Source: Clostridiales bacterium (GTDB lineage: Bacteria; Bacillota; Clostridia; Saccharofermentanales; Saccharofermentanaceae). Taken from it: a stretch of 64,000 nucleotides of DNA. The position numbers were made by a program, and so were the translations under genes. The stretch lies in the NCBI GenBank assembly GCA_017480325.1, contig JAFVAY010000011.1, forward strand, positions 124,001 through 188,000. Direction: 5' to 3'. Below the pieces are notes generated by a model. It did not search any database. It had not been told where the DNA came from and was given only the letters and a program-made list of their open reading frames with translations. Every line of letters starts with the position of its first letter. Within the stretch, counting starts at the first letter, position 1. Shown in pieces: positions 1-64,000 of the stretch.

Positions 1-464
1 TCGCGGGGATCCTTCTCGGGCTTACTTAAGTTGATGGTGATATCCATGTCGCCGTACTGCGTCGCGGACTTCCATTTGATGTCTTTCGCAATGCGGTCTG
101 TGCGGATGTAGTTGGTGTTCTTGGAGAAACTGTAGTACCAGTCGGTGGCGTCTTTCGCTGACTGCTCCCTAATGGCTTCGAACATGCTTATTACAAAAGA
201 GGGCGGAGGGGTAAGGCATCCCATAAGCTTTGTGTCGAAAAGGTCCTTCTGCGCATTCGAGAGGTCCCCCTGAAGAGTGATAAAGTCCTCGAGGATAAGG
301 TGAAGCTCGCGGGGCGCGATGGGCTCTTCGGGTTCGACGTATTCGTTAAGTCCCAAGATCTCTACCAGCCTGTTGACCGTATATACCTTGTCCATATCGT
401 CAACAAGCTCGTTCTGAAGACCGTAGTTTATAAGTTCAGTAATCAGATAATTGATGTCTTTCAT
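1..464 (-). CDS. galT: Galactose-1-phosphate uridylyltransferase, Firmicutes type (partial)
   Basis: Transfers UMP between UDP-glucose and galactose-1-phosphate in the Leloir pathway, in the cytoplasm. Only the N-terminal ~154 residues are in the window; the gene continues past base 1. Reading the minus strand from the ATG at 464 gives a protein starting MKDINYLITELINYG and carrying FSKNTNYIRTDRIAKD, a stretch typical of the galT2 family of Firmicutes rather than the E. coli family. A purine-rich GGGGGAA ribosome binding site lies just upstream. It follows galK by 16 bases in the same direction, so the two form one operon under the galK promoter and operators at 1768-1822. Assignment rests on the N-terminal half only, but the motif match and the neighbour agree. 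Confidence 0.9.
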   Translation of the reverse strand, partial: MKDINYLITELINYGLQNELVDDMDKVYTVNRLVEILGLNEYVEPEEPIAPRELHLILEDFITLQGDLSNAQKDLFDTKLMGCLTPPPSFVISMFEAIREQSAKDATDWYYSFSKNTNYIRTDRIAKDIKWKSATQYGDMDITINLSKPEKDPR

Positions 465-480
465 ATTAAATTCCCCCGAA

Positions 481-1740
481 TCAAAGTACTTTCATTCCGC
501 CGTATTTTCTGATTTTCAGTATCTGGCAGGAGCCTTCGCCGAAGATGCTGTCCATTGTTTCTCTATATTTTGAAGTATGCTCATTCTTTACGAAAGCCTG
601 TATCGTTCCTGCGAAGCCGCCGCCGTGAACGCGCGCCGCCTCGTCGTTTTCAAGGATTGCTTCGCTAACCGCGAGAGCTATGGATACGTTCTGGTGCTCA
701 ACGTCATTGTTGGTATAAACGTTCTGAAGATATTTGAAGGATGAGTTTCCGGACTGCTTCACAAGCTTTAAGAATTCATACAGGTCGCCTCTTTGAAGGG
801 CAGCGGCTTCGCTGTGGGCTCTTTGGGTCTCCTCTACAAAATGGATCGCGCGAAGTACGGCGCGGTCGCCCGCCTTCTGGCGCAGGGTGGAGATATTTGT
901 AAGAATGTCATCCAGCGTCACCGGGCGAAGGACGTCGTGCCCGAGAAGGTTAGCAATTTCTTTCATCTCCTGAGGAACTGCGGCATAATCTGCCGTCAGA
1001 TCGGAGTGTGAGCCCTTGGTGTCGGTGATGCAGAGGCTGTAGCCCGTCTTGGTAAAATCAAAATCGACCCTCTCGACTTCCGGGTTCTCGGGGTGCTTAA
1101 AGTCGATGTGAACCATGTTGCCCACGGAGCATGCCATCTGGTCCATGAGACCGCAGGGCTTGCCGAAATAAACGTTCTCGGCGTACTGCCCGATTTTGGC
1201 GATAGTGACGGCGTAGATGCTCCTGTCGTTATATAGACCGGAGATTATTGTTCCGATAAGTGTCTCGAAAGCGGCGGAAGAGGAAAGACCCGCGCCTATG
1301 AGAACATCGCTCGTAATGTAGGCATCGAAGCCTCCGACATGGAAGCCTTCGAACTGAAGCTGCGCGAGGACACCTTTAATTAGCGCGGTTGTTGTGCCTT
1401 TCTCGCTCTCGTTTCCTGTGAGGTCCTCGATGTTTATGGTAATCATGGGGGCGGTGCCCGATATTACTCTAACGATTCCGTTGTCAGTTTTTCTTACGAT
1501 CGCGATGGCATCCCTGTTGATCGAAGCTGCAAGGACTTCTCCGTGCTGGTGGTCCGTGTGGTTGCCGCCGACCTCTGTCCTTCCGGGCGCCGAATAGATC
1601 TCAATGTCGTTTCCTTCGCCGAAGTTCTCTTCGAAAATCTTCAGCGCTTTCTCGTACCGCGCAGGCTGCTTTGCCGCCCACTCGGGGTCGATGTAAATGT
1701 CTTCGTAATTGATTGAAGAAAGATCTATTTCGGAACTCAT
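481..1740 (-). CDS. galK: Galactokinase
   Basis: Phosphorylates alpha-D-galactose to galactose-1-phosphate with ATP, the first committed Leloir step. It would take galactose freed by the GH36 alpha-galactosidase elsewhere in the window. The 419-residue protein has the three GHMP-kinase motifs: substrate motif GRTEVGGNHTDHQHG (residues 53-67), ATP-binding GAGLSSSAAFE (149-159) and C-terminal HGGGFAGTIQAFV (from about 372). The length is slightly above the usual ~390. The ATG at 1740 has a clear AGGAGG at good spacing. galT follows 16 bases downstream. Regulation is unusually visible: a consensus promoter with a LacI-type operator exactly in its spacer, and the regulator gene divergent next door. 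Confidence 0.95.
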   Translation of the reverse strand: MSSEIDLSSINYEDIYIDPEWAAKQPARYEKALKIFEENFGEGNDIEIYSAPGRTEVGGNHTDHQHGEVLAASINRDAIAIVRKTDNGIVRVISGTAPMITINIEDLTGNESEKGTTTALIKGVLAQLQFEGFHVGGFDAYITSDVLIGAGLSSSAAFETLIGTIISGLYNDRSIYAVTIAKIGQYAENVYFGKPCGLMDQMACSVGNMVHIDFKHPENPEVERVDFDFTKTGYSLCITDTKGSHSDLTADYAAVPQEMKEIANLLGHDVLRPVTLDDILTNISTLRQKAGDRAVLRAIHFVEETQRAHSEAAALQRGDLYEFLKLVKQSGNSSFKYLQNVYTNNDVEHQNVSIALAVSEAILENDEAARVHGGGFAGTIQAFVKNEHTSKYRETMDSIFGEGSCQILKIRKYGGMKVL

Positions 1741-1767
1741 GGGATACCTCCTAAAGGTTATGTCTTG

Positions 1768-1796
1768 ATAATACGCTGCGTTTAGTAAACTGTCAA
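1768..1796 (-). promoter_or_regulatory. galK promoter
   Basis: On the minus strand: -35 TTGACA (1791-1796), a 17-base spacer and -10 TATTAT (1768-1773). The palindrome GTTTACTAAAC fills most of the spacer, so a bound LacI-family repressor would block RNA polymerase directly. Confidence 0.8.
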
Positions 1797-1822
1797 TGAT
1801 ATTTACTAAAGGTTTACTAAAC
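1780..1822. promoter_or_regulatory. Three GalR/LacI-type operators between galK and galR
   Basis: Three copies of an 11-base palindrome: GTTTAGTAAAC (1780-1790), ATTTACTAAAG (1801-1811, imperfect) and GTTTACTAAAC (1812-1822). Centres are 21 and 11 bases apart, about two and one helical turns. The first lies in the galK promoter spacer; the third covers the -35 of the divergent regulator promoter. This supports both galKT control and autoregulation by the product of 1869-2870. Confidence 0.8.
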
Positions 1823-1841
1823 TTTCGCCAAGTGCTATTAT
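1813..1841 (+). promoter_or_regulatory. Promoter of the LacI-family regulator
   Basis: TTTACT (1813-1818), 17-base spacer, TATTAT (1836-1841). The -35 hexamer is inside the third operator. The -35 is weaker than that of galK, as expected for a regulator gene. Confidence 0.6.
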
Positions 1842-1868
1842 TGTCGTGTATAAGGAGCAGTCGCAGCT

Positions 1869-2870
1869 ATGGCAACCATCAGAGACATTGCGAAGGAAAG
1901 CGGAGTATCGCCCGCGTCCGTATCGAGAATACTGAATAACGATAGTACCTTGCAGGTCACCGACGAGACCCGCAAGAGGGTGGTCGCCGCGGCTAAGAAG
2001 CTGGGCTACGTCAAGAAGGGCGGAGTAAAGAGCAAGGCGGCATTTAAGCTCGGTATCCTGCAGTGGTTCTCCGCCGAGCAGGAGCTTGACGACGACTACT
2101 ATCTTCGCGTAAGAAGAGGGATAGAGAATTTCGGGATAAAGAATGCGATCTCGGTTGTTCGTGCGTACCGGACGGATATGGATTACCTGGAGACGCTGAA
2201 AGACTGCGACGGGCTGGTGTGTGTCGGGAAGTTCTCGAAGCAGGATGCGGACGCGCTTATCGCATTTAACTCCAATATTGTGTTCCTTGACATGCTGACG
2301 GAGTATTCGGATATAACGACGATAACCATTGACCTTTATAACGCGGCGATGGAGGCTCTTAATTATTTGAAGTCCCTGGGGCACAGCAGCATCTGTTACC
2401 TCGGAGGCGTCGAGTATGCATCGGGGCAGGACATAATTGAGGACGACCGTCGAAAAGCTTACGTCAAGTTCATGAAGAGCAATAAGTTCTCATATAACGG
2501 TCTTCTTAAGGAGGACGAGTTCAATTCGGAATCCGGGTATTCGATGATGAAAGAGGTGCTGAAAGGCAAGGTGATTCCGACTGCGGTTTTTGCAGCGTCA
2601 GACGCGATTGCCATCGGCGCGATGAGAGCGATAAGAGAGCACAAGTTAAAGATCCCACGAGATATATCTATTATTAGTATTAACGACGATGAGGTCAGCG
2701 CTTTTACTGATCCACCTCTTACGACGATGCGTGCCCCGGCATACGACATGGGCGAGCATGGCGCCAACATAGTTTATATGGCAGGCAACCTCGAGAAGAA
2801 GACGCCGATGAAGATCAAGATTCCCTGCACGATGGTCGTCCGCAGGTCATGCGCGGAGCGAAAGAAGTAG
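1869..2870 (+). CDS. LacI/GalR-family transcriptional regulator of galactose genes
   Basis: DNA-binding repressor that most likely senses galactose or a derivative and controls the divergent galKT operon. The 333-residue protein has the LacI helix-turn-helix at residues 2-25 (TIRDIAKESGVSPASVSRIL), the hinge region to ~55, and a periplasmic-binding-protein-like effector domain with the usual FAASDAIAIGAMRAI stretch (about 238-252) and a late TTMRAPAYDMG segment. ATG at 1869 is preceded by AAGGAG. The three palindromes at 1780-1822 match the LacI-family operator style. The effector identity is inferred only from the neighbour genes, so no gene symbol is given. Confidence 0.9.
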   Translation: MATIRDIAKESGVSPASVSRILNNDSTLQVTDETRKRVVAAAKKLGYVKKGGVKSKAAFKLGILQWFSAEQELDDDYYLRVRRGIENFGIKNAISVVRAYRTDMDYLETLKDCDGLVCVGKFSKQDADALIAFNSNIVFLDMLTEYSDITTITIDLYNAAMEALNYLKSLGHSSICYLGGVEYASGQDIIEDDRRKAYVKFMKSNKFSYNGLLKEDEFNSESGYSMMKEVLKGKVIPTAVFAASDAIAIGAMRAIREHKLKIPRDISIISINDDEVSAFTDPPLTTMRAPAYDMGEHGANIVYMAGNLEKKTPMKIKIPCTMVVRRSCAERKK

Positions 2871-2873
2871 AGG

Positions 2874-3566
2874 ATGGGGATCTGGGGAGTTATTACTTCT
2901 GAGCAGTTAGAAAAAGGATTGGAGCGCGAGACAAGAAGACTGATCTTTCGAAGTCTTATTATGTCTGTCGTACTGATTTTCGCAGGGTTTATTCTAATCT
3001 TCGATGGCGCTACTAAGGTTTACGCGTACTATTCTGACCCGATCGGTGTTAATGAGATTCCGGTCAAAAGGTCAGCGGCGTATGCTCACATTCTTCTTGA
3101 AGAATACGAAGTCGTTGACGTAATCCACGATGATTCTGGAGACACATGTTGGATTCTGGTTAAAGCGGGTAACAGATACGTTTTTATAGAGTGTTCTGAA
3201 GATTCCGGAGGATATCGAGAACTGTCCGCCTTAACGGGGAGAGGAACGGGTATTCACGACTATGTAATTAACGGTTATTTCTTGAAAAGCAAATCGCAGT
3301 GCGTGGACTTTCTGAGAGGTGAACTGATTAAACACAACAAATCTAATTACGATACTAATATTGCAGCTCAATATACGGTTCTGCTGTTTCCGGAAGATTC
3401 CCAAGTATCAAAGATAAAAGTCTGGGCAGGCGTTATAATAATTATTGTATGCATAATATGCGACCTGCTTCTTTTTAGAATCCTCAAAAGAAATGATAAT
3501 CCTCTTCCTATAGATAATAACGCCAACAAGCCGGGGCGAAGAGCTAAGATAACACGCTTGACATAA
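2874..3566 (+). CDS. Hypothetical membrane protein, two terminal transmembrane helices
   Basis: I do not recognise this family. The 230-residue protein has a transmembrane helix near residues 27-47, a polar middle of about 130 residues with many acidic and aromatic residues, a second hydrophobic helix near 184-204, and a basic C-terminal tail. The layout suggests an extracellular or periplasm-facing middle held by two helices. It starts three bases after the regulator stop codon, so it may be read through from the regulator promoter. The start is uncertain: the ATG at 2874 has a poor ribosome binding site, and internal TTG or ATG codons up to 2961 are possible. Confidence 0.6.
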   Translation: MGIWGVITSEQLEKGLERETRRLIFRSLIMSVVLIFAGFILIFDGATKVYAYYSDPIGVNEIPVKRSAAYAHILLEEYEVVDVIHDDSGDTCWILVKAGNRYVFIECSEDSGGYRELSALTGRGTGIHDYVINGYFLKSKSQCVDFLRGELIKHNKSNYDTNIAAQYTVLLFPEDSQVSKIKVWAGVIIIIVCIICDLLLFRILKRNDNPLPIDNNANKPGRRAKITRLT

Positions 3567-3583
3567 TTACTCTCAAGAGCTGG

Positions 3584-3612
3584 TTGAGTAGTACAGTTAC
3601 CTGAATTATACT
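3584..3612 (+). promoter_or_regulatory. Promoter of the ORF6N-domain gene
   Basis: TTGAGT (3584-3589), 17-base spacer, TATACT (3607-3612), about 34 bases ahead of the ATG at 3646. Both hexamers are close to the sigma-A consensus. Confidence 0.55.
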
Positions 3613-3645
3613 AACTATTAATTCGAATAAAGGGTGGATATAATA

Positions 3646-4641
3646 ATGGCAAACGATAACAAGTTGTTAATCGTAGATGAGTCTACGTTGAAAGAAAAGA
3701 TATATACCATTCGTGGTCAACAGGTGATGCTGGATTTTGAACTTGCGGAGATATATGGATATACAACGAAGGCTTTTAACCAGCAAGTAAAGAACAATAT
3801 TGAAAAGTTCCCAGATGATTTCAGGTTTCAGCTAACAAGAATTGAAGTGGAAGAATTATCGAGGTCAAAAAATTTGACCTCGATACAAACTGCTGGGGTT
3901 AAAGGTGGCAGAGCATATCTCCCCTATGCCTTTACTGAGCAGGGAATATATATGCTGATGACGGTACTAAGAGGTGAACTCGCCACAAGTCAAAGCATAA
4001 CGCTTGTTCGCCTTTTTAAGTCTATGAAGGACTACCTTATTGAGAATCAGCCTCTTCTGACACAAAAGAATTATTTCGCTCTTGTTGATAAAGTTGAGAA
4101 GAACTCCCAGGAGATAAAACAGATCCAAGAGTCTATGGTTACAAAGGCGGATCTGTCAGATATCATGAAGCTCTTCGATCAGGGGTTAAACAACGAGGAA
4201 ATTCTGATACTTGACGGCAGCCCATTCAAAGCCGATGAAGCCTATCAGAAGATATATAGAAGTGCTAAGGGAAAGATAACAATAGTCGATGATTATATAG
4301 GAACCAAAACACTTCACCATTTGGCTCATTCCAAGAAAAACGTAAAGATTACAATAATCAGTGACAATGCGGCACGACCAAGGCTTACGATAGCAGAGTA
4401 TAACGACTTCATTACCGAGAATCCAAGGCGAAGCATTGTTTTTCTTCAATCTTTGCATCGAGCGCACGACAGATATATCGTGTTGGATGAAGGTACTGAG
4501 AATATGAAAGTATATCACTGCGGAGCGTCCAGCAAGGATGCCGGCAAAAGAATTACGACCATAACCAGGATTGTAGATATTGAAGACTATAAAGCAACCA
4601 TCAAATCAATGCTGGGTAATCCGGCTCTGGTTTTGAGTTAA
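3646..4641 (+). CDS. ORF6N-domain protein with PLD-like C-terminal region
   Basis: Phage-antirepressor-type protein. Residues ~10-115 form an ORF6N domain (YTIRGQQVMLDFELAEIYGY, then a KFPDDFRFQL stretch and AYLPYAFTEQGIYML), a DNA-binding module common in phage and mobile-element regulators. A linker with helical heptads (~130-165) leads to a C-terminal region with HDRYIVLD followed by a Gly/Ala-Ser-Lys-Asp segment. This resembles the HxK(x)4D signature of phospholipase D-like proteins with Lys replaced by Arg. Function is unknown; related two-domain proteins occur beside accessory genes. I chose the ATG at 3646, behind AGGGTGG, over the in-frame GTG at 3634. The gene is visibly richer in A+T than the galactose genes beside it, which hints at acquisition. 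Confidence 0.75.
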   Translation: MANDNKLLIVDESTLKEKIYTIRGQQVMLDFELAEIYGYTTKAFNQQVKNNIEKFPDDFRFQLTRIEVEELSRSKNLTSIQTAGVKGGRAYLPYAFTEQGIYMLMTVLRGELATSQSITLVRLFKSMKDYLIENQPLLTQKNYFALVDKVEKNSQEIKQIQESMVTKADLSDIMKLFDQGLNNEEILILDGSPFKADEAYQKIYRSAKGKITIVDDYIGTKTLHHLAHSKKNVKITIISDNAARPRLTIAEYNDFITENPRRSIVFLQSLHRAHDRYIVLDEGTENMKVYHCGASSKDAGKRITTITRIVDIEDYKATIKSMLGNPALVLS

Positions 4642-4724
4642 GTGAAGTCTGTCATTAATTATCAATAATCACCCGCGCACATTTTACTGCCCTCATGCGT
4701 TATATATGGTAGAGGGGACTTAAT

Positions 4725-5189
4725 ATGGACTTGCAAGAACAATATGATCGACTCCTCCGATACTGCTACATGAGGACCGGAAACAAAGAGGTCGCTGAGG
4801 ATATCACTCAGGAGACCTTCTTGAGGTTCTGGAATGCCCGCGCGTATAAGGATACCGGTAAGGAGCTCAACTATCTTTATACGATAGCGAGAAACCTCAT
4901 TATAAGCGAGTATCGAAAACCTTCGGAGGATGTGTTGGATCCCGATGCAAACTATCCGTCGAAGGAAACGCAGGAGGATGATACCAGGATCGATTCACTG
5001 GCTGTCCGAGAGGCTGTCAACGCACTTCCCGAAGAACTGAAAGAGGTGGTGGTTCTTCGGTATGTTAGCGACCTGCAGGTAAAGGATGTGGCGAGGATCA
5101 CGGGACAGTCGCGTTTCGCGGTAAGGAGAAAGCTTAATGTAGCGTTAGCGAGTTTGAAGGAAAGCCTGGAAGGAGGAGAGCATGACTAA
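4725..5189 (+). CDS. ECF-type RNA polymerase sigma factor
   Basis: Directs RNA polymerase to a small regulon. The 154-residue protein has sigma region 2 at about 5-75 (YDRLLRYCYMRTGNKEVAED, then ITQETFLRFW and a YLYTIARNLI segment) and region 4 at about 93-145 (LPEELKEVVVLRYVSDLQV and an HTH with ARITGQSRFAVRRKL). ATG at 4725 follows AGAGGGG. The next gene overlaps it by 8 bases, and an ABC transporter follows, so this looks like an ECF sigma with its own operon, probably responding to envelope stress or a peptide antibiotic. The signal is unknown. Confidence 0.9.
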   Translation: MDLQEQYDRLLRYCYMRTGNKEVAEDITQETFLRFWNARAYKDTGKELNYLYTIARNLIISEYRKPSEDVLDPDANYPSKETQEDDTRIDSLAVREAVNALPEELKEVVVLRYVSDLQVKDVARITGQSRFAVRRKLNVALASLKESLEGGEHD

Positions 5190-5901
5190 CGAAGAACTTA
5201 AAAAAGCGCTTAGAAGAGCTTATGAGATCGATTCTACGACCCGCGGAAAAGCTTTCGTAAAAGCACACGAGCAAAGAAGAATCAATCTTACGCGAATTGT
5301 AGCGATGGAGACCACAAGCTTTGGCGTCGAGGGAGTTATCGCTGCTTTGGTTACGGCGCTGATCGGTACTTTGCTGTCACTTCATAACAACAACGAGTTT
5401 ATATGGGTGATGGCATCTTTGATGCCGGTTACGGCGCTTCTTGTTATGACGGGTCTTCGTAAATCTGAAAGATACGGCATGCAGGAGCTGGAGATGGTGA
5501 CCAGATTCTCGGTCAGATTTCAAAGGTGCGTCAGGCTTTTCGTAGCAGGATTTCTGGGAGCTGTTACTTTGGCTGTAACGGCGCCGGTGATGGTTCTTCA
5601 TACAAGCTTCGATCCCGTGCAGACCATAAGCCTTCTCGCGGTCCCGTATCTTCTTACATCCTGGGAGCATATGCTGATCACGCGTCGGATACACGGCAAC
5701 GAGAGCATATATGCGTGCCTGGCGGTAGCGATTATTACAGGGGCTATGCCGATGATCGTCGCCGCAGTGGCAGATGCATCAAGACAAATTATGGTGCGGC
5801 AGATATGTGAGTTCATCGCGCTGCCACTTCTTCTTGCGGTATTTATCGAAGGCTATCTATATGTGAAAGGAAGCATGAATGAGACATGGAACTTATACTA
5901 A
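5182..5901 (+). CDS. Integral membrane protein, candidate sigma-factor regulator
   Basis: A 239-residue protein with about six hydrophobic helices and a ~40-residue cytoplasmic N-terminus. Start ATG overlaps the sigma gene by 8 bases and its own end overlaps the ABC ATPase gene by 16, so the genes are translated together. Position directly behind an ECF sigma is where anti-sigma factors usually lie, and the charged N-terminal stretch (MTNEELKKALRRAYEIDST) could contact the sigma. No zinc-binding HxxxCxxC anti-sigma motif is present, so the anti-sigma role is an inference from position. It could equally be an ABC accessory protein. Confidence 0.7.
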   Translation: MTNEELKKALRRAYEIDSTTRGKAFVKAHEQRRINLTRIVAMETTSFGVEGVIAALVTALIGTLLSLHNNNEFIWVMASLMPVTALLVMTGLRKSERYGMQELEMVTRFSVRFQRCVRLFVAGFLGAVTLAVTAPVMVLHTSFDPVQTISLLAVPYLLTSWEHMLITRRIHGNESIYACLAVAIITGAMPMIVAAVADASRQIMVRQICEFIALPLLLAVFIEGYLYVKGSMNETWNLY

Positions 5902-6584
5902 GCAATATCAGGAAACAATATAAGGATAAGGTGGCGGTGGATACTCTTTCGACCACCATTAAGCCGGGGGTAACCGGACTTCTGGGAGCAAACGGTGCAG
6001 GGAAGACCACGCTGATGCGCATGATCTGTGGTATCTTAAGACCCACCGAGGGAAGTATTTCTCTTGATGATCGTGATGTAAGTGATGAGCTTTACCGCGA
6101 TGCTCTCGGATACCTTCCCCAGGACTTCGGCTACTATCCTAACTTCACCGGCAGGGATTTCCTTCTTTATATCGCGGCTTTGAAAGGTATCGAGAAGTCT
6201 TCCGCCAATCGAAAAGCGGATGACCTGCTTAAGCTGGTCAATCTGGAGGATGCTGCAAAGAAAAAGATCGGAACCTACTCCGGAGGTATGAAGCAGCGGC
6301 TCGGCATAGCACAGGCGGTAATCAATAACCCTAAACTCATTGTGTTGGATGAGCCTACTGCCGGACTCGATCCTAAGGAGAGAGTCAGGTTCAGAAATCT
6401 GATAGCGGAGCTTGGAAAAGACAGCATCGTTATATTGTCAACTCACATTGTATCCGACGTCGAGCACATCGCGGACAGGATTCTCATGATGAAGAACGGA
6501 AGATTCATCTATGACGGTACGCGTGATGATGTGGGAATGGATCTCGAGGAGTTTTACCTTAAGGAGTTTAGCGAGGAATTATAA
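5886..6584 (+). CDS. ABC transporter ATP-binding protein
   Basis: Hydrolyses ATP to drive the partner permease encoded next. All expected motifs are present: Walker A GANGAGKT (34-41), signature YSGGMKQRLG (131-140), Walker B LIVLDEP (151-157), and the H-loop STHIVSDVEHIAD. Length 232 is typical of exporter-type ATPases of the CcmA/NatA class. It lies in one operon with the ECF sigma and membrane protein upstream, and the permease starts one base after its stop. Export of an antibiotic, lipid or sodium are all possible for this class; the sequence does not decide. Confidence 0.92.
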   Translation: MELILSNIRKQYKDKVAVDTLSTTIKPGVTGLLGANGAGKTTLMRMICGILRPTEGSISLDDRDVSDELYRDALGYLPQDFGYYPNFTGRDFLLYIAALKGIEKSSANRKADDLLKLVNLEDAAKKKIGTYSGGMKQRLGIAQAVINNPKLIVLDEPTAGLDPKERVRFRNLIAELGKDSIVILSTHIVSDVEHIADRILMMKNGRFIYDGTRDDVGMDLEEFYLKEFSEEL

Positions 6585-6585
6585 A

Positions 6586-7683
6586 ATGAATTACGGAAGA
6601 TTATTAAAGTATGAACTGAAGAAGGTTCTTGCACAGAAGGCTTATTGGCTGGCGCTTATCGTCATGATTGTTATGCTCATTGCGAATGAGACGATTCCGA
6701 TCTATACCGGAAACTACGAGACTAAGATGTCAAGAATGAAGGCGATGTCAGGGACGGTTATAGATGACGAGATTATAGATACGATCAGGGAGGTGGATGA
6801 CCCTCATGAGTACGATCCAATTTATGAGTTTCTGAAGTTTGCTACCGGGAGCACAGACCTTACGGGAGTTACTGCGGAATCACTTTATAAGACACGTGAT
6901 TTGGTAAATGTTGCTCTTATGGAGGAGGACGGCGCGACCGCTGAGGAAGTAAAGTATTGGCAGGAGCTTGATAAGTCTAACGTTGTGCCTTTCACCTACA
7001 CCTACGACGGCTTCTACGAGGCATTCTTCGACGCGGTTTACTTCATGAATTTCATGGTGCTTATATTGTGCGGAATCGGTCTGTCAGGATTGTTTGCCGA
7101 CGAGAAGGGGAGAGGTACGGATCAGATCATCTTCGGGACGCGCAACGGTCGCAAGAAGCTGTTCTATGTGAAGCTTACGGTCGGCGTTATCGTCGGTGCG
7201 TTCTCGTCCCTGGTACTCATAGCCGAGGAGATCATCGCATGCGCGGTTTTATACGGAACCGAGGGCGCTGATACGATGATACAGCTTCATATCCCGCAAT
7301 GCATGATGAATATCACAATGGGTCAGGCGGTGCATTATATGTGTCTTCTGGAACTGGCAGTCGGGATCTTCCTTGGTCTGGTCGCAATGTTCCTGTCTCA
7401 ACTTACCATGAACCACGCAGCATCCATGGCATCAATGATTTTCCTTCTTTTCGCATCCATGATAAACATTCCCGGCGGACTGAGAATAATTAAGCTTCTG
7501 TCTAATCTTATGCCCGGCGCCTTCGTAGGTTCGTGGCTCTTCTACAATTACATCACGGTCGACCTGTTCGGCATAAGACTTAATATCATGCAGTATGCTC
7601 CTATGGCGTGGCTTCTGATAGGGATAGTACTCATGGCTATCGCTTTCCGTTCCTACGCCCGCTACGAGGTCAAGGCGCGTTGA
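6586..7683 (+). CDS. ABC transporter permease
   Basis: Membrane half of the ABC exporter with 5886-6584. The 365-residue protein starts at the ATG 6586, one base after the ATPase stop (MNYGRLLKYELKKVLAQKAY). A first transmembrane helix (~20-37) is followed by an extracellular segment of about 110 residues, then a cluster of roughly five helices from ~145 to the C-terminus. This is an ABC-2 type layout. A longer upstream reading frame exists, but it would run inside the ATPase gene. It ends the operon; the tandem palindromes at 7690 start seven bases after its stop codon. Confidence 0.85.
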   Translation: MNYGRLLKYELKKVLAQKAYWLALIVMIVMLIANETIPIYTGNYETKMSRMKAMSGTVIDDEIIDTIREVDDPHEYDPIYEFLKFATGSTDLTGVTAESLYKTRDLVNVALMEEDGATAEEVKYWQELDKSNVVPFTYTYDGFYEAFFDAVYFMNFMVLILCGIGLSGLFADEKGRGTDQIIFGTRNGRKKLFYVKLTVGVIVGAFSSLVLIAEEIIACAVLYGTEGADTMIQLHIPQCMMNITMGQAVHYMCLLELAVGIFLGLVAMFLSQLTMNHAASMASMIFLLFASMINIPGGLRIIKLLSNLMPGAFVGSWLFYNYITVDLFGIRLNIMQYAPMAWLLIGIVLMAIAFRSYARYEVKAR

Positions 7684-7689
7684 GTTGTT

Positions 7690-7802
7690 AGTGTCCTCAA
7701 GTGTGTCCAATCTTCGAAAATGGACACAGTATAAGACACTAGAGGGGATATATTGTCCTCAAGTGTGTCCTTTTTGTAATTTTGGACACACTTGAGGACA
7801 AT
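7690..7802. repeat. Two tandem 51-base palindromes with identical 19-13-19 geometry
   Basis: Unit 1 (7690-7740): arms 7690-7708 and 7722-7740 match at 15 of 19 positions around a 13-base loop. Unit 2 (7752-7802): arms 7752-7770 and 7784-7802 are perfect 19-base inverted repeats, again with a 13-base loop. The units start 62 bases apart. Each arm carries repeated TGTCC half-sites 12 bases apart. There is no T-run after the stems, so this is not an ordinary terminator, although it lies between convergent genes. It may be a protein-binding array or a short mobile repeat. Confidence 0.85.
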
Positions 7803-7820
7803 TGATTATATAAGCAATAT

Positions 7821-8051
7821 TCACGGAATATAGTTCTTTCGAATATCAGTAAATGCGGATTTCACGGGTTTTGTTTTTCCGGATTTCATATCCGCATAAC
7901 CTTTCTCGAGTTCCGCATCAATTTCCGCATCTGAAAGTTCACTAACATAAACAGGCATTGATTTGGAGATACCTAAATTGGAAAGTTTATCCTCGTCTTG
8001 TTCCTTCATATCCGGTTCGATTCTTGCATGTAAATTCGCCTTATTAGTCAT
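7821..8051 (-). CDS. RelB/DinJ-like antitoxin, internally shortened
   Basis: A 76-residue protein whose start (MTNKANLHARIEPDMKEQ, then LSNLGIS) matches the RelB/DinJ antitoxin ribbon. Its C-terminal part (ELSDAEIDAELEKGYADMKS) is also typical of that family. The expected middle of about 20 residues, the helix after the Gly-Leu/Ile-Ser that completes the ribbon-helix-helix DNA-binding fold, is missing. It sits five bases after the ParE-type toxin gene in the same direction and ends 19 bases from the tandem palindromes. It may still bind a toxin but probably cannot bind DNA. A decayed orphan antitoxin is the simplest reading. Confidence 0.7.
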   Translation of the reverse strand: MTNKANLHARIEPDMKEQDEDKLSNLGISKSMPVYVSELSDAEIDAELEKGYADMKSGKTKPVKSAFTDIRKNYIP

Positions 8052-8056
8052 ATGTT

Positions 8057-8374
8057 TTACTCTGTTATTTTATTAACATAATCTTCCAGATCATGGAACA
8101 GACCAACTATATACACATCATCACCGTCTACTCTGAATATAATTCTGTAATCCATCTCCGGAACAAGAGCTTCCTTATAATGTCTTCTCATAAGGTAAGC
8201 ATCTTGGGAATCGGGGAACTGAAACGGGTTATCTTCCAGACGATTATAAATAGACGATATCCCATCCAGTAGATGTGTCGCAGCCTGAGGACTTTTGAAC
8301 TTATTGAGAAGATAATTTACATTCTCATCTATGAGCTCATCAGCTCTTTCAGAGATAATTACATTATAAGCCAT
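8057..8374 (-). CDS. ParE/RelE-family toxin
   Basis: Toxin half of a type II toxin-antitoxin pair; members inhibit gyrase or cleave ribosome-bound mRNA. The 105-residue protein has the ParE/RelE-type layout: N-terminal strand YNVIISERADELIDENVNYL, a central helix, then LVPEMDYRIIFRVDGDDVYIVGLFHDLEDY, the usual Arg-rich beta strands and final helix. The gene starts inside the antitoxin gene (11-base overlap), so it is translationally coupled to it. Family membership is clear; whether the target is gyrase or mRNA is not. Confidence 0.85.
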   Translation of the reverse strand: MAYNVIISERADELIDENVNYLLNKFKSPQAATHLLDGISSIYNRLEDNPFQFPDSQDAYLMRRHYKEALVPEMDYRIIFRVDGDDVYIVGLFHDLEDYVNKITE

Positions 8375-8624
8375 ACCTATCCCTCAATGCTGACAGAGAA
8401 TCCTTCGCGTTCTTGGTCTTTCCTTCAATAATCTGGTGCTCCGAAAGCTCTATATCACTGTATATAGCCAACTTTTTCTGTGTAGCCTCATACAATTCCA
8501 TGCTCATAATAACCATATCCCCATATCCATTTTTTGTGATGAAGATTGGTTCATCTGCTTTGTGACAAGCCTCTGAAATATATGATGTATTTTTTAAATC
8601 TTTGATTGGCATTATCTGTGGCAT
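8364..8624 (-). CDS. Phd/YefM-family antitoxin
   Basis: Antitoxin that neutralises the overlapping ParE-like toxin and represses the operon. The 86-residue protein starts MPQIMPIKDLKNTSYISEAC and continues with EPIFITKNGYGDMVIMSMELYE, the Phd/YefM DNA-binding fold; the C-terminal tail would wrap the toxin. ATG at 8624 has a strong AGGAGG. A near-palindrome at 8645-8664 lies just upstream and is a good operator candidate. The order on the minus strand is Phd, ParE, then the shortened RelB-like gene. Confidence 0.88.
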   Translation of the reverse strand: MPQIMPIKDLKNTSYISEACHKADEPIFITKNGYGDMVIMSMELYEATQKKLAIYSDIELSEHQIIEGKTKNAKDSLSALRDRYGL

Positions 8625-8644
8625 ACAACTTCACCTCCTGTTTG

Positions 8645-8664
8645 TATGGAATAATAATACCATA
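8645..8664. promoter_or_regulatory. Candidate operator of the phd-parE operon
   Basis: TATGG (8645-8649) and CCATA (8660-8664) flank an alternating AT-rich centre that is itself nearly palindromic. It lies 20 bases ahead of the antitoxin start codon, where Phd-family antitoxins normally bind. Confidence 0.5.
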
Positions 8665-8730
8665 ATTATCCCATATTTCAAACTATAGCGTTACACATAC
8701 GTGTTAATTTGGTCGCGTTAAGGCTTTGTA

Positions 8731-9038
8731 AACTGTCGCGGAGATAAGAGCGATTCGAAAAGAATCCACTTCTCGACGAAGACCAACCCGTACTTCGTGA
8801 AGGAACTTCAGACGGGGTACGTTTTATCAGCACTTTTATGATTGCACACCTTTCCTATACAAGCATCATGTGCAATTACGAGCTGTTTAGCATGGAAGAC
8901 AGTCACCTTCACAGGTATCTTTATCCAAGGTAAGAAGGAGATATCGAAGATTACGGAAATCGCGGAAAAGGATCGGTATGGTGGTATCCCATGGAGAAAA
9001 TGTATTCCGATGATAACAATCGATTGAATCAGCGCTGA
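8731..9038 (+). pseudogene. Remnant of a HIT-family (histidine triad) hydrolase gene
   Basis: This stretch has no intact gene but two recognisable pieces of a HIT-family nucleotide hydrolase. One frame reads TNPYFVKELQTGYV (about 8783-8824) and then a stop. Another frame from 8838 reads NYELFSMEDSHLHRYLYPR, a stop at 8931-8933, then EGDIEDYGNRGKGSVWWYP and EKMYSDDNNR, ending at 9038. In intact relatives these are one continuous protein with about 45 more residues between the pieces. The gene therefore has an internal deletion, a frameshift and a nonsense codon. The last histidine of the HxHxH catalytic triad is also replaced by Tyr (HLHRY). This fills most of the 8625-9115 gap. Confidence 0.8.
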
Positions 9039-9060
9039 TATACTACGTCTATCAGATATA

Positions 9061-9082
9061 GTTGTGTCTTAACAGACGCAAC
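9061..9082. other. Short stem-loop ahead of the lipoprotein gene
   Basis: GTTGTGTCT (9061-9069), loop TAAC, AGACGCAAC (9074-9082): a nine-pair stem with one G-U wobble. No T-run follows, so it is more likely a 5'-leader hairpin or a binding site than a terminator. Confidence 0.4.
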
Positions 9083-9115
9083 TAATGAATCCCTGATTAA
9101 CGGAGCAGTGTGACT

Positions 9116-10165
9116 ATGAAACAAGTAATCCTTTGCATATTATCAATCATACTTATGTGTGTGATCCTTACTTCCTGTAACAGTCAAGAGAGCGTTACAG
9201 AATCCGAGGAAGAGACAATAACATCACAGACTGTTGAACAAGTAACGGAAACAATCTATGAAACCACAGAGGAAACTGCATCCGAGATAATTCCGTGGGC
9301 TGAAGAGAATGAGATCATCATAGCTGATCATCTTGAAGAATTCGAAATACCTCTAATGCATGCTGTCACATTGAACGGAGAAGTTATTGATGAGATAGGA
9401 TGGTTTGAACAGTCGGGTCTATATTCTGCTCCGGAAATATATAGAAGTGAACCGGATGAGGACGGGCAAGTTGAATACACCATCATTTATACGGTTGATG
9501 ATAAAATGTCCGTTGTTATTCCATATGACGTAACAGAAACAACGGATGGCTGGTATTCCGATTTTACGGAGTATTACTTGGTAGATTATTGTACAGGTAT
9601 TGTTCTAGCCGGATTTGGAGACTATCATCAAGGCGAGTGGAATACTACAAATGTTGAGTATGATGGAAATGTTATTGATATCAGTGTAAAGGGTTCGATT
9701 GAAGATACATGCATATCTAACGAGAGTTCAAATGTCGATTATGATAACTGGCTTTGGGAAATCGAACGCGAGATTGTATTTGTTTTAACGGTAAAAGCAC
9801 CGGCAGACTATGATGGACTGGTTCTGTATATCAATCTTAATGGTGTTACAACTGTATCGGATGATTTTGACGAATTGGTTTATAAACACGAGGAACCGCA
9901 TGTGTTGGGTACGGAAGAAAGAGAAGAAGACGGAAACTATTGGTATGCATTACTCAGCGATAATTCGATTATGTCACCTCTCGAATTTGACGAAGAGTCC
10001 GCATTTGCTGAAGAGGGTGAAACCGAAATATCCATAACTTCAACGGTTACAAATTCAACGGAGTATGAAATAACGACTGCTCCGAATGAAGCTACAACCG
10101 TAACAGAAGATCCTTATCAATGGATGTATGATGAAGAGGCTTCGGCAGAAGATGTTGAGGATTGA
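9116..10165 (+). CDS. Hypothetical lipoprotein
   Basis: Exported, lipid-anchored protein of unknown role. The 349-residue protein has a hydrophobic signal ending in the lipobox LTSC (Cys at residue 21), then a Thr/Glu/Ser-rich spacer, a mixed beta-rich domain of about 230 residues (roughly 65-295), and another Thr/Glu-rich tail ending very acidic. No catalytic motif was recognised. The ATG at 9116 is chosen over GTG at 9110 because GGAG at 9102-9105 has better spacing. It stands alone, between the HIT remnant and a strong terminator, and is AT-richer than the following operon. Confidence 0.75.
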   Translation: MKQVILCILSIILMCVILTSCNSQESVTESEEETITSQTVEQVTETIYETTEETASEIIPWAEENEIIIADHLEEFEIPLMHAVTLNGEVIDEIGWFEQSGLYSAPEIYRSEPDEDGQVEYTIIYTVDDKMSVVIPYDVTETTDGWYSDFTEYYLVDYCTGIVLAGFGDYHQGEWNTTNVEYDGNVIDISVKGSIEDTCISNESSNVDYDNWLWEIEREIVFVLTVKAPADYDGLVLYINLNGVTTVSDDFDELVYKHEEPHVLGTEEREEDGNYWYALLSDNSIMSPLEFDEESAFAEEGETEISITSTVTNSTEYEITTAPNEATTVTEDPYQWMYDEEASAEDVED

Positions 10166-10207
10166 TATTGATCTCTTAAGAATAAAGACATAACATAATT
10201 GTTAAGG

Positions 10208-10237
10208 GTGTATCCTGCCGGGTACACTCTTTCTTTT
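10208..10237 (+). terminator. Rho-independent terminator after the lipoprotein gene
   Basis: Stem GTGTATCC / GGGTACAC (one wobble pair), loop TGCC, followed by TCTTTCTTTT. Confidence 0.8.
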
Positions 10238-10287
10238 GTACGAATTGTTATTTCTGGAAACAAACTACTGTGCAGACTGCACAACGG

Positions 10288-10381
10288 CAGGAAACTGAAT
10301 TTGTGAAATTAGTTTCCTGTTTGTTTGCGTGAGAGGTGTTATCATAATGTCAAGGAAACTCAAAATTAAAAATTAGTTTCC
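10288..10381. promoter_or_regulatory. Two TetR operators and promoter of the alpha-galactoside operon
   Basis: Two inverted repeats with identical geometry, GGAAACT-N14-AGTTTCC, at 10290-10317 and 10354-10381, 64 bases apart. Between them lies a possible promoter TTGTTT (10321-10326), 16 bases, CATAAT (10343-10348). The second operator ends 16 bases before the regulator start codon. The arrangement points to autorepression by the TetR protein encoded next, possibly with looping between the sites. Confidence 0.75.
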
Positions 10382-10397
10382 GGGACAGGAGCCTACT

Positions 10398-10964
10398 GTG
10401 ACACAGGATATCAGGACAAGTATTCTTAAGAACACCATCAAGGTCTTTAATAAGAAGGGGCTTAAGCTCACGATGGATGATGTCGCGGATCAGATGGGAA
10501 TTTCCAAGAAGACTATATATAAATACTTCGAGAGCAAGGAAGACATCTTCGAGAGTATTGTTGATTACATTTTCGACGGGATTAAAAGAAGAGAGCAGGA
10601 GATCTTAGACGAAGAGGGACTCTCTCTCGAGCAGCGCACTCGTAAGCTTCTGGCAGCGTTCCCTGAAAGCTACACGGAGATAGACTTCACGAAGCTCGGT
10701 GACCTTAAGGATAAGTACCCGAAGATATATAAGAAGATGAACAGGCGGCTGCAGTCCGGATGGGAGCCGACGATAAAGCTTTTGGAGCAGGGAAGAGACG
10801 AAGGACTTTACCGGAAGGATGCGGACTTCACGATCTTCAAGATAATGATGGACGCGGCGGTGGCACGTTTCTTCGAGACGGACACGTTAAGGAAGAGCAA
10901 GATCTCTTACATAGACGCACTTAATCAGGTTGTAGATATACTCCTCACGGGGATTAAAGCATAA
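10398..10964 (+). CDS. TetR-family transcriptional regulator
   Basis: Repressor likely controlling its own operon (glycosyltransferase-like protein, sugar symporter, alpha-galactosidase). The 188-residue protein has the TetR N-terminal HTH at about 8-50 (LTMDDVADQMGISKKTIYKY, FESKEDIFESIVDYI) and an alpha-helical ligand domain. It uses a GTG start at 10398 behind ACAGGAG (10385-10391). Two matching inverted repeats lie just upstream. A TetR protein over a sugar-use operon is less usual than LacI or AraC types, so the effector could be a lipid or other amphipathic molecule. Confidence 0.88.
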   Translation: MTQDIRTSILKNTIKVFNKKGLKLTMDDVADQMGISKKTIYKYFESKEDIFESIVDYIFDGIKRREQEILDEEGLSLEQRTRKLLAAFPESYTEIDFTKLGDLKDKYPKIYKKMNRRLQSGWEPTIKLLEQGRDEGLYRKDADFTIFKIMMDAAVARFFETDTLRKSKISYIDALNQVVDILLTGIKA

Positions 10965-10979
10965 AGGGGGGCAAAGGAA

Positions 10980-12461
10980 ATGGCAAGGTCAGAATCCGTT
11001 TACGGCAACGTTCAAAGCACTTCTACAGTAAGGAAGGCGGAGAAGAGTAAGCAGAAGTACATCAAGAAATTCGGCGACGATTCCAATGCGAATTATTCTG
11101 CACAGGTTGTGGAGAATCCGTACATCGGCGACATCTTAGGCGTCAGGAATATCGAGGTGGGCAAAGCTGCTGCCGGGACATCCGAGGGCTTTGACACAGA
11201 GAAGGGAATTATCGTAGGAAATATCAGAATGGGATTTGGTCATTACAGGATCTCAATGGCGATGGCGAGTGCCGCTAATTCAATGGGTCTTACGCCTTAC
11301 TGGATGGATCTTAATTCCTACCCCGAGACCACATGCACCAAGGTTATCTCCGCGCAGAACGACCTGTATTCCATGGGGTCGAGAATCTCCCAGAAGAGCA
11401 GACTTTTTAATAAGTTCGTGTGGGAGCCGATCAACTACACGGGGTTTAAGAAGCTTTCCTATAACGCTCCCGACCAGAAGAATGCAGAGCTGATGGCTCC
11501 GGTCTATAAGAACGTGCCCAAGGATATCCCTGTTATCGGAACTCACGTGTGGCCTGCACAGGCGGCGCTCCACGCGGGTATGAAGTATGTCGTTAATGCC
11601 GTCCCGGATAACTGGCCCATGGCTTTGCACTTCGCAGAGGGCGCGGTGCACACGATCCAGTGCCACTACGCTTATCAGGGCTACCGCACCATGAACGGCA
11701 TGGACGGGAATAACATCTTAAAGCCCATGCCCCAGGACAGCCTTATCTACACGGGACACTACATCGACGATGAGCTCGTAAGAAATATCGAGTCAGACAA
11801 CAAGGCGCGTCTTGATCGAAAAGCAAACGGCAAGCCCATGAGATTCCTTCTTACAATCGGCGGCGCCGGCGCACAGAAGGAGATCTTCGCGGCGATTATA
11901 AACGAGCTTATGCCCGACATTAAGAAGGGCAAGGCAGCTTTGTACGTCAACATCGGCGACTATATGAACGTGTGGGAGGACTTAAGAAAACTCGCTCCCG
12001 ATATGGATCTTCTTACCAAGACTCACTTCAACGACTGGGCGGAAACGCGCAAGTTCTGTGAGGACGCGATTACGGGTGACGTCGAAGGAATACATCTGTT
12101 CTGCCACGAGAATATCTTCGAGGCGGTGTATGCTACGAACCTTCTTATGAGATCCTGCGACGTGCTCGTTACGAAGCCTTCGGAGCTGGCGTTCTATCCC
12201 GTTCCCAAGCTCTTCATAAAGAGGATTGGCGGACACGAGCAGTGGGGTGCGATCCATTCCGCGGAGATGGGTGACGGTTCCCTCGAGTGCCGCGATATTC
12301 CACACACACTGCAGATGGCAAGGCTCTTCCTGGAGGACGACGTTACATTGAAGAATATGTGCGACGCTATCGATATGAACAAGAAGCTCGGCGTCTATGA
12401 CGGCGCTTACAACGCGGTCAAGATCGCGATGAACCTTAAAAAGGAGGGTGCAAACAGATGA
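10980..12461 (+). CDS. GT-B-fold glycosyltransferase-like protein (MGDG synthase/MurG-like)
   Basis: A 493-residue protein with an extended N-terminus (~60 polar residues) and then GIIVGNIRMGFGHYRISMAM (about 76-95), resembling the GFGH/GGGH nucleotide loop of the MGDG synthase/MurG group. The middle has FLLTIGGAGAQKE (~289-301), where this class has its Gly-rich loop. The C-terminal part has VLVTKPSELAFYPVPKLFI, matching the acceptor/donor loop of GT28-type enzymes. I infer transfer of a sugar to a lipid or other acceptor, but no substrate can be read from the sequence. It overlaps the symporter gene by four bases (ATGA) and starts 15 bases after the TetR gene. Confidence 0.65.
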   Translation: MARSESVYGNVQSTSTVRKAEKSKQKYIKKFGDDSNANYSAQVVENPYIGDILGVRNIEVGKAAAGTSEGFDTEKGIIVGNIRMGFGHYRISMAMASAANSMGLTPYWMDLNSYPETTCTKVISAQNDLYSMGSRISQKSRLFNKFVWEPINYTGFKKLSYNAPDQKNAELMAPVYKNVPKDIPVIGTHVWPAQAALHAGMKYVVNAVPDNWPMALHFAEGAVHTIQCHYAYQGYRTMNGMDGNNILKPMPQDSLIYTGHYIDDELVRNIESDNKARLDRKANGKPMRFLLTIGGAGAQKEIFAAIINELMPDIKKGKAALYVNIGDYMNVWEDLRKLAPDMDLLTKTHFNDWAETRKFCEDAITGDVEGIHLFCHENIFEAVYATNLLMRSCDVLVTKPSELAFYPVPKLFIKRIGGHEQWGAIHSAEMGDGSLECRDIPHTLQMARLFLEDDVTLKNMCDAIDMNKKLGVYDGAYNAVKIAMNLKKEGANR

Positions 12462-14287
12462 GACTCACACTTAAAGAAAAGATAGCCTACGGCCTCGGCG
12501 CCGTGGGAAAAGACATGGTCTATATGCTCTCCGCGAGCTATGTCCTGTACTACTTCCAGGATGTACTCGGAGTATCGGCTATCGCGATGGGCATCATACT
12601 CATGGCGGCAAGAGTTTTCGACGCATTTAACGATCCCATCATGGGCGTCGTCGTCGCGAAGACGAAGACCAAATGGGGTAAGTTCCGTCCCTGGCTTCTT
12701 ATCGGTACCATAACCAACGCGATCATACTGATCGTTATGTTCTCGGCTCCCCCGACACTCGACGGCGGCGGACTCGTGGCATACGCGGCAGTTACGTATA
12801 TACTCTGGGGCGTCACCTATACCATGATGGATATCCCTTACTGGTCAATGATCCCTGCCTTCACGGAGGGGGGTAAGGAGAGAGAAGGACTCACGACACT
12901 CGCAAGGTCTTCCGCAGGCGTCGGTTCCGCTCTTGTAACTATCCTCACGGTTATGATCGTCGCTCTCTTAGGCAACGCTTTCTCTGCGAAAGAGAGCTCA
13001 ATGATCACCAACACATACGCATCTTCCGACAACGCTTACACGGCTTATGTTATTAAGCTCGACGAGAATAACAATCCCACTTCTGATGTAATGGAGTTCA
13101 CGGGTTCTTCTGCTGACATTACAACAGATATCACGGCTACATCGAAGGTGTTCGAGGGCGTTATCTATGTGAGCGCAGACAACGCCGATATCGACTACAC
13201 AATTAACGGCATTGAGGTTAAAGACGGTAACGTGGAGTTTGCCAAGGGCAACCCAATAGAGGGCGAAGAGAATGCCTTTGAAGATACTGAGCCTGTTATA
13301 GTCTTCTATGTTGATGCCGATCTGTATTCACAGCTTGAGGGCGCGACGTCCTTGACGGCTTTTGTAAATATGAAGTCAACACTGGAGGTTGAGAGAGTAG
13401 GTTTTAAGTACTTCTCAATGATCATCGGCGCATTGTTTATCGTATTTATCGCAATCACATGTATCTTTATTAAGGAGAAGTCTTCTGTCGATATGGAGAC
13501 CGTATCCATAGGTCAGATGTTCAAAGCTTTGATCCAGAACGACCAGGCCATGGCAATCGTTATCACTATCGTACTTGTAAACTCAGCTACATATATCACA
13601 TCCAACCTTCTTATCTACTTCTTTAAGTACGACCTCGCGGGGTCCAACTGGCAAGGCAACTACACACTGTTTAATACATTCGCAGGCGGTATCCAGATAA
13701 TCGCAATGATGGCTTTCTTCCCGCTTCTTAGAAAGTTCTTCAACACATTGAAGATATTCTATATATGCGCTGCGTCTGCTATCGGCGGCTACCTTGTGCT
13801 TCTTGCTATCGCGCTTGCAGGCGTTAAGAGTGTGTTCCCCTTCTTCGTTCCCGGCTTCTTCATTATGGCAGCTGTCGGAATGCTGAACGTTATCGTTACG
13901 ATCTTCCTTGCTAATACCGTTGACTACGGCGAGTATAAGAATCACAGGAGAGACGAGTCAGTCATCTTCTCGATGCAGACCTTCGTTGTTAAGCTGGCAT
14001 CGGGTATCGCAGCACTTGTTGCTTCCATCTCACTTGCGATCTTCAATATCAAAGAAGATTCCGCTGCTGTCGCATCCTTTGATGCGGTTATGGAGAAGGT
14101 GGAGTCCATAAGAAATGCGGTAGTTGAGACCATAAGCTCCGGTTCCGTTATCGGACTTAGAATGGTAATGACGCTTACTCCTATCGTTGTTCTTGTTATC
14201 GCAGTACTTATCTTTAAGAATAAGTATATCCTTACAGATAAGAAGCTCGAGGAAATCTCGGCTGAGCTTAAGACCAGGGGGAACTAA
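12458..14287 (+). CDS. GPH-family sugar:cation symporter (MelB-like) with extracellular insert
   Basis: Imports a glycoside, probably an alpha-galactoside such as melibiose, with a cation. The N-terminal half shows MelB-type features: KEKIAYGLGAVGKDMVYM, FDAFNDPIMGVVV and KTKWGKFRPWLLIG between helices 2 and 3. The family is usually ~450-470 residues; this one has 609. The extra ~125-140 residues lie between helices 5 and 6 (about residues 173-312), are polar and beta-rich, and would face outside by MelB topology. Start overlaps the preceding stop by four bases. The alpha-galactosidase follows after two bases. Confidence 0.88.
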   Translation: MRLTLKEKIAYGLGAVGKDMVYMLSASYVLYYFQDVLGVSAIAMGIILMAARVFDAFNDPIMGVVVAKTKTKWGKFRPWLLIGTITNAIILIVMFSAPPTLDGGGLVAYAAVTYILWGVTYTMMDIPYWSMIPAFTEGGKEREGLTTLARSSAGVGSALVTILTVMIVALLGNAFSAKESSMITNTYASSDNAYTAYVIKLDENNNPTSDVMEFTGSSADITTDITATSKVFEGVIYVSADNADIDYTINGIEVKDGNVEFAKGNPIEGEENAFEDTEPVIVFYVDADLYSQLEGATSLTAFVNMKSTLEVERVGFKYFSMIIGALFIVFIAITCIFIKEKSSVDMETVSIGQMFKALIQNDQAMAIVITIVLVNSATYITSNLLIYFFKYDLAGSNWQGNYTLFNTFAGGIQIIAMMAFFPLLRKFFNTLKIFYICAASAIGGYLVLLAIALAGVKSVFPFFVPGFFIMAAVGMLNVIVTIFLANTVDYGEYKNHRRDESVIFSMQTFVVKLASGIAALVASISLAIFNIKEDSAAVASFDAVMEKVESIRNAVVETISSGSVIGLRMVMTLTPIVVLVIAVLIFKNKYILTDKKLEEISAELKTRGN

Positions 14288-14289
14288 AG

Positions 14290-16632
14290 ATGATTACTGT
14301 AAAGGACGAGAAGTGTTTTGTCCTTAATACGGATAAGACCACATATGCCTTCAGGGTAATGCCTTCCGGGCATCTTGAACATCTGTACTACGGACGTAAG
14401 ATCCACATGGATTCTTCCGACGGGCTTAACGAGCAGTGGGAGTTTGCTCCCGGCAACTCTGCCGTATATGATGCCGAGAACAGTTCCATATCCCTCGAGG
14501 ATATAAAGCTTGAGATAAGCACACTCGGTAAGGGCGATCTTCGCGAGCCTTATATGGAGCTTATTAACGGCGACGGCAGCCGCACTTCCGATTTCCTTTA
14601 CGACTCTTATAAAGTATCAAAGGGGAAGTCCCGAACAGAGGACTTTCCGGGATCCTACGGCGACGAAGCGGATGTACTCGAGGTCGTTCTTAAAGATTCC
14701 GAGAACAAGCTTACATTGACGCTGATCTATACGATCTTTGAGGAGTGCGATGTGATCACAAGATCCTGCATTCTTACTAACGACGGCGAGTCTGATATCA
14801 GCATCTCGCGTCTGATGTCCTTACAGCTCGACTTCGATCCGGGGGATTATTCGTTTACTACTTTCAATGGCGCGTGGACCCGTGAGATGGGTAAGAATGT
14901 TCAGAAGGTGGGAGCCGCTAAGCTTATTAATGCGTCGTCTTCCGGAGCGTCCTCCAATCGGGCTAATCCTTTCGTAATGCTGTCCCGCGGCGCCTTCGAC
15001 GAAGACTTCGGCGAGGTTTACGGCATCAATCTTATCTACAGCGGCAACCACTATACCTGTGTTGAGAAAAATCCCTACGGCAAGGTTCATCTGGTGACGG
15101 GAATTAACCCACAGGGATTCTCATGGAAACTTCAGAAAGGAGAGTCCTTCGCAAGTCCGGAGGCGGTGATGACATATTCGCGCTCGGGCTGCAACACGAT
15201 GAGCCAAGGCTTACACGATTTTGTCAATGAACATATTGTAAACGGCGCGTGGAAGGACAGACTTCGGCCCGTCCTCTTAAACTCATGGGAGGCATCTTAC
15301 TTTAAGATAAGCGAGGGCAAGCTTCTTAGGCTGGCGCGAAAAGCTAAGCTTGCAGGAGTTGAGCTTTTCGTAATGGATGACGGCTGGTTCAAGGGGCGTA
15401 ATGACGATACTTCGTCCCTCGGCGACTGGACGCCTGATTCTAAGAAACTACCGCGGGGCGTTAAAGGCATCTGCGATAAAATCCGTAAGCTTGGACTTGA
15501 ATTCGGTATCTGGGTCGAGCCCGAGATGGTGAACGAGAATTCGGATCTTTACCGCGCGCATCCCGAGTGGGCAATGAAGATTCCCGGGAAGAAACACTCT
15601 ACGGGAAGAACCCAGATGCTCCTGGATCTCACGCGAGAAGAAGTTCAGGATTACATAATCTCGGCGATGTCGGTTGTTTTCTCTTCCGCGGATATCTCCT
15701 ATGTTAAGTGGGACTATAACAGGAATTTCACGGATGTTTATTCCGCGTCTTTGCCTTACGACAGGCAGGGCGAGGTCGCGCACAGATACATTCTCGGTCT
15801 GTACCGGGTAATGAATACACTTACGAAGAAATTCCCGAATATTCTCTTCGAAGGGTGCGCCTCGGGAGGAGACAGATTTGACTTGGGAATACTTTCTTAT
15901 TTTCCGCAGATCTGGGCGTCTGACGACACTGATGCATACCAGCGCGGGCTTATCCAGAACGGGTACTCTTATGCGTATCCGCAGTCATGCTACACGGCAC
16001 ACGTATCTGACGTTCCCAACCACCAGACTTTAAGAAGAACCCCTCTTGATACGAGGTTCAACGTGGCGGCGTTCGGCGTGTGCGGTTATGAGTGCAACCT
16101 GTGCGATCTAAGTAAAGACGAGTTCAATGAGATTAAATCGCAGATCGCGTTCTATAAAGAGTGCAGAGAGTTTATGCAGTTCGGGAAGTTCTACAGAAAG
16201 TCCTCGTTCGACGACGGAAAGATTTTGTCCTGGACCATAACGTCGAAGGACGGAACGTCTGCTGTGTCTATGATTATGCAAAGTCTCGCGACGCCTAACA
16301 CGCACTTGGATATTCTGTATCCAAGGGGATTAAACGAGGATATGCTTTACCATATCGAGAATCGGGCGCTCTCTTACGATGTAAGAATTCTGGGTGGGCT
16401 TATAAATACCGCCACACCGTTCCATGTGAAGCCGGAAGGATTCGTCCACAGCGTGATAGCGAAGTTCATGAAGATGAATTACGAGAAGGAGTCCCACGAC
16501 ATGTACGGCGATGCGATGATGTACGGAGGAGTGCATCTTAAGCCAAGATTCGCCGCTCTCGGGATGAACGACAACACCCGTCTGTTCCCGGACTTCGCCT
16601 CGAGGCTGTATGAGATAAAGAAGGCAGGGTAG
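14290..16632 (+). CDS. Alpha-galactosidase, GH36 family
   Basis: Hydrolyses terminal alpha-galactosides (melibiose, raffinose-type sugars). No signal peptide is seen, so it acts inside the cell on sugars brought in by the symporter upstream. The 780-residue protein has an N-terminal beta-sandwich (to ~300), the GH36 barrel (~310-650) and a C-terminal beta domain. Visible motifs: FVMDDGWF, GIWVEPEMV, the nucleophile in KWDYNR (Asp ~475), CASGGDRFD and the acid/base in SDDTDA (Asp ~545). The freed galactose would enter galK/galT at the left end of the window. Confidence 0.95.
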   Translation: MITVKDEKCFVLNTDKTTYAFRVMPSGHLEHLYYGRKIHMDSSDGLNEQWEFAPGNSAVYDAENSSISLEDIKLEISTLGKGDLREPYMELINGDGSRTSDFLYDSYKVSKGKSRTEDFPGSYGDEADVLEVVLKDSENKLTLTLIYTIFEECDVITRSCILTNDGESDISISRLMSLQLDFDPGDYSFTTFNGAWTREMGKNVQKVGAAKLINASSSGASSNRANPFVMLSRGAFDEDFGEVYGINLIYSGNHYTCVEKNPYGKVHLVTGINPQGFSWKLQKGESFASPEAVMTYSRSGCNTMSQGLHDFVNEHIVNGAWKDRLRPVLLNSWEASYFKISEGKLLRLARKAKLAGVELFVMDDGWFKGRNDDTSSLGDWTPDSKKLPRGVKGICDKIRKLGLEFGIWVEPEMVNENSDLYRAHPEWAMKIPGKKHSTGRTQMLLDLTREEVQDYIISAMSVVFSSADISYVKWDYNRNFTDVYSASLPYDRQGEVAHRYILGLYRVMNTLTKKFPNILFEGCASGGDRFDLGILSYFPQIWASDDTDAYQRGLIQNGYSYAYPQSCYTAHVSDVPNHQTLRRTPLDTRFNVAAFGVCGYECNLCDLSKDEFNEIKSQIAFYKECREFMQFGKFYRKSSFDDGKILSWTITSKDGTSAVSMIMQSLATPNTHLDILYPRGLNEDMLYHIENRALSYDVRILGGLINTATPFHVKPEGFVHSVIAKFMKMNYEKESHDMYGDAMMYGGVHLKPRFAALGMNDNTRLFPDFASRLYEIKKAG

Positions 16633-16634
16633 AT

Positions 16635-16702
16635 TTTCCCAACCTTTCCCAACCTGGTACAACTTTCCCAACTATTCCCGAGTTGTCATAACTCTTCCCA
16701 AC
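16635..16702. repeat. TTCCCAAC repeat array with about 29-base period
   Basis: TTCCCAAC starts at 16636, 16646, 16665 and 16695, with a degenerate copy TTCCCGAG at 16675. Successive spacings are 10, 19, 10 and 20, so it is two 29-base units (16635-16663 and 16664-16692) plus a partial third. It lies between the alpha-galactosidase stop and the stop of the leftward ATPase gene (16707). There is no stem with a T-run. Confidence 0.8.
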
Positions 16703-16706
16703 TGTT

Positions 16707-18128
16707 TTACGTAAATAAGTCGTCTCCGGATATTGTATTTTGGAAAACATCAGAATTTTCGTTGCGACTCAATCCGTTTGCACTGACAAGTGTGAGAAAT
16801 ATCGCTTTTTTACAGACAGTTTCCTCCTTGAAGACAGACTCTTTGTGTATCATTGCTTTTTGGTACTGTGAACTCACGATAAACGGATCGTCGGTGTATT
16901 TCATCTCGCACAAATTGATAATGTCGTCCTTTCTGTCAATGAGAAGATCGATTTGAGCTCCTTCTTTATTTTTATTGCTTTTCCAGGCGTATTCTGTGCT
17001 GGATAACCCGCTTATTCCGAGAGCTGTTTTTATCTGCGGTGTATGGTATAAACAGAGCATCTCAAAGGCATTGCCCCGCCAGTTGTAATAAGCAGGGGTT
17101 TTGTAAAAACTTTCCCAAGAATCGATGTTCTTTTCGTTTAAGAATGTGTGAGAAAACAGTACGAACGGGTCGATCAACTGATAGATAAATGATCGTTTGC
17201 TCTTTGTGTAATTTTTATATTTCCTGATAAACCCACACTGTTCAAGTTCGTTTAATGCTTTTGTTAATCCCTCACCTTCGCTTGTATTGTAATCACTTAT
17301 CAACTCAGTTCTAAGCAGTCCTTCTTGTCTGTCTGCAAGTGCTGCGATGATTTGAATATGTAAAGCAGGATTCTTAAACAGTGATATAAATAAGCGGTCA
17401 TACTCATAATGAAGCTGCCCCCTCTGATTCATTACCAGAGAATCTATATTTTGTACCAGACTCATCTCTCTGTTAAGAAGGTTCATATAATAGGGGATTC
17501 CACCGAATACCATGTAAGATTCTATTATCTGTGTCCTGTTCATTTTTATTCCATTAGCAGAGTAGAATTCCTCACATTCTTTAAGAGTAAAGGGATCCAG
17601 ATACAACTGTCTTGTTATTCTGTTATAAAATCCCCCTGTATTGAAAAGTATATTGTTTATTATCCAAGACGTTGCAGAGCCGCACACTATCAACAGCAGG
17701 TTGTTTTGAGATGATGCCCAACTGTTCCAGAAATAATCTAACGCAGACTTAAAATCCGAGCGAGGTGTGTCCATCCAGGGAACTTCGTCAAGGAAAATAA
17801 TACGTCTTCCGAATCTCGGTTCTTTGTAAACATCATCATTTTCTAATAATGCTCGCAGTCTGCTGAATGCTTCAAACCAGTCTTTGGGAGCGGATGTGTG
17901 TTTATCGCCATACTCTTTTAATGATTCGTTAAATGCCTTTAATTGACTACGCATATTTCCTTCGTTAAGGGCTGTCGCATAGAATGAAAAAGTGTTTTTG
18001 AAGTATTCTTTTATAAGGAAAGTTTTCCCGACGCGCCTTCTTCCATAAACGACCATGAACTCAGGCTTTCCTGAATTTTCACATTGCTCAAGAAGGTCTT
18101 GTTCTTTTTGTCTTCCAATAATGCTCAT
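16707..18128 (-). CDS. AAA+ ATPase with DUF234/nuclease-like C-terminal domain
   Basis: Archaeal-type ATPase family protein of 473 residues. N-terminal P-loop GRRRVGKT (29-36), Walker B RIIFLDEVPW (about 118-127), sensor stretch LIVCGSATSW, then a winged-helix region and a C-terminal DUF234-type domain with GAQIDLLIDRKDDIINLCEM. That last segment has the D...E-x-K order of PD-(D/E)XK nucleases. The biological role of this widespread family is not established; some members lie in mobile or defence regions. It stands alone, leftward between two rightward operons, is AT-rich, and is bracketed by two repeat arrays (16635-16702 and 18139-18222). These features suggest an acquired unit. Confidence 0.85.
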   Translation of the reverse strand: MSIIGRQKEQDLLEQCENSGKPEFMVVYGRRRVGKTFLIKEYFKNTFSFYATALNEGNMRSQLKAFNESLKEYGDKHTSAPKDWFEAFSRLRALLENDDVYKEPRFGRRIIFLDEVPWMDTPRSDFKSALDYFWNSWASSQNNLLLIVCGSATSWIINNILFNTGGFYNRITRQLYLDPFTLKECEEFYSANGIKMNRTQIIESYMVFGGIPYYMNLLNREMSLVQNIDSLVMNQRGQLHYEYDRLFISLFKNPALHIQIIAALADRQEGLLRTELISDYNTSEGEGLTKALNELEQCGFIRKYKNYTKSKRSFIYQLIDPFVLFSHTFLNEKNIDSWESFYKTPAYYNWRGNAFEMLCLYHTPQIKTALGISGLSSTEYAWKSNKNKEGAQIDLLIDRKDDIINLCEMKYTDDPFIVSSQYQKAMIHKESVFKEETVCKKAIFLTLVSANGLSRNENSDVFQNTISGDDLFT

Positions 18129-18138
18129 GTTTGTACCT

Positions 18139-18222
18139 CTGTCGTTATAATCTGTCGAAATATACTAAAATCTGATAGTTCTGACAGATTATAAGCGAAT
18201 AATTTCTTATAATCTGTCGAAA
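18139..18222. repeat. TTATAATCTGTCGAAA repeats ahead of the AAA+ ATPase gene
   Basis: Identical 16-base copies at 18145-18160 and 18207-18222 (62 bases apart), with an inverted copy of the core (GACAGATTATAAG) at 18183-18195 and an extra CTGTCG at 18139-18144. They fill the promoter region of the leftward ATPase gene and are likely its operators; read on the gene's strand they carry TATA-rich elements. Confidence 0.75.
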
Positions 18223-18261
18223 CATCAATATTATAACTTGTATTGTATTAGACATCAATGC

Positions 18262-18278
18262 CTTAAGGATTTCTTAAG
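18262..18278. promoter_or_regulatory. Candidate response-regulator box upstream of the ABC/two-component operon
   Basis: CTTAAG at 18262-18267 and 18273-18278 form direct repeats 11 bases apart, the spacing used by OmpR-family regulators. A possible -10 TAACAT lies at 18290-18295 and the -35 position has no consensus, as at an activated promoter. The natural ligand is the response regulator at 22924-23595. Confidence 0.5.
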
Positions 18279-18327
18279 AATTCAAAAGCTAACATAACCA
18301 CAGAATTCAATAAAAAGGAGCTTTGGG

Positions 18328-20754
18328 ATGTTCTGGAGGATGCTTAAGAAGGACCTGGCGGACAAGAAGGGCTTAAATGTCATTCTGTTGCTGTTTATGT
18401 GTTTCTCTTCCATCATTACCGTCTGCAGCGCAGTGGTGCTGTACTCGAATACAGCAGGGAAGAAAGCCGCTTACGCCAATGTGAATGCTGCGGATGTCAC
18501 CATCTTCTCCGTGCGCGACCTTGCGGATACAGAAGGCACGCAGCAACAGATAGAAGACTGGTTTATGCAAAGGTCTGATGTGACCGGTTGTGAGCGCAGC
18601 GAGACGATAGTTCTGAGGGCGAATGCGGTGGACTTCGAACCCATCGACGAGGAAGACTTTAATACCATCGTTAACAGTGTTTACTACGCCTGCGATCTTA
18701 CGGATGAGCATAATAAAGTTACTGATCCGGACGGCAATTTACTTGCCCTTCCTTATGGTACGGTAGCTATATCCGAGTTTATTCACAGAAGCGCCGGAAT
18801 CAACATCGGCGATAAGGTCAGGATCAGTACCCAGATGGGAAACATCTACGAATTTACCGTAGGATCTTATACCAAAGATCCGGGGCTTAACGGCACTTAC
18901 AGACTCTTCTTCAATAACGAGGATTATCAGGTCTTAAGAAACGACAGTCCAATAATAACCGACGTATATATGGTTGATATGTTGGAAGGACATACTGACA
19001 TTCAGGAAGTAAATCTCTTAACTGATTTTACTAAGATGGAGGATGACTTCGGTGAGATCGTGGAGAGCTTTACGCTTCAGGGATATAACCCTTCAAACGA
19101 TGTGGCTATCACCACAAACGTCGTAATGATCCTCATGGCGATGTTCCTGATAATCATGGTGTTCATGACCATAAGCTTTACCATAAAGACGGCGATCAAG
19201 AACGAAGAGAAAGAACTCGGCATGCTTAAGGCACTTGGAGTTGAGTCCGTGTCGTTTAACTGGCTCTTCGCAGCAAAATATCTGGCGATAGCGGTAGCCG
19301 GAACCGTCGTCGGCTTCTTCGGGGGACTTCACATCTCCGCCTTGTACATTAAATACGTGGCTTACGGGCAGCTGAAGCCCTCTGTCGAGAAGATGTATCT
19401 GATAGCTCTCATTGCTTCGATTGCATCGTTTGTGCTGATAATTGCTTTTGTGGCGCTGTCACTTCGAAGAATGCGAAAGATAAGCATAATGGACGTAATC
19501 GCAGGTGAGAACAGAGGCGAGAGATTCGGTAAGCTCCCCGGGCTTTTCCTTCACAAGATAAAGAATATAAATATACCTTTCTATCTGGCACTTACGGATG
19601 TGCTTACCAAGATAAAAAGATATGCTTTTCTCATCCTCGCATACGTTATGGGTATATCACTGATAATTATTATGTTTGAGGCATACAACACCACCCAGAA
19701 CGTTTACTGGATCGAGAACTACTGGCAGTATCCGAGACCGGATTTCACTATCCATCTTCCTGCAGGAGTTTATAATCGTTATGTCGAGATGGGCGGCTCC
19801 ACTAAGGGCGCATACGAGGTAATGAATCAGCAACTGGAGGATGCGGGTATTCCGGCACATATTGACCATCTTCAATATGTTCTCGATCTGACTGCTACCC
19901 ATGAAGGTAATGACTATGTATGCCAGATTCAGTTCGATTTGCCCGACAGATATGAACCTATCATGTATGAAGGCGTTCCCGCCGTACTTCCTAACGAGAT
20001 GATAATCGATGCGTATCACGCTCAGCTGTACGGCATTGAGATCGGAGACACCGTAAGCATTGAGTACTACAAATACAACGACGACAGGATCACCGACAGA
20101 CTCGTTACCGAAGACTTTATTGTAACGGGAACGATAGATACTGCAGAGGCAAGTCTCACCGCCCGAATGAGTGACGCGTTCGAGGGGGCATCCCGTTCTT
20201 CGGCTACTCAGGTGGGTGATACCATTGATGCGCCTGAAGATATGCATCCTTACTACATTGAGAAAATAGGCGAGGTATTCGGTCGCGGAAATGTACTGAA
20301 TCTTCAGGAGTATGTGGATTATCAGTTGAGTGACTTCGGAGTTCTGTTCAGTCTTCTGATGTCGATCGTAATACCGATAGTCGTATTCATGATGGTTCTT
20401 ATAACGATACTTTATCTGTCCGTCATTATCCTTGACGAAGTACCGGATATAGCGCTTCTTAAGTGCTCGGGATTTGGTAACGGCAGTATAAAGGCATGGC
20501 AGATCTTAAGAGCTTTAATCATGCTTTTGATGTCAACCGTGCTTGCGGTGATAATCGTCAACACGGCGGGGCTCTGGTTAATGAGATTACTGTACAGGAA
20601 CATGGGAGTAGTCGTAAATTACACTCCCCACCGCGATATCTTAAACTACTACATACTGTTCCCGGCGCTGCTTATCCTTGGCATTCTCGCCGTGGTATCG
20701 ATAGTTATAAGAAAGATAAACAGCATCGAATTATGGAGGATCAGAAATGACTAA
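18328..20754 (+). CDS. FtsX/BceB-type ABC transporter permease
   Basis: Large permease of 808 residues that works with the ATPase at 20747. It has a first transmembrane helix at ~18-38, an extracellular domain of about 220 residues, an FtsX-type three-helix block (~268-395), a further helix near 430, a second extracellular domain of about 200 residues (~460-660), and a final three-helix block (~668-800). Two FtsX blocks in one chain is the layout of peptide-antibiotic or lipoprotein-release exporters of the BceB/MacB class. ATG at 18328 follows AAGGAG. It is the first gene of a tight five-gene operon ending at 24874. Confidence 0.85.
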   Translation: MFWRMLKKDLADKKGLNVILLLFMCFSSIITVCSAVVLYSNTAGKKAAYANVNAADVTIFSVRDLADTEGTQQQIEDWFMQRSDVTGCERSETIVLRANAVDFEPIDEEDFNTIVNSVYYACDLTDEHNKVTDPDGNLLALPYGTVAISEFIHRSAGINIGDKVRISTQMGNIYEFTVGSYTKDPGLNGTYRLFFNNEDYQVLRNDSPIITDVYMVDMLEGHTDIQEVNLLTDFTKMEDDFGEIVESFTLQGYNPSNDVAITTNVVMILMAMFLIIMVFMTISFTIKTAIKNEEKELGMLKALGVESVSFNWLFAAKYLAIAVAGTVVGFFGGLHISALYIKYVAYGQLKPSVEKMYLIALIASIASFVLIIAFVALSLRRMRKISIMDVIAGENRGERFGKLPGLFLHKIKNINIPFYLALTDVLTKIKRYAFLILAYVMGISLIIIMFEAYNTTQNVYWIENYWQYPRPDFTIHLPAGVYNRYVEMGGSTKGAYEVMNQQLEDAGIPAHIDHLQYVLDLTATHEGNDYVCQIQFDLPDRYEPIMYEGVPAVLPNEMIIDAYHAQLYGIEIGDTVSIEYYKYNDDRITDRLVTEDFIVTGTIDTAEASLTARMSDAFEGASRSSATQVGDTIDAPEDMHPYYIEKIGEVFGRGNVLNLQEYVDYQLSDFGVLFSLLMSIVIPIVVFMMVLITILYLSVIILDEVPDIALLKCSGFGNGSIKAWQILRALIMLLMSTVLAVIIVNTAGLWLMRLLYRNMGVVVNYTPHRDILNYYILFPALLILGILAVVSIVIRKINSIELWRIRND

Positions 20755-21511
20755 TACCGTTCTTGAATCAAAGGAATTATGCAAGACATACATCGTTAAC
20801 GGCTACAGCAACAATGTGCTTCAGAATGTGGATTTCAAGTTAAATGATGGAGAGTTTACGGCGATAATGGGTCCTTCGGGTTCCGGTAAATCCACCCTTC
20901 TTTACACACTCTCCGGCATGGACAAGATGACATCGGGAAGTGTTGTTTTCGACGGGGAGGACATGGCTTCGATGAGCACGAGGGAGCTTACCAACCTGCG
21001 CCTTCACAAGATGGGATTCGTTTTTCAGCAGATGTATATGCTAAAGAAGCTGTGCATCCTCGATAACATAATTCTTCCGGGGTACCAGGCGCGGAAGAAA
21101 TCCAGGGACGAAGTCAATGACAGAGCCCGTCGGCTCATGAACAGACTCGGCATAAGTGACATCGCCACCAACGAGATAAGCGAGGTCTCGGGAGGACAGC
21201 TTCAAAGGGCATGCCTTTGCCGTGCACTCATAAACTCCCCGAAGATCCTCTTCGCAGACGAGCCCACGGGAGCGCTTAATTCCAAGGCTTCTGCCGAGGT
21301 TATGAGCGAGCTTCGCAAGGCAAATTCAGAAGGGACAACAATCCTCATGGTAACTCACAGCGAGAAGGTGGCTGCAAGCTCCGATCGGGTGATCTATCTT
21401 GTTGACGGCAACATCAAAGGTGAACTTCACCTCGGCAAGCAAAAGGACGAGAATGAAACGGCGGTAAGAGAGCGTAAGCTTAAGACCTGGCTCGACGAGA
21501 TGGGGTGGTAA
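20747..21511 (+). CDS. ABC transporter ATP-binding protein (BceA/LolD type)
   Basis: ATPase partner of the upstream permease. Walker A GPSGSGKST (42-50), Q-loop in FVFQQMYMLKKLCILDNIIL, signature VSGGQLQRA (147-155), Walker B ILFADEPTGALNS (167-179) and H-loop VTHSEKVAA are all present. The GPSGSGKST/DEPTGALNS pair is characteristic of the BceA/LolD/MacB group. It overlaps the permease gene by eight bases. The C-terminal ~35 residues after the usual end are charged and may be a regulatory tail. Confidence 0.93.
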   Translation: MTNTVLESKELCKTYIVNGYSNNVLQNVDFKLNDGEFTAIMGPSGSGKSTLLYTLSGMDKMTSGSVVFDGEDMASMSTRELTNLRLHKMGFVFQQMYMLKKLCILDNIILPGYQARKKSRDEVNDRARRLMNRLGISDIATNEISEVSGGQLQRACLCRALINSPKILFADEPTGALNSKASAEVMSELRKANSEGTTILMVTHSEKVAASSDRVIYLVDGNIKGELHLGKQKDENETAVRERKLKTWLDEMGW

Positions 21512-21513
21512 TT

Positions 21514-22920
21514 ATGAAGAGACTTTTTTTTCCTGTGCTGTGTTTGTGCTTCGTATTGACGGCGTGTTCGAATCCCGTGGCGCCTCTTACCGAGGGACTC
21601 GACGCTCCCGTGTCTGCAGCGGGAAACTACAATGCTTTCGAAGGCGAGCCTTACAGTAACGAGGGAACTTCTGCGACACTCATAGGCGAGTACAGCGACG
21701 ACGAGGGGATATGCGAGATAAAGATCTATGAGAACTACTTTGACGTGACATTGGACGAGACTTGCGCCTCCGCATACGATGCGGGGTATGCCTACGGCAA
21801 GGCGATAGTCAGTATCTATCCGGAATTAAGCGGAAGACTGGAGCCTTACATATTCGAGAATATAAGAATGGCATTCGCAGATCTCGGGGATGATTACACT
21901 CCCGTTGAGGACAGGATGCATGGGCTTTTTAATAGTCTTGATGAGCATTATCAGCAGGAAGTGCTCGGGCTTTGTGATGCAGTGTGCGGCGACTACCACG
22001 GCATATATCCCGATGGTATCTTATCCGTTGAAGAGATGATGCTTATACAGATGGTGCCTGACTGCTTAAGACCTACAGCCTGCTCCGGTCTTTCCTTGTG
22101 GGGAAGTAAGACCGAGACCGGCGATATGATAACCATAAGGTGCCTCGAATGGTTATTGGGAAGCGATAACTCAATGACGAGTATTCATACTCTGCTTCAC
22201 ATAAGAAACGGCGAGAGGACCATCACCAACATCGGCTTCCTCGGGCTGTTCGATACCATCTCCGGAATAAATGACGACGGTGTCTTCATGGCGATGCTGG
22301 ATGCGGATTCGGATCACTTTATGGACTGCGAGAACCGTACCTGCTATTCTTTCGCGATAAGGCATGCACTTGAGCAGTTCGACAATGCTCACGACGCCGC
22401 GCAGTATATGGTGGATAATGCTCCTTCATTCACATTCTGCCACAATGTTATGGTAACTGACGGGAACGAGGCTTACTGTGCCGAAGACGCGGTGGCTCAG
22501 CTTATCGAGGACGGCACAGGACATCCCTGTCTTCGAGACAGTTCTACGCATTTGATGGACGGAATCAGCTGGGATTCTCCCGACAGTCTTTGCATAGTCA
22601 ATGCATTCCTGTCTGAAGGAAATTACGATCTCATGTCCGGAAACGCAGTTAATGCGGTAAGGTTCAGTAAATACAACGAGTGGGTCGAAGACGGCGGCAT
22701 ATTTGACTTAGCTTCTGTAAAGAACATGATGACGCAGGAGGTAGTTGATACGGTTCTTTACAACACATCGATAGTGGAGAATGTGCACCGCGATAATTTG
22801 ACGCAGATGATTATAGTAGATTATCATACAGGGAACGTACAGATAGCATTTACAGGTCCTGAGGGCGTTACCGATCATCCTGTATTTACCGCTGTGGGAA
22901 ACTATAACGACTGGGTTTAA
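21514..22920 (+). CDS. Lipid-anchored C45/Ntn-hydrolase-type amidase
   Basis: A 468-residue protein with a lipoprotein signal (lipobox LTAC, Cys ~18) and the C45-peptidase/acyltransferase signature CSGLSLWGSKTETGDMITIR, followed by CLEW where relatives have NLDW. In this family autocleavage exposes the Cys as N-terminal nucleophile, and the enzymes open amide bonds (penicillin, bile-acid, N-acyl amino acid types). The Cys lies near residue 191, leaving a long pro-segment. Its place between ABC and two-component genes suggests an extracellular amidase acting on whatever molecule the system detects. ATG at 21514 is preferred over GTG at 21505. Confidence 0.75.
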   Translation: MKRLFFPVLCLCFVLTACSNPVAPLTEGLDAPVSAAGNYNAFEGEPYSNEGTSATLIGEYSDDEGICEIKIYENYFDVTLDETCASAYDAGYAYGKAIVSIYPELSGRLEPYIFENIRMAFADLGDDYTPVEDRMHGLFNSLDEHYQQEVLGLCDAVCGDYHGIYPDGILSVEEMMLIQMVPDCLRPTACSGLSLWGSKTETGDMITIRCLEWLLGSDNSMTSIHTLLHIRNGERTITNIGFLGLFDTISGINDDGVFMAMLDADSDHFMDCENRTCYSFAIRHALEQFDNAHDAAQYMVDNAPSFTFCHNVMVTDGNEAYCAEDAVAQLIEDGTGHPCLRDSSTHLMDGISWDSPDSLCIVNAFLSEGNYDLMSGNAVNAVRFSKYNEWVEDGGIFDLASVKNMMTQEVVDTVLYNTSIVENVHRDNLTQMIIVDYHTGNVQIAFTGPEGVTDHPVFTAVGNYNDWV

Positions 22921-22923
22921 CAG

Positions 22924-23595
22924 ATGGATATTCTGCTTGTTGAAGATAATGAAGAGTTAGGACAGCTGATACTCGATTTTGTCACCAACGCGGGGTTTGA
23001 GACCTTGTGGGTGAAGTCCGCCGAGGACGCTCTTATAAAGCTCATGGAAGGCTCTTTCAGGCTTATCCTTCTCGACGTTATGCTCCCGGGACAGGACGGC
23101 TTCACGGCGTTATCCAAGATACGTAAAGAGAATGATATTCCGGTCCTCATGATGAGCGCGAGGACCGACGACGACAGTAAGATCCTCGGGATGGAAACAG
23201 GGGCGGATGATTACATCGCGAAGCCCTTCTCCATCCCTGTTCTTATAAGCAAGATAAAAGCTCTGATGCGCCGCGCCTACGGTGAGGACATGGACCGCAC
23301 GTTAACCTACGAAGACATTAAGGTTGATATCAAGGGGCGGACCGTGACCCGGGGCGAAAAGCTCATTGAAATAAAGGGAAAAGAATTCGACATACTGCTT
23401 TACCTTATGCAGAACAAGGGTAAGGTGGTGGATAAGAATGAGCTCTTCGATCATGTGTGGGGATACTACAGCGATACCGAGATGAGCTCGCTTAACGTGT
23501 ATATCCGATGGCTTCGCGAGAAGCTGGAGGACGACCCGAAGGAGCCGCATTTCATAAAGACCGTCTGGCGCGTGGGCTACAAATTCGGCGAGTGA
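22924..23595 (+). CDS. OmpR-family response regulator
   Basis: Receiver domain 1-115 with phospho-acceptor Asp51 (LILLDVMLPGQDGF), acidic pocket ED at 7-8, conserved Lys in AKPF, and a winged-helix DNA-binding domain at ~130-223 (MSSLNVYIRWLREKLEDDP, VGYKFGE). It starts three bases after the amidase gene and the kinase follows seven bases later. It likely activates the operon through the 11-base-spaced CTTAAG repeats at 18262-18278. Confidence 0.93.
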   Translation: MDILLVEDNEELGQLILDFVTNAGFETLWVKSAEDALIKLMEGSFRLILLDVMLPGQDGFTALSKIRKENDIPVLMMSARTDDDSKILGMETGADDYIAKPFSIPVLISKIKALMRRAYGEDMDRTLTYEDIKVDIKGRTVTRGEKLIEIKGKEFDILLYLMQNKGKVVDKNELFDHVWGYYSDTEMSSLNVYIRWLREKLEDDPKEPHFIKTVWRVGYKFGE

Positions 23596-23602
23596 TTACG
23601 TA

Positions 23603-24874
23603 ATGAAGTACTATCGTAAATACATTATTGCCGTGATCGTTTATTTCGCCGTGTGGGCAGTGGCAGTGTATTTTATCGGAACTTCTCTTACGGCAAAAGC
23701 AGTAACCAACAGAACAGCTTTTATGAACCGGATGACGGCGCAGATCGAGCAGACGGGGGATACTTCTGCGGCGTCGTTTACAAGGACGTTTACACCCGAC
23801 GATATCGCTGATGTGATAGAGGTCTATTCCCTGGAGGATATGTCTTCGATGCAAAACGTCGGAGGCGGGAATAATACTTATGTGTGGACTCTTAAGGACG
23901 CCGACGGAACTGTTATGGGTTTTGTAAGATACGAGTATAAAAGCGATATCAACCACAAGATGATAGTTCTTTCAGAGGTGTCGATAGTGGTGGCGCTGAT
24001 ACCTCTTATTGCCTTTATGGTATATGTCCACAGGAAGGTGCTTCGTCCGTTTAACGAGTTCTCCGAGTACCCGGTGAAGCTTTCCAAAGGACTTGCCACA
24101 GAAGGGCTTCCGGAGACGAAGAGCCGTCTGTTCGGTAAATATATCTGGGGTATGAATATGCTTAACGACCGTCTCGATGCGGACAGAAAACAGATCGACC
24201 GTCTTATGTACGACCGTAAGAAATTCGTCTCGGTTCTTGCCCACGGAATAAAGACGCCTGTTGCAAATATCAAGCTCTATTCGGAGGCTATCGAGACGGG
24301 ACTTTACCGAGGCGGAGTTCCCGATGAGGAAGATAAGAAGATTGCAATCAAGATAGGAAAGAACGCTGACGATATAGCGGGGCTTGTGAGCGAGATCTTA
24401 GATGACCCCGGGTCGTTAAGAAGTTCTTATGAGCCAACTATCGGGTCGTTCTATCTTGAGGATATCAAGACACGTGTTATGGAGGACTTCGGTAACAGAC
24501 TTAAAGTCAGCGCTATTCCTTTCGAGGTGGAGCAATCAGGTAACCCCATGGTGACAAGCGACCTTGAAGCGATAATAAGATGTGTCTTCCAGGTGATGGA
24601 AAACGCGATCAAGTACGGTGACGGCACCGGAATAAAAATGAGGCTGTACCGTCAGGACGATCTTACGTTCATAAGTATTAAGAATAACGGTGCGACGCTG
24701 TCCGAGAGCGAGATGCCCTTCGTGTTCAACTGCTACTGGAGAGGCTCCAACTCCTCCGGCAAAGAAGGAAGCGGAATAGGGCTTTATGAAGCCCGCTCCA
24801 TAATAAGGAAACTAGGCGGCGATATAATGATGAAGGTTGAAGACGGTGCTACCGAAGTGGTGATGTACCTGTAG
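23603..24874 (+). CDS. Membrane sensor histidine kinase
   Basis: Partner of the response regulator upstream. The 423-residue protein has two transmembrane helices (about 8-28 and 121-141) around an extracellular domain of ~90 residues, then a HAMP-like linker, the H-box FVSVLAHGIKTPVANIK (His214), N-box VMENAIKYGDG, and G-box GSGIGLYEARSII. The H-box has Gly where most kinases have Glu after the His, a change sometimes seen in BceS-like kinases. Unlike the short-loop BceS kinases it has a real sensor domain, so it may sense a ligand itself. Confidence 0.9.
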   Translation: MKYYRKYIIAVIVYFAVWAVAVYFIGTSLTAKAVTNRTAFMNRMTAQIEQTGDTSAASFTRTFTPDDIADVIEVYSLEDMSSMQNVGGGNNTYVWTLKDADGTVMGFVRYEYKSDINHKMIVLSEVSIVVALIPLIAFMVYVHRKVLRPFNEFSEYPVKLSKGLATEGLPETKSRLFGKYIWGMNMLNDRLDADRKQIDRLMYDRKKFVSVLAHGIKTPVANIKLYSEAIETGLYRGGVPDEEDKKIAIKIGKNADDIAGLVSEILDDPGSLRSSYEPTIGSFYLEDIKTRVMEDFGNRLKVSAIPFEVEQSGNPMVTSDLEAIIRCVFQVMENAIKYGDGTGIKMRLYRQDDLTFISIKNNGATLSESEMPFVFNCYWRGSNSSGKEGSGIGLYEARSIIRKLGGDIMMKVEDGATEVVMYL

Positions 24875-24944
24875 AACCATATATACAAACTCAAATCAGT
24901 TTGATAAAATTTCCATATCATTTTGAATAGGGGAGATTTTAATT

Positions 24945-25394
24945 ATGGAAAGACTTAATCTTACAGGGATGATTTATTTGGTATGCTCCGTTTTGATGGT
25001 GATTTGTAACTTCCTGCCGATAATGGTGTTGAAGACTGTATTAAACGGCGAAGCTGACGCTACCTATGCGGCGATGATGCCTACCTTAAGCGGGTATGTC
25101 GGACTGATCGCTGCAGGTGCCTGTGTGGCAGTTCCTTTTCTCGGGCTTAAGAACAAGACTGCTCTCGTTGCGACTGTAGCCTCAATTACAAGCGGCATAT
25201 TCCTCGCTCGAAGGATATCCGGTCTCAAGTCCCTCGCATCTGCCGGAATAGGCCTTACCAACATCATGAACTCTCTGTCTTCAAGCAACGCCGCCTCTAT
25301 GACCGTTGACTACTCCTTCGGATTTTACCTTTATATCCTGGCTATCATCCTGGTGGTCGTAAGCGGCTTCGTCTACACCATGAGTGAAGACTAA
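24945..25394 (+). CDS. Small membrane protein, four helices
   Basis: A 149-residue protein with four hydrophobic helices (about 8-30, 43-62, 68-88, 122-143) and short loops. No family recognised. ATG at 24945 has a good AGGGGAG. Its 3' end overlaps the GTG start of the sigma-WYL gene by 11 bases, so it is probably the first gene of that operon. It could be a membrane sensor or immunity-like partner, or an unrelated gene by chance upstream. Confidence 0.7.
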   Translation: MERLNLTGMIYLVCSVLMVICNFLPIMVLKTVLNGEADATYAAMMPTLSGYVGLIAAGACVAVPFLGLKNKTALVATVASITSGIFLARRISGLKSLASAGIGLTNIMNSLSSSNAASMTVDYSFGFYLYILAIILVVVSGFVYTMSED

Positions 25395-26916
25395 AGTTAA
25401 TATGAACGCCAAGGATTTCCTGCCTGATTCTGAAGTAAATGAGCTTATAAGAAGATTCAAGTCCGATAGGGACAGCGATGCTTTGGAAACACTGTGTGAG
25501 AACTACGACAGATTCGTTCACTGGTGCGCGAGAAAGAAGCTTGCGAGGATCGTGTCCTTAACGCCAAAGCAGCGAATGGATATGGAGCCCGATCTGTTCC
25601 AGGCAGGCTGGCAGGGGTTTATTGAGGCTGTCCCGAATTTTGACGAGACTTCCGGCGGTAAATTTTCTACCTACGTCAGGAAATATATTGACGGACAGAT
25701 GAGCAAGGAACTCGATGTACTTTTGAATAGGGCAGGAGTGACGGATAAACCGAAGCCGAAGGTCGGGAAAGCGAAGGCTTCTAAAGTAGCTTCAGACAAG
25801 GCAGATGACATCGTTTCTTCCAAGAGACGGCCGCTTCAGCTCGCGGATGTTCTGAAGCTGTTCTCTGACGAGAATCACAGTATTACCAAGACAGAACTTC
25901 GGGATAATCTTCATAAATACAGGCTGATAAAATACGGTGAGGACTCAAAGCTTGAGACGCCTCTTACGATATCCGATACTCTTGATGCGGTGCTACAGGA
26001 GCGCGAGATCAAGGCGAAGGTCAATGAGGGCAAGGGAAAGAAAGCCCCGGAGATTACTGACCTTCAGTATGTACACCTGTTCTCTAACGAGCAGCTCGAT
26101 GAGCTTATCCAGATGATCTGCTTTACGGAATTGCTTGCGCAGGAAGAGAAGGAGGAACTTATAAGAAAGCTTCTTTCTACTGCGAGCCTTTATTATGAGA
26201 CTCCGTTCTGGGACGGGCTGAAGCTGAAGTTCAATCCGTCTGCGGTCTATGGGCGCTATAGCGGTAAGACTTCTTCTTCTCGAAAAGATTTTTCTTCAAA
26301 CATCAAGACCATACAAAAAGCGATAGACAGTGCGGCACAGATAAGCTTCCTGTTCAATCGTTATAACTCAAATCACGAGTTGGAGCCTTCCAGAAACACT
26401 ATACATAAAATGAGCCCGTACAGGATAGTGGTCTATCATGATAATTTCTACTGCATAGGACTTTGGGAAGGGGCGAAGAATTACAGTCATTATCGTATTG
26501 ATCTTATGTCTGAAGTAAAGATTGAATATGATGAAGAAGGCAGGACGGTTCCTATCAGGCTTTCAAACTTCGAGGGTATTCCGATATGTAATGCCACATG
26601 GGATCCTGCGAAATATATGGCTGAGCATCTGAATATGGCTTATGAGACGCCGACTTCAAAGCCACGGGATATCCTGATAAAGATAAAGGACACTGATTAC
26701 ACGATTTTACATGACTGGTTTGGTAATCATTACGAGAAGACTTCGCTCTCGAAGGACCCGGGGTACGACATAGTCCGCGTTAAGACTTCTCCGTCAATGC
26801 TCGTCCACTGGGCAATGCAGTACGGTACGAGAGTTGAGATATTGGATAAGAGAATCCGTGAGAGCATTCGCAAGGAAATCGAGGCTTTGGAGGAGATGTA
26901 TGGGGATAATAGGTAG
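25384..26916 (+). CDS. Fusion of sigma-70 region 2 with a WYL sensor domain
   Basis: A 510-residue protein of unusual build. Residues ~30-120 look like sigma-70 region 2 (ALETLCENYDRFVHWCARKK, DLFQAGWQGFIEAV, NFDETSGGKFSTYVRKYIDG). A Lys-rich linker (~120-150) leads to a possible winged-helix segment (~152-215, with LADVLKLFSDENHSITKTEL). The C-terminal half (~320-505) is a WYL-type ligand-binding domain (MSPYRIVVYHDNFYCIGLWE, YRIDLMSEVKI, then the C-terminal extension with MLVHWAMQYGTRVEIL). No sigma region 4 is seen. WYL proteins often control DNA-damage or phage-defence genes. Start GTG 25384 or ATG 25402; neither has a strong ribosome binding site. Confidence 0.75.
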   Translation: MKTKVNMNAKDFLPDSEVNELIRRFKSDRDSDALETLCENYDRFVHWCARKKLARIVSLTPKQRMDMEPDLFQAGWQGFIEAVPNFDETSGGKFSTYVRKYIDGQMSKELDVLLNRAGVTDKPKPKVGKAKASKVASDKADDIVSSKRRPLQLADVLKLFSDENHSITKTELRDNLHKYRLIKYGEDSKLETPLTISDTLDAVLQEREIKAKVNEGKGKKAPEITDLQYVHLFSNEQLDELIQMICFTELLAQEEKEELIRKLLSTASLYYETPFWDGLKLKFNPSAVYGRYSGKTSSSRKDFSSNIKTIQKAIDSAAQISFLFNRYNSNHELEPSRNTIHKMSPYRIVVYHDNFYCIGLWEGAKNYSHYRIDLMSEVKIEYDEEGRTVPIRLSNFEGIPICNATWDPAKYMAEHLNMAYETPTSKPRDILIKIKDTDYTILHDWFGNHYEKTSLSKDPGYDIVRVKTSPSMLVHWAMQYGTRVEILDKRIRESIRKEIEALEEMYGDNR

Positions 26917-27646
26917 ACAGACATTTGACGACTTATTAGATAAGTTTTGCGAAAGTAAGAATCCGGATATAATTGATAGTCAACCCAGAACAACAGGATG
27001 TGATGTCGAGGCTTGTTATTTGTGTCAGGCAATTTGGTACAAAGTGACCGGAAATACACTTAATAATGGCAAACCATATTCGAATAATTATTTTGATTGG
27101 AATAATGGGAAGATAGAGAAAACAGTCAGATTTCATTTGGATATTATGAATAATCCAAAGATTGGAAGTTGCGGACTCGCCGCCTCAGTAAATGAAACAG
27201 GGAGAAATAATTGGGAAACGGTTTATCACCATATCGGGAATATGACACCAATTCCATGGTTCGATGTTGCAGGCAATCACAGTGTTAACGGACAGATGCT
27301 TCATAAAGCTCTGGATGAGCGTTGGGATTTGTATCTCAATGTTCTTAGAAGGAATTGGGATGCATGGAATAAGACGGAGGGATTCACATTTAATGGTTAT
27401 ATGATACTGACATGTCAACAGATGTATTATGCCGATATATATGAAAGTATAGAGGATACAAGTGAAATCACATTAGATAGCATTGCTGAATGGAACGGGA
27501 GAATTATAGAGAACCCCGAGATGGATTTGTTATCATTCGAACCTTACGATGGGCGCACGATTGATACTGTTGCAGATGATATTATTAAGCTTATAAAAAT
27601 AAGAGATAGAGTCATCGGACTTAAACTGGACGCATCAAGACAGTGA
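26900..27646 (+). CDS. Unknown protein coupled to the sigma-WYL gene
   Basis: A 248-residue soluble protein, function unknown. It starts at ATG 26900 behind GGAGGAG and overlaps the sigma-WYL gene by 17 bases, so the two are translated together. Notable segments: two Cys in CDVEACYLCQAIWYK, YHHIGNMTPIPWFDVAGNHS near the middle, DERWDLYLNVLRRNWDAWNK and ILTCQQMYYADIYES. It may belong to a DUF with a conserved HIGN-PIP motif (DUF6994-like), but I cannot confirm this. The conserved His, Asn and acidic residues could form a catalytic site; that is only a guess. It is AT-richer than the sigma-WYL gene. Confidence 0.75.
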   Translation: MGIIGRQTFDDLLDKFCESKNPDIIDSQPRTTGCDVEACYLCQAIWYKVTGNTLNNGKPYSNNYFDWNNGKIEKTVRFHLDIMNNPKIGSCGLAASVNETGRNNWETVYHHIGNMTPIPWFDVAGNHSVNGQMLHKALDERWDLYLNVLRRNWDAWNKTEGFTFNGYMILTCQQMYYADIYESIEDTSEITLDSIAEWNGRIIENPEMDLLSFEPYDGRTIDTVADDIIKLIKIRDRVIGLKLDASRQ

Positions 27647-27663
27647 TTTTGACATTTACAGAG

Positions 27664-27730
27664 AAGTATATAGAAGTATATAATCAAATTAAAAGTATAT
27701 AAAAGTATATAGACAAATGAATAGTATATA
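27664..27730. repeat. GTATATA iteron array upstream of the second AAA+ ATPase
   Basis: GTATATA starts at 27666, 27676, 27695, 27705 and 27724: spacings 10, 19, 10, 19. The higher-order unit is 29 bases; units 27664-27692 and 27693-27721 match at 25 of 29 positions, and a third partial unit runs into the AGGAGG ribosome binding site of 27745. It is probably the operator for that gene. Confidence 0.88.
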
Positions 27731-27744
27731 GGAGGTTTTGTCGC

Positions 27745-28788
27745 ATGGATAAGAATCCTTTTGCAATTAATTTTGGTAGAGTCCCTGTGCAGTATATCAG
27801 CAGGGATATCCTCATAGATGAGATAGTAGAGGAATTAAAAAACGATGATGTGCAGAATCAGTGTTTTATGCTTACTGGCACAAGAGGAACTGGAAAAACT
27901 GTCACGATGACAAGTATAGAAAAGAGAATAGAAAGTGACAATCAGTGGATAATAATCAGGCTCAATCCGACGCGTGATATGTTGTCCGGACTTGTAGGTA
28001 AGCTGTATGACAGCCGTGAATTTATTACGAAATTTATTGACAAAAGTATAAATCTGTCAAAATTCGGCATAGGAATTGGGTTAGAATCAAAATCTCCGGT
28101 AGCGGATATCGAATCGGCATTGGAAATTATTCTTAAGGAGATTAAGAGAAAGAAGAAGCGCCTTCTTGTTACTGTTGATGAAGTCTCCAATACCGATTAT
28201 ATGAGGGAGTTTGCTAGTAGCTTTCAGATAATGATAAGAGAGGAGATGCCTATATATCTTGTCATGGCTGGCTTATATGAGAATATTCATAATTTGGAAG
28301 ATGAAGAGAACTTAACTTTTTTATACAGAGCTCCTAAGTACGAGATGGAGCCGCTTAATCTTACTCTTGTAGGTGAAAGGTATCGAAGAGTTTTTAATAT
28401 TGATAGGGATGCAGCCAAGAAGATGGCTATGATTACTAAAGGATATCCATTTGCATACCAAGCTCTTGGAAAGTATTTATGGGAAGATAAAGATCATTCT
28501 ATAAATGATGATGTGCTTGCCAAGTTTGATGAAGCCCTTAGCCGCTATGTGTATAAAAAGATTTGGTCTGAGTTATCTCCTAAAGATCAATGGTATATGA
28601 GTTATATAGTGAAGAAGCAAATAATGACTACAGCCGAGTTGCTGGAGTTGACCGGTTCAAAAAAGAACGAGTTCTCTCAGTATAGAGCGAGATTGAGGGA
28701 TAAAGGTCTGATAAATGTAACTACACGAGGAGTAATTAGGTTTACATTACCGAGATTTGATGTCTTTCTTGACAATGAGATGTTATAG
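27745..28788 (+). CDS. AAA+ ATPase (archaeal-type, ORC/AAA_16-like)
   Basis: A 347-residue P-loop ATPase. Walker A TGTRGTGKT (44-52), Walker B RLLVTVDEVSN (~138-148), then a sensor region (PIYLVMAGLYENIH), a helical lid with KMAMITKGYPFAYQALGKYL, and a C-terminal winged-helix (ELLELTGSKKNEFSQYRARL) that could bind DNA. ATG at 27745 has a perfect AGGAGG. It is strongly AT-rich compared with its neighbours. The GTATATA array lies immediately upstream, fitting a protein that binds its own promoter. The cellular role is unknown; relatives lie with prophage, toxin-antitoxin and defence genes. Confidence 0.85.
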   Translation: MDKNPFAINFGRVPVQYISRDILIDEIVEELKNDDVQNQCFMLTGTRGTGKTVTMTSIEKRIESDNQWIIIRLNPTRDMLSGLVGKLYDSREFITKFIDKSINLSKFGIGIGLESKSPVADIESALEIILKEIKRKKKRLLVTVDEVSNTDYMREFASSFQIMIREEMPIYLVMAGLYENIHNLEDEENLTFLYRAPKYEMEPLNLTLVGERYRRVFNIDRDAAKKMAMITKGYPFAYQALGKYLWEDKDHSINDDVLAKFDEALSRYVYKKIWSELSPKDQWYMSYIVKKQIMTTAELLELTGSKKNEFSQYRARLRDKGLINVTTRGVIRFTLPRFDVFLDNEML

Positions 28789-28810
28789 GTCTTTAGAAAA
28801 CTAAGACCTA
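28786..28810 (+). terminator. Weak stem-loop at the ATPase stop codon
   Basis: TAGGTCTTTAG / CTAAGACCTA with an AAAA loop and one bulged base; the stop codon is in the stem. The following T-run is poor, so the terminator role is uncertain. Confidence 0.4.
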
Positions 28811-28857
28811 TACTTCCATAATATTGTTGAATAAACTTTCGCAAGGGGGCAAAGAAC

Positions 28858-29358
28858 ATGATCGAGAAGATTGAGAAAGTATATATCGATATGGATGGTG
28901 TACTTGTAGATTTTGAAGGCGGCGTGGAGAAGTTGCTCGGGATTGTGCCTCCCGGAGGAAAGCGTCCTGAAGAAGAGGACCGCCTGATGTGGAAACGCAT
29001 GAAGACTTACGAGCACTTCTACGACAGGCTTGAGCCAATGCCGGGAGCGATTGATATGTTTAACAGGCTTTATGAGAGGTTCGGTGACAATCTTGAGGTG
29101 CTTACGGGTATTCCCAAGCCGGAGCGAGGCATACTGACGGCGGCAGAGGATAAGACAAACTGGGTACACCGTGTTCTATCAAAAGAAATAAAGGTAAATC
29201 CGGTAAGAAGACGCGACAAGTATCTTTTCTGCAAAGGGAAGGAATACATCCTTATCGATGATCTTAAAGATAACATAGAGGCGTGGGAGAAAGCGGGAGG
29301 AACCGGCATTCTTCACATAAGCCCTGACGACACAATGAAGAAGATATTTGGTCTTTAA
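28858..29358 (+). CDS. HAD-superfamily 5'-nucleotidase-like phosphatase
   Basis: Phosphatase of the cytosolic 5'(3')-deoxyribonucleotidase class. The 166-residue protein has HAD motif I YIDMDGVLVDF (Asp11, Asp13), motif II in EVLTGIPKP, a Lys in the KEYILIDD region and motif IV IDDLKDNIEAWEKAGG. Family members remove phosphate from nucleoside monophosphates, but the substrate cannot be decided here. ATG at 28858 lies behind AAGGGGG. A terminator follows at 29393. Confidence 0.82.
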   Translation: MIEKIEKVYIDMDGVLVDFEGGVEKLLGIVPPGGKRPEEEDRLMWKRMKTYEHFYDRLEPMPGAIDMFNRLYERFGDNLEVLTGIPKPERGILTAAEDKTNWVHRVLSKEIKVNPVRRRDKYLFCKGKEYILIDDLKDNIEAWEKAGGTGILHISPDDTMKKIFGL

Positions 29359-29392
29359 CTTTTCAAAGACCTCAAAACCCATAATGAATATG

Positions 29393-29427
29393 AAAGAGCC
29401 GTGATGAACAAAGCGGTTCTTTTAATT
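29393..29427 (+). terminator. Rho-independent terminator after the nucleotidase gene
   Basis: AAAGAGCCG (29393-29401) pairs with CGGTTCTTT (29414-29422) over nine pairs with one wobble, 12-base loop, then TTTTAATTTG. A second smaller stem, GGTCTTT/AAAGACC, overlaps the gene's stop at 29350-29371. Confidence 0.75.
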
Positions 29428-29452
29428 TGCAAAGAAACACGGAGGAACTGAT

Positions 29453-30235
29453 ATGAAGAACATGATGAAAACCTACTTAGGCAAAGACTACAGCGACAAT
29501 CACCTTAGGAATTTCTGCCTATACTGGCTTAAAGGAATGTCCTGCAAGCCGGCGTGGGAAGATGACAGCAAAGGAAGGCGCGCCGTGTATGATACTTGGC
29601 GTAAAGATAACGACCTCGACTGCCTGTACTTTGACGGCGATCTCAAGGCGGACACGCTCATGAGCGCTTGGACGATAATCAAGTGGGTGGCTGAGTTTAT
29701 CAACAGAGAAGAAGGCAGAAAGTTCACCAAATGTGAAGCGGACCTTAAGCTGTTGGCAGATGTCCCTGATACTTACCTGCCGCCGGAATATGAGCTGGTA
29801 CAGCTTCTGTACAAGTTCCTCGAGCTCGCGGAGCTTCCGTGCAACTACATCCTGCTTCCTGACAGGAACATGAACGCTGACAGATACTGCTTCAGAAGAA
29901 GCGCCAAATTCAGGATGCTCTACGATCAGGTTCCTGCAACCTTGTGGCATGTCTTTGAGAAGGAGACGCTGGGGATGTATTTCCTTGATGCAACCGGTGA
30001 AGTCGATGAGGAGAAAGTGGTAGCATGGATCTTGCGCGAAAAACTCGAAATGGGCTTCAGGAAAGGAGTCATCAAGCAGAGCGAGGTAATACCGCTTACA
30101 AAAACAATAAGTCCGCGATCAGGAAAAAGGCTTAATAAGGAAGACGAGCTCACGGAGGCACTAAAGTACATGATCAGCTTTCTCAGTGAAAGAGGCGAAA
30201 AATTGACTACCGGTCCGATGCTAACGGGGATATGA
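29453..30235 (+). CDS. Hypothetical protein (260 aa)
   Basis: Not recognised. Soluble, mixed-charge protein with aromatic-rich N-terminus (NFCLYWLKGMSC, DLDCLYFDGDLKADTLMSAW), a helical middle (YELVQLLYKFLELAELPCNY) and a basic C-terminus. ATG at 29453 follows a clear GGAGG, and the reading frame has the neighbours' codon use, so it is a real gene. It is first in a run of same-strand genes of unknown function (29453-32413), which may form a loose accessory operon. Confidence 0.7.
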   Translation: MKNMMKTYLGKDYSDNHLRNFCLYWLKGMSCKPAWEDDSKGRRAVYDTWRKDNDLDCLYFDGDLKADTLMSAWTIIKWVAEFINREEGRKFTKCEADLKLLADVPDTYLPPEYELVQLLYKFLELAELPCNYILLPDRNMNADRYCFRRSAKFRMLYDQVPATLWHVFEKETLGMYFLDATGEVDEEKVVAWILREKLEMGFRKGVIKQSEVIPLTKTISPRSGKRLNKEDELTEALKYMISFLSERGEKLTTGPMLTGI

Positions 30236-30269
30236 TAAAAAAAATCAAGAAAAACAGGGGGATAAAAAT

Positions 30270-30689
30270 ATGAAAGTACTGATAATACCGGATGTGCATC
30301 TGAAGCCGGAGATATTTGATTGGGCTATTGACGATGTTCTTTTCTCTCTTGCCGGACTTACAAAAGAGTTCGTAGAATTCTATATGAATGAGTTAAGAGA
30401 TGATGTTAATGCAATGATTAAGGCAGTCAACTGTTTCGGAGATGATGTTCTCTGGGATGAGACAAGTCCGATATGGGCAAGATCTCAGGATGGGTACAGA
30501 ATAGGAAATGTTTATCCGCCGGATTTGATGCAGGTAGTAGGACATACGCCGATGAGACGAATAGAGCAGGAAGGAAACCTTCTGACGACAGACGTTTTCT
30601 CTACTTGGTCAGACGGTAGAAGCTACGGTGAAGAGAGACTCTGCTGGGTAGATACGGTCACGAGAAAGTGGGGGTATTGTAACGGATGA
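30270..30689 (+). CDS. Internally deleted metallophosphoesterase
   Basis: A 139-residue relic. It begins as a calcineurin-type phosphoesterase (MKVLIIPDVHLKPEIFDWA, with the metal-binding D-x-H) and ends as one (VVGHTPM, then TTDVFSTWSDGRS), but intact relatives have about 90 more residues between these, including the GNHD metal motif. The join falls near residue 20. The FSHAG motif near the join has become FSLAG, losing another metal ligand. The open reading frame is intact and has a ribosome binding site (AGGGGG), so it may be expressed, but it should lack activity. Confidence 0.75.
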   Translation: MKVLIIPDVHLKPEIFDWAIDDVLFSLAGLTKEFVEFYMNELRDDVNAMIKAVNCFGDDVLWDETSPIWARSQDGYRIGNVYPPDLMQVVGHTPMRRIEQEGNLLTTDVFSTWSDGRSYGEERLCWVDTVTRKWGYCNG

Positions 30690-30716
30690 TAAAGGCTATG
30701 ACGGAGGTGCAGGAAG

Positions 30717-31382
30717 ATGTGTAAAAAAGTGTATTCGGGCTTTACATACGAGTTGTCGAAGGTAATTGATACAGGCGGTGCAGACAGTAAACTCAGGGCA
30801 TACGTTCTTGAGACAGGCGGGTGGGATGATCCTACCCGCTTTGTTAATCTTGGCAGAAGAAGATACATTCACGTCCGAGGGAATTGTTATCTGGTGTTCG
30901 TGTCGGAAGACGAGATTAAGATAACAGAGTTGAAATTCGACGATTCGAGGCTATATAAAGGGCATCCGGTAATCACGATTACAGATGTGCTGAAAGGTAT
31001 GGGAATAAAGTGCAAGATTATAGCTGATTATGAAAGCGGAACCCGGGCGCACGGCGCAGCGTGGAAGCGCGCACTTAATGAAAGACAGGCGATTTTCGCG
31101 CAGAGCGGGTATGCCCTTCAGAAGAGGTTCTGGTGTGACTGCTGGGAAGTAAATTTTGATATGGTCTTAGTAAAGCACAACTGGTTTTTGCTGGATGGCG
31201 CAGAGGTGAGAAACATCGGAGTGGACCTGGTGTTAGACGATATTATGAACGCGACTCATATTTATATCGAAAGGATATTATCCGAACCGATATCAATAAG
31301 TCGGGACGAGGCTGTAAAGCTTCTGAAACTAAAGGGAATAGAAGAAAGTACAATTTACGATTTGGTAGGGAAAGGCAGGTAA
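30717..31382 (+). CDS. Hypothetical protein (221 aa)
   Basis: Not recognised. Soluble protein with several Cys and Trp (GNCYLVFVSEDEIKITELKF, LQKRFWCDCWEVNFDMVLV) and a C-terminal helix-hairpin segment (ISRDEAVKLLKLKGIEESTI) that could be a small DNA- or protein-binding element. The ATG at 30717 follows AGGTGCAGGAAG. It lies 27 bases after the broken phosphoesterase and five bases before the next gene, so it is operonic. Confidence 0.65.
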   Translation: MCKKVYSGFTYELSKVIDTGGADSKLRAYVLETGGWDDPTRFVNLGRRRYIHVRGNCYLVFVSEDEIKITELKFDDSRLYKGHPVITITDVLKGMGIKCKIIADYESGTRAHGAAWKRALNERQAIFAQSGYALQKRFWCDCWEVNFDMVLVKHNWFLLDGAEVRNIGVDLVLDDIMNATHIYIERILSEPISISRDEAVKLLKLKGIEESTIYDLVGKGR

Positions 31383-31387
31383 TTAAA

Positions 31388-32413
31388 ATGAAGAACAGAA
31401 TAGATAAAAGACCTGAAAATCTTTGGTCAGACGACATCTGGGAGTTATACTGCTTTCTGCAGGACTGGAAAGAGGATACAAAGTATATCTTCTGGACAGA
31501 CAGGCGTAGCCGTAGACCCGGAATCAAGGAGCATCTGTATCTGATAAAAGATATCGAATTGAATATAGGTGAAGTCAGCTACTATGCGGACAGCACTGAT
31601 GTTGAGATACCCATGAAAGATGAGGAATTAATAATCCATCTTGAGCATAACGATAGAGGAAATATACAGTCCTCACAGGCGTATGTATTGCTCGATGGGA
31701 TGTATAAAGTTGACGGCGGTGTAGAAGAACTCTTAGCCAGAACCCACTTAAGGCTTCCCGTTAAGTCAGATATTGATGAGGCAAAGTATGATGAGTATGG
31801 TGTGCCTGTTTATAATCACGAGGAACCTGTTCCGTATATAAAGCCTACGCCTCAGCAGTTTGCGATAAGCTCATTTGAGGGTTTCCTTAAGTATTCGGGT
31901 ATCACATATTCCGAAGATTCGGAAGGGGAAGTAAAGAGTGTAACTTTTGAGTATGATTCGACAGATGATGCCCCCGGGGTTGTTATTAAGGGCAAGGCTG
32001 TATTCGGAAAGAAGATTAAGCTTCGCTTCTTCTATGGCGAAAAGGCATCTCATGTCTTAAGAAGTGAGAATAAGAAAGATCTTATCAAACTGATTAACTA
32101 TATCAATTCACGGGTCGATCTGGGACTTGCTCGCATTTATATGGAAGATGGCGATGAGCCTGATATAGTAATTGCTTCCGATGTTCCTTACGACCTTACC
32201 CATCATGGCGGAATTGCTCTTACTACTGCCGAGCTGATTACGGAAAGCAGTGTTAAGCTTCTTAAGGAACTCGCTTATCCTATTTTCGAGTTTATGCATG
32301 GCAGTATGAGTTATAAAGAAGTGCGCGAGTACATCGAGAGTGATATCCTTAAAGGTAACCACAATGCGATGATTCTTGAGTGGATAGACGACTTTAATAA
32401 AAAGCTGCGGTAA
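31388..32413 (+). CDS. Hypothetical protein, possible YbjN-like C-terminal domain
   Basis: A 341-residue soluble protein. The N-terminal third is acidic with WELYCFLQDWKEDTKYIFW. From about residue 210 the pattern NYINSRVDLGLARIYMEDGD, then IVIASDVPYDLTHHGG and SVKLLKELAYPIFEFM, resembles YbjN-type sensory/chaperone-like domains, but the match is by eye and weak. It starts five bases after the previous stop. The downstream secreted-protein gene starts 32 bases later. Confidence 0.65.
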   Translation: MKNRIDKRPENLWSDDIWELYCFLQDWKEDTKYIFWTDRRSRRPGIKEHLYLIKDIELNIGEVSYYADSTDVEIPMKDEELIIHLEHNDRGNIQSSQAYVLLDGMYKVDGGVEELLARTHLRLPVKSDIDEAKYDEYGVPVYNHEEPVPYIKPTPQQFAISSFEGFLKYSGITYSEDSEGEVKSVTFEYDSTDDAPGVVIKGKAVFGKKIKLRFFYGEKASHVLRSENKKDLIKLINYINSRVDLGLARIYMEDGDEPDIVIASDVPYDLTHHGGIALTTAELITESSVKLLKELAYPIFEFMHGSMSYKEVREYIESDILKGNHNAMILEWIDDFNKKLR

Positions 32414-32445
32414 GCTACCGTTTATAAACAAAGAAGGGTTTTGGA

Positions 32446-33921
32446 ATGATCAAGTTGAACAGGAAACTGCCTAAGTTTGCATCAGCCATTATGGCTTTCA
32501 TTGTTGTCGGGGGAGCCTTTGCTCCGGCTGTAACCGTAAGAGCGAATTCCGGTCCCATTGAATGGTGGTACGGAAACGAAGGCGAAGGTCCGAAGCCGGA
32601 AGATTCTGACTGTCCTCTCGAGGTAACATCTGAAACTTTGACTTTTGATATTCCGGATCTGCTACCGCCTGATATCCATCGATGGACCGAAGATACAATT
32701 ACAGGATACGAGAGTCATGTAACTGCCGAGTATACTTTTTATAATCCGACTGATGAAACGATTGCGGCCAATCTGGTCTTTCCTTTCAGCATTTTCCCGT
32801 ATACCCAGAATCTTCGATTTGCGACCGCACTTGACGACAGATACAGCATCACCGTGAACGGACAGACCGTCGAGAGAACAGTAATGACGACCTATCTCGA
32901 GCCAGGTGTGGAATTTGATGCGAGGAACATGATGCCGGAGCAGGTTAATGATGAGGATTATCTTGAAGACGATTACTATCACCCGGATATGCCTGTTGTC
33001 AGGTGTTTATATGACCATTACTCACTTCAACAGGATGAGAATCATTATGCTACAGTTTATTTAGATCCTGCAGGCAAAGCAGAAGACAGGGTCTATTACG
33101 TCCCATACGGGTTATGTGATTATTCCCGGGTCCCGGCTAGAGATCCTAGTAAAAGCCGGGATATAATAAATGTATACGTTGGTGATGATCAAGATTTGGA
33201 ATTATATGTGATTGGCACTGATAATGATATAGATGTGCGATTGCCCTTATCTGGAGAATTAATTAAACCTGTAATAAGGGAGACGATGACATTTGAAGAA
33301 TTGCTGTTGTCAGGTCGACCGGACGGATTGAATGTATCGGACACAACATGGTATAACCTCACACTTGACCAGATTAATGCAAATCCTCGTCGTCACGAGT
33401 TCAATGAATACATACTGTATAACAATTTCTATGGGGAGTCTACAAGTCTGCTCATTCCTCAGGGAACTTTCCTCCGATGGTATTGCTATACACTAACGGT
33501 CGAACCGGGTCAAACTGTAGTAAACCGCGTCGAGGCTCCGCTTTATCCGGATATATGTGACAGCCATGCCTACGAAACAAAAACAACGTATAATTATGAA
33601 TATCTCTTGAGCCCTGCTTCATTGTGGGCTGACTTTGGAGAACTTTATATAAGAATCAATACGCCATATGATCTTAAGAACTTTTCACTTCGAGGCATGA
33701 GAGAAGTCGAAGGCGGATATGAAGGCTATTTCGACGGGCTTCCGAATTCGGAACTCAATTTCAGTATCGTTCAGGAGGATGTTGTGGGGAATGCGTTCCT
33801 GACTATCTTTTTGCTTCTCGCCGCCTTTTTTGGAGGTGGCTGGATCATAGTAGTCGGCATTATTTTATTGATAGTCATCATCCGTTTATGTATACCCAAG
33901 ACTAAAAGTAGCCATCATTAA
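32446..33921 (+). CDS. Secreted protein anchored by a C-terminal membrane helix
   Basis: A 491-residue type I membrane protein. The N-terminal signal peptide (~1-33) ends in a plausible signal-peptidase I site VRA-NS. A large beta-rich extracellular region contains HVTAEYTFYNPTDETIAANL, resembling VIT- or immunoglobulin-like outer-surface domains. A strong hydrophobic helix (~452-483) is followed by a short basic tail (KTKSSHH). No enzyme motif was recognised. ATG at 32446 follows GAAGGG. A terminator follows at 33975. Confidence 0.75.
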   Translation: MIKLNRKLPKFASAIMAFIVVGGAFAPAVTVRANSGPIEWWYGNEGEGPKPEDSDCPLEVTSETLTFDIPDLLPPDIHRWTEDTITGYESHVTAEYTFYNPTDETIAANLVFPFSIFPYTQNLRFATALDDRYSITVNGQTVERTVMTTYLEPGVEFDARNMMPEQVNDEDYLEDDYYHPDMPVVRCLYDHYSLQQDENHYATVYLDPAGKAEDRVYYVPYGLCDYSRVPARDPSKSRDIINVYVGDDQDLELYVIGTDNDIDVRLPLSGELIKPVIRETMTFEELLLSGRPDGLNVSDTTWYNLTLDQINANPRRHEFNEYILYNNFYGESTSLLIPQGTFLRWYCYTLTVEPGQTVVNRVEAPLYPDICDSHAYETKTTYNYEYLLSPASLWADFGELYIRINTPYDLKNFSLRGMREVEGGYEGYFDGLPNSELNFSIVQEDVVGNAFLTIFLLLAAFFGGGWIIVVGIILLIVIIRLCIPKTKSSHH

Positions 33922-33974
33922 TGATTACAATATGAAATTGGATCATCACGTTCACTGTGTTGCTTCAAAAATTC

Positions 33975-34018
33975 ATCGAGGCTGAAGTCTTTAAACTCCA
34001 GCCTCGATATTGTTGTTT
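33975..34018 (+). terminator. Terminator after the secreted-protein gene
   Basis: ATCGAGGCTG (33975-33984) and CAGCCTCGAT (33999-34008) form a perfect ten-pair stem with a 14-base loop, then ATTGTTGTTT. It separates this gene from the convergent flotillin gene. Confidence 0.75.
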
Positions 34019-34117
34019 GGATTCGACCACGAGCCAACATCACCTTAACTTAATTACATCGGCGATGCAAAGCCCCATTCTTATTTATATAGATTGAGAT
34101 CTATCTGTAAAGGGCGC

Positions 34118-35632
34118 TTAATTCTTATCATTCTTCCCCTTCGTATCAGCCGTCAGGCCTAATCCCGGGGCGCCGGCAAGCTTGGTGCCTGCGAAGGATC
34201 CGATGACAGAAGACAGGTCGATTCCGAGGCTGTCGCCTATGCCGTCGATGGTTTGCTTGAAGGACTTTGTGATATCCTCGGTCATCTTGGCTGTATTGCC
34301 TTCGCCGTACATGGTGATGGAATCGATGTTGGCAAGAGGCTTCGCGATAGCTTCAGCGACGAGAGGATACATCTTGCAGAGCATCTCGATGACAGCTGCT
34401 TCGCCGTACTTCTGCATAGCCTCAGCCTTCTTGTCGATACCTATAGCTTCTGCCTCTGCCTTCGCGCGGATGGCATCTGCTTCAGCCTCGCCTTTGGCTC
34501 TTATACCTTCAGCTTCCTTCTGCATGGCTATGAGGTCAGCTTCCGCCTGTATCTTCTTAGCTTCGGCCTGCTGTGCCAGTTCGTATTTTCTGGCTTCAGC
34601 TTCCTTTTGTCTCTTGAACAGCTCTACCTCAGCCATCTGCTGCTGACGATAGCGCTCGGCATCCGCAGCCTTCTTGATCTCGGCGTCGAGAGCCTGCTCG
34701 CGGACCTGAGCCTCCTTCATCTTAAGCTCGATCTCCTTCTCCTGCTTCGCGATATCCGCTTCGGAATTGGCAACCTCGATAGACTTTCTCTGAGCCTGCT
34801 CTTGAATCTTATAAGCCGCATCAGCCTCAGCCTGCTTCGTGTCCTGAATTACCTGAAGCTCGGATCTCTTGATGGCGAGATCGTTCTGCTTGATGGCGAT
34901 CTCCGTCTCTGAAGAAACCTTCGCATCATTGGCTTTTTTAGCTGCTTCCGCCTGAGCGATAGCTACGTCTCTCTCTGCATTAGCCTTCGCGATGGAAGCG
35001 GTCTTCTGGATCGTTGCCATGTTATCCTGGCCTAAGGCCGTGATGAGATCGTTCTTATCCTCTACGTGCTGGATATTGCAGGAGATGATCTGGATGCCGA
35101 GGTTGTTCATGTCAACCTGCGCCTTTTCCTGTACCTGATCACCGAAGGACTTTCTGTCATTGCAGAGCTCCTTCAGGGTGATGGTACCGATGATCTCACG
35201 CATATTACCCTGCAGGGAGTCAACGAGCTGTGCATTGATTTGCTCTGATCTCATATTAAGGAAGTTCTTCATCGCGAGCTTGATACCCTCTTCGTCGGTC
35301 CTGATCTGAACCTTAGCGACTGCATCGATGTTAACGCCGATGAAGTCCGAAGTAGGAACGAAGTCGCCCGTCTTGATATCGATAGAGATCTGCTCGATGA
35401 GAAGCTCATCCTTCCTCTCAAGGAACGGGAGCTTCAGACCTGCTTTTCCGATTAAGATCTTGGGCTTCTTCTTAAGACCGGTGATGATGTAGGCTTTGTT
35501 CGGAGGAGCCTTAACGTAGCTTGTTGCAATGATGATTATAACGAGTATAACTGCGATAAAAATCAGGATTGCAGGTATTACAAATGTTGCCTGAATTCCG
35601 GCAGGCACGACCGCACCAACCAAATACTTCAT
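34118..35632 (-). CDS. Flotillin-like membrane scaffold protein
   Basis: Organises functional membrane microdomains. The 504-residue protein has an N-terminal hydrophobic helix (~14-42), an SPFH/band-7 domain (~45-210, with NKAYIITGLKKKPKILIGKA and VQIRTDEEGIKLAMKNFLN), then a very long Ala/Glu/Lys coiled coil (~210-430) and a short C-terminal region. Length and layout match bacterial FloT/YuaG. No NfeD partner gene is adjacent. It is last in a leftward run with CAP, MATE and GH9 genes. ATG at 35632 follows AGGAGAA. Confidence 0.92.
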   Translation of the reverse strand: MKYLVGAVVPAGIQATFVIPAILIFIAVILVIIIIATSYVKAPPNKAYIITGLKKKPKILIGKAGLKLPFLERKDELLIEQISIDIKTGDFVPTSDFIGVNIDAVAKVQIRTDEEGIKLAMKNFLNMRSEQINAQLVDSLQGNMREIIGTITLKELCNDRKSFGDQVQEKAQVDMNNLGIQIISCNIQHVEDKNDLITALGQDNMATIQKTASIAKANAERDVAIAQAEAAKKANDAKVSSETEIAIKQNDLAIKRSELQVIQDTKQAEADAAYKIQEQAQRKSIEVANSEADIAKQEKEIELKMKEAQVREQALDAEIKKAADAERYRQQQMAEVELFKRQKEAEARKYELAQQAEAKKIQAEADLIAMQKEAEGIRAKGEAEADAIRAKAEAEAIGIDKKAEAMQKYGEAAVIEMLCKMYPLVAEAIAKPLANIDSITMYGEGNTAKMTEDITKSFKQTIDGIGDSLGIDLSSVIGSFAGTKLAGAPGLGLTADTKGKNDKN

Positions 35633-35670
35633 AGTGATTCTCCTATTCCTTATTCCTTTTGTTCTTACTA

Positions 35671-35699
35671 TCCCAATGTTCCCGCGAGAAACATTGGGA
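35671..35699. promoter_or_regulatory. Perfect inverted repeat in the flotillin leader
   Basis: TCCCAATGTT (35671-35680), nine-base loop, AACATTGGGA (35690-35699), 39 bases ahead of the start codon on the minus strand. No T-run follows in either direction. It is an operator or leader hairpin candidate. Confidence 0.55.
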
Positions 35700-35793
35700 A
35701 GATATTACCATACCCCCACCCGGGGTCAAGGAAAATCGTACCGGGAGAATCCGAATTTACAATTTGGTCATAAACGCTTTTTCTTGTTTATTA

Positions 35794-38316
35794 TTATCCT
35801 ATTTCCACTCCGTCGGAAGCCACGGAGAAGCCCAGGTTCTGCCAGTCGGATCTGTGGATGGAGAAGTTGACCGTGACTGTGGAGCCGTCCCCGAGAGAAC
35901 CCGTGGATCCTACGGTTATTACAGCACGGTCATCCTCGAAAAGGCAACTCGTTCCGCTAACCTCGGAGTATTGACCCGTGGGTGAGGACATGCCTGCATA
36001 GTAGCAGTCGAATACAAGATTATTCGTATCATCTAACAGGAACGATATATCGATGTCGGTCAATGCGATAGAGGAACCGCTTGTATTGGTTATCTCCATA
36101 GACCCTGATATAGAATTACCTCCGTTGCTGTCATATCGGATGCTGACTGACAGGTCATCGGAAGAGATGCTTCCGGAGGACGATCCTGAAGGTGTCTGAC
36201 CGGAGGACGATGAGTCTGAGCCGCTGCCGGAGCCTGCTGACGGCAAGACACTTGCACCTGCACCGGAACCGTCCTCATTAGGCTCGCTGCCGTATATTAG
36301 TACGCCGTTCTCATACAGACCGAGATAAGCTCCGCTTCCTGAGGACAGACCCGTGAAGGAGAAGTCGTTACTGTTATCCCAGATGTTGGAGGGGCCGATC
36401 ATCCTTGCCTGAACCTCGGACTTATACTGTGACTGTCCGCCCGGGTAAAGTGCGCCGTCGTCGTAGACGATCGACAGGTAATATATGTGATTCTCTTCGT
36501 TCCACACATGTAGTCCGTCAACGCGTCCTGACTGCATGTAATTTGTAGTGATCTGAACGTCGGATGCTTCATAGCCTTCGTCGTACAGCTCAGAAAGATC
36601 AACAAAGTACCTTAGTTCTACATCTGTAGCGGCCCGGGCCGGCCAGGAGGTCATGTTATAGACTATGGTCTTGACCTCGATGAAGCCGTCTCCTTGGGCA
36701 TTAATAGAAGCATCCACGGAGTATTCCTCTTCGACAGGTTCGACTGCGCCGAAGTCGACCAGTGTCTGACCGTGATATTCGGAATACATCATGGAGAGAA
36801 GTCCTGTGAAGCCTGCATTATAGTCGCAGGCTACCTCGTTAGCGGTATAGTCTGAGACGGTATCATTATAGTTGCCCGAAGCGTCAGGACCGCCCACTAA
36901 TGCGCCGTATAAAGTATGGCGGTGAGAGGAGGGCTCGTTCATGTTGTCGCAGTATGAGCCCTGGGCTGTTCTGTGGTGAGGATGCTCCGGAGGATTCTCG
37001 CCGAAGCCCACAACATACGAACGTCCGGAAGAGCCGAGCGCATAATTACACTGACTTACTGCGAAGTCCCAATAATCTGATACCTTTTCTGAAGGGCAGA
37101 CATCATAGGTGCTGTACACGGCCGCTACGAAGGCGGTAGTCGTCGCATATCTTAATGATCCCCAGGAATCCAGCCATGCCAAGCCGTCAGGGGTATATGT
37201 GATATCGTTGCACCAGAAGTCCAGGTGCTGTTCAACCGCAGAGGTGTATGTGGAAGACTCCGTGATATCGGCGAGAAGAACGGCCGCGCCGATATGAACG
37301 TCATCCCAGCACATCGACCAGTCGTAATCGTGGCCTGCCTGAGTGTAGCAGGTTTCCGCATTATCAAGGTAGGACTGCTCTCCCGTAGCCAGATACAGCC
37401 ACGCGCCCGCCCAGGCGAGTTCGTCGTAGAAGCCGCTCCAGGAGTTATAGAAGCCGTTGGCTGCGGTGTAACCGTCATCGCTTCTGGTCTCGTCTGCGAA
37501 TGCGTAAAGACTCTCGGCATGTTCGAGGCAAAGTGCGCTGTACTCGGGATCGGAATCAGCGAAGATAATGCTGGCAGAAGCAAGTGCCGCTGCCGCTTCT
37601 CCCGATACCGCAGAGCCCGGGTGATCGGAATCAACAAAGTAAGAGGGACGGTTCATCGTCATGACCTCGCAGGGTCCCCACCAGGAGTGATCAGCATTGC
37701 CGTCGCCAACCTGATAGTAATAGACGTCATCCTCGGGGTGGCAGCTGATAAGATAATCCGTGACCCAACGAATATCTCCTAACACGTATTCAAGCTGACC
37801 TGCTTCCTCATACGCGCCCTGATTCTCAAATACGGACCATGCAAGCATCGCTGCAGAGTACGCCATAGGAAGATTAAACTTCACGTTGTCTCCCGCATCG
37901 TACCAGCCTCCCGTAAGATCAAGTCCTGCATCTGCTCCGTCGTCAAGAGCGCTGTCGCCTCTCCAGTTGCATCTGACCTGCTCGGGAAGATCCCCGGATC
38001 TTTGAAGCTCGTAGAACAGCAAAGATTTCTGTAAGGCTTCACCGTAGTTAAAGTCGCCGGTTCCCTCTATTCCCTCGTAGCCGTTCCCGGTCTCGGTAAG
38101 GTTGCCTGTATCGATGGAGGAGCTTCCATAGGAAACAGATGCATTAGAAGCGGTAGAAGTTGCCTCGCTTTCTACGATGTCACTGATCTCAGATGCTGCA
38201 CCTGAGGATGAGGAGGTGCCTACAGCCTGTGTAACGTCGCTCTCATCGGTTGTTCTCGCGCATCCGGCAAGCATCGTTCCACATAGAAGAAGTGCAACAG
38301 CTTTACGTAATTTCAT
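35794..38316 (-). CDS. GH9 endoglucanase lipoprotein with CBM3 modules
   Basis: Cleaves beta-1,4-glucan (cellulose) at the cell surface. The 840-residue protein has a lipoprotein signal (LAGC, Cys ~18), a Ser/Thr-rich spacer to ~80, the GH9 (alpha/alpha)6 barrel (~85-525; WYDAGDNVKFNLPMAYSAAM with the catalytic Asp pair, EHPHHR, and NEVACDYNAGFTG with the acid Glu), a CBM3c-type module (~535-680), a Ser/Gly linker and a second CBM3-like domain (~725-840, ending with SIHRSDWQNLGFSV). Lipid anchoring of a GH9 is unusual but plain here. ATG 38316 has AGGAGG and overlaps the MATE gene by 14 bases. Confidence 0.92.
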   Translation of the reverse strand: MKLRKAVALLLCGTMLAGCARTTDESDVTQAVGTSSSSGAASEISDIVESEATSTASNASVSYGSSSIDTGNLTETGNGYEGIEGTGDFNYGEALQKSLLFYELQRSGDLPEQVRCNWRGDSALDDGADAGLDLTGGWYDAGDNVKFNLPMAYSAAMLAWSVFENQGAYEEAGQLEYVLGDIRWVTDYLISCHPEDDVYYYQVGDGNADHSWWGPCEVMTMNRPSYFVDSDHPGSAVSGEAAAALASASIIFADSDPEYSALCLEHAESLYAFADETRSDDGYTAANGFYNSWSGFYDELAWAGAWLYLATGEQSYLDNAETCYTQAGHDYDWSMCWDDVHIGAAVLLADITESSTYTSAVEQHLDFWCNDITYTPDGLAWLDSWGSLRYATTTAFVAAVYSTYDVCPSEKVSDYWDFAVSQCNYALGSSGRSYVVGFGENPPEHPHHRTAQGSYCDNMNEPSSHRHTLYGALVGGPDASGNYNDTVSDYTANEVACDYNAGFTGLLSMMYSEYHGQTLVDFGAVEPVEEEYSVDASINAQGDGFIEVKTIVYNMTSWPARAATDVELRYFVDLSELYDEGYEASDVQITTNYMQSGRVDGLHVWNEENHIYYLSIVYDDGALYPGGQSQYKSEVQARMIGPSNIWDNSNDFSFTGLSSGSGAYLGLYENGVLIYGSEPNEDGSGAGASVLPSAGSGSGSDSSSSGQTPSGSSSGSISSDDLSVSIRYDSNGGNSISGSMEITNTSGSSIALTDIDISFLLDDTNNLVFDCYYAGMSSPTGQYSEVSGTSCLFEDDRAVITVGSTGSLGDGSTVTVNFSIHRSDWQNLGFSVASDGVEIG

Positions 38317-39673
38317 AGTGTTCCTCCTTATCGGCAACCAGGTTCTTGACCCACTTGTATTTCTTGTAGTGTATGTACACAGCGGGAAGCTTTATCATCT
38401 CATCCAGGTTAAGTATGAAGTAGACTGCAAGTACCGGCAGGTTAAACACGAATGCAGCTAAGGCTCCCACCGGAACTATAAAAGCCCACATGGTGACTGT
38501 GTCGCATATGAACCCGAAGCGGGTGTCTCCTCCGGAAGCAAAGATCCCGGCGATCACGGTGGAGTTTATAGACCTTCCGAGAATATAGTAGGAACACATG
38601 TAAAGCATGTACTTAAGATATTCTCCCGCCGCAGGAGTGAGATTAGTCAGACGCACAACGACAGGGGCACTTAATGCCGCCAGGATGCCAAGGATTATTC
38701 CGCTTATTATAGTAAGCTTAACGATCTTGCCTCCGTATTCCCTGCCCGTATCAAGACGCCCGGCACCGAGCTCGTTTCCTACAACGATAGCGCCTCCGCT
38801 GCTTAACGCATAGCAGAAGCAGGATACCAGATCCTTAACGACCGCTACGATGGAGTTTGCCGCAGTGGCGTCGGCTCCGAGGTGTCCGATTATCACTGAT
38901 ATCATCGTGAATCCGACGCCCCATGTAAGCTGGTTGGCAACGAAAGGCGTAGAGTAGTGAGAGAATTCCTTACGAATATCCGGGTCGGAGTGAAGTATGT
39001 ATTTAAGCCTTAGCTTGCAGCTGCACTTTCTTACAAGAACTATGATACACAGAATAAACGCTTCGAGGCTGGAGAGGGTAGTTGCCAAAGCCGCGCCGGC
39101 TGCTCCCATGGCGGGTGCACCGAGAAGACCGAATATGAAGATCGCGTTAAGTATCACATTAAGGACTACCATTGAGATGCTTATAGCTGTACTCTCCCGC
39201 ACGAAGCCAGTGTTCTTAAGTATAGTCTCGAAAAGCATTGACAGGCTCATAGTGATGTAGGAGAAGCTCGCGATACGAAGATAGCTTACGCCGTGTGTGA
39301 TGATCTCCGGAACATTGGTATATATTTGCATGAGACCTGACGGCAGAAATAAGCCCATGATAAAGAAAGTGAGCACTATCGGGATAGTGAGCCTCATTCC
39401 ATAGCCGAATTCCTTCTCGATTGATTTGAGGTCCTTCTTGCCCCAGTACTGGGCGACGAACATGCTTATACCGGCTGTTATGCCGTAATTAAATAAATTA
39501 AGCACAAACGCGACCTGAGCCGCGAGTGATACTGCTGACATCGCATCCTGATCCAATGCCACAAGCATCACTGCGTCCGAGATGGGGACGAGAGCGAACA
39601 TAAAGTTCTGCAGTGTCATTGGAATTATGAGCGAGACAAGCTTCTGTGAGAATGTTTGCTCTTTCTTTGTCAT
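38303..39673 (-). CDS. MATE-family efflux transporter
   Basis: Exports drugs or metabolites using a cation gradient. The 456-residue protein has 12 hydrophobic helices in two repeats, with the family's N-terminal KLVSLIIPMTLQNFMF and a second-half repeat beginning near FVANQLTWGVGFTMISVI. The start at 39673 has a weak ribosome binding site. The 3' end overlaps the start of the cellulase gene, so the two are translated together. The pairing with a cellulase has no obvious meaning and may only reflect operon packing. Confidence 0.9.
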   Translation of the reverse strand: MTKKEQTFSQKLVSLIIPMTLQNFMFALVPISDAVMLVALDQDAMSAVSLAAQVAFVLNLFNYGITAGISMFVAQYWGKKDLKSIEKEFGYGMRLTIPIVLTFFIMGLFLPSGLMQIYTNVPEIITHGVSYLRIASFSYITMSLSMLFETILKNTGFVRESTAISISMVVLNVILNAIFIFGLLGAPAMGAAGAALATTLSSLEAFILCIIVLVRKCSCKLRLKYILHSDPDIRKEFSHYSTPFVANQLTWGVGFTMISVIIGHLGADATAANSIVAVVKDLVSCFCYALSSGGAIVVGNELGAGRLDTGREYGGKIVKLTIISGIILGILAALSAPVVVRLTNLTPAAGEYLKYMLYMCSYYILGRSINSTVIAGIFASGGDTRFGFICDTVTMWAFIVPVGALAAFVFNLPVLAVYFILNLDEMIKLPAVYIHYKKYKWVKNLVADKEEHYEIT

Positions 39674-39704
39674 CGGCTAATAATCTGCCAATATTAATTT
39701 AAAG

Positions 39705-40799
39705 TCAATATCCGAATTCCTGTACCCAGTAATATGTGCTACCGGCATCGCCGCCGTAGTAGAGTGCGAATCCGCAAGTCCTGAAGTCCGGCTTAAGCAT
39801 ATTGGCCTGATGTCCGGGGGATGCCCACCAGGAGTTAAATACTTCCTGAGCAGTCGACTGACCACTGGCCAGATTCTCTCCGTACATTCTGGCGGTATCA
39901 AGTGTCCACCACTCGGAGCCGTCGGGTCTCGTGTGGCTGAAGACAACAGTGATCTCCTGCGCTCTTACCGCTGCATCTGCTGCGAGTGAGCCGTCCCAGC
40001 TTAAGGGTGTAAGACCGTTCTGGACACGGGCATTGTTAACGAGATTAAACAGTTCAAGCATAGTAGGATCAGAGGGCTGATTGACGGCCGGAGCCTGTGT
40101 GGGAGCCGGTGTATCCATAGGTGCGGGAATTTCCGTAGGAGTGGGAGTAGGTGTCGCCTCAGTTTCAGTTGGTTCAGTAACCTCAGTTACTTCAGTAGCG
40201 GCAGTTTCCTCCGTGACTTCAGTCTCGATCAGCTCCTCGGACTCTTCAGTCTCGTCAGTCTCCTCGCTTTCGATCCTGACACCTCTGTTATCGATTATTG
40301 GGGTGTTATCATCGTTGTCGGTTACGATCTCCGGTAGCTTATCAAAGAGGCACGCACTGTGTACATAAGCCTCTTCGCCGTAGAAGTCTATCATGTACCA
40401 CTCATTGTCGTCGCAGGTGGCAATGACGTGTACATCTCTTCCGTAGTACATACGACCTATGCTCTGGTAGTACACGCCCGGACCCTGCCTTATGGAGAAG
40501 GCGGATGCAGCGCGAAGGTACATGCTGTTGGCGTGGTACAGAAAGTCGGTGGTATCATCCTGTTCGGCTCTGGTGCCAAGGTAATTAAGCTGCTCGTTAG
40601 GAAGCAGGTTAAGCTCTTCGGCAGATACGGTATAGACCTGAGTGCCCCAGGGGAACTTGAGAGGGTTATTCTGGTAGTAGACATAAGCCCACTGCAGGAT
40701 AAGAACAAGGGTGGTAAACAGTATAGCGAAAAATCCGGTACGATCTTCCTTCTTACGAAGTTCTCGATCCTTCTCAATCTTGTTGCCGAGCTTAGTCAT
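39705..40799 (-). CDS. Membrane-anchored SH3b-CAP domain protein
   Basis: A 364-residue extracellular protein held by one N-terminal helix (~22-42). It has an SH3b-like domain (~98-155, ASAFSIRQGPGVYYQSIGRM, then DNEWYMIDFYGEEAYVH), a long Thr/Glu then Pro/Thr-rich linker (~180-240), and a C-terminal CAP/SCP domain (~245-364, with FSHTRPDG, GENLASG and WWASPGHQANML). SH3b modules often bind peptidoglycan. CAP domains are found in cell-wall, sporulation or secreted-factor proteins with no single known reaction. ATG 40799 behind GGAG is chosen over an upstream in-frame start. Confidence 0.88.
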   Translation of the reverse strand: MTKLGNKIEKDRELRKKEDRTGFFAILFTTLVLILQWAYVYYQNNPLKFPWGTQVYTVSAEELNLLPNEQLNYLGTRAEQDDTTDFLYHANSMYLRAASAFSIRQGPGVYYQSIGRMYYGRDVHVIATCDDNEWYMIDFYGEEAYVHSACLFDKLPEIVTDNDDNTPIIDNRGVRIESEETDETEESEELIETEVTEETAATEVTEVTEPTETEATPTPTPTEIPAPMDTPAPTQAPAVNQPSDPTMLELFNLVNNARVQNGLTPLSWDGSLAADAAVRAQEITVVFSHTRPDGSEWWTLDTARMYGENLASGQSTAQEVFNSWWASPGHQANMLKPDFRTCGFALYYGGDAGSTYYWVQEFGY

Positions 40800-40873
40800 A
40801 GATAACTCCTGCCATAACGAGTATTCCTCTAAATTATAATAGGCGCGGGCGCGTAATAGGAAAACTAGAGTTG

Positions 40874-40902
40874 AACAAAGTGTAAACTTTGGAAACTTTG
40901 TT
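40874..40902. promoter_or_regulatory. Inverted repeat over the trkA promoter
   Basis: AACAAAGT (40874-40881) and ACTTTGTT (40895-40902) form an eight-base perfect inverted repeat that overlaps the -35 region of the trkA promoter. It is a candidate operator for an unknown regulator. Confidence 0.45.
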
Positions 40903-40925
40903 TTTGACTTCGAGGGGGTTATAAT
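40898..40925 (+). promoter_or_regulatory. trkA promoter
   Basis: TTGTTT (40898-40903), 16-base spacer, TATAAT (40920-40925), about 35 bases ahead of the trkA start. Confidence 0.6.
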
Positions 40926-40959
40926 CATGTAAACACGATTATTAGTCGGGGGTTTTTAC

Positions 40960-42345
40960 ATGCCGGTTTTCAAGACACGTCCGGCCGGACTTAAGATAAT
41001 AATAGTCGGCGCCGGAAAAGTGGGAACAACCCTCGTGGAGCAGTTAAGCCGCGAAGGGCATGATATTACTATAGTCGATAAGGATGCCGCCAAGATCAAT
41101 GACATAACCTCAACCTATGATGTTATGGGCTGTGTCGGAAACGGTGCCAGCTATATGACTCAGGTCGAGGCCGGCGTCAAGGATGCCAACCTCATCATAG
41201 CAGTTACCGAGTCGGATGAATTGAATCTTCTCTGTTGTACCATCGCGAAGCAGTTCTCGGACTGCAGTGCCATAAGCAGATTAAGAAACCCGGACTACTC
41301 ACGGGAGTCTAAGTATCTTCGTGATAAGCTGGGTCTTTCCATGATAATCAATCCTGATCTCGAGGCGGCGAAGGTCATGGCGCGCGTGCTTTATCTTCCT
41401 ATGGCTCAGGAGATCAGGTCTTTCGCACATGGTCAGGCGGAGATAGTCAAGATCAAGATACCCGAGGGGAATATACTGGATAAGATGACCATAGCCGACC
41501 TCGGTGCTAAGATCACGAATAACATCCTGATATGCGGTGTAGAGCGTGACGGCAATGTGGAGATACCTAAGGGCTCCTACGAGCTGGCGGCTGGAGACGT
41601 GATCTCTGTCGTAGCTACCCGTAAGGAGCACATCAACTTCCTTAAGAGTATCGGCTTCGCGACGAATCAGGTAAAGAACGTAATGATAGTAGGGGGAGGA
41701 CGTTCCGCATACTATCTGTCCAATATACTTCTTAAGACCGGCGTCGGCGTGAAGATAATCGAACAGGATCTCAACAGATGCGAGAGCTTAAACGAGCTTC
41801 TTCCGAAGGCCGTAATCATTAACGGAGACGGCACCAACACCGAGCTTTTGCTTGATGAGGGAATAGAAAACGCGGATGCTTTTATACCGCTTACCGGTAT
41901 CGATGAGCAGAACTCAATGCTTGCTCTTTATGCGAAGAAGGTGTCATCCGCCAAACTCATTACCAAGATCAACAGGACCGGATTCATAGATATCATCAAC
42001 AGTCTTGACCTGGGAAGTGTATTCTATCCGATGTATATAACCTCTGACATGATACTCGCATACGTTCGTGCCAGGACTGCGGCTCCCGGAAGCAACATCG
42101 AGACTGTATATCACCTCTTCGATTCAAGGGCCGAGTCCATTACCTTTAAAGTCACCGACGACTCGAAGGTCACAGGCAAGCCCTTGAAGGATCTGAGACT
42201 TAAGAACAACACCCTGATCTCTTTCATAAGTCACGAGGGAGAGGGCATCATTCCCACAGGATCCGATATGATCTCCAAGGGTGATACGGTCATGGTAGTT
42301 ACATCGCATTCGGGATTCGACGATATAGGAGATATTCTGGAGTAA
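40960..42345 (+). CDS. trkA: Trk potassium uptake regulatory subunit TrkA
   Basis: Nucleotide-binding cytoplasmic ring that gates the TrkH channel. The 461-residue protein contains two RCK units: Rossmann motifs IIIVGAGKVGTTL (~13-25) and VMIVGGGRSAYYL (~243-255), each followed by a TrkA-C domain. This is the full-length double-RCK TrkA form rather than the short KtrA. trkH begins three bases after its stop. The leader is too short for a c-di-AMP riboswitch and none is visible. Confidence 0.95.
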   Translation: MPVFKTRPAGLKIIIVGAGKVGTTLVEQLSREGHDITIVDKDAAKINDITSTYDVMGCVGNGASYMTQVEAGVKDANLIIAVTESDELNLLCCTIAKQFSDCSAISRLRNPDYSRESKYLRDKLGLSMIINPDLEAAKVMARVLYLPMAQEIRSFAHGQAEIVKIKIPEGNILDKMTIADLGAKITNNILICGVERDGNVEIPKGSYELAAGDVISVVATRKEHINFLKSIGFATNQVKNVMIVGGGRSAYYLSNILLKTGVGVKIIEQDLNRCESLNELLPKAVIINGDGTNTELLLDEGIENADAFIPLTGIDEQNSMLALYAKKVSSAKLITKINRTGFIDIINSLDLGSVFYPMYITSDMILAYVRARTAAPGSNIETVYHLFDSRAESITFKVTDDSKVTGKPLKDLRLKNNTLISFISHEGEGIIPTGSDMISKGDTVMVVTSHSGFDDIGDILE

Positions 42346-42348
42346 GCT

Positions 42349-43785
42349 ATGAACTTCTCGATGATAAGATTCATACTTTCCCAGGTGATGAGGATCGAGG
42401 GAGTGCTCATGCTTCTTCCGTGCCTTGTATCTTTAATCTACGGAGACGGTGAGGGGATATACTACGGAATAGTAGCGGCATTCCTTATATTAACAGGTTT
42501 TATCGGCTGCAGGTTCCGTCCGAAGAATCAGACGATCAACGTCAAGGAGGGCTATGCCTCCACGGGCTTATCATGGATCGTCATGAGTTTGTTCGGATGT
42601 CTTCCGTTCTGTCTGTCGGGAGAGATCGAGTCCTTTACCGATGCGTTCTTCGAGACCGTATCGGGCTTTACCACCACCGGAGCAAGTATATTATCCGAGG
42701 TAGAGACCTTATCTCATACTGCTTTGTTCTGGAGAAGCTTTACTCACTGGATCGGCGGCATGGGAGTACTGGTATTCCTTCTGGCACTGATCCCCATGAG
42801 CGGCGGTTCTAATATTAACCTTATGAAGGCGGAGTCCCCGGGACCTTCGGTAGGTAAGCTCGTTCCGAAGATCAGATACACCGCAATGATACTTTATGTG
42901 ATTTATGTGATCATGACCGTGATAGAGACAGTTTTCCTTCTTATCGGAGGTCTGGATTTCTTCGAGTCCATATGTCTTGCCTTCGGTACGGCAGGCACCG
43001 GCGGCTTTGCAGTGAGGAACGACAGCTTCATGAGCTATGGGCTTTATATTCGTTGGGTCGTGGGTATATTCATGTTCCTCTTCGGCGTCAACTTCAATGC
43101 GTACTATCTTATCTATCTGAAGCAGATCAAGAAGGCCTTCTCTCTTGAGGAGGTGCGGGTATTCTTCTCCGTCGTGGCACTCTCGACGATAATTATTTTT
43201 GTCAAGATTCTCCCCCTGTACGAGAATGCGATAACCGCATTGACGGATGCCTTCTTCCAGGTGACTTCCGTGGTTTCCACTACCGGATACGGCTCCGCTG
43301 ACTTTGACCTGTGGCCCTCCACGGCTAAGTTCGTTATGTGCTTCCTGATGTTTATGGGAGCCTGTGCAGGCTCCACCGGAGGCGGCGTTAAGGTATCAAG
43401 ATTTATGATCTTCTTTAAGTCGGTCACGAAGGAGGTCCAGTCCTATATCCATCCCAAGATCGTTAAGAAGGTCACCATCGATAAGAAGGGTGTCGAGCCT
43501 GATGTAATAAGATCCACTTTGGTATTTCTGGCGACCTACGCTGCGATATTCCTTCTGTCGATGTTCATAGTGTCATTCGATAACTACGATATGACTACGA
43601 CATTCACATCCATTCTGGCGACGCTTAATAACATAGGACCCGGACTGTCCAAGGTAGGAGCTACGTGTAATTATGGATTCCTAAGCACCCTTTCCAAGTG
43701 GACCCTTACCTTCGATATGCTGGCAGGAAGGCTTGAGCTTTTCCCGATACTGATCCTCTTTGCTCCCAGTCTATATAAGAAGTAA
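42349..43785 (+). CDS. trkH: Trk potassium transporter TrkH
   Basis: Membrane channel-like K+ transporter. The 478-residue protein has four pore-loop repeats with their filter glycines visible: SGFTTTGAS, GTAGTGGFAV, STTGYGSADF and LNNIGPGLSKVG. This is the hallmark of TrkH/KtrB. The N-terminal hydrophobic hairpin is as expected for TrkH. It forms an operon with trkA; the next gene has its own promoter at 43850. Confidence 0.95.
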   Translation: MNFSMIRFILSQVMRIEGVLMLLPCLVSLIYGDGEGIYYGIVAAFLILTGFIGCRFRPKNQTINVKEGYASTGLSWIVMSLFGCLPFCLSGEIESFTDAFFETVSGFTTTGASILSEVETLSHTALFWRSFTHWIGGMGVLVFLLALIPMSGGSNINLMKAESPGPSVGKLVPKIRYTAMILYVIYVIMTVIETVFLLIGGLDFFESICLAFGTAGTGGFAVRNDSFMSYGLYIRWVVGIFMFLFGVNFNAYYLIYLKQIKKAFSLEEVRVFFSVVALSTIIIFVKILPLYENAITALTDAFFQVTSVVSTTGYGSADFDLWPSTAKFVMCFLMFMGACAGSTGGGVKVSRFMIFFKSVTKEVQSYIHPKIVKKVTIDKKGVEPDVIRSTLVFLATYAAIFLLSMFIVSFDNYDMTTTFTSILATLNNIGPGLSKVGATCNYGFLSTLSKWTLTFDMLAGRLELFPILILFAPSLYKK

Positions 43786-43849
43786 AAACCCATAATATAA
43801 GGCTTTTTGGTGGTCATATAGATATCAGTCTATATAAAAAATAATTGTT

Positions 43850-43878
43850 TTGACACAGGTCCTCTGCGCGATTATGAT
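43850..43878 (+). promoter_or_regulatory. Strong promoter ahead of the Na/Pi cotransporter gene
   Basis: TTGACA (43850-43855), 17-base spacer, TATGAT (43873-43878): near-perfect sigma-A promoter 29 bases from the start codon. Confidence 0.8.
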
Positions 43879-43906
43879 TATTGTAGGTTAAGAGGGCCTT
43901 TTATGT

Positions 43907-45577
43907 ATGGAATTGTTTTCTAGTATTCTCAGTCTCTTAAGCGGCCTGGCGATCTTTATGTATTCCATGAAGATGACTAGCGGAGGACTTGAAGCCGTAG
44001 CCGGAAACAAGCTTAAGACTGTCCTTCAGAAGCTTACAGATAACAGATTTAAGGGTGTCGGAGTCGGCGCCGGAGTCACAGCTCTTATTCAGTCCTCTAC
44101 AGCCGTAACGGTAATGGTCATAGGCTTCGTTAACGCGGGACTCCTCGATCTTCACCAGGCATTGTACGTTATCATGGGTGCCAACATCGGTACCAATATC
44201 ACCTCGCAGTTGATTGCCTTCGATATCGGGGAGTTTGCTCCCATACTCGCGGTAGTCGGTGTGTTCGTAGTTATTTTTACCAAGAACAAGAAGTTCAAAA
44301 GCATAGGAGAGATAGTAACGGGTCTGGGCTTTATATTTATCTCCATGAATATAATGAAGGCGGCGATGGAGCCCTATGCCGATGATCCTGCTCTCGTAAG
44401 TCTGCTGTCCAAGATGGACAATCCTCTTCTCGGAATACTGGTAGGAATAATCTTCGTTAATATCATCAGCAGCTCTGCTGCGGCAGTCGGCATTCTCCAG
44501 GCTCTGGCTATGGCATCTGCCGGTGCCGGCGCTATCGACCTTCAGCATGCGATGTATATTATCATGGGCTTTAACATAGGAACCTGTGTTACGGCGCTGC
44601 TGTCATCCATCGGAACGACTAAGATGGCAGTAAGAGCTGCGTTGATGCACCTGTTCTTCAATGTGATCGGTACGCTTATATTCACACTTCTGGCAGTATT
44701 CCTTCCGGTGGCACACTGGGTAGAGCTATTGTCACCTAATGATGTTGCAAGACAGCTTGCCAACTTTCACCTTGTATTTAACCTGGGTGGAACTCTCCTG
44801 CTGCTTCCTGCGGGTGAGCTAATAGTTAAGCTGGTTAATATTGTAGTTCCGGGTGATGAGTCAGAAAGAGAAGGGCAGCAGTATCTTAAGTATCTGACAC
44901 CTGCCATGCTTCGTCCTGATTTCCAGATCGCCGGTTCATCTGTATACATCACAGCTGTAACAAATGAGATCAAGAGAATGCTCGAGAAGGCTGCAAATAA
45001 TGTAAGCAGAAGCTTAAGGGCAGTGCTTGACAATAACGATAAGGTACAGCAGGAGATAGATGAGAACGAGGAATACGTCGATTACCTTAATAAGGAGATA
45101 TCCTACTATATCTCTCACTGCCTTACTCAGGACCTGACGGAGGAGGATGCTCTTACTTATTCCGCCCTGTTCAAGATCACGGGCAATATCGAGCGAATGG
45201 GGGATCACGCCACTAATATAGCGGGCTACGCCAATATGCTTCAGAATAAGGGGCTTAAGCTTTCCGAATACGCAAGAAGCGAAGTTGAGTCCATGATCGA
45301 TATCATCGAGAAGACGGTTAAGATACTGACTCATAATGACGGCGGTGATATTCATGTCAGAGTCGCCAAGGCCGAGCAGAGGATCGATGATATGACCGAT
45401 CAATACAGAAGCAACCAGCTCGACCGTATGAAGACCGGAGTGTGCAGCGGAGAGGCGTGCGTTATTTATTCCGAGATGCTCACCGATTTTGAGAGATTAG
45501 GTGACCATATGCTTAACATCGCTGAGGCTCAGGAGAGAGTACCGGAGCCTACTGTCGGAAGAAGAGGCAGAAGTTGA
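43907..45577 (+). CDS. Na+/phosphate cotransporter with PhoU-like domain
   Basis: Imports phosphate with sodium. The 556-residue protein has two NptA repeats (ALIQSSTAVTVMVIGFV at ~62-78 and NIISSSAAAVGILQALA at ~185-201), eight or so helices to ~320, then a cytoplasmic PhoU-type helical domain (~340-545, with NIERMGDHATNIAGYA and FERLGDHMLNIAE). ATG 43907 follows AGAGGG; an overlapping ATG at 43903 is a dead end. Its stop overlaps the TTG start of trmL. Confidence 0.92.
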   Translation: MELFSSILSLLSGLAIFMYSMKMTSGGLEAVAGNKLKTVLQKLTDNRFKGVGVGAGVTALIQSSTAVTVMVIGFVNAGLLDLHQALYVIMGANIGTNITSQLIAFDIGEFAPILAVVGVFVVIFTKNKKFKSIGEIVTGLGFIFISMNIMKAAMEPYADDPALVSLLSKMDNPLLGILVGIIFVNIISSSAAAVGILQALAMASAGAGAIDLQHAMYIIMGFNIGTCVTALLSSIGTTKMAVRAALMHLFFNVIGTLIFTLLAVFLPVAHWVELLSPNDVARQLANFHLVFNLGGTLLLLPAGELIVKLVNIVVPGDESEREGQQYLKYLTPAMLRPDFQIAGSSVYITAVTNEIKRMLEKAANNVSRSLRAVLDNNDKVQQEIDENEEYVDYLNKEISYYISHCLTQDLTEEDALTYSALFKITGNIERMGDHATNIAGYANMLQNKGLKLSEYARSEVESMIDIIEKTVKILTHNDGGDIHVRVAKAEQRIDDMTDQYRSNQLDRMKTGVCSGEACVIYSEMLTDFERLGDHMLNIAEAQERVPEPTVGRRGRS

Positions 45578-46116
45578 GGAAAAGGCTTAACGTAGTTCTT
45601 TACGAGCCTGAGATCCCGCAGAATACCGGTAACATAATGAGGACCTGCGTGGCTGCAGGCTTTGCTCTTCATCTTATTAAGCCCCTGGGATTTGATATCG
45701 ACAGCCCTAAGTTCAGACGCGCCACAACTAATCACATCACATGGGCCGACTATGAGCTTTATGAGAATTATGATGACTTCAGAGGCAAAAACCCCGGTGA
45801 ATACTTCTTCATGACAAGATACGGTAAGGTTCCTCCCTCGGATATAGACTTCAAGGGCATTCCCGCAGATAAGGATATATATCTGATCTTCGGTAAGGAG
45901 AGCACGGGTATATCCAAGGATATTCTTAAGGATAATATCGATCGTTGCTTCAGGATCCCTATGACAGGAGAGTGCAGAAGTCTTAACCTAAGTAATGCCG
46001 CGGCGATCGCTGTATACGAGTGCTTAAGGCAGCTGGGATACCCCGAACTGTCTTTCACTGAGGTTCAGAACGGAGAGGATTATCTCGAGTCCTATGACGC
46101 CACTCTGGGAAGATGA
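45574..46116 (+). CDS. trmL: tRNA (cytidine/uridine-2'-O)-methyltransferase TrmL
   Basis: SPOUT-family enzyme that methylates the wobble nucleotide 34 of leucine tRNAs. The 180-residue protein has NVVLYEPEIPQNTGNIMRTC at the N-terminus and the knotted C-terminal SAM site (LIFGKESTGIS, IPMTGECRSLNLSNAAAIAV). It uses a TTG start, with TTGA overlapping the cotransporter stop. It is a housekeeping gene attached to a transporter operon, and its last codons form half of a hairpin shared with the convergent ZIP gene. Confidence 0.95.
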   Translation: MRKRLNVVLYEPEIPQNTGNIMRTCVAAGFALHLIKPLGFDIDSPKFRRATTNHITWADYELYENYDDFRGKNPGEYFFMTRYGKVPPSDIDFKGIPADKDIYLIFGKESTGISKDILKDNIDRCFRIPMTGECRSLNLSNAAAIAVYECLRQLGYPELSFTEVQNGEDYLESYDATLGR

Positions 46117-46128
46117 TCAGCCCAGAGT
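46102..46128. terminator. Bidirectional hairpin holding both stop codons
   Basis: ACTCTGGG (46102-46109) pairs with CCCAGAGT (46121-46128). The 11-base loop contains the stop codons of trmL (46114-46116) and of the convergent ZIP gene (46117-46119). The stem is coding on both strands, giving Thr-Leu-Gly near the end of each protein. T-runs are weak. Confidence 0.6.
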
Positions 46129-46905
46129 CGTATCCAGTATCATCATTATCGCGAAGCCCACGGAAAAGCCTATTGTAGCCATATTAGAATGACTGCCCTC
46201 GGAGGCTTCGGGGATAGTCTCTTCCACTGTAACGAAGATCATGGCTCCTGCCGCGAAGCTCAGAAGATAGGGAAGAAGAGGGATCATTATCCTGGACAGA
46301 AGGATGGTCGCGACAGCTCCTATAGGCTCCACGAGTCCCGATAGGGTCCCGTAGGTGAAGGCCTTGAGCTTCGACTGACCTTCGGACTTTAAGGGCATGG
46401 ATACTATGGCTCCCTCGGGGAAATTCTGTATGGCGATACCTATCGACAGAGCGAGGGCTGCCGAGAAACTGATCGCGGTGTTATCTGCCAGCATACCTGC
46501 GAAGATAGCGCCTACGGCCATACCCTCAGGAAGATTATGGATAGCGACCGCGAGGATCATCATAGTGGTTTTGTGAAGCGAAGACTTGGGTCCGTCAGGC
46601 TCATCCAGTCCAAGGTGAAGGTGAGGGACTGACTTATCGATAATGATAAGCATGACGATGCCGAGCATGAAGCCGATTATCGCCGGGATGAAGCTTAACT
46701 TCCCGAGCCCGTTATCCTGCGACATCTCCATGGAGGGGATAAGAAGCGACCATACCGAGGCTGCCATCATTACCCCGGAGGCGAAGCCCAGAAGTATCTT
46801 CTGAAGCAGGGGATTGACCTTATCCTTCATTAGGAAAACAAGCGCGGCGCCGAGTGTGGTACCCGCGAAAGGAAGCAATAAACCTATAGCTATCTGTAGT
46901 GTCAT
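46117..46905 (-). CDS. ZIP-family divalent metal transporter
   Basis: Moves zinc (or manganese/iron) into the cytoplasm. The 262-residue protein has about eight helices and the metal-site pair HNLPEGMAVGA (helix 4) and QNFPEGAIVSMPL (helix 5), the ZIP signature of the GufA/ZupT group. There is a His-containing loop (VPHLHLGLDE). ATG 46905 behind AGAAGGG is chosen; an upstream TTG is in frame. It is convergent with trmL and divergent from the permease gene. Confidence 0.9.
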   Translation of the reverse strand: MTLQIAIGLLLPFAGTTLGAALVFLMKDKVNPLLQKILLGFASGVMMAASVWSLLIPSMEMSQDNGLGKLSFIPAIIGFMLGIVMLIIIDKSVPHLHLGLDEPDGPKSSLHKTTMMILAVAIHNLPEGMAVGAIFAGMLADNTAISFSAALALSIGIAIQNFPEGAIVSMPLKSEGQSKLKAFTYGTLSGLVEPIGAVATILLSRIMIPLLPYLLSFAAGAMIFVTVEETIPEASEGSHSNMATIGFSVGFAIMMILDTTLG

Positions 46906-47017
46906 AAGAAGCCCTTCTATTTTTTGTAACAATGTTAATTTTTCTGATGATATTCTATATCTAATATGCTATATTCTTAAAGATAAATTTTATGTTATAT
47001 GTTCATGGAGGTTTGTT

Positions 47018-48364
47018 ATGGGTGAACAAAAGAACGGCATATACGATGCCAGGACACTGGGAATACCCAGAATGATAATACTTGGTCTCCAGCACATGTT
47101 CGCTATGTTCGGTGCGACCGTCTTAGTGCCTGCTCTTACGGGGCTGTCGGTTTCCGCCACACTGCTTTTCGCAGGATTGGGTACACTGCTGTTTCACTTC
47201 CTTACCAAGCGTAAGGTACCTGCTTTCCTGGGATCTTCCTTTGCTTTCATTGGAGGCTATGCGGCGATAGCGCCTAACGGAGAGAAAGAGCTTCTGCCTT
47301 ATGCATGTCTGGGTGTTGCTGCCGCAGGACTTCTGTATCTGGTTCTCGCAGGCCTTATTAAGGCATTCGGACAGAAGAAGGTAATGCGTTTCTTCCCGCC
47401 TATAGTTACAGGACCTATCATCATCGCTATAGGTCTTACACTTTCCAAGTCGGCTATCGACAACTGTAAAACTAACTGGGGCGTAGCTCTTGTTGCTATC
47501 CTCATTGTTGTAGTTTGCAATATCTACGGCAAGGGCATGGTTAAGATCGTTCCTATCATCATGGGTGTTATTGCTTCCTACATTCTGGCAGCGATCCTCG
47601 GTGAGGTTGACTTCACCGCAGTTAAGGAGGCCGCATGGATCGGACTTCCCTTCAATATGAATGATACGGTCTTTGCTATCTTCAAGGCTCCTAACACATC
47701 GCTGATAGTAACCTCCATTATCACTATAATGCCTATCGCACTGGCTACCATGGTAGAGCATATCGGAGATATCTCTGCTATCTCGTCTACAACAAACAGG
47801 AATTTCATAGAGGATCCCGGACTTCACAGAACCTTGTTGGGTGACGGTCTAGCGACTATCCTCGCTTCACTGTTCGGTGCACCGGCCAATACTACCTACG
47901 GCGAGAACACGGGCGTTCTGTCACTTACAAAGGTTTATGATCCTGCTGTTATAAGGATCGCTGCCATATTCGCAGCCGTAGTTTCCTTCAGCCCGAAGTT
48001 CGCAGCTCTTATCGCATCCATGCCGGCATCTACGGTAGGCGGTGTTTCGATAGTTCTCTACGGTATGATCTCCTCTGTAGGTGTAAGGAACCTTGTTGAG
48101 AATCAGGTTGACTTCAGTAAGGGACGTAACCTCATCATCTCTGCCCTGATCCTGGGTCTTGCCATCGGAATTAACTACAGCGGTTCCATCGTCTTCCCTA
48201 TAGGGAATGTATCCATCTCCCTCTCGGGTCTTGCAGTCGGAGCCCTCGTAGGTATCATCTTTAACGCTATCCTTCCTCTGGACGAGAAGGAGTACAAGGG
48301 CCTTAATAAGGATTATAAGAGCGAGGAGGATGAGAACGAGGAGAAGGCAAGCAAGAAGGCTTAA
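47018..48364 (+). CDS. Uracil/xanthine permease family transporter
   Basis: Nucleobase:cation symporter of the NCS2/UraA type. The 448-residue protein has 14 hydrophobic segments and typical UraA stretches: RTLGIPRMIILGLQHMFAMF at the N-terminus, FLGSSFAFIGGYAAI (~70-84), ATMVEHIGDISAIS (the QH/EH substrate motif) and NTTYGENTGVLSLTKVYDP. The EH form suggests uracil. ATG 47018 follows GGAGG at 47007; an upstream open frame is not needed. No PyrR-type attenuator is visible in the leader. Terminator at 48395. Confidence 0.92.
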   Translation: MGEQKNGIYDARTLGIPRMIILGLQHMFAMFGATVLVPALTGLSVSATLLFAGLGTLLFHFLTKRKVPAFLGSSFAFIGGYAAIAPNGEKELLPYACLGVAAAGLLYLVLAGLIKAFGQKKVMRFFPPIVTGPIIIAIGLTLSKSAIDNCKTNWGVALVAILIVVVCNIYGKGMVKIVPIIMGVIASYILAAILGEVDFTAVKEAAWIGLPFNMNDTVFAIFKAPNTSLIVTSIITIMPIALATMVEHIGDISAISSTTNRNFIEDPGLHRTLLGDGLATILASLFGAPANTTYGENTGVLSLTKVYDPAVIRIAAIFAAVVSFSPKFAALIASMPASTVGGVSIVLYGMISSVGVRNLVENQVDFSKGRNLIISALILGLAIGINYSGSIVFPIGNVSISLSGLAVGALVGIIFNAILPLDEKEYKGLNKDYKSEEDENEEKASKKA

Positions 48365-48394
48365 TTCTCATCGAATCGTAAAATTGATCCTGAT

Positions 48395-48422
48395 AAGACG
48401 CCGCTTCGGCGGCGTCTTTAAT
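48395..48422 (+). terminator. Terminator after the nucleobase permease gene
   Basis: AAGACGCCGC-TTCG-GCGGCGTCTT: a perfect ten-pair stem with a stable TTCG loop and TTTAAT. Confidence 0.9.
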
Positions 48423-48437
48423 GTTAGAATATAGAGT

Positions 48438-49595
48438 ATGAAGAAAGTATTGATATTAGGTTGTAACGGAATAACGGATTTTATCGTGGAACGGCTCATG
48501 TCGGTCGCCACGATAAGCGAGATCATTATTGCTTCTGAGGACAAGGCAAGATGTGACGAGCTCCGTAAGAAGTATTCCGGGAAGGGTCCCAGAATCACAA
48601 CAGCGAGAGTGGATCTTAATAATGAACAGGGAACCAAGATGATGCTGTCCATCACCAACCCTGACGTTATTGTTAATATCGTGCCGCCCAAGTTCAGTCT
48701 GACGGTCATGAAGCTGGCGCTGGATATCGGCGCAGATTATATAGATGGCGCTCTATATAATATAGGAGAGGGCGATCTTCTGGCGGAGCAGTTCAGTCTG
48801 TTCGGTGATTTCAGATCCAAGGCGAGAATGGCCGTCGCCGGCTGCGCTATGAATCCCGCTATCCTGACATCTCTTGTCAGGATAGCAATGAGAGATGAAT
48901 TTGATACTATAAGTAGCGCCGATATATTCGAGATGGAGATAAGCTCTGAGAATCCCGAAGGTACGAAGGCCGTGATTATAGAGAACGGCGAGAAGCAGGA
49001 GCGTAAGGCTTTATCCGAGAATATAGTTATCGATGAGTCCGTTGAGGCCATAGGAGGACGTAAGCTTTTCCTTGCCGATAATGATGTCATTCAGGATTTT
49101 CTTAAGGAGATCCCCGGAATCGCCAATGTTAGATGCTTCGTATCTTACGAGGCGGAGGAGAAGCCGGATTACACAGAGGAGCTTAATAAGCTGGGGATGC
49201 TCTCGGAGGAACCGATAGAGGTATTCCCCGGAATCAGGATAAGTCCGCTTGAGTTCTGGGAGAAATATCAGGCCTCTAAGAAGCCAGAGAAGACCATAGG
49301 CGGTGAATGTGCTGCCGGTGTGGTCATCGAAGGTGAGAGATTCGGAAGGAAGAAGAAGGAGATAATCTACTTCACAGGTGACAATAACCGGGTTATGGAA
49401 GAGTACGGGATGCTTGCAGGTAAGCTTTACGATGCTCATGCACTTCTTAACGGCATCATACTTATCTGCAGCGGACGTTGGCTTAAGAGCGGAGTATTTA
49501 CCCCGTGTGCTTTCGAGCCGGATCTTCTTATTAACGGAATAAAGAATACGGGCCTTGCTATCAGGACGCAGGAATTGTCACCCGAGGTAAAGTGA
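48438..49595 (+). CDS. Saccharopine-dehydrogenase-like oxidoreductase
   Basis: NAD(P)-dependent enzyme of the saccharopine reductase/carboxynorspermidine dehydrogenase superfamily. The 385-residue protein has an N-terminal Rossmann domain (KKVLILGCNGITDFIVERLM, with GCNG in place of GAGGVG), DVIVNIVPPKFSLTVMKLAL and ADYIDGALYN, and a C-terminal catalytic domain ending LLNGIILICSGRWLKSGVFT. Polyamine or lysine metabolism are both possible. It lies 9 bases upstream of the response regulator, so it may share its transcript. Confidence 0.8.
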   Translation: MKKVLILGCNGITDFIVERLMSVATISEIIIASEDKARCDELRKKYSGKGPRITTARVDLNNEQGTKMMLSITNPDVIVNIVPPKFSLTVMKLALDIGADYIDGALYNIGEGDLLAEQFSLFGDFRSKARMAVAGCAMNPAILTSLVRIAMRDEFDTISSADIFEMEISSENPEGTKAVIIENGEKQERKALSENIVIDESVEAIGGRKLFLADNDVIQDFLKEIPGIANVRCFVSYEAEEKPDYTEELNKLGMLSEEPIEVFPGIRISPLEFWEKYQASKKPEKTIGGECAAGVVIEGERFGRKKKEIIYFTGDNNRVMEEYGMLAGKLYDAHALLNGIILICSGRWLKSGVFTPCAFEPDLLINGIKNTGLAIRTQELSPEVK

Positions 49596-49604
49596 GGAAT
49601 AGAT

Positions 49605-50309
49605 ATGGACGTTAATGCCCCAAGAGTATTGATAGTAGAGGATGATGAGAATATTAATAACCTTCTCAGGGAGGCTCTTACCAAGCACGGACTTAACTGT
49701 ACTCAGGCCTTCTCGGGAACAGAGGGACTTATAGTCTTTAAGAACGATAAATTCGATCTGGCCCTTCTGGATCTTATGATGCCTGGTATGGACGGTCAGA
49801 TGCTGACACAAAGGATAAGAGAGGTGTCCAAGGTTCCGATCATTATCGTGTCTGCCAAGAGCAGTGTGGATTCTAAGGTAGATCTTCTTAAGACAGGGGC
49901 CGATGACTTTGTGGGTAAGCCCTTTGAGCTTAAGGAGCTGCTTGCCAGAGTTGATGTTCAGCTAAGACATAACGAGACAACAGATACGGCCGAGGGCATT
50001 GACGCTTCGGCTCCCAGAGCATTCAAGGATCTTGTTCTCGACAGCAGCAAGTTCCAGGTCACGGTGAAGGGCAATGATATCGGTCTTACGAGGCAGGAGT
50101 TCAAGATATTGGAGCTTTTCCTGCAGTATCCCGGGAAGGTCTTCTCTAAGCGCGAGATATATGAGTATGCATGGAACGATATCTACATCGGAGAGGATAA
50201 GACCATCAACGTTCATATAAGTAATATCAGGACGAAGATCAAGAAATACTCAGAGGACGAATATATCGATACTATCTGGGGTGTGGGGTTCCGTCTGTCC
50301 AAATCTTAA
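49605..50309 (+). CDS. OmpR-family response regulator
   Basis: The 234-residue protein has a receiver domain with Asp56 (LALLDLMMPGMDGQ), Lys in GKPFEL, and a winged helix (~135-232, DKTINVHISNIRTKIKKY, IWGVGFRLSKS). The cognate kinase is four genes away at 53009, with ABC genes between. Direct repeats at 50304-50330 overlap its 3' end and are the likely target for controlling the ABC genes. Confidence 0.93.
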   Translation: MDVNAPRVLIVEDDENINNLLREALTKHGLNCTQAFSGTEGLIVFKNDKFDLALLDLMMPGMDGQMLTQRIREVSKVPIIIVSAKSSVDSKVDLLKTGADDFVGKPFELKELLARVDVQLRHNETTDTAEGIDASAPRAFKDLVLDSSKFQVTVKGNDIGLTRQEFKILELFLQYPGKVFSKREIYEYAWNDIYIGEDKTINVHISNIRTKIKKYSEDEYIDTIWGVGFRLSKS

Positions 50310-50330
50310 CCATTTCTTTAACTAATCTTT
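50304..50330. promoter_or_regulatory. Three 11-base-spaced repeats, candidate response-regulator box
   Basis: TCTTA (50304-50308), TCTTT (50315-50319) and TCTTT (50326-50330) are exactly 11 bases apart. This is the spacing of NisR/OmpR-type binding sites. They lie 60-86 bases ahead of the ABC ATPase gene; a possible -10 GATAAT lies at 50354-50359. Confidence 0.55.
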
Positions 50331-50389
50331 GTCCATTCCGAGGGCTCCCGTAGGATAATAGTAGATATTAATTCCATAAGGAGAATCTC

Positions 50390-51316
50390 ATGGAAGATTA
50401 TCTGCTCGTAACATCGGAACTGACCAAGATATACAAGGATACTACTGCTGTTGACCGTGTGAATATCCATATCAAAAAGGGGTCGATCTACGGCCTTATC
50501 GGCAAGAATGGCGCAGGCAAGACAACCATCATGAAGATGATCGCCGGGTTGGCGACCCCTACCGCAGGGTCTTTCGAGTATACGGGTTTTCAGGGGAGCG
50601 TAAACGAGGCCTTCTCGAGGATAGGATCTCTTATAGAGTCTCCTGCCATCGACCCGAATCTTACGGCGTATAACAATATCAAGATAAAGTGCCTGGCCTA
50701 CGGCATAGGAGATAAGCAGTACATCAATAATCTTCTTGAGATAGTGGGACTTCCACAGACCGGGAAGAAGAAGGCAGGAAGATTCTCGCTAGGGCAGAAG
50801 CAGAGATTAGGTATCGCTATGGCTTTGGTGGGCGATCCGGATTTCCTTATTCTGGATGAGCCTATTAACGGACTCGATCCGCAGGGTATCGCGGAGATAA
50901 GGCAGATGCTCTCGAAGCTTAATCAGGATAGAGGTATAACTATTCTTATATCGAGTCACATTCTTGAGGAGCTTTCAAAGCTTGCTACGGATTATGCGAT
51001 CATCGATAACGGAAGGATCGTGGAGGAATCCACAAGCAGAGAGCTCCGTGAGAAGTGCAGAGATAAGATAGCCATAAAGACGCCCGATGCCTCTAAGGCG
51101 ATCCCTATCATAGACGGCTTAGGCTTTGCGGATTATAGCGTAGTTAACGATAAGACAATTCATATATTTGACAGGTTATCGGATATTACAATCCTCAACA
51201 TGGAACTGGCGAAGGCTCAGATACCGGTGGAATCCATAGGGATCGAGTCCTCGGACCTCGAGGAGTATTTCCTCAAGGTTACGGGGACCGTCCCCGGTGA
51301 GCGTTCGAAGGGATAA
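50390..51316 (+). CDS. ABC transporter ATP-binding protein (bacitracin/lantibiotic type)
   Basis: ATPase of a lantibiotic-immunity-like exporter. The 308-residue protein has Walker A GKNGAGKT (38-45), signature FSLGQKQRLG (~134-143), Walker B FLILDEPINGLDP and H-loop SSHILEE. A C-terminal ~80-residue extension is typical of the BcrA/NisF class. ATG 50390 follows AAGGAG. Two permeases follow, giving the BcrAB or NisFEG arrangement. Confidence 0.92.
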   Translation: MEDYLLVTSELTKIYKDTTAVDRVNIHIKKGSIYGLIGKNGAGKTTIMKMIAGLATPTAGSFEYTGFQGSVNEAFSRIGSLIESPAIDPNLTAYNNIKIKCLAYGIGDKQYINNLLEIVGLPQTGKKKAGRFSLGQKQRLGIAMALVGDPDFLILDEPINGLDPQGIAEIRQMLSKLNQDRGITILISSHILEELSKLATDYAIIDNGRIVEESTSRELREKCRDKIAIKTPDASKAIPIIDGLGFADYSVVNDKTIHIFDRLSDITILNMELAKAQIPVESIGIESSDLEEYFLKVTGTVPGERSKG

Positions 51317-51327
51317 GGGGGATAGCG

Positions 51328-52266
51328 ATGTTTGCTCGTGCTTTTAAATCGGAAGCGTACAGGATATTCAATATGAAGAGCACCTTCATTCTGCCGGCGG
51401 TGCTGATAGTATCGGTGTTGATAACGAATTTCATTTATCTTGCAATTAATATGGAGCCCTTAGGCTTCACCCGCGAGAGAGTAGATGAGCTTCAGGAGAT
51501 GGGGACTGATGTGGAGGGCTATCAGGATAGCTTTATGGCGGGCTTCCAGTCAGGAATCAACTCGGCCAACATGATGATAGAGGAAGAGGAGGAAGAGATT
51601 CCTGAGGATTATCAGATATTCGGAGAAGGCCTGTACTATTACGAAGATGTGGCTACCATATTCTCGCTTGATGTCGGAGGCCTTCACGAGCTTCTGATGA
51701 TGGCGATCTTTATCGGACTATACATCGGAAGCGTATACAAGACCGGGATGGATAAGAACCTCAGTATATTCGCAGGAAGAAGAGGTCTTCTGTTCGGCGT
51801 CAGAATGCTGATGATAGCGCTATATTCTCTGGTAATTCATCTTATTAATCTACTTACGGCGATACTGTCTATGGCGATGATGGGAGAGTCTGTACGACTC
51901 GGATTTGATAAAGCGTTCTACCTTTATTTCCTTGTGACATGGATACTTACCATAGCCTTCGGATGCGTTGTTATGTCCGTAACTCATATCACAAGGTCCA
52001 AGGCTGCCGGCATGACGCTGGGAATACTTCTGTCAGTCGGTATTCTGTCGACTATCGTATCTGTGGTGTCTTTGATCCTTCAGAAGAGGTACGATCTTGC
52101 CATGGGCTTTAATCTCGGGAATTACACGTTGACTCATAACCTATCCGCCATGAATCTGTATTCTGATGGGCATTTCACAGTCAGGGCCCTGATATGTGCG
52201 GCAGTTTACTTCTGCTTAGCTTATATTGGAAGTCTGATCGTGGTACGCAGAAGAGATATCGCCTGA
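51328..52266 (+). CDS. ABC-2 type permease subunit 1
   Basis: A 312-residue membrane protein with an N-terminal helix (~20-38), an extracellular acidic segment of about 90 residues (EEEEEIPEDYQIF), then five helices from ~125 to the end. It pairs with the ATPase and a second permease, as in lantibiotic immunity ABC systems. ATG follows AGGGGG, and the next gene starts within its stop codon (one-base overlap). Confidence 0.85.
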   Translation: MFARAFKSEAYRIFNMKSTFILPAVLIVSVLITNFIYLAINMEPLGFTRERVDELQEMGTDVEGYQDSFMAGFQSGINSANMMIEEEEEEIPEDYQIFGEGLYYYEDVATIFSLDVGGLHELLMMAIFIGLYIGSVYKTGMDKNLSIFAGRRGLLFGVRMLMIALYSLVIHLINLLTAILSMAMMGESVRLGFDKAFYLYFLVTWILTIAFGCVVMSVTHITRSKAAGMTLGILLSVGILSTIVSVVSLILQKRYDLAMGFNLGNYTLTHNLSAMNLYSDGHFTVRALICAAVYFCLAYIGSLIVVRRRDIA

Positions 52267-53012
52267 TGTTCGGAAATCTTGTACGCGTAGAGCTCATAAG
52301 ACTTTTCCATAACAAGGCTCTGAAGGCCTGCGGTGTGATCGGGCTGTTTCTGATCCTGTTCTATGCCATCCTCGCAGACGGTCTCATATCTATGGGTGCC
52401 CTGGAGATCATGGATATGGGAGATGATCCGTCATATGCCTTTAAGATAGTGCTGTTTGCTACTTCCTTTGCTTTGGCGATGACTATAGTAGCCCCGATGA
52501 CTGTTATAAGTACGACCTGTGAATATCAGACCTTAAGACTGGCAGTTAACTTCGAGGGGACTATAAGAAACAGATTCAAGCTTTGTCTGTCTGAGATCAC
52601 GGGAATTGTGATATTCGTACTGCTTCTGAATCTTCTTGTATTCCCGGGGGTGCTCATAACTTTTCTGGGGGAGCCGGTAGGCTTTAATGTTCTGATTAAT
52701 GATGACGCTCTTAATCCGTTGCTGATCTATGTCGGAGTGACGCTGGTCAATCTTTACTACTGTATAGTTGTCTATCTTATCTCGAAGCTGGTCGCAAGGA
52801 TCCCCGTTGCTGTCGGCATCAGCGTGTTCCTGGGTGTTTTCGAGATAACATTACTGTTCTTCGGATTAGGAATAACAAGCGGGATCGAGAGTACCGGAGC
52901 CTCCGTACCTGATGTAGTATGGAACGTGTTAGCATTCGTTTTTCTCGGGATGCCGGTAATAGTGCCGAGTATTATGCTTGCCGTAAAGTACAGAAGGACA
53001 GACCGCATATGA
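52266..53012 (+). CDS. ABC-2 type permease subunit 2
   Basis: A 248-residue membrane protein with six hydrophobic helices. It starts at ATG 52266, sharing one base with the previous stop (TGATG), with MFGNLVRVELIRLFHNKALK as the usual permease N-terminus. The final ATGA overlaps the kinase start. A longer upstream reading frame would overlap the previous gene and is rejected. Confidence 0.85.
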   Translation: MFGNLVRVELIRLFHNKALKACGVIGLFLILFYAILADGLISMGALEIMDMGDDPSYAFKIVLFATSFALAMTIVAPMTVISTTCEYQTLRLAVNFEGTIRNRFKLCLSEITGIVIFVLLLNLLVFPGVLITFLGEPVGFNVLINDDALNPLLIYVGVTLVNLYYCIVVYLISKLVARIPVAVGISVFLGVFEITLLFFGLGITSGIESTGASVPDVVWNVLAFVFLGMPVIVPSIMLAVKYRRTDRI

Positions 53013-53923
53013 ATGACCCGATCCTTATGGTAGTGACGATAATAATGATAGTCATAGCGCTTGCTTTGGCTTTTATCCTGATATCCCTGCTGTCCCAGAT
53101 GAAGAGTATTCGCAAGCAGGTGCACTTCATATCGCGTAACGATACCAATAAGAGAATAACCTTCTACGGTAAGTCCAGAAGCTTTAGAAAGCTCGCGTCG
53201 GACATCAATGAGATCCTCGATTCCTATGACGAGAGGCATGAGAAGATATTACGCGAGGATAAAGAGATCAAAGATACTCTGACTAATATGAGTCACGATA
53301 TAAGAACACCCCTCACGTCTCTTAAGGGCTACTTTGAGCTTATGGAACAGACGGATGATCCCGACGAGAGGCAGAAATATTCGTCCATAATCGCTGGCAG
53401 GATAGACTCCTTGTCAGAGATACTGGAGACTATGTTCCTTTATACCAAGGTGTCGAATGTTAACTATAAGATCGAGGTGGAGCCGATAGACTGCTCGAGG
53501 ACGATCCTGGAGACTCTGTTCGAGTACTACGACGAATTCCAGGAGAAGGGCTATGAGGTCGACGTGGATGTTGAGGAGGGTATAAAGATAGTCGGTAACG
53601 AGCAGTCTCTTAAGAGAATAATGCAGAATCTTATCAGAAACAGCCTCGTACACGGAGACGGCGACGTTAAGCTCTCTTTGAAGCCCTCAGAGGATCGTAA
53701 GAACGTAACAATAATACTCGGTAACCTTATGAAGGAGAATGAGGACCCCGACCCGAAGAGGGTGTTCGACAGGTATTATAAGGGCGATGCATCAAGGCAC
53801 ACAGGCTCAAGCGGTGTCGGATTGTCTGTAGTAAAGAAGCTTGTGGAGTCCATGAACGGGCAGATCGAGGCCAGGGTAGAGGGAAGACGCTTCATTATTA
53901 GGATGGTGTTTAAGACCATCTGA
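53009..53923 (+). CDS. Sensor histidine kinase, single-helix type
   Basis: Kinase partner of the regulator at 49605. The 304-residue protein has one N-terminal membrane helix (~5-28), no real extracellular domain, H-box LTNMSHDIRTPLTSLKGYF (His96), N-box MQNLIRNSLVHGDGD and G-box HTGSSGVGLSVVKKLV. This matches lantibiotic-sensing kinases that follow the ABC genes, where the signal may come through the transporter. Start ATG overlaps the previous stop by four bases. Confidence 0.9.
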   Translation: MNDPILMVVTIIMIVIALALAFILISLLSQMKSIRKQVHFISRNDTNKRITFYGKSRSFRKLASDINEILDSYDERHEKILREDKEIKDTLTNMSHDIRTPLTSLKGYFELMEQTDDPDERQKYSSIIAGRIDSLSEILETMFLYTKVSNVNYKIEVEPIDCSRTILETLFEYYDEFQEKGYEVDVDVEEGIKIVGNEQSLKRIMQNLIRNSLVHGDGDVKLSLKPSEDRKNVTIILGNLMKENEDPDPKRVFDRYYKGDASRHTGSSGVGLSVVKKLVESMNGQIEARVEGRRFIIRMVFKTI

Positions 53924-54007
53924 GCTTTTGAATTAGCCTTGATTCTGTGATATTATCAAATTTGTAAATTTTTGATGATAATTATTGTTTTGTTTTGAGG
54001 GGGCATT

Positions 54008-54949
54008 ATGGCTAAGAAGGGCAAAATTAATATTAATCAAGAAGAGATAGATATGCTCGTAGTTAATACGATCAAGAATTTCTGTGCTGACACCATATAC
54101 TTTAAGGACAGAGATTCCAGATTCATCTGGAACAGTCAGCAGCACGCAGATCAGCTGGGTGCCAAGTCGCCTCTGGAGATGTTCGGCAAGACGGATTACG
54201 ACTACTTTCCTAAGGAATTCGCAGATAATGCCAAGGAGACAGAGGAGCAGATCATAGAGAGCGGAGAGCCGATGCTCAACATCTATGAGGAATGGGAGAA
54301 GGACGACGAAGAGACAAGGTATTTCCTCGCTTCCAAGTACCCTTTCTATAACAAGGATCACGAGATCATCGGAACATGGGGCATCTCCAAGGATATAACC
54401 GATATGAAGCGCCTCGAGAAGGAGCTCGAGAGGTCTTATCAGAAGGTCCAGAGACTCGCCAGAGTCGATGATATCACCGGTCTTTATAACAGAAGATATT
54501 TCTATGAGAATCTGGAAAGGACCTGCAGCATCTATGATGCAAGAGAGGACGATACCACATTCTCCATTATCGCTATCGATATAGATAACATGAAGTACAT
54601 CAACGATCAGTACGGTCAGACCCACGGCGATGACGTCTTAAGACACGTGGCAACCGCTATGCTCAACAGCATAAGGAAGACTGATATCTGCTTCAGGACA
54701 GGCGGAGACGAGTTCGTCGTTCTGCTACCTGACTGTGATAAGACTACAGCGGTTAATGTGGCAAAGGCCATCTGCGCCAATACATCTAATCAATCAGTTC
54801 CCGTAGGCGAATCCAAGTTCGAGAAGATAACCATCTCCGCGGGTGTCGCCGAATATTCCGCAGGCTCCGATATGTCGGAGATCATATCTGCCGCCGACAG
54901 AAAGCTTTATAAGGCTAAGAGGAACGGCAAGAATCAGCTGTCCTACTAA
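54008..54949 (+). CDS. PAS-GGDEF diguanylate cyclase
   Basis: Makes cyclic di-GMP from two GTP. The 313-residue soluble protein has a PAS domain (~22-132, TIYFKDRDSRFIWNSQQHAD), a helical linker and a GGDEF domain (~150-310) with the intact active motif GGDEF at 232-236. The inhibitory site RKTD (223-226) is five residues upstream, so product feedback is expected. ATG 54008 follows GAGGGGG. It stands alone; convergent with the next gene after one base. Confidence 0.93.
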   Translation: MAKKGKININQEEIDMLVVNTIKNFCADTIYFKDRDSRFIWNSQQHADQLGAKSPLEMFGKTDYDYFPKEFADNAKETEEQIIESGEPMLNIYEEWEKDDEETRYFLASKYPFYNKDHEIIGTWGISKDITDMKRLEKELERSYQKVQRLARVDDITGLYNRRYFYENLERTCSIYDAREDDTTFSIIAIDIDNMKYINDQYGQTHGDDVLRHVATAMLNSIRKTDICFRTGGDEFVVLLPDCDKTTAVNVAKAICANTSNQSVPVGESKFEKITISAGVAEYSAGSDMSEIISAADRKLYKAKRNGKNQLSY

Positions 54950-54950
54950 T

Positions 54951-55265
54951 TCACGCAGCTGACCTCATCCCGTCACCGGTCCCCCTTCTTTCTTGGAGGA
55001 TCTTACGGGGAACCGGCTTAATGACGGATGGTCTCATGTCAACACGATAAACGCGGTATGGGCTTGAAGTCCTTACGGATGTGCGGGTAACATCCGAAGG
55101 TCTTCTGTTCGCGCGGTTGACTTCACGTGAGGTTCTTATCTGATCTAACCTGAGCTCTACCATTGCAGCTTCATCCTGCTTCCTCCAGAAATCAAAGGAA
55201 TCCACGAGAGCCTTAACGGATACTAATATGAAGAATAATAATACTGACAAATCCAACGGTGACAT
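54951..55265 (-). CDS. Small basic membrane protein
   Basis: A 104-residue protein with one N-terminal helix (~4-24) and a long Arg/Ser/Pro-rich basic tail. No family recognised. It is accepted as real because of the AGGAGG ten bases before ATG 55265 and the membrane helix at the correct end. Its stop is one base from the convergent cyclase stop. Confidence 0.6.
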   Translation of the reverse strand: MSPLDLSVLLFFILVSVKALVDSFDFWRKQDEAAMVELRLDQIRTSREVNRANRRPSDVTRTSVRTSSPYRVYRVDMRPSVIKPVPRKILQERRGTGDGMRSAA

Positions 55266-55340
55266 AATCTATAGTCCTCCTTACTAAGTGCTTGTTTCTT
55301 ATGACAGGAGTATAACACGAGATATGTACCGTTATTTGGA

Positions 55341-55357
55341 CTTAATTGCAAATTAAG
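55341..55357. other. Short palindrome upstream of the small membrane protein gene
   Basis: CTTAATT-GCA-AATTAAG, a seven-base palindrome with a three-base centre, about 80 bases ahead of the leftward gene at 55265. A binding site is possible; the evidence is slight. Confidence 0.3.
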
Positions 55358-55433
55358 AACAAAAAGCGAACATTTAATGTAAATCAGCGCGAGAAAGCGG
55401 AAATGAATTCTAGAGCTAATTAAATAACGTATC

Positions 55434-57263
55434 TCAGCCGAGGCTGGAGGCGCCGATCCTGGTGGCGCCGGCTTCGATCATTGACTTGGCGGCGTCCTCA
55501 CTTCGAATCCCGCCGGCGGCCTTGACCTCCACGGTAGAGCCTGAGAAGTGGCGCATAAGTCTGACGTCGTCCACGGTGGCGCCCGACGAGCCAAAGCCGG
55601 TGGAGGTCTTAATAAAGTCTGCGCCTTGTACTGTTACGATATTACAAAGCATCTTCTTCTCTGTATCCGTCAGCTCGCAGGTCTCGATTATCACCTTGAG
55701 GATCGCACCCTTCTTGTGTACTGCATCTGCAATGATTCCGATCTCAAGGGCCGCCTCATCGAATCTTCTGGACTTAATGAAGTTGATATTGATCACCATG
55801 TCGATCTCGGTGGCACCGTTGCTGATGGCGTCAAGGGCTTCATACTTCTTGACTGCTGTGGTGCTGTAGCCGTTAGGGAAGCTGATGACAGTGCAGATAT
55901 TGATCCTGCCCTTAGCTCTTCTGGCAGCGTCCTTTACGAAGCAAGGCTGTATGCATACTGAGGCAGCCCCCTTAAGTATGGCATCGTCTACCAGAGCCTC
56001 TATGTCGGAGGTCTTCGCGGTGGTCTTAAGATTGGTCATATCGACATAGGACATAAGATCATTCTCGTTAAGCTCATGCGGAAGATGCGGAACGGAAGGG
56101 GCAAAGCTTCTGGCAAGAAGCGCTGTATATACGATCGATGAGATAATATTAAAGCCTGCGATCTCACCCATGTTATGCGGTACGTCGTAACCTTCTCCGT
56201 AGATCAGAAGAGGTACGCACTCCCTCGAGTGATCGGTGGATGGAGTTGAGGGATCACAGCCGTGATCTGCTGTGATAATAAGAAGGTCGTCCTTCTCAAG
56301 CAGCGGCAATATCTGTTCAAGTGCATCGTCAAATTCATGCATTGCTTCCGCATAGCCCTTGATGTCATTTCTGTGGCCGTACTTCATATCGAAGTCAACT
56401 AGGTTCAGGAAGCAAAGTCCGTGGAAGTCGCAGTCCAGCATATCCTTGAGTCTTCTTATGCCGTCGGTGTTGTCTGAGGTAGCGATCTCCTCCGTCAGCC
56501 CTCTGTGGGCATAAAGATCCTTTATCTTGCCTATGGATATGACATCGAGATCCTGTGCCTTCAGGATATCGAGCATAGTGGCGGAGGGTGCGGGGAGGGA
56601 GAAATCCTTACGGTTAGAGGTCCTTGTGAAGCCTTCTTCAGCAGACCCTACGAAAGGCCTGGCGATAACTCTTCCGACTCCGTCAGCCCCGGTCATAAAT
56701 TCGCGACACGAGGAGCAGATAGAGTACAGCTCATCGAGCGGGACGACATCCTCGTGAGTCGCGATCTGAAGCACCGAATCCGCCGAGGTATATACGATAA
56801 GATCTCCGGTCTTCATATGCTGCTCTCCGAAGTCTCTTATAACATCTGTTCCGCTGTAGGGCTTGTTGCAGAGGATCCCTCTTCCCGATACCTCGCGTAT
56901 CTTATCGAGAATATGCTCCGGGAAGCCGTCAGGGTATGTGGGAAGCGGGCTTGAAGAACATACTCCTGCCATCTCCCAATGACCTATAGTTGAGTCCTTG
57001 CCTGCCGACAGCTCTCTTAATCTTCCGTAGTAGCCGACAGGTGAGGGAATAGTCTCCTGCGCGTCCTTCCAGCTTAATATGCGCTCATCGTCAAGTCCGT
57101 CTATGTTAAGAAGACCCATCTTCGACAGTCCCGGGAAGGGTCTGTTCGAATCGGATAACACAGCCGCCAGAGTATTACTGCCCTCGTCCTTAAATGCTGC
57201 CTCGTCAGGGGCGCCTCCCAAACCGAAGCTGTCCAGAACTATAAGAAAAACGCGCTTTGCCAT
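55434..57263 (-). CDS. deoB-deoC: Bifunctional phosphopentomutase / deoxyribose-phosphate aldolase
   Basis: Natural fusion of two consecutive nucleoside-salvage enzymes. Residues ~1-388 are a phosphopentomutase (FLIVLDSFGLGGAPDE, nucleophile region GKDSTIGHWEMAG, metal motifs ITADHGCDPSTPSTDHSREC). It converts (deoxy)ribose-1-phosphate to the 5-phosphate. Residues ~393-609 are a complete DeoC aldolase: DMTNLKT at the start, EIDMVI (the acidic residue), Schiff-base Lys in DFIKTSTGFG and the second Lys in VKAAGGIR. It splits deoxyribose-5-phosphate to glyceraldehyde-3-phosphate and acetaldehyde. One uninterrupted frame; ATG 57263 with GGGGGAA. Confidence 0.93.
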   Translation of the reverse strand: MAKRVFLIVLDSFGLGGAPDEAAFKDEGSNTLAAVLSDSNRPFPGLSKMGLLNIDGLDDERILSWKDAQETIPSPVGYYGRLRELSAGKDSTIGHWEMAGVCSSSPLPTYPDGFPEHILDKIREVSGRGILCNKPYSGTDVIRDFGEQHMKTGDLIVYTSADSVLQIATHEDVVPLDELYSICSSCREFMTGADGVGRVIARPFVGSAEEGFTRTSNRKDFSLPAPSATMLDILKAQDLDVISIGKIKDLYAHRGLTEEIATSDNTDGIRRLKDMLDCDFHGLCFLNLVDFDMKYGHRNDIKGYAEAMHEFDDALEQILPLLEKDDLLIITADHGCDPSTPSTDHSRECVPLLIYGEGYDVPHNMGEIAGFNIISSIVYTALLARSFAPSVPHLPHELNENDLMSYVDMTNLKTTAKTSDIEALVDDAILKGAASVCIQPCFVKDAARRAKGRINICTVISFPNGYSTTAVKKYEALDAISNGATEIDMVININFIKSRRFDEAALEIGIIADAVHKKGAILKVIIETCELTDTEKKMLCNIVTVQGADFIKTSTGFGSSGATVDDVRLMRHFSGSTVEVKAAGGIRSEDAAKSMIEAGATRIGASSLG

Positions 57264-57358
57264 AATTATTCCCCCGGAAAGATTACTTGGTTAAAGTATA
57301 CCGCTTGAAGCCTCCTCAATGTATAATATTCGCGTGTAAAAGAAAGAATGGGAATAAT

Positions 57359-58498
57359 ATGAGTGACAACAATGAAGAATTAGGCTTTAAGGATTTTGAC
57401 TTATCCCCTGAGATAAGAAACTCCTTGAAGAAGATGGGTGTTAAACGCCCTACGACAGTTCAGCAGAAGGCGATCCCGCTTCTTATGGATAACATGAGCC
57501 TTATCGCCAAGGCTCCTACGGGAACAGGAAAGACCTTTGCCTTCGCGATACCTATCCTTGAGTATCTTAATACCAATGTGGACTTTGTACAGGCTTTGAT
57601 CCTGTGTCCTACTAGAGAGCTGGCGCTTCAGATCGCATCGGAGATCAAGAGTCTTGCCAGATATATCGAGGGCTTTAACGTGTGTGCCGTAATAGGCGGG
57701 CAGAATATAAGAACTCAGGAGAACAAGATCAAGCGTAAGCCTCAGGTGGTTGTGGCGACTCCGGGAAGACTTCTCGATCTCGTAGGCAGGAGAATGATCG
57801 ATATCAGCAATATCTATACTCTCATCCTGGACGAGGCGGACGAGATGCTGAAGATGGGCTTTATCAATGACATAAGGCGCATAATAGCTCTGACTCCCAA
57901 GGATAAGCAGATGGCACTGTTCTCAGCGACTATGCCAAGAGAGATATTGGACATCACATGGCAGTTCATGGAGGATGCGGCCCAGATTGATGTAATGCCT
58001 AAGGCCGACGATCATCCGAATATCGACGAGTATATTATAGAGGTCCCCGAGAAGGATAAGGTGGGAGCGATAGTAAGCATTCTTGATCGTGAGCATATTC
58101 GTAAAGCAATAGTTTTCTGCAACACCAGGACCCAGACCGAGAAGGTGTTAAGAAAGCTCGAGAGCTCCGGAATATCATGCGATATACTTCACGGTAATAT
58201 CGGTCAGGGCGGAAGAAACCGGGTTATGGACGGCTTCCGCAGAGATAAGTTCAATGTGCTCGTAGCAACGGATGTGGTTGCCCGCGGCATAGATGTCGAT
58301 GATGTGGAGGCTGTCTTTAATCACGATATCCCGAATGAGAATGAGTTCTATCTTCACAGGATCGGGAGGACCGGACGCGCCGGAAGGTCCGGCAAGGCGT
58401 TCTCTCTTGTGGCCTATATGGATAAGGCCAGGATGGAGGAGATCATAAGGTATACTGCCTGTGATCCCGTCACCTACGAATTACAAGGAAGTTTATAA
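57359..58498 (+). CDS. DEAD-box RNA helicase
   Basis: ATP-dependent RNA unwinding, in ribosome assembly or RNA turnover. The 379-residue protein is the bare helicase core with all motifs: Q-motif, APTGTGKT (I), PTRELALQ (Ia), LDEADEML (II), SAT (III), ATDVVARGID (V) and HRIGRTGRAG (VI). It lacks the long C-terminal tail of CshA/DeaD, nearer to a minimal RhlE type. ATG 57359 has a weak GGGAA ribosome binding site. It is divergent from deoB-deoC. Confidence 0.93.
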   Translation: MSDNNEELGFKDFDLSPEIRNSLKKMGVKRPTTVQQKAIPLLMDNMSLIAKAPTGTGKTFAFAIPILEYLNTNVDFVQALILCPTRELALQIASEIKSLARYIEGFNVCAVIGGQNIRTQENKIKRKPQVVVATPGRLLDLVGRRMIDISNIYTLILDEADEMLKMGFINDIRRIIALTPKDKQMALFSATMPREILDITWQFMEDAAQIDVMPKADDHPNIDEYIIEVPEKDKVGAIVSILDREHIRKAIVFCNTRTQTEKVLRKLESSGISCDILHGNIGQGGRNRVMDGFRRDKFNVLVATDVVARGIDVDDVEAVFNHDIPNENEFYLHRIGRTGRAGRSGKAFSLVAYMDKARMEEIIRYTACDPVTYELQGSL

Positions 58499-58576
58499 AA
58501 AAGCAACGAATCTGCTATTAATTGGTGACTTTAGTAGTTTAAAATATGACTAGACTTTACCTTCGGAGGTAATACT

Positions 58577-61366
58577 ATGCCCGAACTGACACTTGATTGG
58601 AAAGAATATAAGACACAGGCAGTAGAGGTTGCCAGAAACGGTTCAGTACTTCTTAAGAATGACAGAGATGCCCTTCCGGTCGGTAAGGATCAGAGGATAG
58701 CGCTTTTCGGGAGGATGCAGGCTAACTACTATAAGAGCGGCACCGGATCCGGTGGCATGGTTAATGTCAATCACGTTTACAACATAAGAGAAGGACTTCT
58801 GGAGGCAGGAGCGAAGCTCGATCAGGAGCTTATGACCATCTATGATGAATGGGAGAAGGAGAATCCCGTTGATCCCGGAGTAGGCTGGGGTCAGGAGAAA
58901 TGGTCTCAGGAGGAGATGCCCGTAGAAGATGACTTCGTGGAGAGGTTCTCGAAGACAAATGACGTGGCGGTCATCGTAATCGCCAGAACTGCGGGCGAGG
59001 ACAGAGATAATACCGCAGAGAAGGGCTCGTACTACCTGTCTGACGGTGAGGAGGAGCTGCTCTCGAAGGTGTGTAAGGCCTTCCCTAAGACGGTCGTTCT
59101 TCTTAATGTAGGTAATATCATCGATATGTCCTGGGTCACCAGGTTCGATCCCGCCGCAGTCATGTACGTGTGGCAGGCGGGCATGTACGGAGGTCTCGCG
59201 GTAGGCGATCTTGTGATGGGTAACGCCACTCCCTCGGGATGTCTTACGGACACCATAGCTTATAATCTCGAGGACTACCCCTCCAGTAAGAACTTCGGAG
59301 ACGGAGACGGTCTTAAGGATACTTACGAGGAGGATATATTCGTAGGCTACAGGTATTTCGTGACATTCGCTCCCGATAAGGTTCAGTACCCCTTCGGTTA
59401 CGGTCTGTCTTATACCAGCTTCGAGGTCAAGGCCGGTGAGATATCCTATGAGGATAAGACATTAAGGATAGACGTAAAAGTAAAGAATACAGGTGCTATC
59501 AAAGGCTCTAAGGCCGTAATGATCTACGCCGATCTTCCTTCGGGCAAGCTTACGAAGCCATCCAGAATCCTTGTGGGATTCGGCAAGACCAAGGCCCTCG
59601 AAGCCGGCGAGGAGGGAACGGTATCCATAGTAATTCCTCGGACCCGCTATGCCTCCTATGATGATGACGGAAGACTCGGGAAGGGCATCGGATGGATGCT
59701 GGAGAAGGGGGCTTATAGGTTCATGCTCGGAAGCGATATCGCAGATGTCACGGAAGTCTATGAGCTTACCTTAGAAGAGGATGTTGTATTAGAGAATCTG
59801 AAGTCTGCACTTAAGCCCGTGGAGAGCTTTAAGAGAATGACGAATAACGGCATGGAGGATGTGCCGGTAAGAACTCATGAGAATATCGAGGATCGCTTAG
59901 TCGGTCTTAAGCCCGAGATACCTCAGACGGGTGATAAGGGGATCAAGCTGTCGGATGTAAAGACCGGTAAGAATACGATGGATGAATTCATAGCTCAGCT
60001 TACCGATGAGGATCTTGCTCTCATGATAAGGGGCGAGGGCATGAGCAGTCCTAAGGTTACAACGGGAACAGCGGGAGCCTTCGCGGGAGTTACGAAGCAT
60101 CATATGGAGCTTGGAATACCTACAGTATGCTGCTCCGACGGTCCATCCGGAATGAGGATCGACAGCGGTAAGAAGGCGTTCTCTTTGCCCAACGGTACAT
60201 GTATAGCTTCGACCTTCGATATGGAACTTATAGAGCAGCTGTTCGTATGCTTCGGCAAGGAGATGCTCTCGAATGAGATCGACGCTATCCTTGGCCCCGG
60301 AATGAATATTCACAGATTCCCTCTTAACGGAAGAAACTTCGAGTATTTCTCAGAGGATCCGCTTGTGACGGGACTTATCGGAACCGCTCAGCTTAATGGA
60401 CTTCATAAGGTCGGCGTCACTGCGGTTATCAAGCACTTCTGTGCCAACAATCGCGAGACCAACAGAAGGTTTATGGATTCCGTGATATCGGAAAAGGCTC
60501 TGCGTGAGATATATATGAGAGGCTTCGAGATCGCGGTTAAGGAAGGCAACGCCAGAAGCATCATGTCCGTATATAACAAGATCAACGGCGTATACGGAAC
60601 AGCAAACTATGAGCTTAATACCGAGATACTACGTAATCAGTGGGGCTATACAGGTATCGTAATGACTGACTGGTGGGCTTTTATAACCAAGGTTCCGGCA
60701 ATGACTCACAGGTCCGATTCTTTGACGGAGCATTCGTATATGGCGAAGGCTCAGTGCGACCTGTTCATGGTGTGCTCACACGTCGAAAAGGATACTATCG
60801 ACGAGAGTGATATCGTAGAGAGCCTTACGAGCGGCAATACCGAGCTTATTACCCGTGCCGAGATGCAGCGTAATGCGAGGAATATCTTAAACTATGCGAT
60901 GAAGGCTCCCGCTATGGATCGTCTCATGGGTGATCCGTATAAGATAGAGCACGTAGATTGTCCCTTCAAGGATGACACGGTAGTAACAAGAGTCGATAAT
61001 TACTACCAGGTTAAAGGCGAAGGAGAGACAATAATAGAGGTTGATACAGATACTTCCACCGGTGCCGATTACACCTTCGGTCTTGATTCCGATGTACCCG
61101 GAAGGTATGACGTTACCTTCACTGCGAGATCGGAGCTTGGAGCTTTGGCTCAGATCCCTATGACGGTGTACTGTACCAGCATCCCGTTCCGAGTCATGAC
61201 CTGGAACGGACTCGAAGGGCACGTGGGAACACAGGATACAACCTTCATGCTTATATCCAAGTACAATGTCTTCAGGATCCACTTTGGTGGCGCAGGTGTT
61301 AAGCTCCTGTCACTTAAGCTCAAGCTTAAGGTCAGGGCGGAGGATGATCCCGACCCCAATTTCTGA
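58577..61366 (+). CDS. Beta-glucosidase, GH3 family with permuted domain order
   Basis: Releases glucose from cello-oligosaccharides. It has no signal peptide, so it acts inside the cell. The 929-residue protein carries the GH3 C-terminal alpha/beta domain first (~15-290, NGSVLLKNDRDALPV, then YPFGYGLSYTSFEV), a fibronectin-like domain (~300-405), and only then the TIM-barrel (~470-790, SDGPSGMRID, VIKHFCANNRETNRR, nucleophile in VMTDWW, Asp ~698), ending with a beta-sandwich (~840-929). This order is the reverse of usual GH3. Permuted relatives are known in rumen Ruminococcus and Butyrivibrio. Partner of the cell-surface GH9 cellulase. Confidence 0.92.
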   Translation: MPELTLDWKEYKTQAVEVARNGSVLLKNDRDALPVGKDQRIALFGRMQANYYKSGTGSGGMVNVNHVYNIREGLLEAGAKLDQELMTIYDEWEKENPVDPGVGWGQEKWSQEEMPVEDDFVERFSKTNDVAVIVIARTAGEDRDNTAEKGSYYLSDGEEELLSKVCKAFPKTVVLLNVGNIIDMSWVTRFDPAAVMYVWQAGMYGGLAVGDLVMGNATPSGCLTDTIAYNLEDYPSSKNFGDGDGLKDTYEEDIFVGYRYFVTFAPDKVQYPFGYGLSYTSFEVKAGEISYEDKTLRIDVKVKNTGAIKGSKAVMIYADLPSGKLTKPSRILVGFGKTKALEAGEEGTVSIVIPRTRYASYDDDGRLGKGIGWMLEKGAYRFMLGSDIADVTEVYELTLEEDVVLENLKSALKPVESFKRMTNNGMEDVPVRTHENIEDRLVGLKPEIPQTGDKGIKLSDVKTGKNTMDEFIAQLTDEDLALMIRGEGMSSPKVTTGTAGAFAGVTKHHMELGIPTVCCSDGPSGMRIDSGKKAFSLPNGTCIASTFDMELIEQLFVCFGKEMLSNEIDAILGPGMNIHRFPLNGRNFEYFSEDPLVTGLIGTAQLNGLHKVGVTAVIKHFCANNRETNRRFMDSVISEKALREIYMRGFEIAVKEGNARSIMSVYNKINGVYGTANYELNTEILRNQWGYTGIVMTDWWAFITKVPAMTHRSDSLTEHSYMAKAQCDLFMVCSHVEKDTIDESDIVESLTSGNTELITRAEMQRNARNILNYAMKAPAMDRLMGDPYKIEHVDCPFKDDTVVTRVDNYYQVKGEGETIIEVDTDTSTGADYTFGLDSDVPGRYDVTFTARSELGALAQIPMTVYCTSIPFRVMTWNGLEGHVGTQDTTFMLISKYNVFRIHFGGAGVKLLSLKLKLKVRAEDDPDPNF

Positions 61367-61395
61367 TGATTAGTCACTGAATTAATGTTAAAATA

Positions 61396-61424
61396 ACAGT
61401 CAGCCGTATGAGGCTGACTGTTTT
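61396..61424 (+). terminator. Terminator after the beta-glucosidase gene
   Basis: ACAGTCAGCC-GTATGA-GGCTGACTGT, a perfect ten-pair stem followed by TTTTC. The next gene's AGGAGG begins only a few bases later, so readthrough or attenuation is possible. Confidence 0.75.
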
Positions 61425-61441
61425 CGATAGGAGGCATACCG

Positions 61442-62143
61442 GTGAGAAGAGATTATTTCATATGCGTTTTTCTTCTGTGCATATGTGTATCGCTCTTTTA
61501 TGTGTGTTTTATGCCGCTGTACTTCGTGTATGGAGGTATAGTTCCCAGAGAATTCGGCACCTTCGAGACAGTTATGAGCTACATATACTTGGCGCTGGTA
61601 TTCTTAGTGCTTCCCGTCTACGCGGCGTATAAGAAGAAGCTGTGGATGACTGCAGGCCTGGCGGCTTACGGGATACTGGCAGCCTTCCCGGTGTGGGTCC
61701 TTCCCGGTATGGCAGATAAGCTGTCGGGAGATGATGCGAGCATCGTATCGGTAGTATGGGCGTTTCTTCTAAGATCCATATACGGTATGGCAGAGGCGCC
61801 CTTCGCTCCTGCGACACGCCTGTTCGGGGACTCCTTCACAGAGGTGCTTCCGAGGCGGATCATGCCGGTCGCCATCATACTCTATGTGTGCATACAGCTT
61901 TACAGGTTCTACCGCGATGCCTACAGGGCAGAGCAGCTTGACCCGCTGAAGGCCTTAGATAAGACATCCATCGAGAACAGCAGGAGTGCCGCAGCCGTAG
62001 GTACGAAGACAATACGTAAGGCTCAGATACCCGAGGTTCTCGGAACAGTGATCTCAGCTCCGGTACGCACGCAGAGCAAATCGGAGGAAGAAGTCAAAAA
62101 AGCGACAGATTCTGATACTGACTTTGATGGACCTGAGGACTGA
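61442..62143 (+). CDS. Hypothetical membrane protein, four or five helices
   Basis: Not recognised. The 233-residue protein has helices at about 8-28, 45-62, 68-90 and 140-155 and a long polar, charged C-terminal tail ending in an acidic stretch. It uses a GTG start at 61442 behind AGGAGG. It lies just after a terminator and 45 bases ahead of the TrhA gene. Confidence 0.7.
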   Translation: MRRDYFICVFLLCICVSLFYVCFMPLYFVYGGIVPREFGTFETVMSYIYLALVFLVLPVYAAYKKKLWMTAGLAAYGILAAFPVWVLPGMADKLSGDDASIVSVVWAFLLRSIYGMAEAPFAPATRLFGDSFTEVLPRRIMPVAIILYVCIQLYRFYRDAYRAEQLDPLKALDKTSIENSRSAAAVGTKTIRKAQIPEVLGTVISAPVRTQSKSEEEVKKATDSDTDFDGPED

Positions 62144-62187
62144 TCCTGTTATATAATCATACGAACTTACTTCTCGGAGAACAGATA

Positions 62188-62991
62188 ATGGCAAAGAACA
62201 ACAAACATTGGGAAAAGATGATGGCGAGCGACAGCGATCGTAAGGTCGCCAAGTCCGGTCAGGACCCACTCGAGGTCGGTCTTTCCGAGATGACCTGGTT
62301 CCAAAGGCAGACCAGGAAGGTAAGAAATACTATTGAGAAGACACGTGAGACCTTCGGTGAGGAGGTTGGTAATTCCGTTACCTCCGGAGTTCTGGCGCTG
62401 TATCTTCTGTTCATGATTCCTTTCGCAGCCGTTCACGCTTATGTTAAGGCTCCCGAAGGGTATGCCGTCTCCGACAGTATCGGAGTATCGGCCTTTATGC
62501 TGTTCGGCTTCTTGGCGTCATTATTTACAACGATCTATCACTTCCAGAAGCCCGGGTCCATCCACAAGAGAGTATTCGCGAAGCTCGACCACATCATGGT
62601 CTACTATGCGATCTTCGGAGTCTATTCTCCGGTATGTCTGTCTCTTATCGGAGGGACTTTGGGTTATGGGATACTCATAGCTGAGCTGGCGCTGGCACTT
62701 CTCGGAACCTTTCTCATGATATTCATGTATCCTGATAACAAGGTGGGAAGCAGGTTCGCAGTACTGATCTACGGCATCATGGCGATACTTATTGTCTTCG
62801 CCTTCAAGCCATTCCATGAAGCGGCTACTCCGGCAAGCTTCTGGTTGCTTATATCCGGAACGGCGGCGTATATCGTCGGATTGTTCTTCTACTCGGGTAA
62901 AAAATTCAAGTTCTCGCATATGGTATGGCATCTTCTTGTTGTAGCGGCCTACGTATGCCATGTACTTGCGTTGGTATATTTCTTCAGATAA
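62188..62991 (+). CDS. TrhA / hemolysin III family (PAQR) membrane protein
   Basis: Seven-helix PAQR-fold protein; bacterial members are linked to membrane energetics and zinc-dependent hydrolase activity. The 267-residue protein has a ~55-residue polar N-terminus longer than usual, then EEVGNSVTSGVLAL, the metal-ligand pattern IYHFQ ... KLDHIMVYYAIFGVYSP, and a final HMVWHLLVVAAYVCH with His ligands. Role in this organism unknown. Confidence 0.88.
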   Translation: MAKNNKHWEKMMASDSDRKVAKSGQDPLEVGLSEMTWFQRQTRKVRNTIEKTRETFGEEVGNSVTSGVLALYLLFMIPFAAVHAYVKAPEGYAVSDSIGVSAFMLFGFLASLFTTIYHFQKPGSIHKRVFAKLDHIMVYYAIFGVYSPVCLSLIGGTLGYGILIAELALALLGTFLMIFMYPDNKVGSRFAVLIYGIMAILIVFAFKPFHEAATPASFWLLISGTAAYIVGLFFYSGKKFKFSHMVWHLLVVAAYVCHVLALVYFFR

Positions 62992-63005
62992 GGCAGGAAT
63001 AATAA

Positions 63006-64000
63006 ATGTATAAGCTTTTGATCATTAATCCGGGGTCTACATCGACCAAGGTCAGTCTTTACGAGGACGAGAAGCTGGTCTTCGAGAAGAGTCTTTTCCA
63101 CGATGCGGACGAGCTTTTGAAGTTCTCTCACGTTAATCTGCAGATTCCCTTCAGATATGGCGTGATCCTGGATATGCTTAAGGAGGAGAAGGTAGCTCCG
63201 GAGTCGATCGATGCTTACGTGGGAAGAGGCGGCAGTGCCTGCACCCAGCCCGGAGGTATTACCAGAATAGATCAGAAGCTGTACGATGATACGGTAGCTG
63301 CCGTAGGAGGCTCGGAGCATCCTGCGAAGCTCGGTGTCATGCTGGCCTGGAAGTTCGCATGCGAGTACGATAAGCCCGCATTCACGCTTAACCCGACTAA
63401 CGTAGACGAATACTGTGACTACGCCAGACTGACGGGCATTAAGGGTGTTTACAGAGTATCTCATTCTCATGTTCTTAATCAGAAGACGGTTGCCGAGTAC
63501 CACGCCAAGAAGCTGGGAGGCAGGTATGAAGATATGAACTTTATAGTGGCGCATATAGACGGCGGAATCACTGTCAGTGCTCACGATCACGGCAGAATGG
63601 TGGACGGCAATATGGGAGCTGACGGAGAGGGGGCCTTCACACCCACAAGGATAGGTTCTGTTCCGGTTCTGGCACTTCTTGACTATATCGAGGCTCATTC
63701 CATAGATGAGGTCCGCTTAAGATGCTCCCGTGCCGGCGGATTCGTGGATCTGTTCGGAACTGCGAATTCCGATACCATCCATGAGCTTGTGGAGCAGGGC
63801 GACCGTAAGGCCGAGCTTGTGTGGAATACCATGATCTATCAGATCTGTAAGATGATCGGTGAGATGAGCGCAGTTCTATGCGGTAAGGTGGACGGCATTC
63901 TGCTTACCGGCGGTCTTATGAGATTCAACGATATAATCGAAGGGATAACAAAGCGATGCGGATTCATAGCTCCGATCAGCGTGTACCCCGGAGAGATGGA
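63006..64000 (+). CDS. buk: Butyrate kinase (partial, runs off the window)
   Basis: Interconverts butyryl-phosphate + ADP and butyrate + ATP, the last step of one butyrate-forming route. The visible ~331 residues of an acetate/butyrate kinase-fold protein start LLIINPGSTSTKVSLYEDE and contain VGRGGSACTQPGGITRI, PTNVDEYCDYARLTGI, FIVAHIDGGITVSAHDHGRM and VDGILLTGGLMRF, all typical of Buk. Branched-chain acid kinases look alike, so the exact acid is not certain. The rest of the gene is beyond base 64000. Confidence 0.92.
   Translation, partial: MYKLLIINPGSTSTKVSLYEDEKLVFEKSLFHDADELLKFSHVNLQIPFRYGVILDMLKEEKVAPESIDAYVGRGGSACTQPGGITRIDQKLYDDTVAAVGGSEHPAKLGVMLAWKFACEYDKPAFTLNPTNVDEYCDYARLTGIKGVYRVSHSHVLNQKTVAEYHAKKLGGRYEDMNFIVAHIDGGITVSAHDHGRMVDGNMGADGEGAFTPTRIGSVPVLALLDYIEAHSIDEVRLRCSRAGGFVDLFGTANSDTIHELVEQGDRKAELVWNTMIYQICKMIGEMSAVLCGKVDGILLTGGLMRFNDIIEGITKRCGFIAPISVYPGEM

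Follow-up and report, generated by a model that had tools for sequence, protein, structure and literature searches.

The window analysed here is a stretch of 64,000 nucleotides from the genome of a Clostridiales bacterium of the family Saccharofermentanaceae. The first-pass annotation had reported in it an open reading frame of 510 residues at 25384-26916, which is confirmed; the probable start is the ATG at 25402 rather than the GTG at 25384. This gene, called here the sigma-WYL gene, and the parts of its product are as follows.

25384..26916, plus strand: sigma-WYL gene, encoding 510 aa in the order sigma region 2, winged helix-turn-helix (wHTH), WYL, WCX (GTG at 25384, stop at 26916)
25426..25728, plus strand: sigma-70 region 1.2/2 domain, residues 15-115 (seen by Pfam, by comparing a family profile with PDB and by superposing the AlphaFold2 model)
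25825..26001, plus strand: winged helix, residues 148-206 (profile-profile alignment with plain WYL regulators)
25960-25995, plus strand: predicted recognition helix, residues 193-204 (variation at residue 194 follows that of the dyad described below)
26302..26523, plus strand: WYL domain, residues 307-380 (Pfam; R371 is kept, while L374 takes the place of the second ssDNA arginine)
26605..26907, plus strand: WCX extension, residues ~408-508 (fold match to PafBC and DriD)

A block resembling sigma region 2 had been proposed at about residues 30-120, and Pfam, profile matches to solved sigma factors and the AlphaFold2 fold now place it at residues 15-115. In the window protein, Pfam Sigma70_r2 covers residues 70-108 (E 1.4e-5, over the curated cut-off) and a phage sigma family profile covers residues 7-110 (E 1.1e-19). 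When an N-terminal profile of 20 relatives was compared with solved structures, it matched SigA (E 3.7e-14), SigF (1.5e-13) and SigK (2.2e-13), with matches spanning regions 1.2-2.4. The AlphaFold2 model was built from 9 aligned sequences and has a mean pLDDT of 66, reaching ~80 at residues 15-115 and lying between 70 and 90 for most of residues 300-510; its residues 15-115 superpose on region 2 of sigma-B (Z 14.2, 1.3 Å over 92 residues), which bears out the fold that the first-pass annotation had suggested checking. Among phage proteins, a Herelleviridae sigma factor of 343 aa (record MN043730.1, 119233-119493, L113) is 35% identical, in its N-terminal part, to region 2 of the window protein. 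As had been noticed at first reading, region 4 is missing: Pfam gave no region 3/4 match, either in the window protein when E values up to 10 were admitted or in any of the 20 family members at E 0.001.

The remainder of the protein has the layout of a WYL regulator, that is wHTH, then WYL, then WCX. A profile-profile comparison aligns plain wHTH-WYL-WCX regulators from within the genus with residues 148-508 from one end to the other (E 1.2e-36), and it puts the winged helix, previously estimated at ~152-215, at residues 148-206; AlphaFold2 confidence is low there in both runs, the model of the relative L038 being no better than that of the window protein. What had been read as one WYL-type domain at ~320-505 consists of a WYL domain at residues 307-380 (Pfam E 1.8e-6, over the curated cut-off) and a WCX extension at 408-508, and the PADLOC WYL profile covers residues 303-501 (E 3.3e-16). 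Compared by sequence with solved structures, the 364-residue C-terminal part alone gave nothing meaningful, whereas the fold search with the C-terminal half of the model did find matches, the best being PafBC and DriD, with WYL repressors of the BrxR/CapW type also matched. In the same genus, proteins of ~740-770 aa at L017, L018, L022, L024 and L025 carry, by eye, wHTH and WYL followed by a leucine-rich-repeat-like part.

The same build is found in 19 relatives, 33-50% identical to the window protein, in two bacterial families: 13 genes spread over 12 genomes in the family to which the window belongs, one of these genomes having two, and 6 genes in Lachnospiraceae metagenome-assembled genomes. 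Two further genomes, G052 and G070, contain C-terminal pieces only, at contig ends. A search of 391 class-wide genomes gave no full-length match beyond the window's own genus, the remaining matches being plain WYL proteins, mostly of ~330-370 residues. The window genome itself encodes WYL domains in three genes and region 2 in six, and both domains meet in the window gene only. Pfam WYL was detected in all 20 members; Sigma70_r2 was detected in 12 of the 20 when members were scanned singly. Judged by its conservation across 20 proteins, the fusion of sigma region 2 and WYL is not a product of chance. Viral contigs contained no relative of the full-length protein, and plasmid and phage records yielded plain WYL regulators or phage sigma factors only; no mobile-element origin is therefore claimed.

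The conserved residues of region 2 are informative when numbered by their E. coli sigma-70 equivalents (D403, L404, G408, T429, Y430, W433, W434 and Q437). D403 (as D/E), L404, G408, T429 and Y430 (as Y/F) are kept in 20/20 members, and the acidic, glycine, threonine and tyrosine/phenylalanine positions among them are those for core binding and -10 melting. The W433/W434 wedge is not retained, as is also the case in many alternative sigma factors. Q437 of sigma-70 reads position -12, and no member has a glutamine at the equivalent position. In the WYL domain, the first arginine of the expected pair is present in 20/20 members and the second is replaced by leucine in 20/20 (R-x-D-L), whereas plain WYL regulators of the genus have R-x-D-R as their consensus. 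The corresponding arginines of PafBC (PafB R211/R214, an equivalence drawn from spacing) bind single-stranded DNA (PMC11804915). The uniform loss of the second one suggests that the ligand may differ from that of PafBC, and the sigma-WYL family may respond to something other than ssDNA.

Downstream of the sigma-WYL gene lies a gene array with two putative promoters.

26900..27646, plus strand: gene that overlaps the stop codon of sigma-WYL (match to DUF6994 weak, under the cut-off)
28788..28808, plus strand: dyad of promoter 1, GGTCTTTAGAAAACTAAGACC (composite-motif search)
28816..28822, plus strand: -10 element of promoter 1, CCATAAT, ~35 nt 5' of the gene start at 28858
28858..29358, plus strand: predicted target, NT5C/HAD 5'-deoxyribonucleotidase-like (Pfam E 1e-6, PHROG 8.1e-32)
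29350..29371, plus strand: dyad of promoter 2, GGTCTTTAACTTTTCAAAGACC (half-sites identical to promoter 1)
29379..29385, plus strand: -10 element of promoter 2, CCATAAT, ~67 nt 5' of the gene start at 29453
29453..30235, plus strand: predicted target, array protein C1 (restricted to genomes with the sigma-WYL gene)
30270..32413, plus strand: remainder of the predicted target operon (homologues recur in the arrays of other carriers)
30270-30689, plus strand: shortened metallophosphoesterase of this operon, 139 aa against ~232 in relatives
30717-31382 and 31388-32413, plus strand: two further genes of this operon

In the intergenic regions of the arrays, the composite motif runs from a dyad through 7-11 bp to CTCCATAATAT and then to GTGAAA near +1, and its -10 element is T-CCATA[A/T]T. 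It precedes array genes downstream of sigma-WYL regulators in many carriers. With CATAAT taken as -12 to -7, the centre of the dyad falls near -31, 18.5 bp upstream of CCATAAT (17.5 in L049-L051). The symmetry of the dyad amounts to 189 complementary pairs against 108 +/- 5.7 expected from 2,000 shuffles, and compensatory changes are present. The -10 element is the constant part: positions -12 to -9 read CATA in 35/35 sites. A TTGACA-like -35 element is rarer than chance (1.76 of 6 positions matched against 2.56 expected). A profile of 23 sites, searched against 22 loci, gave ~30 matches at E < 0.01; nearly all lie on the coding strand, 5' of array genes, and they include the held-out loci L040, L044, L045, L046 and L052 as well as additional sites in L047 and L048. 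Both window sites (28788-28822 and 29350-29385) have the half-site GGTCTTT/A; they are the only two clear sites of the window genome, and each is weaker by profile than the sites of relatives.

The arrays that follow these sites vary in order and content between genomes. Their recurrent families include NinI/ApaH-like and other metallophosphoesterases, an NT5C-like nucleotidase and an HD protein, and a function in nucleotide or nucleic-acid turnover is possible. Several other recurrent families have no match, among them C1 (29453-30235), which with its homologues (A5) found none in Pfam, NCBIfam or solved structures. The metallophosphoesterase at 30270-30689 is without its central part and is possibly inactive in the window genome. 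About five copies of (A)AGTATATA lie at 27663-27735, 5' of an ATPase gene (27745-28788) that is not preceded by the composite motif; they are possibly the site of another regulator. A stretch that recurs between array genes of L046, L047 and L048 combines an inverted repeat (GGTTGCTTCCGAGTA ... TACTCGGAAGGCAACC) with a hairpin resembling a terminator, and it may encode a small hydrophobic peptide.

The motif and the gene occur together. With a sequence-only motif model at a threshold of E <= 1e-3, 13 of 14 carriers among 113 genomes of the family had the motif, against 1 of 99 non-carriers (p 5e-15); here G052 and G070 were scored as carriers from their C-terminal fragments, and the carrier G031, missing from the match list, was taken as outside the sample because its sites match the 23-site profile strongly. 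Among carriers that played no part in model building the figures were 5/6 against 1/99 (p 4e-7). C1 is present in 11 of the 113 genomes, all of them carriers. In G039, the motif also stands 5' of a second array, which is distant and made up of the same gene families (L108, G039:C22, 3788-5712), where the 7.5 kb that were read contain no sigma-WYL gene; this array is likely a trans target of the sigma-WYL protein. No exact copy of the motif was found in viral contigs. By eye, no shared motif was seen 5' of the sigma-WYL gene itself, which would fit control by a ligand better than control by synthesis.

Which part of the protein would read which part of the promoter is suggested by variation between genomes, since the dyad changes from one genome to another and the -10 element stays the same. 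Residue 194, in the first part of the predicted recognition helix, is arginine or lysine in 6/6 proteins whose dyad, counted from the centre, has G as its sixth base, and is basic in none of the 13 whose dyad lacks it. It is the sole column of 510 with this pattern, and the tree requires at least two changes. The column was picked after the fact, so this covariation is a suggestive link between wHTH and dyad and not a clean test. An alternative reading takes the motif for a site of recombination or cassette insertion belonging to the array, independent of the regulator. Such a site would suit the variable order and content of the arrays and the recurrence of the motif between genes; it would hardly explain a constant orientation, a constant spacing to CATAAT, the nearness of start codons, a dyad whose sequence is peculiar to each genome and changes together with a wHTH residue, or the frequent sharing of one motif by several genes, and we give this reading almost no credence.

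A second possibility, raised in part by the first-pass annotation as a decoy using the polymerase-binding surface, is that the protein inhibits transcription, its region 2 filling the polymerase clamp as a decoy or anti-sigma factor, or its dyad-bound dimer blocking promoters as a repressor. BrxR and CapW, which were matched by fold, are WYL-protein repressors that bind dyads. At the sites described here, however, the dyad has no underlying -35 element to block, the motif is positioned and spaced as a promoter 5' of array genes, and the residues for -10 melting are conserved. With the motif so placed upstream of the island genes and no sign of inhibition, the decoy is disfavoured, and inhibition in any of these forms seems very unlikely. 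The 'sigma-like factor' of the same annotation is well supported, given the conserved fusion, the key region 2 residues and a dedicated promoter class whose -10 element appears not to be that of sigma-A.

A more serious rival is a plain WYL activator of the sigma-A holoenzyme, for which the dyad would be an operator, CATAAT a weak sigma-A -10 element and region 2 a tether or relic. The C-terminal 360 residues are homologous to regulators of the DriD/PafBC type. DriD binds a dyad overlapping the -35 element and works with the sigma-A-type housekeeping holoenzyme at promoters whose -10 and -35 elements are poor (PMC12340889), and sigma adaptation is the mode of PafBC (PMC11804915). The sigma-WYL dyad likewise sits over the -35 position at a fixed distance from the -10 element, as DriD-like operators do; the geometry alone is thus no proof of a sigma role, since a plain WYL activator shares it. 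Sigma-A could also in principle use CATAAT, five of whose six positions match the sigma-A -10 element. The C at -12, present in 35/35 sites, nevertheless sets these promoters apart from the genome's own sigma-A sites: exact TTGACA-N16-18-TATAAT occurs 14 times against 0 in the reversed control, and the same pattern with CATAAT in place of TATAAT occurs 2 times against 2. Given this preference for TATAAT, it is unlikely that sigma-A sets the constant C at -12. (Over the whole of genome G000, 13 of the 14 exact TTGACA-N16-18-TATAAT matches lie on the contig minus strand.) In addition, two region 2 domains would contend for a single clamp site, the melting and core-binding residues would be unneeded in a relic, and the composite motif was not found 5' of 14 plain WYL genes. 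On balance we regard the sigma-A activator as unlikely, though by no means negligible.

A conserved region 2-WYL build with a matching set of promoters looks rather like a switchable sigma factor, and the conserved build, the region 2 fold, the promoter class, the gene co-occurrence and the link between wHTH and dyad are each supported by sequence. We propose that a WYL-family activator acquired its own sigma region 2. Its product would bind, as a dimer, to the dyad at about -31 through the winged helices, which would stand in for region 4 of a sigma factor and for the -35 element. Region 2, fused to the WYL regulator, would dock onto the RNA polymerase clamp and would read and melt T-CCATA[A/T]T. 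Initiation at composite promoters, which we infer to be independent of sigma-A, would then drive the conserved array genes downstream. Going by the presence of the WYL domain, the WYL/WCX half would act as the switch, making activity conditional on a ligand, with gating and its direction, like dimerisation and core binding, being inferred. That the protein is a sigma-like initiator derived in this way, with a dyad-binding dimer in place of region 4, region 2 on CCATAAT and a WYL/WCX switch, is in our judgement probable. The fuller claim, that by gaining region 2 a WYL activator turned into a ligand-gated sigma factor contained in a single protein, with a promoter class of its own and a gene array dedicated to it, we regard as evenly balanced.

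Several known systems resemble parts of this proposal. DriD of Caulobacter and PafBC of mycobacteria share the wHTH-WYL-WCX build of the C-terminal part, and DriD also the dyad over the -35 position; neither has a sigma region, and both use the housekeeping sigma factor, whereas the window protein has a fused region 2 and a -10 element of CCATA[A/T]T. The WYL arginines differ too, the R-x-D-R pair of DriD/PafBC-type activators being R-x-D-L in the sigma-WYL family. Sigma-70 factors of the SigF/SigG/SigK/SigA type have the region 1.2-2.4 domain in common with this family, but possess regions 3 and 4, of which the family has neither. T4 gp55 is a sigma factor based on region 2 alone, which reads a -10-type element only and leaves the role of region 4 to another protein (PMC2988020). 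The sigma-WYL family is like gp55 in having region 2 only and, at its putative target promoters, no -35 element; it is the sliding clamp and gp33 that activate gp55, whereas a DNA-binding dimer and a WYL sensor are proposed here. MzaA, of the MZA defence system, also contains sigma region 2 within a larger non-standard protein, but it is far longer than the window protein and its very weak match is confined to part of region 2. The open-access full-text literature searched contained no protein with both sigma region 2 and WYL, in line with the earlier remark that no described regulator has this exact build, an absence that is in itself no proof of novelty. A survey of 15,079 WYL proteins mentions no sigma region in its account of architectures with at least 100 members (PMC6789036).

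If the proposal is correct, it would reveal a direct evolutionary route from activator to sigma factor. To our knowledge, known WYL activators recruit the housekeeping sigma factor, known sigma factors either possess region 4 or rely on a separate partner, and a sigma factor that has its own WYL sensor would be without precedent. The promoter rule, a species-specific dyad with a constant CCATAAT, makes the hypothesis directly testable and points to the uncharacterised gene array that accompanies the regulator.

What the first reader, a model, noticed from the sequence alone, without database searches (positions are those of the whole stretch)
24945..27646. Three overlapping genes around the sigma-WYL protein: candidate new system
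A four-helix membrane protein, the sigma-WYL fusion (11-base overlap) and an unknown HIGN-motif protein (17-base overlap with a strong internal ribosome binding site) are packed as one unit. Membrane protein + sensor-regulator + unknown effector is a plausible stress or defence layout. Function is inference.
Basis: partly seen in the sequence, partly recalled or inferred. Interest (0 to 1): 0.7.

Follow-up and report, generated by a model that had tools for sequence, protein, structure and literature searches.

The report
Sensor-fused sigma factor with own promoters
A rumen Clostridia genome carries a gene-switch protein that looks like half a sigma factor joined to a DNA-damage-type sensor, and the genes after it in many related genomes share a matching promoter, which suggests a previously undescribed kind of self-contained stress-response island.

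Summary
The membrane-protein family (24945-25394) is independent of the sigma-WYL protein across 148 related genomes (p 0.70). The sigma-WYL protein (25402-26916) is sigma-70 region 2 + winged helix + WYL + WCX, without region 4. It heads an island found at 78 loci, mostly Lachnospiraceae and Saccharofermentans. The gene behind it (26900-27646) is a divergent DUF6994 (HNH-related) protein in an often co-translated, exchangeable slot. The genes after the slot (nucleotidase, phosphatases, HD, DUF6994 proteins) carry a shared bipartite site: a roughly 22-bp dyad, then TCCATAATATA, dyad centre 18 bp before CCATAAT. Sites lie almost only downstream on the coding strand (91 against 8 on the other strand, held out). 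In 148 whole genomes they occur in 10 of 13 with sigma-WYL and 0 of 135 without. The window has two. Best reading: a sensor-gated sigma factor, sigma2 on the -10 and the WYL dimer on a dyad replacing the -35, switching on a local battery of nucleic-acid and nucleotide enzymes. That it is a promoter, the ligand (ssDNA-like?) and defence are inferred. My paper searches found no description of fusion or site.

The parts
25402..26916 (+). sigma-WYL gene (ATG 25402 preferred; GTG 25384 also in frame), 504 aa
   Evidence: 44-sequence alignment A3
25426..25728 (+). sigma-70 region 2 domain (residues 9-109 of the ATG form)
   Evidence: VIA-align SigB 8x6g_H Z 14.8, rmsd 1.3, 92 aligned; profile hits SigF 1l0o E 2.4e-10, SigK 8vjl 7e-9; Pfam
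25813..26001 (+). winged-helix DNA-binding domain (about residues 138-200) in place of sigma region 4
   Evidence: model residues 135-503 align to DriD 8tpk_B, Z 12.0, rmsd 15.5, 264 aligned; helices in model
26221..26910 (+). WYL + WCX sensor domains (residues 274-503)
   Evidence: DriD C-domain 9cu3_A Z 13.2, rmsd 4.3, 190 aligned; Pfam WYL
26889..26895 (+). GGAGGAG ribosome-binding site of the slot gene, inside sigma-WYL
26900..27646 (+). slot gene: divergent DUF6994-like (HNH-related) protein P0003, 248 aa, overlapping sigma-WYL by 17 bases
   Evidence: iterative profile E 8e-17; own-genome match to profile A2 E 2.7e-29, P0003 being a row of A2; closest relative directly behind sigma-WYL in L152
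27745..28788 (+). P-loop ATPase (STAND/ATPase_2-like), not seen in the other islands read; stands before the first dyad site
28788..28830 (+). dyad promoter 1: GGTCTTTAGAAAACTAAGACC dyad (28788-28808) + CCATAATATT (28816-28825)
   Evidence: cmsearch 30.4 bits, E 8.8e-5 in the window, not a training row; missed by the plain PWM when the window is held out
28858..29358 (+). NT5C-like HAD nucleotidase (cargo family K6)
   Evidence: Pfam NT5C 29.2 bits, cut-off 24.8
29350..29393 (+). dyad promoter 2: GGTCTTTAACTTTTCAAAGACC (29350-29371) + CCATAAT (29379-29385)
   Evidence: cmsearch 31.8 bits, E 4.2e-5 (a training row); found with held-out PWM
29453..30235 (+). cargo family K2, second DUF6994-superfamily protein
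   Evidence: profile E 4.6e-44; family downstream of sigma-WYL in 20 loci, upstream in 0
30270..30689 (+). metallophosphoesterase remnant (139 aa against 233-237 aa in relatives; middle with GD and GNHD motifs missing)
30717..31382 (+). cargo family K8, unknown
31388..32413 (+). cargo family K9, unknown; probable end of the shared island
24945..25394 (+). membrane protein P0001: a neighbour, not a part

Best explanation
The sigma-WYL protein is a sensor-gated alternative sigma factor. Its N-terminus is sigma region 2, which should hold RNA polymerase and read the -10 (TCCATAATATA). Region 4 is missing; a winged helix with WYL and WCX dimerisation domains takes its place and should read, as a dimer, a dyad sitting where the -35 would be. 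A small ligand, by analogy with DriD and PafBC a single-stranded nucleic-acid fragment, would switch it on. It then turns on a local battery of cargo genes (nucleotidase, metallophosphatases, HD, DUF6994 proteins, kinase). The slot gene behind it (here a DUF6994/HNH-like protein) is co-translated with the sensor, outside the switched set, and may make or gate the signal. Shown: domain make-up, conserved island, the bipartite site, its fixed spacing, strand and association with the gene. Inferred: that the site is a promoter used by this protein, the ligand, the roles of slot and cargo.
For: Domains and folds. Sites: 94 downstream on the coding strand, 3 on the other strand, 11 upstream + and 0 upstream -, in 58 of 77 loci scanned; held-out 91 / 8 / 11 / 2, 56 of 77 loci. 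Spacing without any alignment: dyad centre 18 bp before CCATAWT in 30 cases, at most 2 at any other offset. Dyad arms covary: both-sided changes 44 against 22 when shuffled, 0/500; swapping arms between sites lowers complementarity, 6.16 to 5.47 of 9. Whole genomes: sites in 10 of 13 with sigma-WYL, 0 of 135 without, p 3e-13. A loose window-type pattern gives 2 hits in the 2.08-Mb genome, both in the island; reversed control 0. One unlinked site in G030 precedes a cargo operon (K8-, K26-, K1-like) with no sigma-WYL beside it. Split form: a separate sigma protein (one member scanned: r2, plus r4 below cut-off) plus WYL gene at 10 loci, 7 with the same site. Slot rule: 0 of 32 tight next genes have a site before them, 23 of 32 have one right after; 27 of 40 wider gaps hold a site. 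The -10 CATAATATA fits the SigK consensus CATANNNTD (passage in PMC9562818), and SigK is among the best profile hits.
Against: No experiment. A fixed dyad next to a -10 is also what a class II activator with the housekeeping sigma would give. WYL ssDNA sensing needs an R-x-x-R pair in PafB (passages of PMC11804915); here I read HYRVDL, so the second Arg would be Leu (my own pairing, no structure-based alignment). Partial Mantel gave no specific wHTH-dyad link (r 0.03, p 0.38); only WCX stood out (r 0.34, p 0.002). 19 of 77 loci show no downstream site. R1 was trained partly on Saccharofermentans sites.
Confidence: 0.7

Rival explanations
1. The protein is a WYL activator (or repressor) that binds the dyad beside a -10 read by the housekeeping sigma; its sigma2 domain only tethers polymerase or is a relic.
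For: DriD and PafBC work with the housekeeping sigma (passages). CATAAT is close to TATAAT (recalled). The split form has a separate sigma protein.
Against: Sigma2 is kept at Z 14.8, rmsd 1.3 to SigB, with DL..G and TY conserved in the family. Conservation at the site extends over TCCATAATATA..TG, wider than a plain -10.
Confidence: 0.22
2. The whole island is an anti-phage system in which the slot protein is the nuclease effector and the cargo repairs or limits the damage. (This concerns the purpose and can hold together with the regulatory reading.)
For: WYL regulators are proposed to control defence (Makarova 2014, passages). The slot is variable: DUF6994 (related to HNH, passage in PMC11701544), Exo_endo_phos in L107. 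HAD_SAK_2, kinase, HD and RNA 2'-phosphotransferase-like genes lie in islands. Patchy spread, 13 of 148 relatives.
Against: No PADLOC system matched beyond WYL and single hits. No RNA ligase motif found by regex (RtcB 0). No link to known defence genes was shown. The slot gene is not under the site, which fits a sensor partner as well as an effector.
Confidence: 0.35
3. One reading: membrane protein + sigma-WYL + HIGN protein act together.
For: They are adjacent and co-oriented in this genome.
Against: P0001 and sigma-WYL are independent over 148 genomes, p 0.70. At the same chromosomal flank in L066/L067 another gene stands in P0001's place.
Confidence: 0.03

Closest known systems
DriD (Caulobacter) and PafBC (mycobacteria), ssDNA-activated WYL activators
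   Same: wHTH-WYL-WCX fold (Foldseek E 3.5e-11 and 1.5e-10); dimeric site at or near the -35 (passages)
   Different: They have no sigma domain and work with the housekeeping sigma; here sigma2 is in the same chain, and the second Arg of the ssDNA-binding pair seems to be replaced
Group-3 sigma factors SigF/SigB/SigK
   Same: Region 2 sequence and fold; CATAnnnT-type -10 for SigK
   Different: No region 4; the -35 is replaced by a dyad; a sensor domain is fused on
BrxR / CapW WYL regulators of defence systems
   Same: WYL fold, role next to a variable gene set
   Different: No sigma domain; the gene set here is not BREX or CBASS by PADLOC
DUF6994 (PF22507)
   Same: Slot and cargo proteins; K11, K12 and the L100 slot pass the Pfam cut-off
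   Different: The window protein itself scores 15.4, below the cut-off of 27, and is joined only by the iterated profile
RNA repair systems with 'Swiss army knife' HAD proteins (recalled literature)
   Same: HAD_SAK_2, phosphatase, kinase, HD and RNA 2'-phosphotransferase-like genes occur in islands
   Different: No ligase found, and only by simple motifs

Membership tests
Sigma-70 family | Region 2 (core binding, -10 reading) | tested here: met
   Pfam 25.3 bits, cut-off 24; Z 14.8 to SigB
Sigma-70 family | Region 4 (-35 reading) | tested here: not met
   No Sigma70_r4 match; profile matches to PDB sigma factors cover mainly region 2; wHTH-WYL follows in the model. Not filed as a standard sigma-70 factor; said to work like one.
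Sigma-70 family | Binds core RNA polymerase and starts transcription | not testable with these tools
   needs biochemistry
WYL activators (DriD/PafBC type) | wHTH-WYL-WCX order | tested here: met
   model 135-503 to DriD
WYL activators (DriD/PafBC type) | Arg pair (R-x-x-R) that binds ssDNA | tested here: inconclusive
   alignment shows HYRVDL with the first Arg invariant; pairing with PafB made by eye
DUF6994 (PF22507) | Pfam gathering score 27 | tested here: not met
   P0003 15.4 bits; related by iterated profile E 8e-17, so a relative, not filed as a Pfam member
DUF6994 (PF22507) | HNH-like fold | tested here: inconclusive
   P0003 model pLDDT 55; no fold match
Known anti-phage system | Match to a PADLOC system | tested here: not met
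   Ten window proteins: only WYL at clear significance. 148 island representatives: WYL 2, the other listed families 1 each (25 of 46 families shown)
RNA repair system | RNA ligase (recalled definition) | tested here: inconclusive
   simple motif search only: RtcB 0

The most novel reading that the evidence does not exclude
A new class of transcription initiation factor in which the -35-reading half of sigma has been replaced by a ligand-sensing dimer, so that one protein is sensor, activator and sigma at once. It runs a mobile, mix-and-match island: an exchangeable nuclease-like partner makes or gates the nucleic-acid signal, and the switched cargo mends or recycles nucleic-acid ends after phage attack or damage.
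Probability: 0.3. Interest if true: 0.93.

Novelty: new variant of a known kind. Interest (0 to 1): 0.8.

Why it matters
If true, it shows a sigma factor that carries its own signal sensor and has exchanged the -35 code for a dyad code, a direct evolutionary step between sigma factors and activators; split and fused forms with the same site exist side by side. It also assigns a promoter, and so a regulon, to a large set of unnamed gut and rumen genes (nucleotidases, phosphatases, DUF6994 proteins) and makes their function testable with one in vitro transcription assay.

Tried and rejected
P0001 as part of the system: rejected. Phage or plasmid origin: tblastn of sigma-WYL gave 17 phage and 6 plasmid records, none covering 80%; viral contigs 0 confirmed of 3 pattern matches; P0003 and the 29453 protein no phage match. 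Fold of P0003: low-confidence model, no match in pdb or viral libraries. GIY-YIG identity of several slot proteins: guessed by eye, no Pfam support, so not claimed. wHTH-dyad co-evolution by partial Mantel: not supported. A site before sigma-WYL itself: only 2 of about 55 upstream regions (L105, L109). First EM motif run found the motif in island intergenic regions; the sigma-WYL-upstream and left-flank sets gave no comparable motif. RNA terminator reading of the dyad: not favoured, as no G+C-rich stem or T-run follows (by eye). Rows dropped: L110 (near copy of L108) and L157 (no + strand sigma-WYL ORF) from the site scans; A5 uses 85 of the 94 sites (one search listed 90 above score 19; the ones I left out include L101:13892, L145, L151 and L158).

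Full report
Observation. The three ORFs exist at the stated places. The second protein is a real fusion: Sigma70_r2 at residues 70-108 and WYL at 307-380 (GTG numbering), both above Pfam cut-offs. The 17-base overlap with the third gene, with GGAGGAG inside the second, is in the sequence. The 11-base overlap of genes 1 and 2 depends on a GTG start; homologues favour ATG 25402, which does not overlap. The source genome is probably a rumen Saccharofermentans: several genomes called 'same genus' have contigs whose lengths equal those of records titled Saccharofermentans sp. (inference).

Which genes belong together. In 148 related genomes sigma-WYL (profile A3) is in 13, DUF6994-like proteins (profile A2) in 13 genomes at 15 places, and the membrane protein in 26. 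Sigma-WYL and the DUF6994-like family share 11 genomes (p 5e-13); by comparing coordinates, 9 of the 15 places lie directly behind sigma-WYL, one of them (G035) behind a sigma-WYL end cut by the contig edge. Sigma-WYL and the membrane protein share 3 (p 0.70). P0003 by single-sequence search is found only in its own genome. Its relatives appear with an iterated profile that starts from another member, K11, and converges on 82 proteins, P0003 included at E 8e-17 (the database of 1697 proteins holds some regions twice). The closest relative of P0003 sits directly behind sigma-WYL in a Lachnospiraceae contig, L152.

The island. A scan of 84,980 species genomes returned 78 loci that encode a relative of sigma-WYL, mostly Lachnospiraceae and Saccharofermentans. 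The viral collection gave none; phages and plasmids gave only partial matches. In a class-wide sample of 391 genomes the only matches that include the sigma part were in the window's own genus; four others match the WYL half alone. Families recur downstream much more than upstream: K1 phosphatase 22 loci against 4, K2 20 against 0, K4 16 against 1, K5 13 against 2, K6 nucleotidase 10 against 3, K9 8 against 0. Annotated members include HAD_SAK_2, an AAA_33 kinase, metallophosphoesterases, Exo_endo_phos and acetyltransferases, NinI-like phosphatase and RNA 2'-phosphotransferase families, and HD proteins by motif. PADLOC gave no known system.

The slot. Counting loci with a + strand sigma-WYL and something downstream, the window included, the next gene is DUF6994-like by profile in 20 of 74; a DUF6994-like gene occurs anywhere in the stretch in 46 of 74. 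More slot genes are DUF6994 by Pfam (L100, 59 bits) or by eye (L103, L150). Others are different: an Exo_endo_phos protein in L107, a phosphoesterase start in L135, and unidentified proteins. Overlaps of 8, 14, 17 or 20 bases are common.

The promoter. An EM motif search on 124 intergenic regions downstream of sigma-WYL gave log-likelihood 543 at width 24 against 78 in shuffled sequence. At width 44 it is a dyad of about 22 bp, 7 bp, and TCCATAATATA..TG. Scanning the loci gave 94 sites downstream on the coding strand, 3 on the opposite strand and 11 upstream, 0 upstream on the opposite strand; 58 loci have a downstream site (its printed total of 78 includes L157, which was not scanned, so 77). 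Five-fold held-out training gave 91, 8, 11 and 2, in 56 of 77 loci. An alignment-free count found the dyad centre 18 bp before CCATAWT in 30 cases and at most 2 at any other offset. The dyad arms covary across sites and are more alike within a locus (16.4 of 22) than between loci (13.6 of 22). Of 91 sites with a following gene, 36 end 21-40 bp before its start.

Whole genomes. A covariance model of 85 sites found 17 sites in 148 genomes, all in 10 of the 13 sigma-WYL genomes and none in the other 135. By coordinates, 16 lie in islands just behind sigma-WYL on its strand. The exception in G030 stands before a three-gene cargo operon (K8-like, K26-like, K1-like) with no regulator beside it, which suggests action in trans. 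The model was trained partly on Saccharofermentans sites, but site 28788 of the window was not in training and is found at E 8.8e-5. That same site falls below threshold with the plain PWM when the window is held out, and one stray hit at 6370 on the minus strand appears in one fold. A loose window-type pattern hits the 2.08-Mb genome exactly twice, at the two island sites.

Mechanism. The model (pLDDT 78.7) matches sigma factors over residues 1-109 and DriD over 135-503. Published DriD and PafBC are switched on by ssDNA in the WYL domain and bring polymerase to poor promoters (passages of PMC12340889 and PMC11804915). Here the sigma part is in the same chain, and the site has the parts expected: a dyad for a dimer where the -35 would be, and a CATAATATA -10 that fits the SigK consensus CATANNNTD (passage of PMC9562818). 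SigF and SigK are among the best sequence relatives of the sigma part. Ten loci have a separate sigma protein beside a WYL gene; the one member scanned has region 2 and, below cut-off, region 4. Seven of the ten have the same site. The slot gene is not under the site: 0 of 32 tightly following genes have one before them and 23 of 32 have one right after, while 27 of 40 wider gaps hold one. So the slot protein is probably made with the sensor and the cargo is switched. In the window the ATPase gene 27745-28788 stands between the slot gene and the first site. What the ligand is remains open: by my own pairing the second Arg of the PafB pair is Leu here. A test for co-evolution of winged helix and dyad gave no specific signal.

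Novelty. Paper searches for WYL with sigma terms and for RNA repair with WYL listed no paper on a sigma2-WYL fusion or this site (listings only, except for the passages named); the WYL fusions listed in the passages read of Makarova 2014 do not include sigma. The library lacks most subscription papers; the Keller and Weber-Ban review of WYL proteins, known to me only from reference lists, was not read.

Noticed in passing
window 30270-30689: Metallophosphoesterase of the island has lost about 95 internal residues, with the GD and GNHD motifs, in frame; probably inactive.
   Followed up: partly
window 27647-27744: Gap before the ATPase gene holds repeated agtatata units; the ATPase has no dyad site and no counterpart in the other islands read.
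   Followed up: no
L178 (G030:C22:66001-73500), site at about 5741-5784 minus: Dyad promoter before a K8-like, K26-like, K1-like operon without a sigma-WYL gene beside it: a candidate trans target.
   Followed up: partly
L136, L138, L139 upstream of the K7 sigma gene: In three split loci a dyad site stands before the separate sigma gene, suggesting autoregulation there.
   Followed up: no
G000:C12:61272-61682, G129:C159:9977-10384, G030:C4:1320-1760: Weak matches to the C-terminal half of the DUF6994-like profile in ORFs of about 240 aa away from sigma-WYL.
   Followed up: no
window 24945-25394 and L080 8873-9940: Small membrane-protein family matched only in the window's own genus in the 148-genome search, sometimes in tandem; function unknown.
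   Followed up: no
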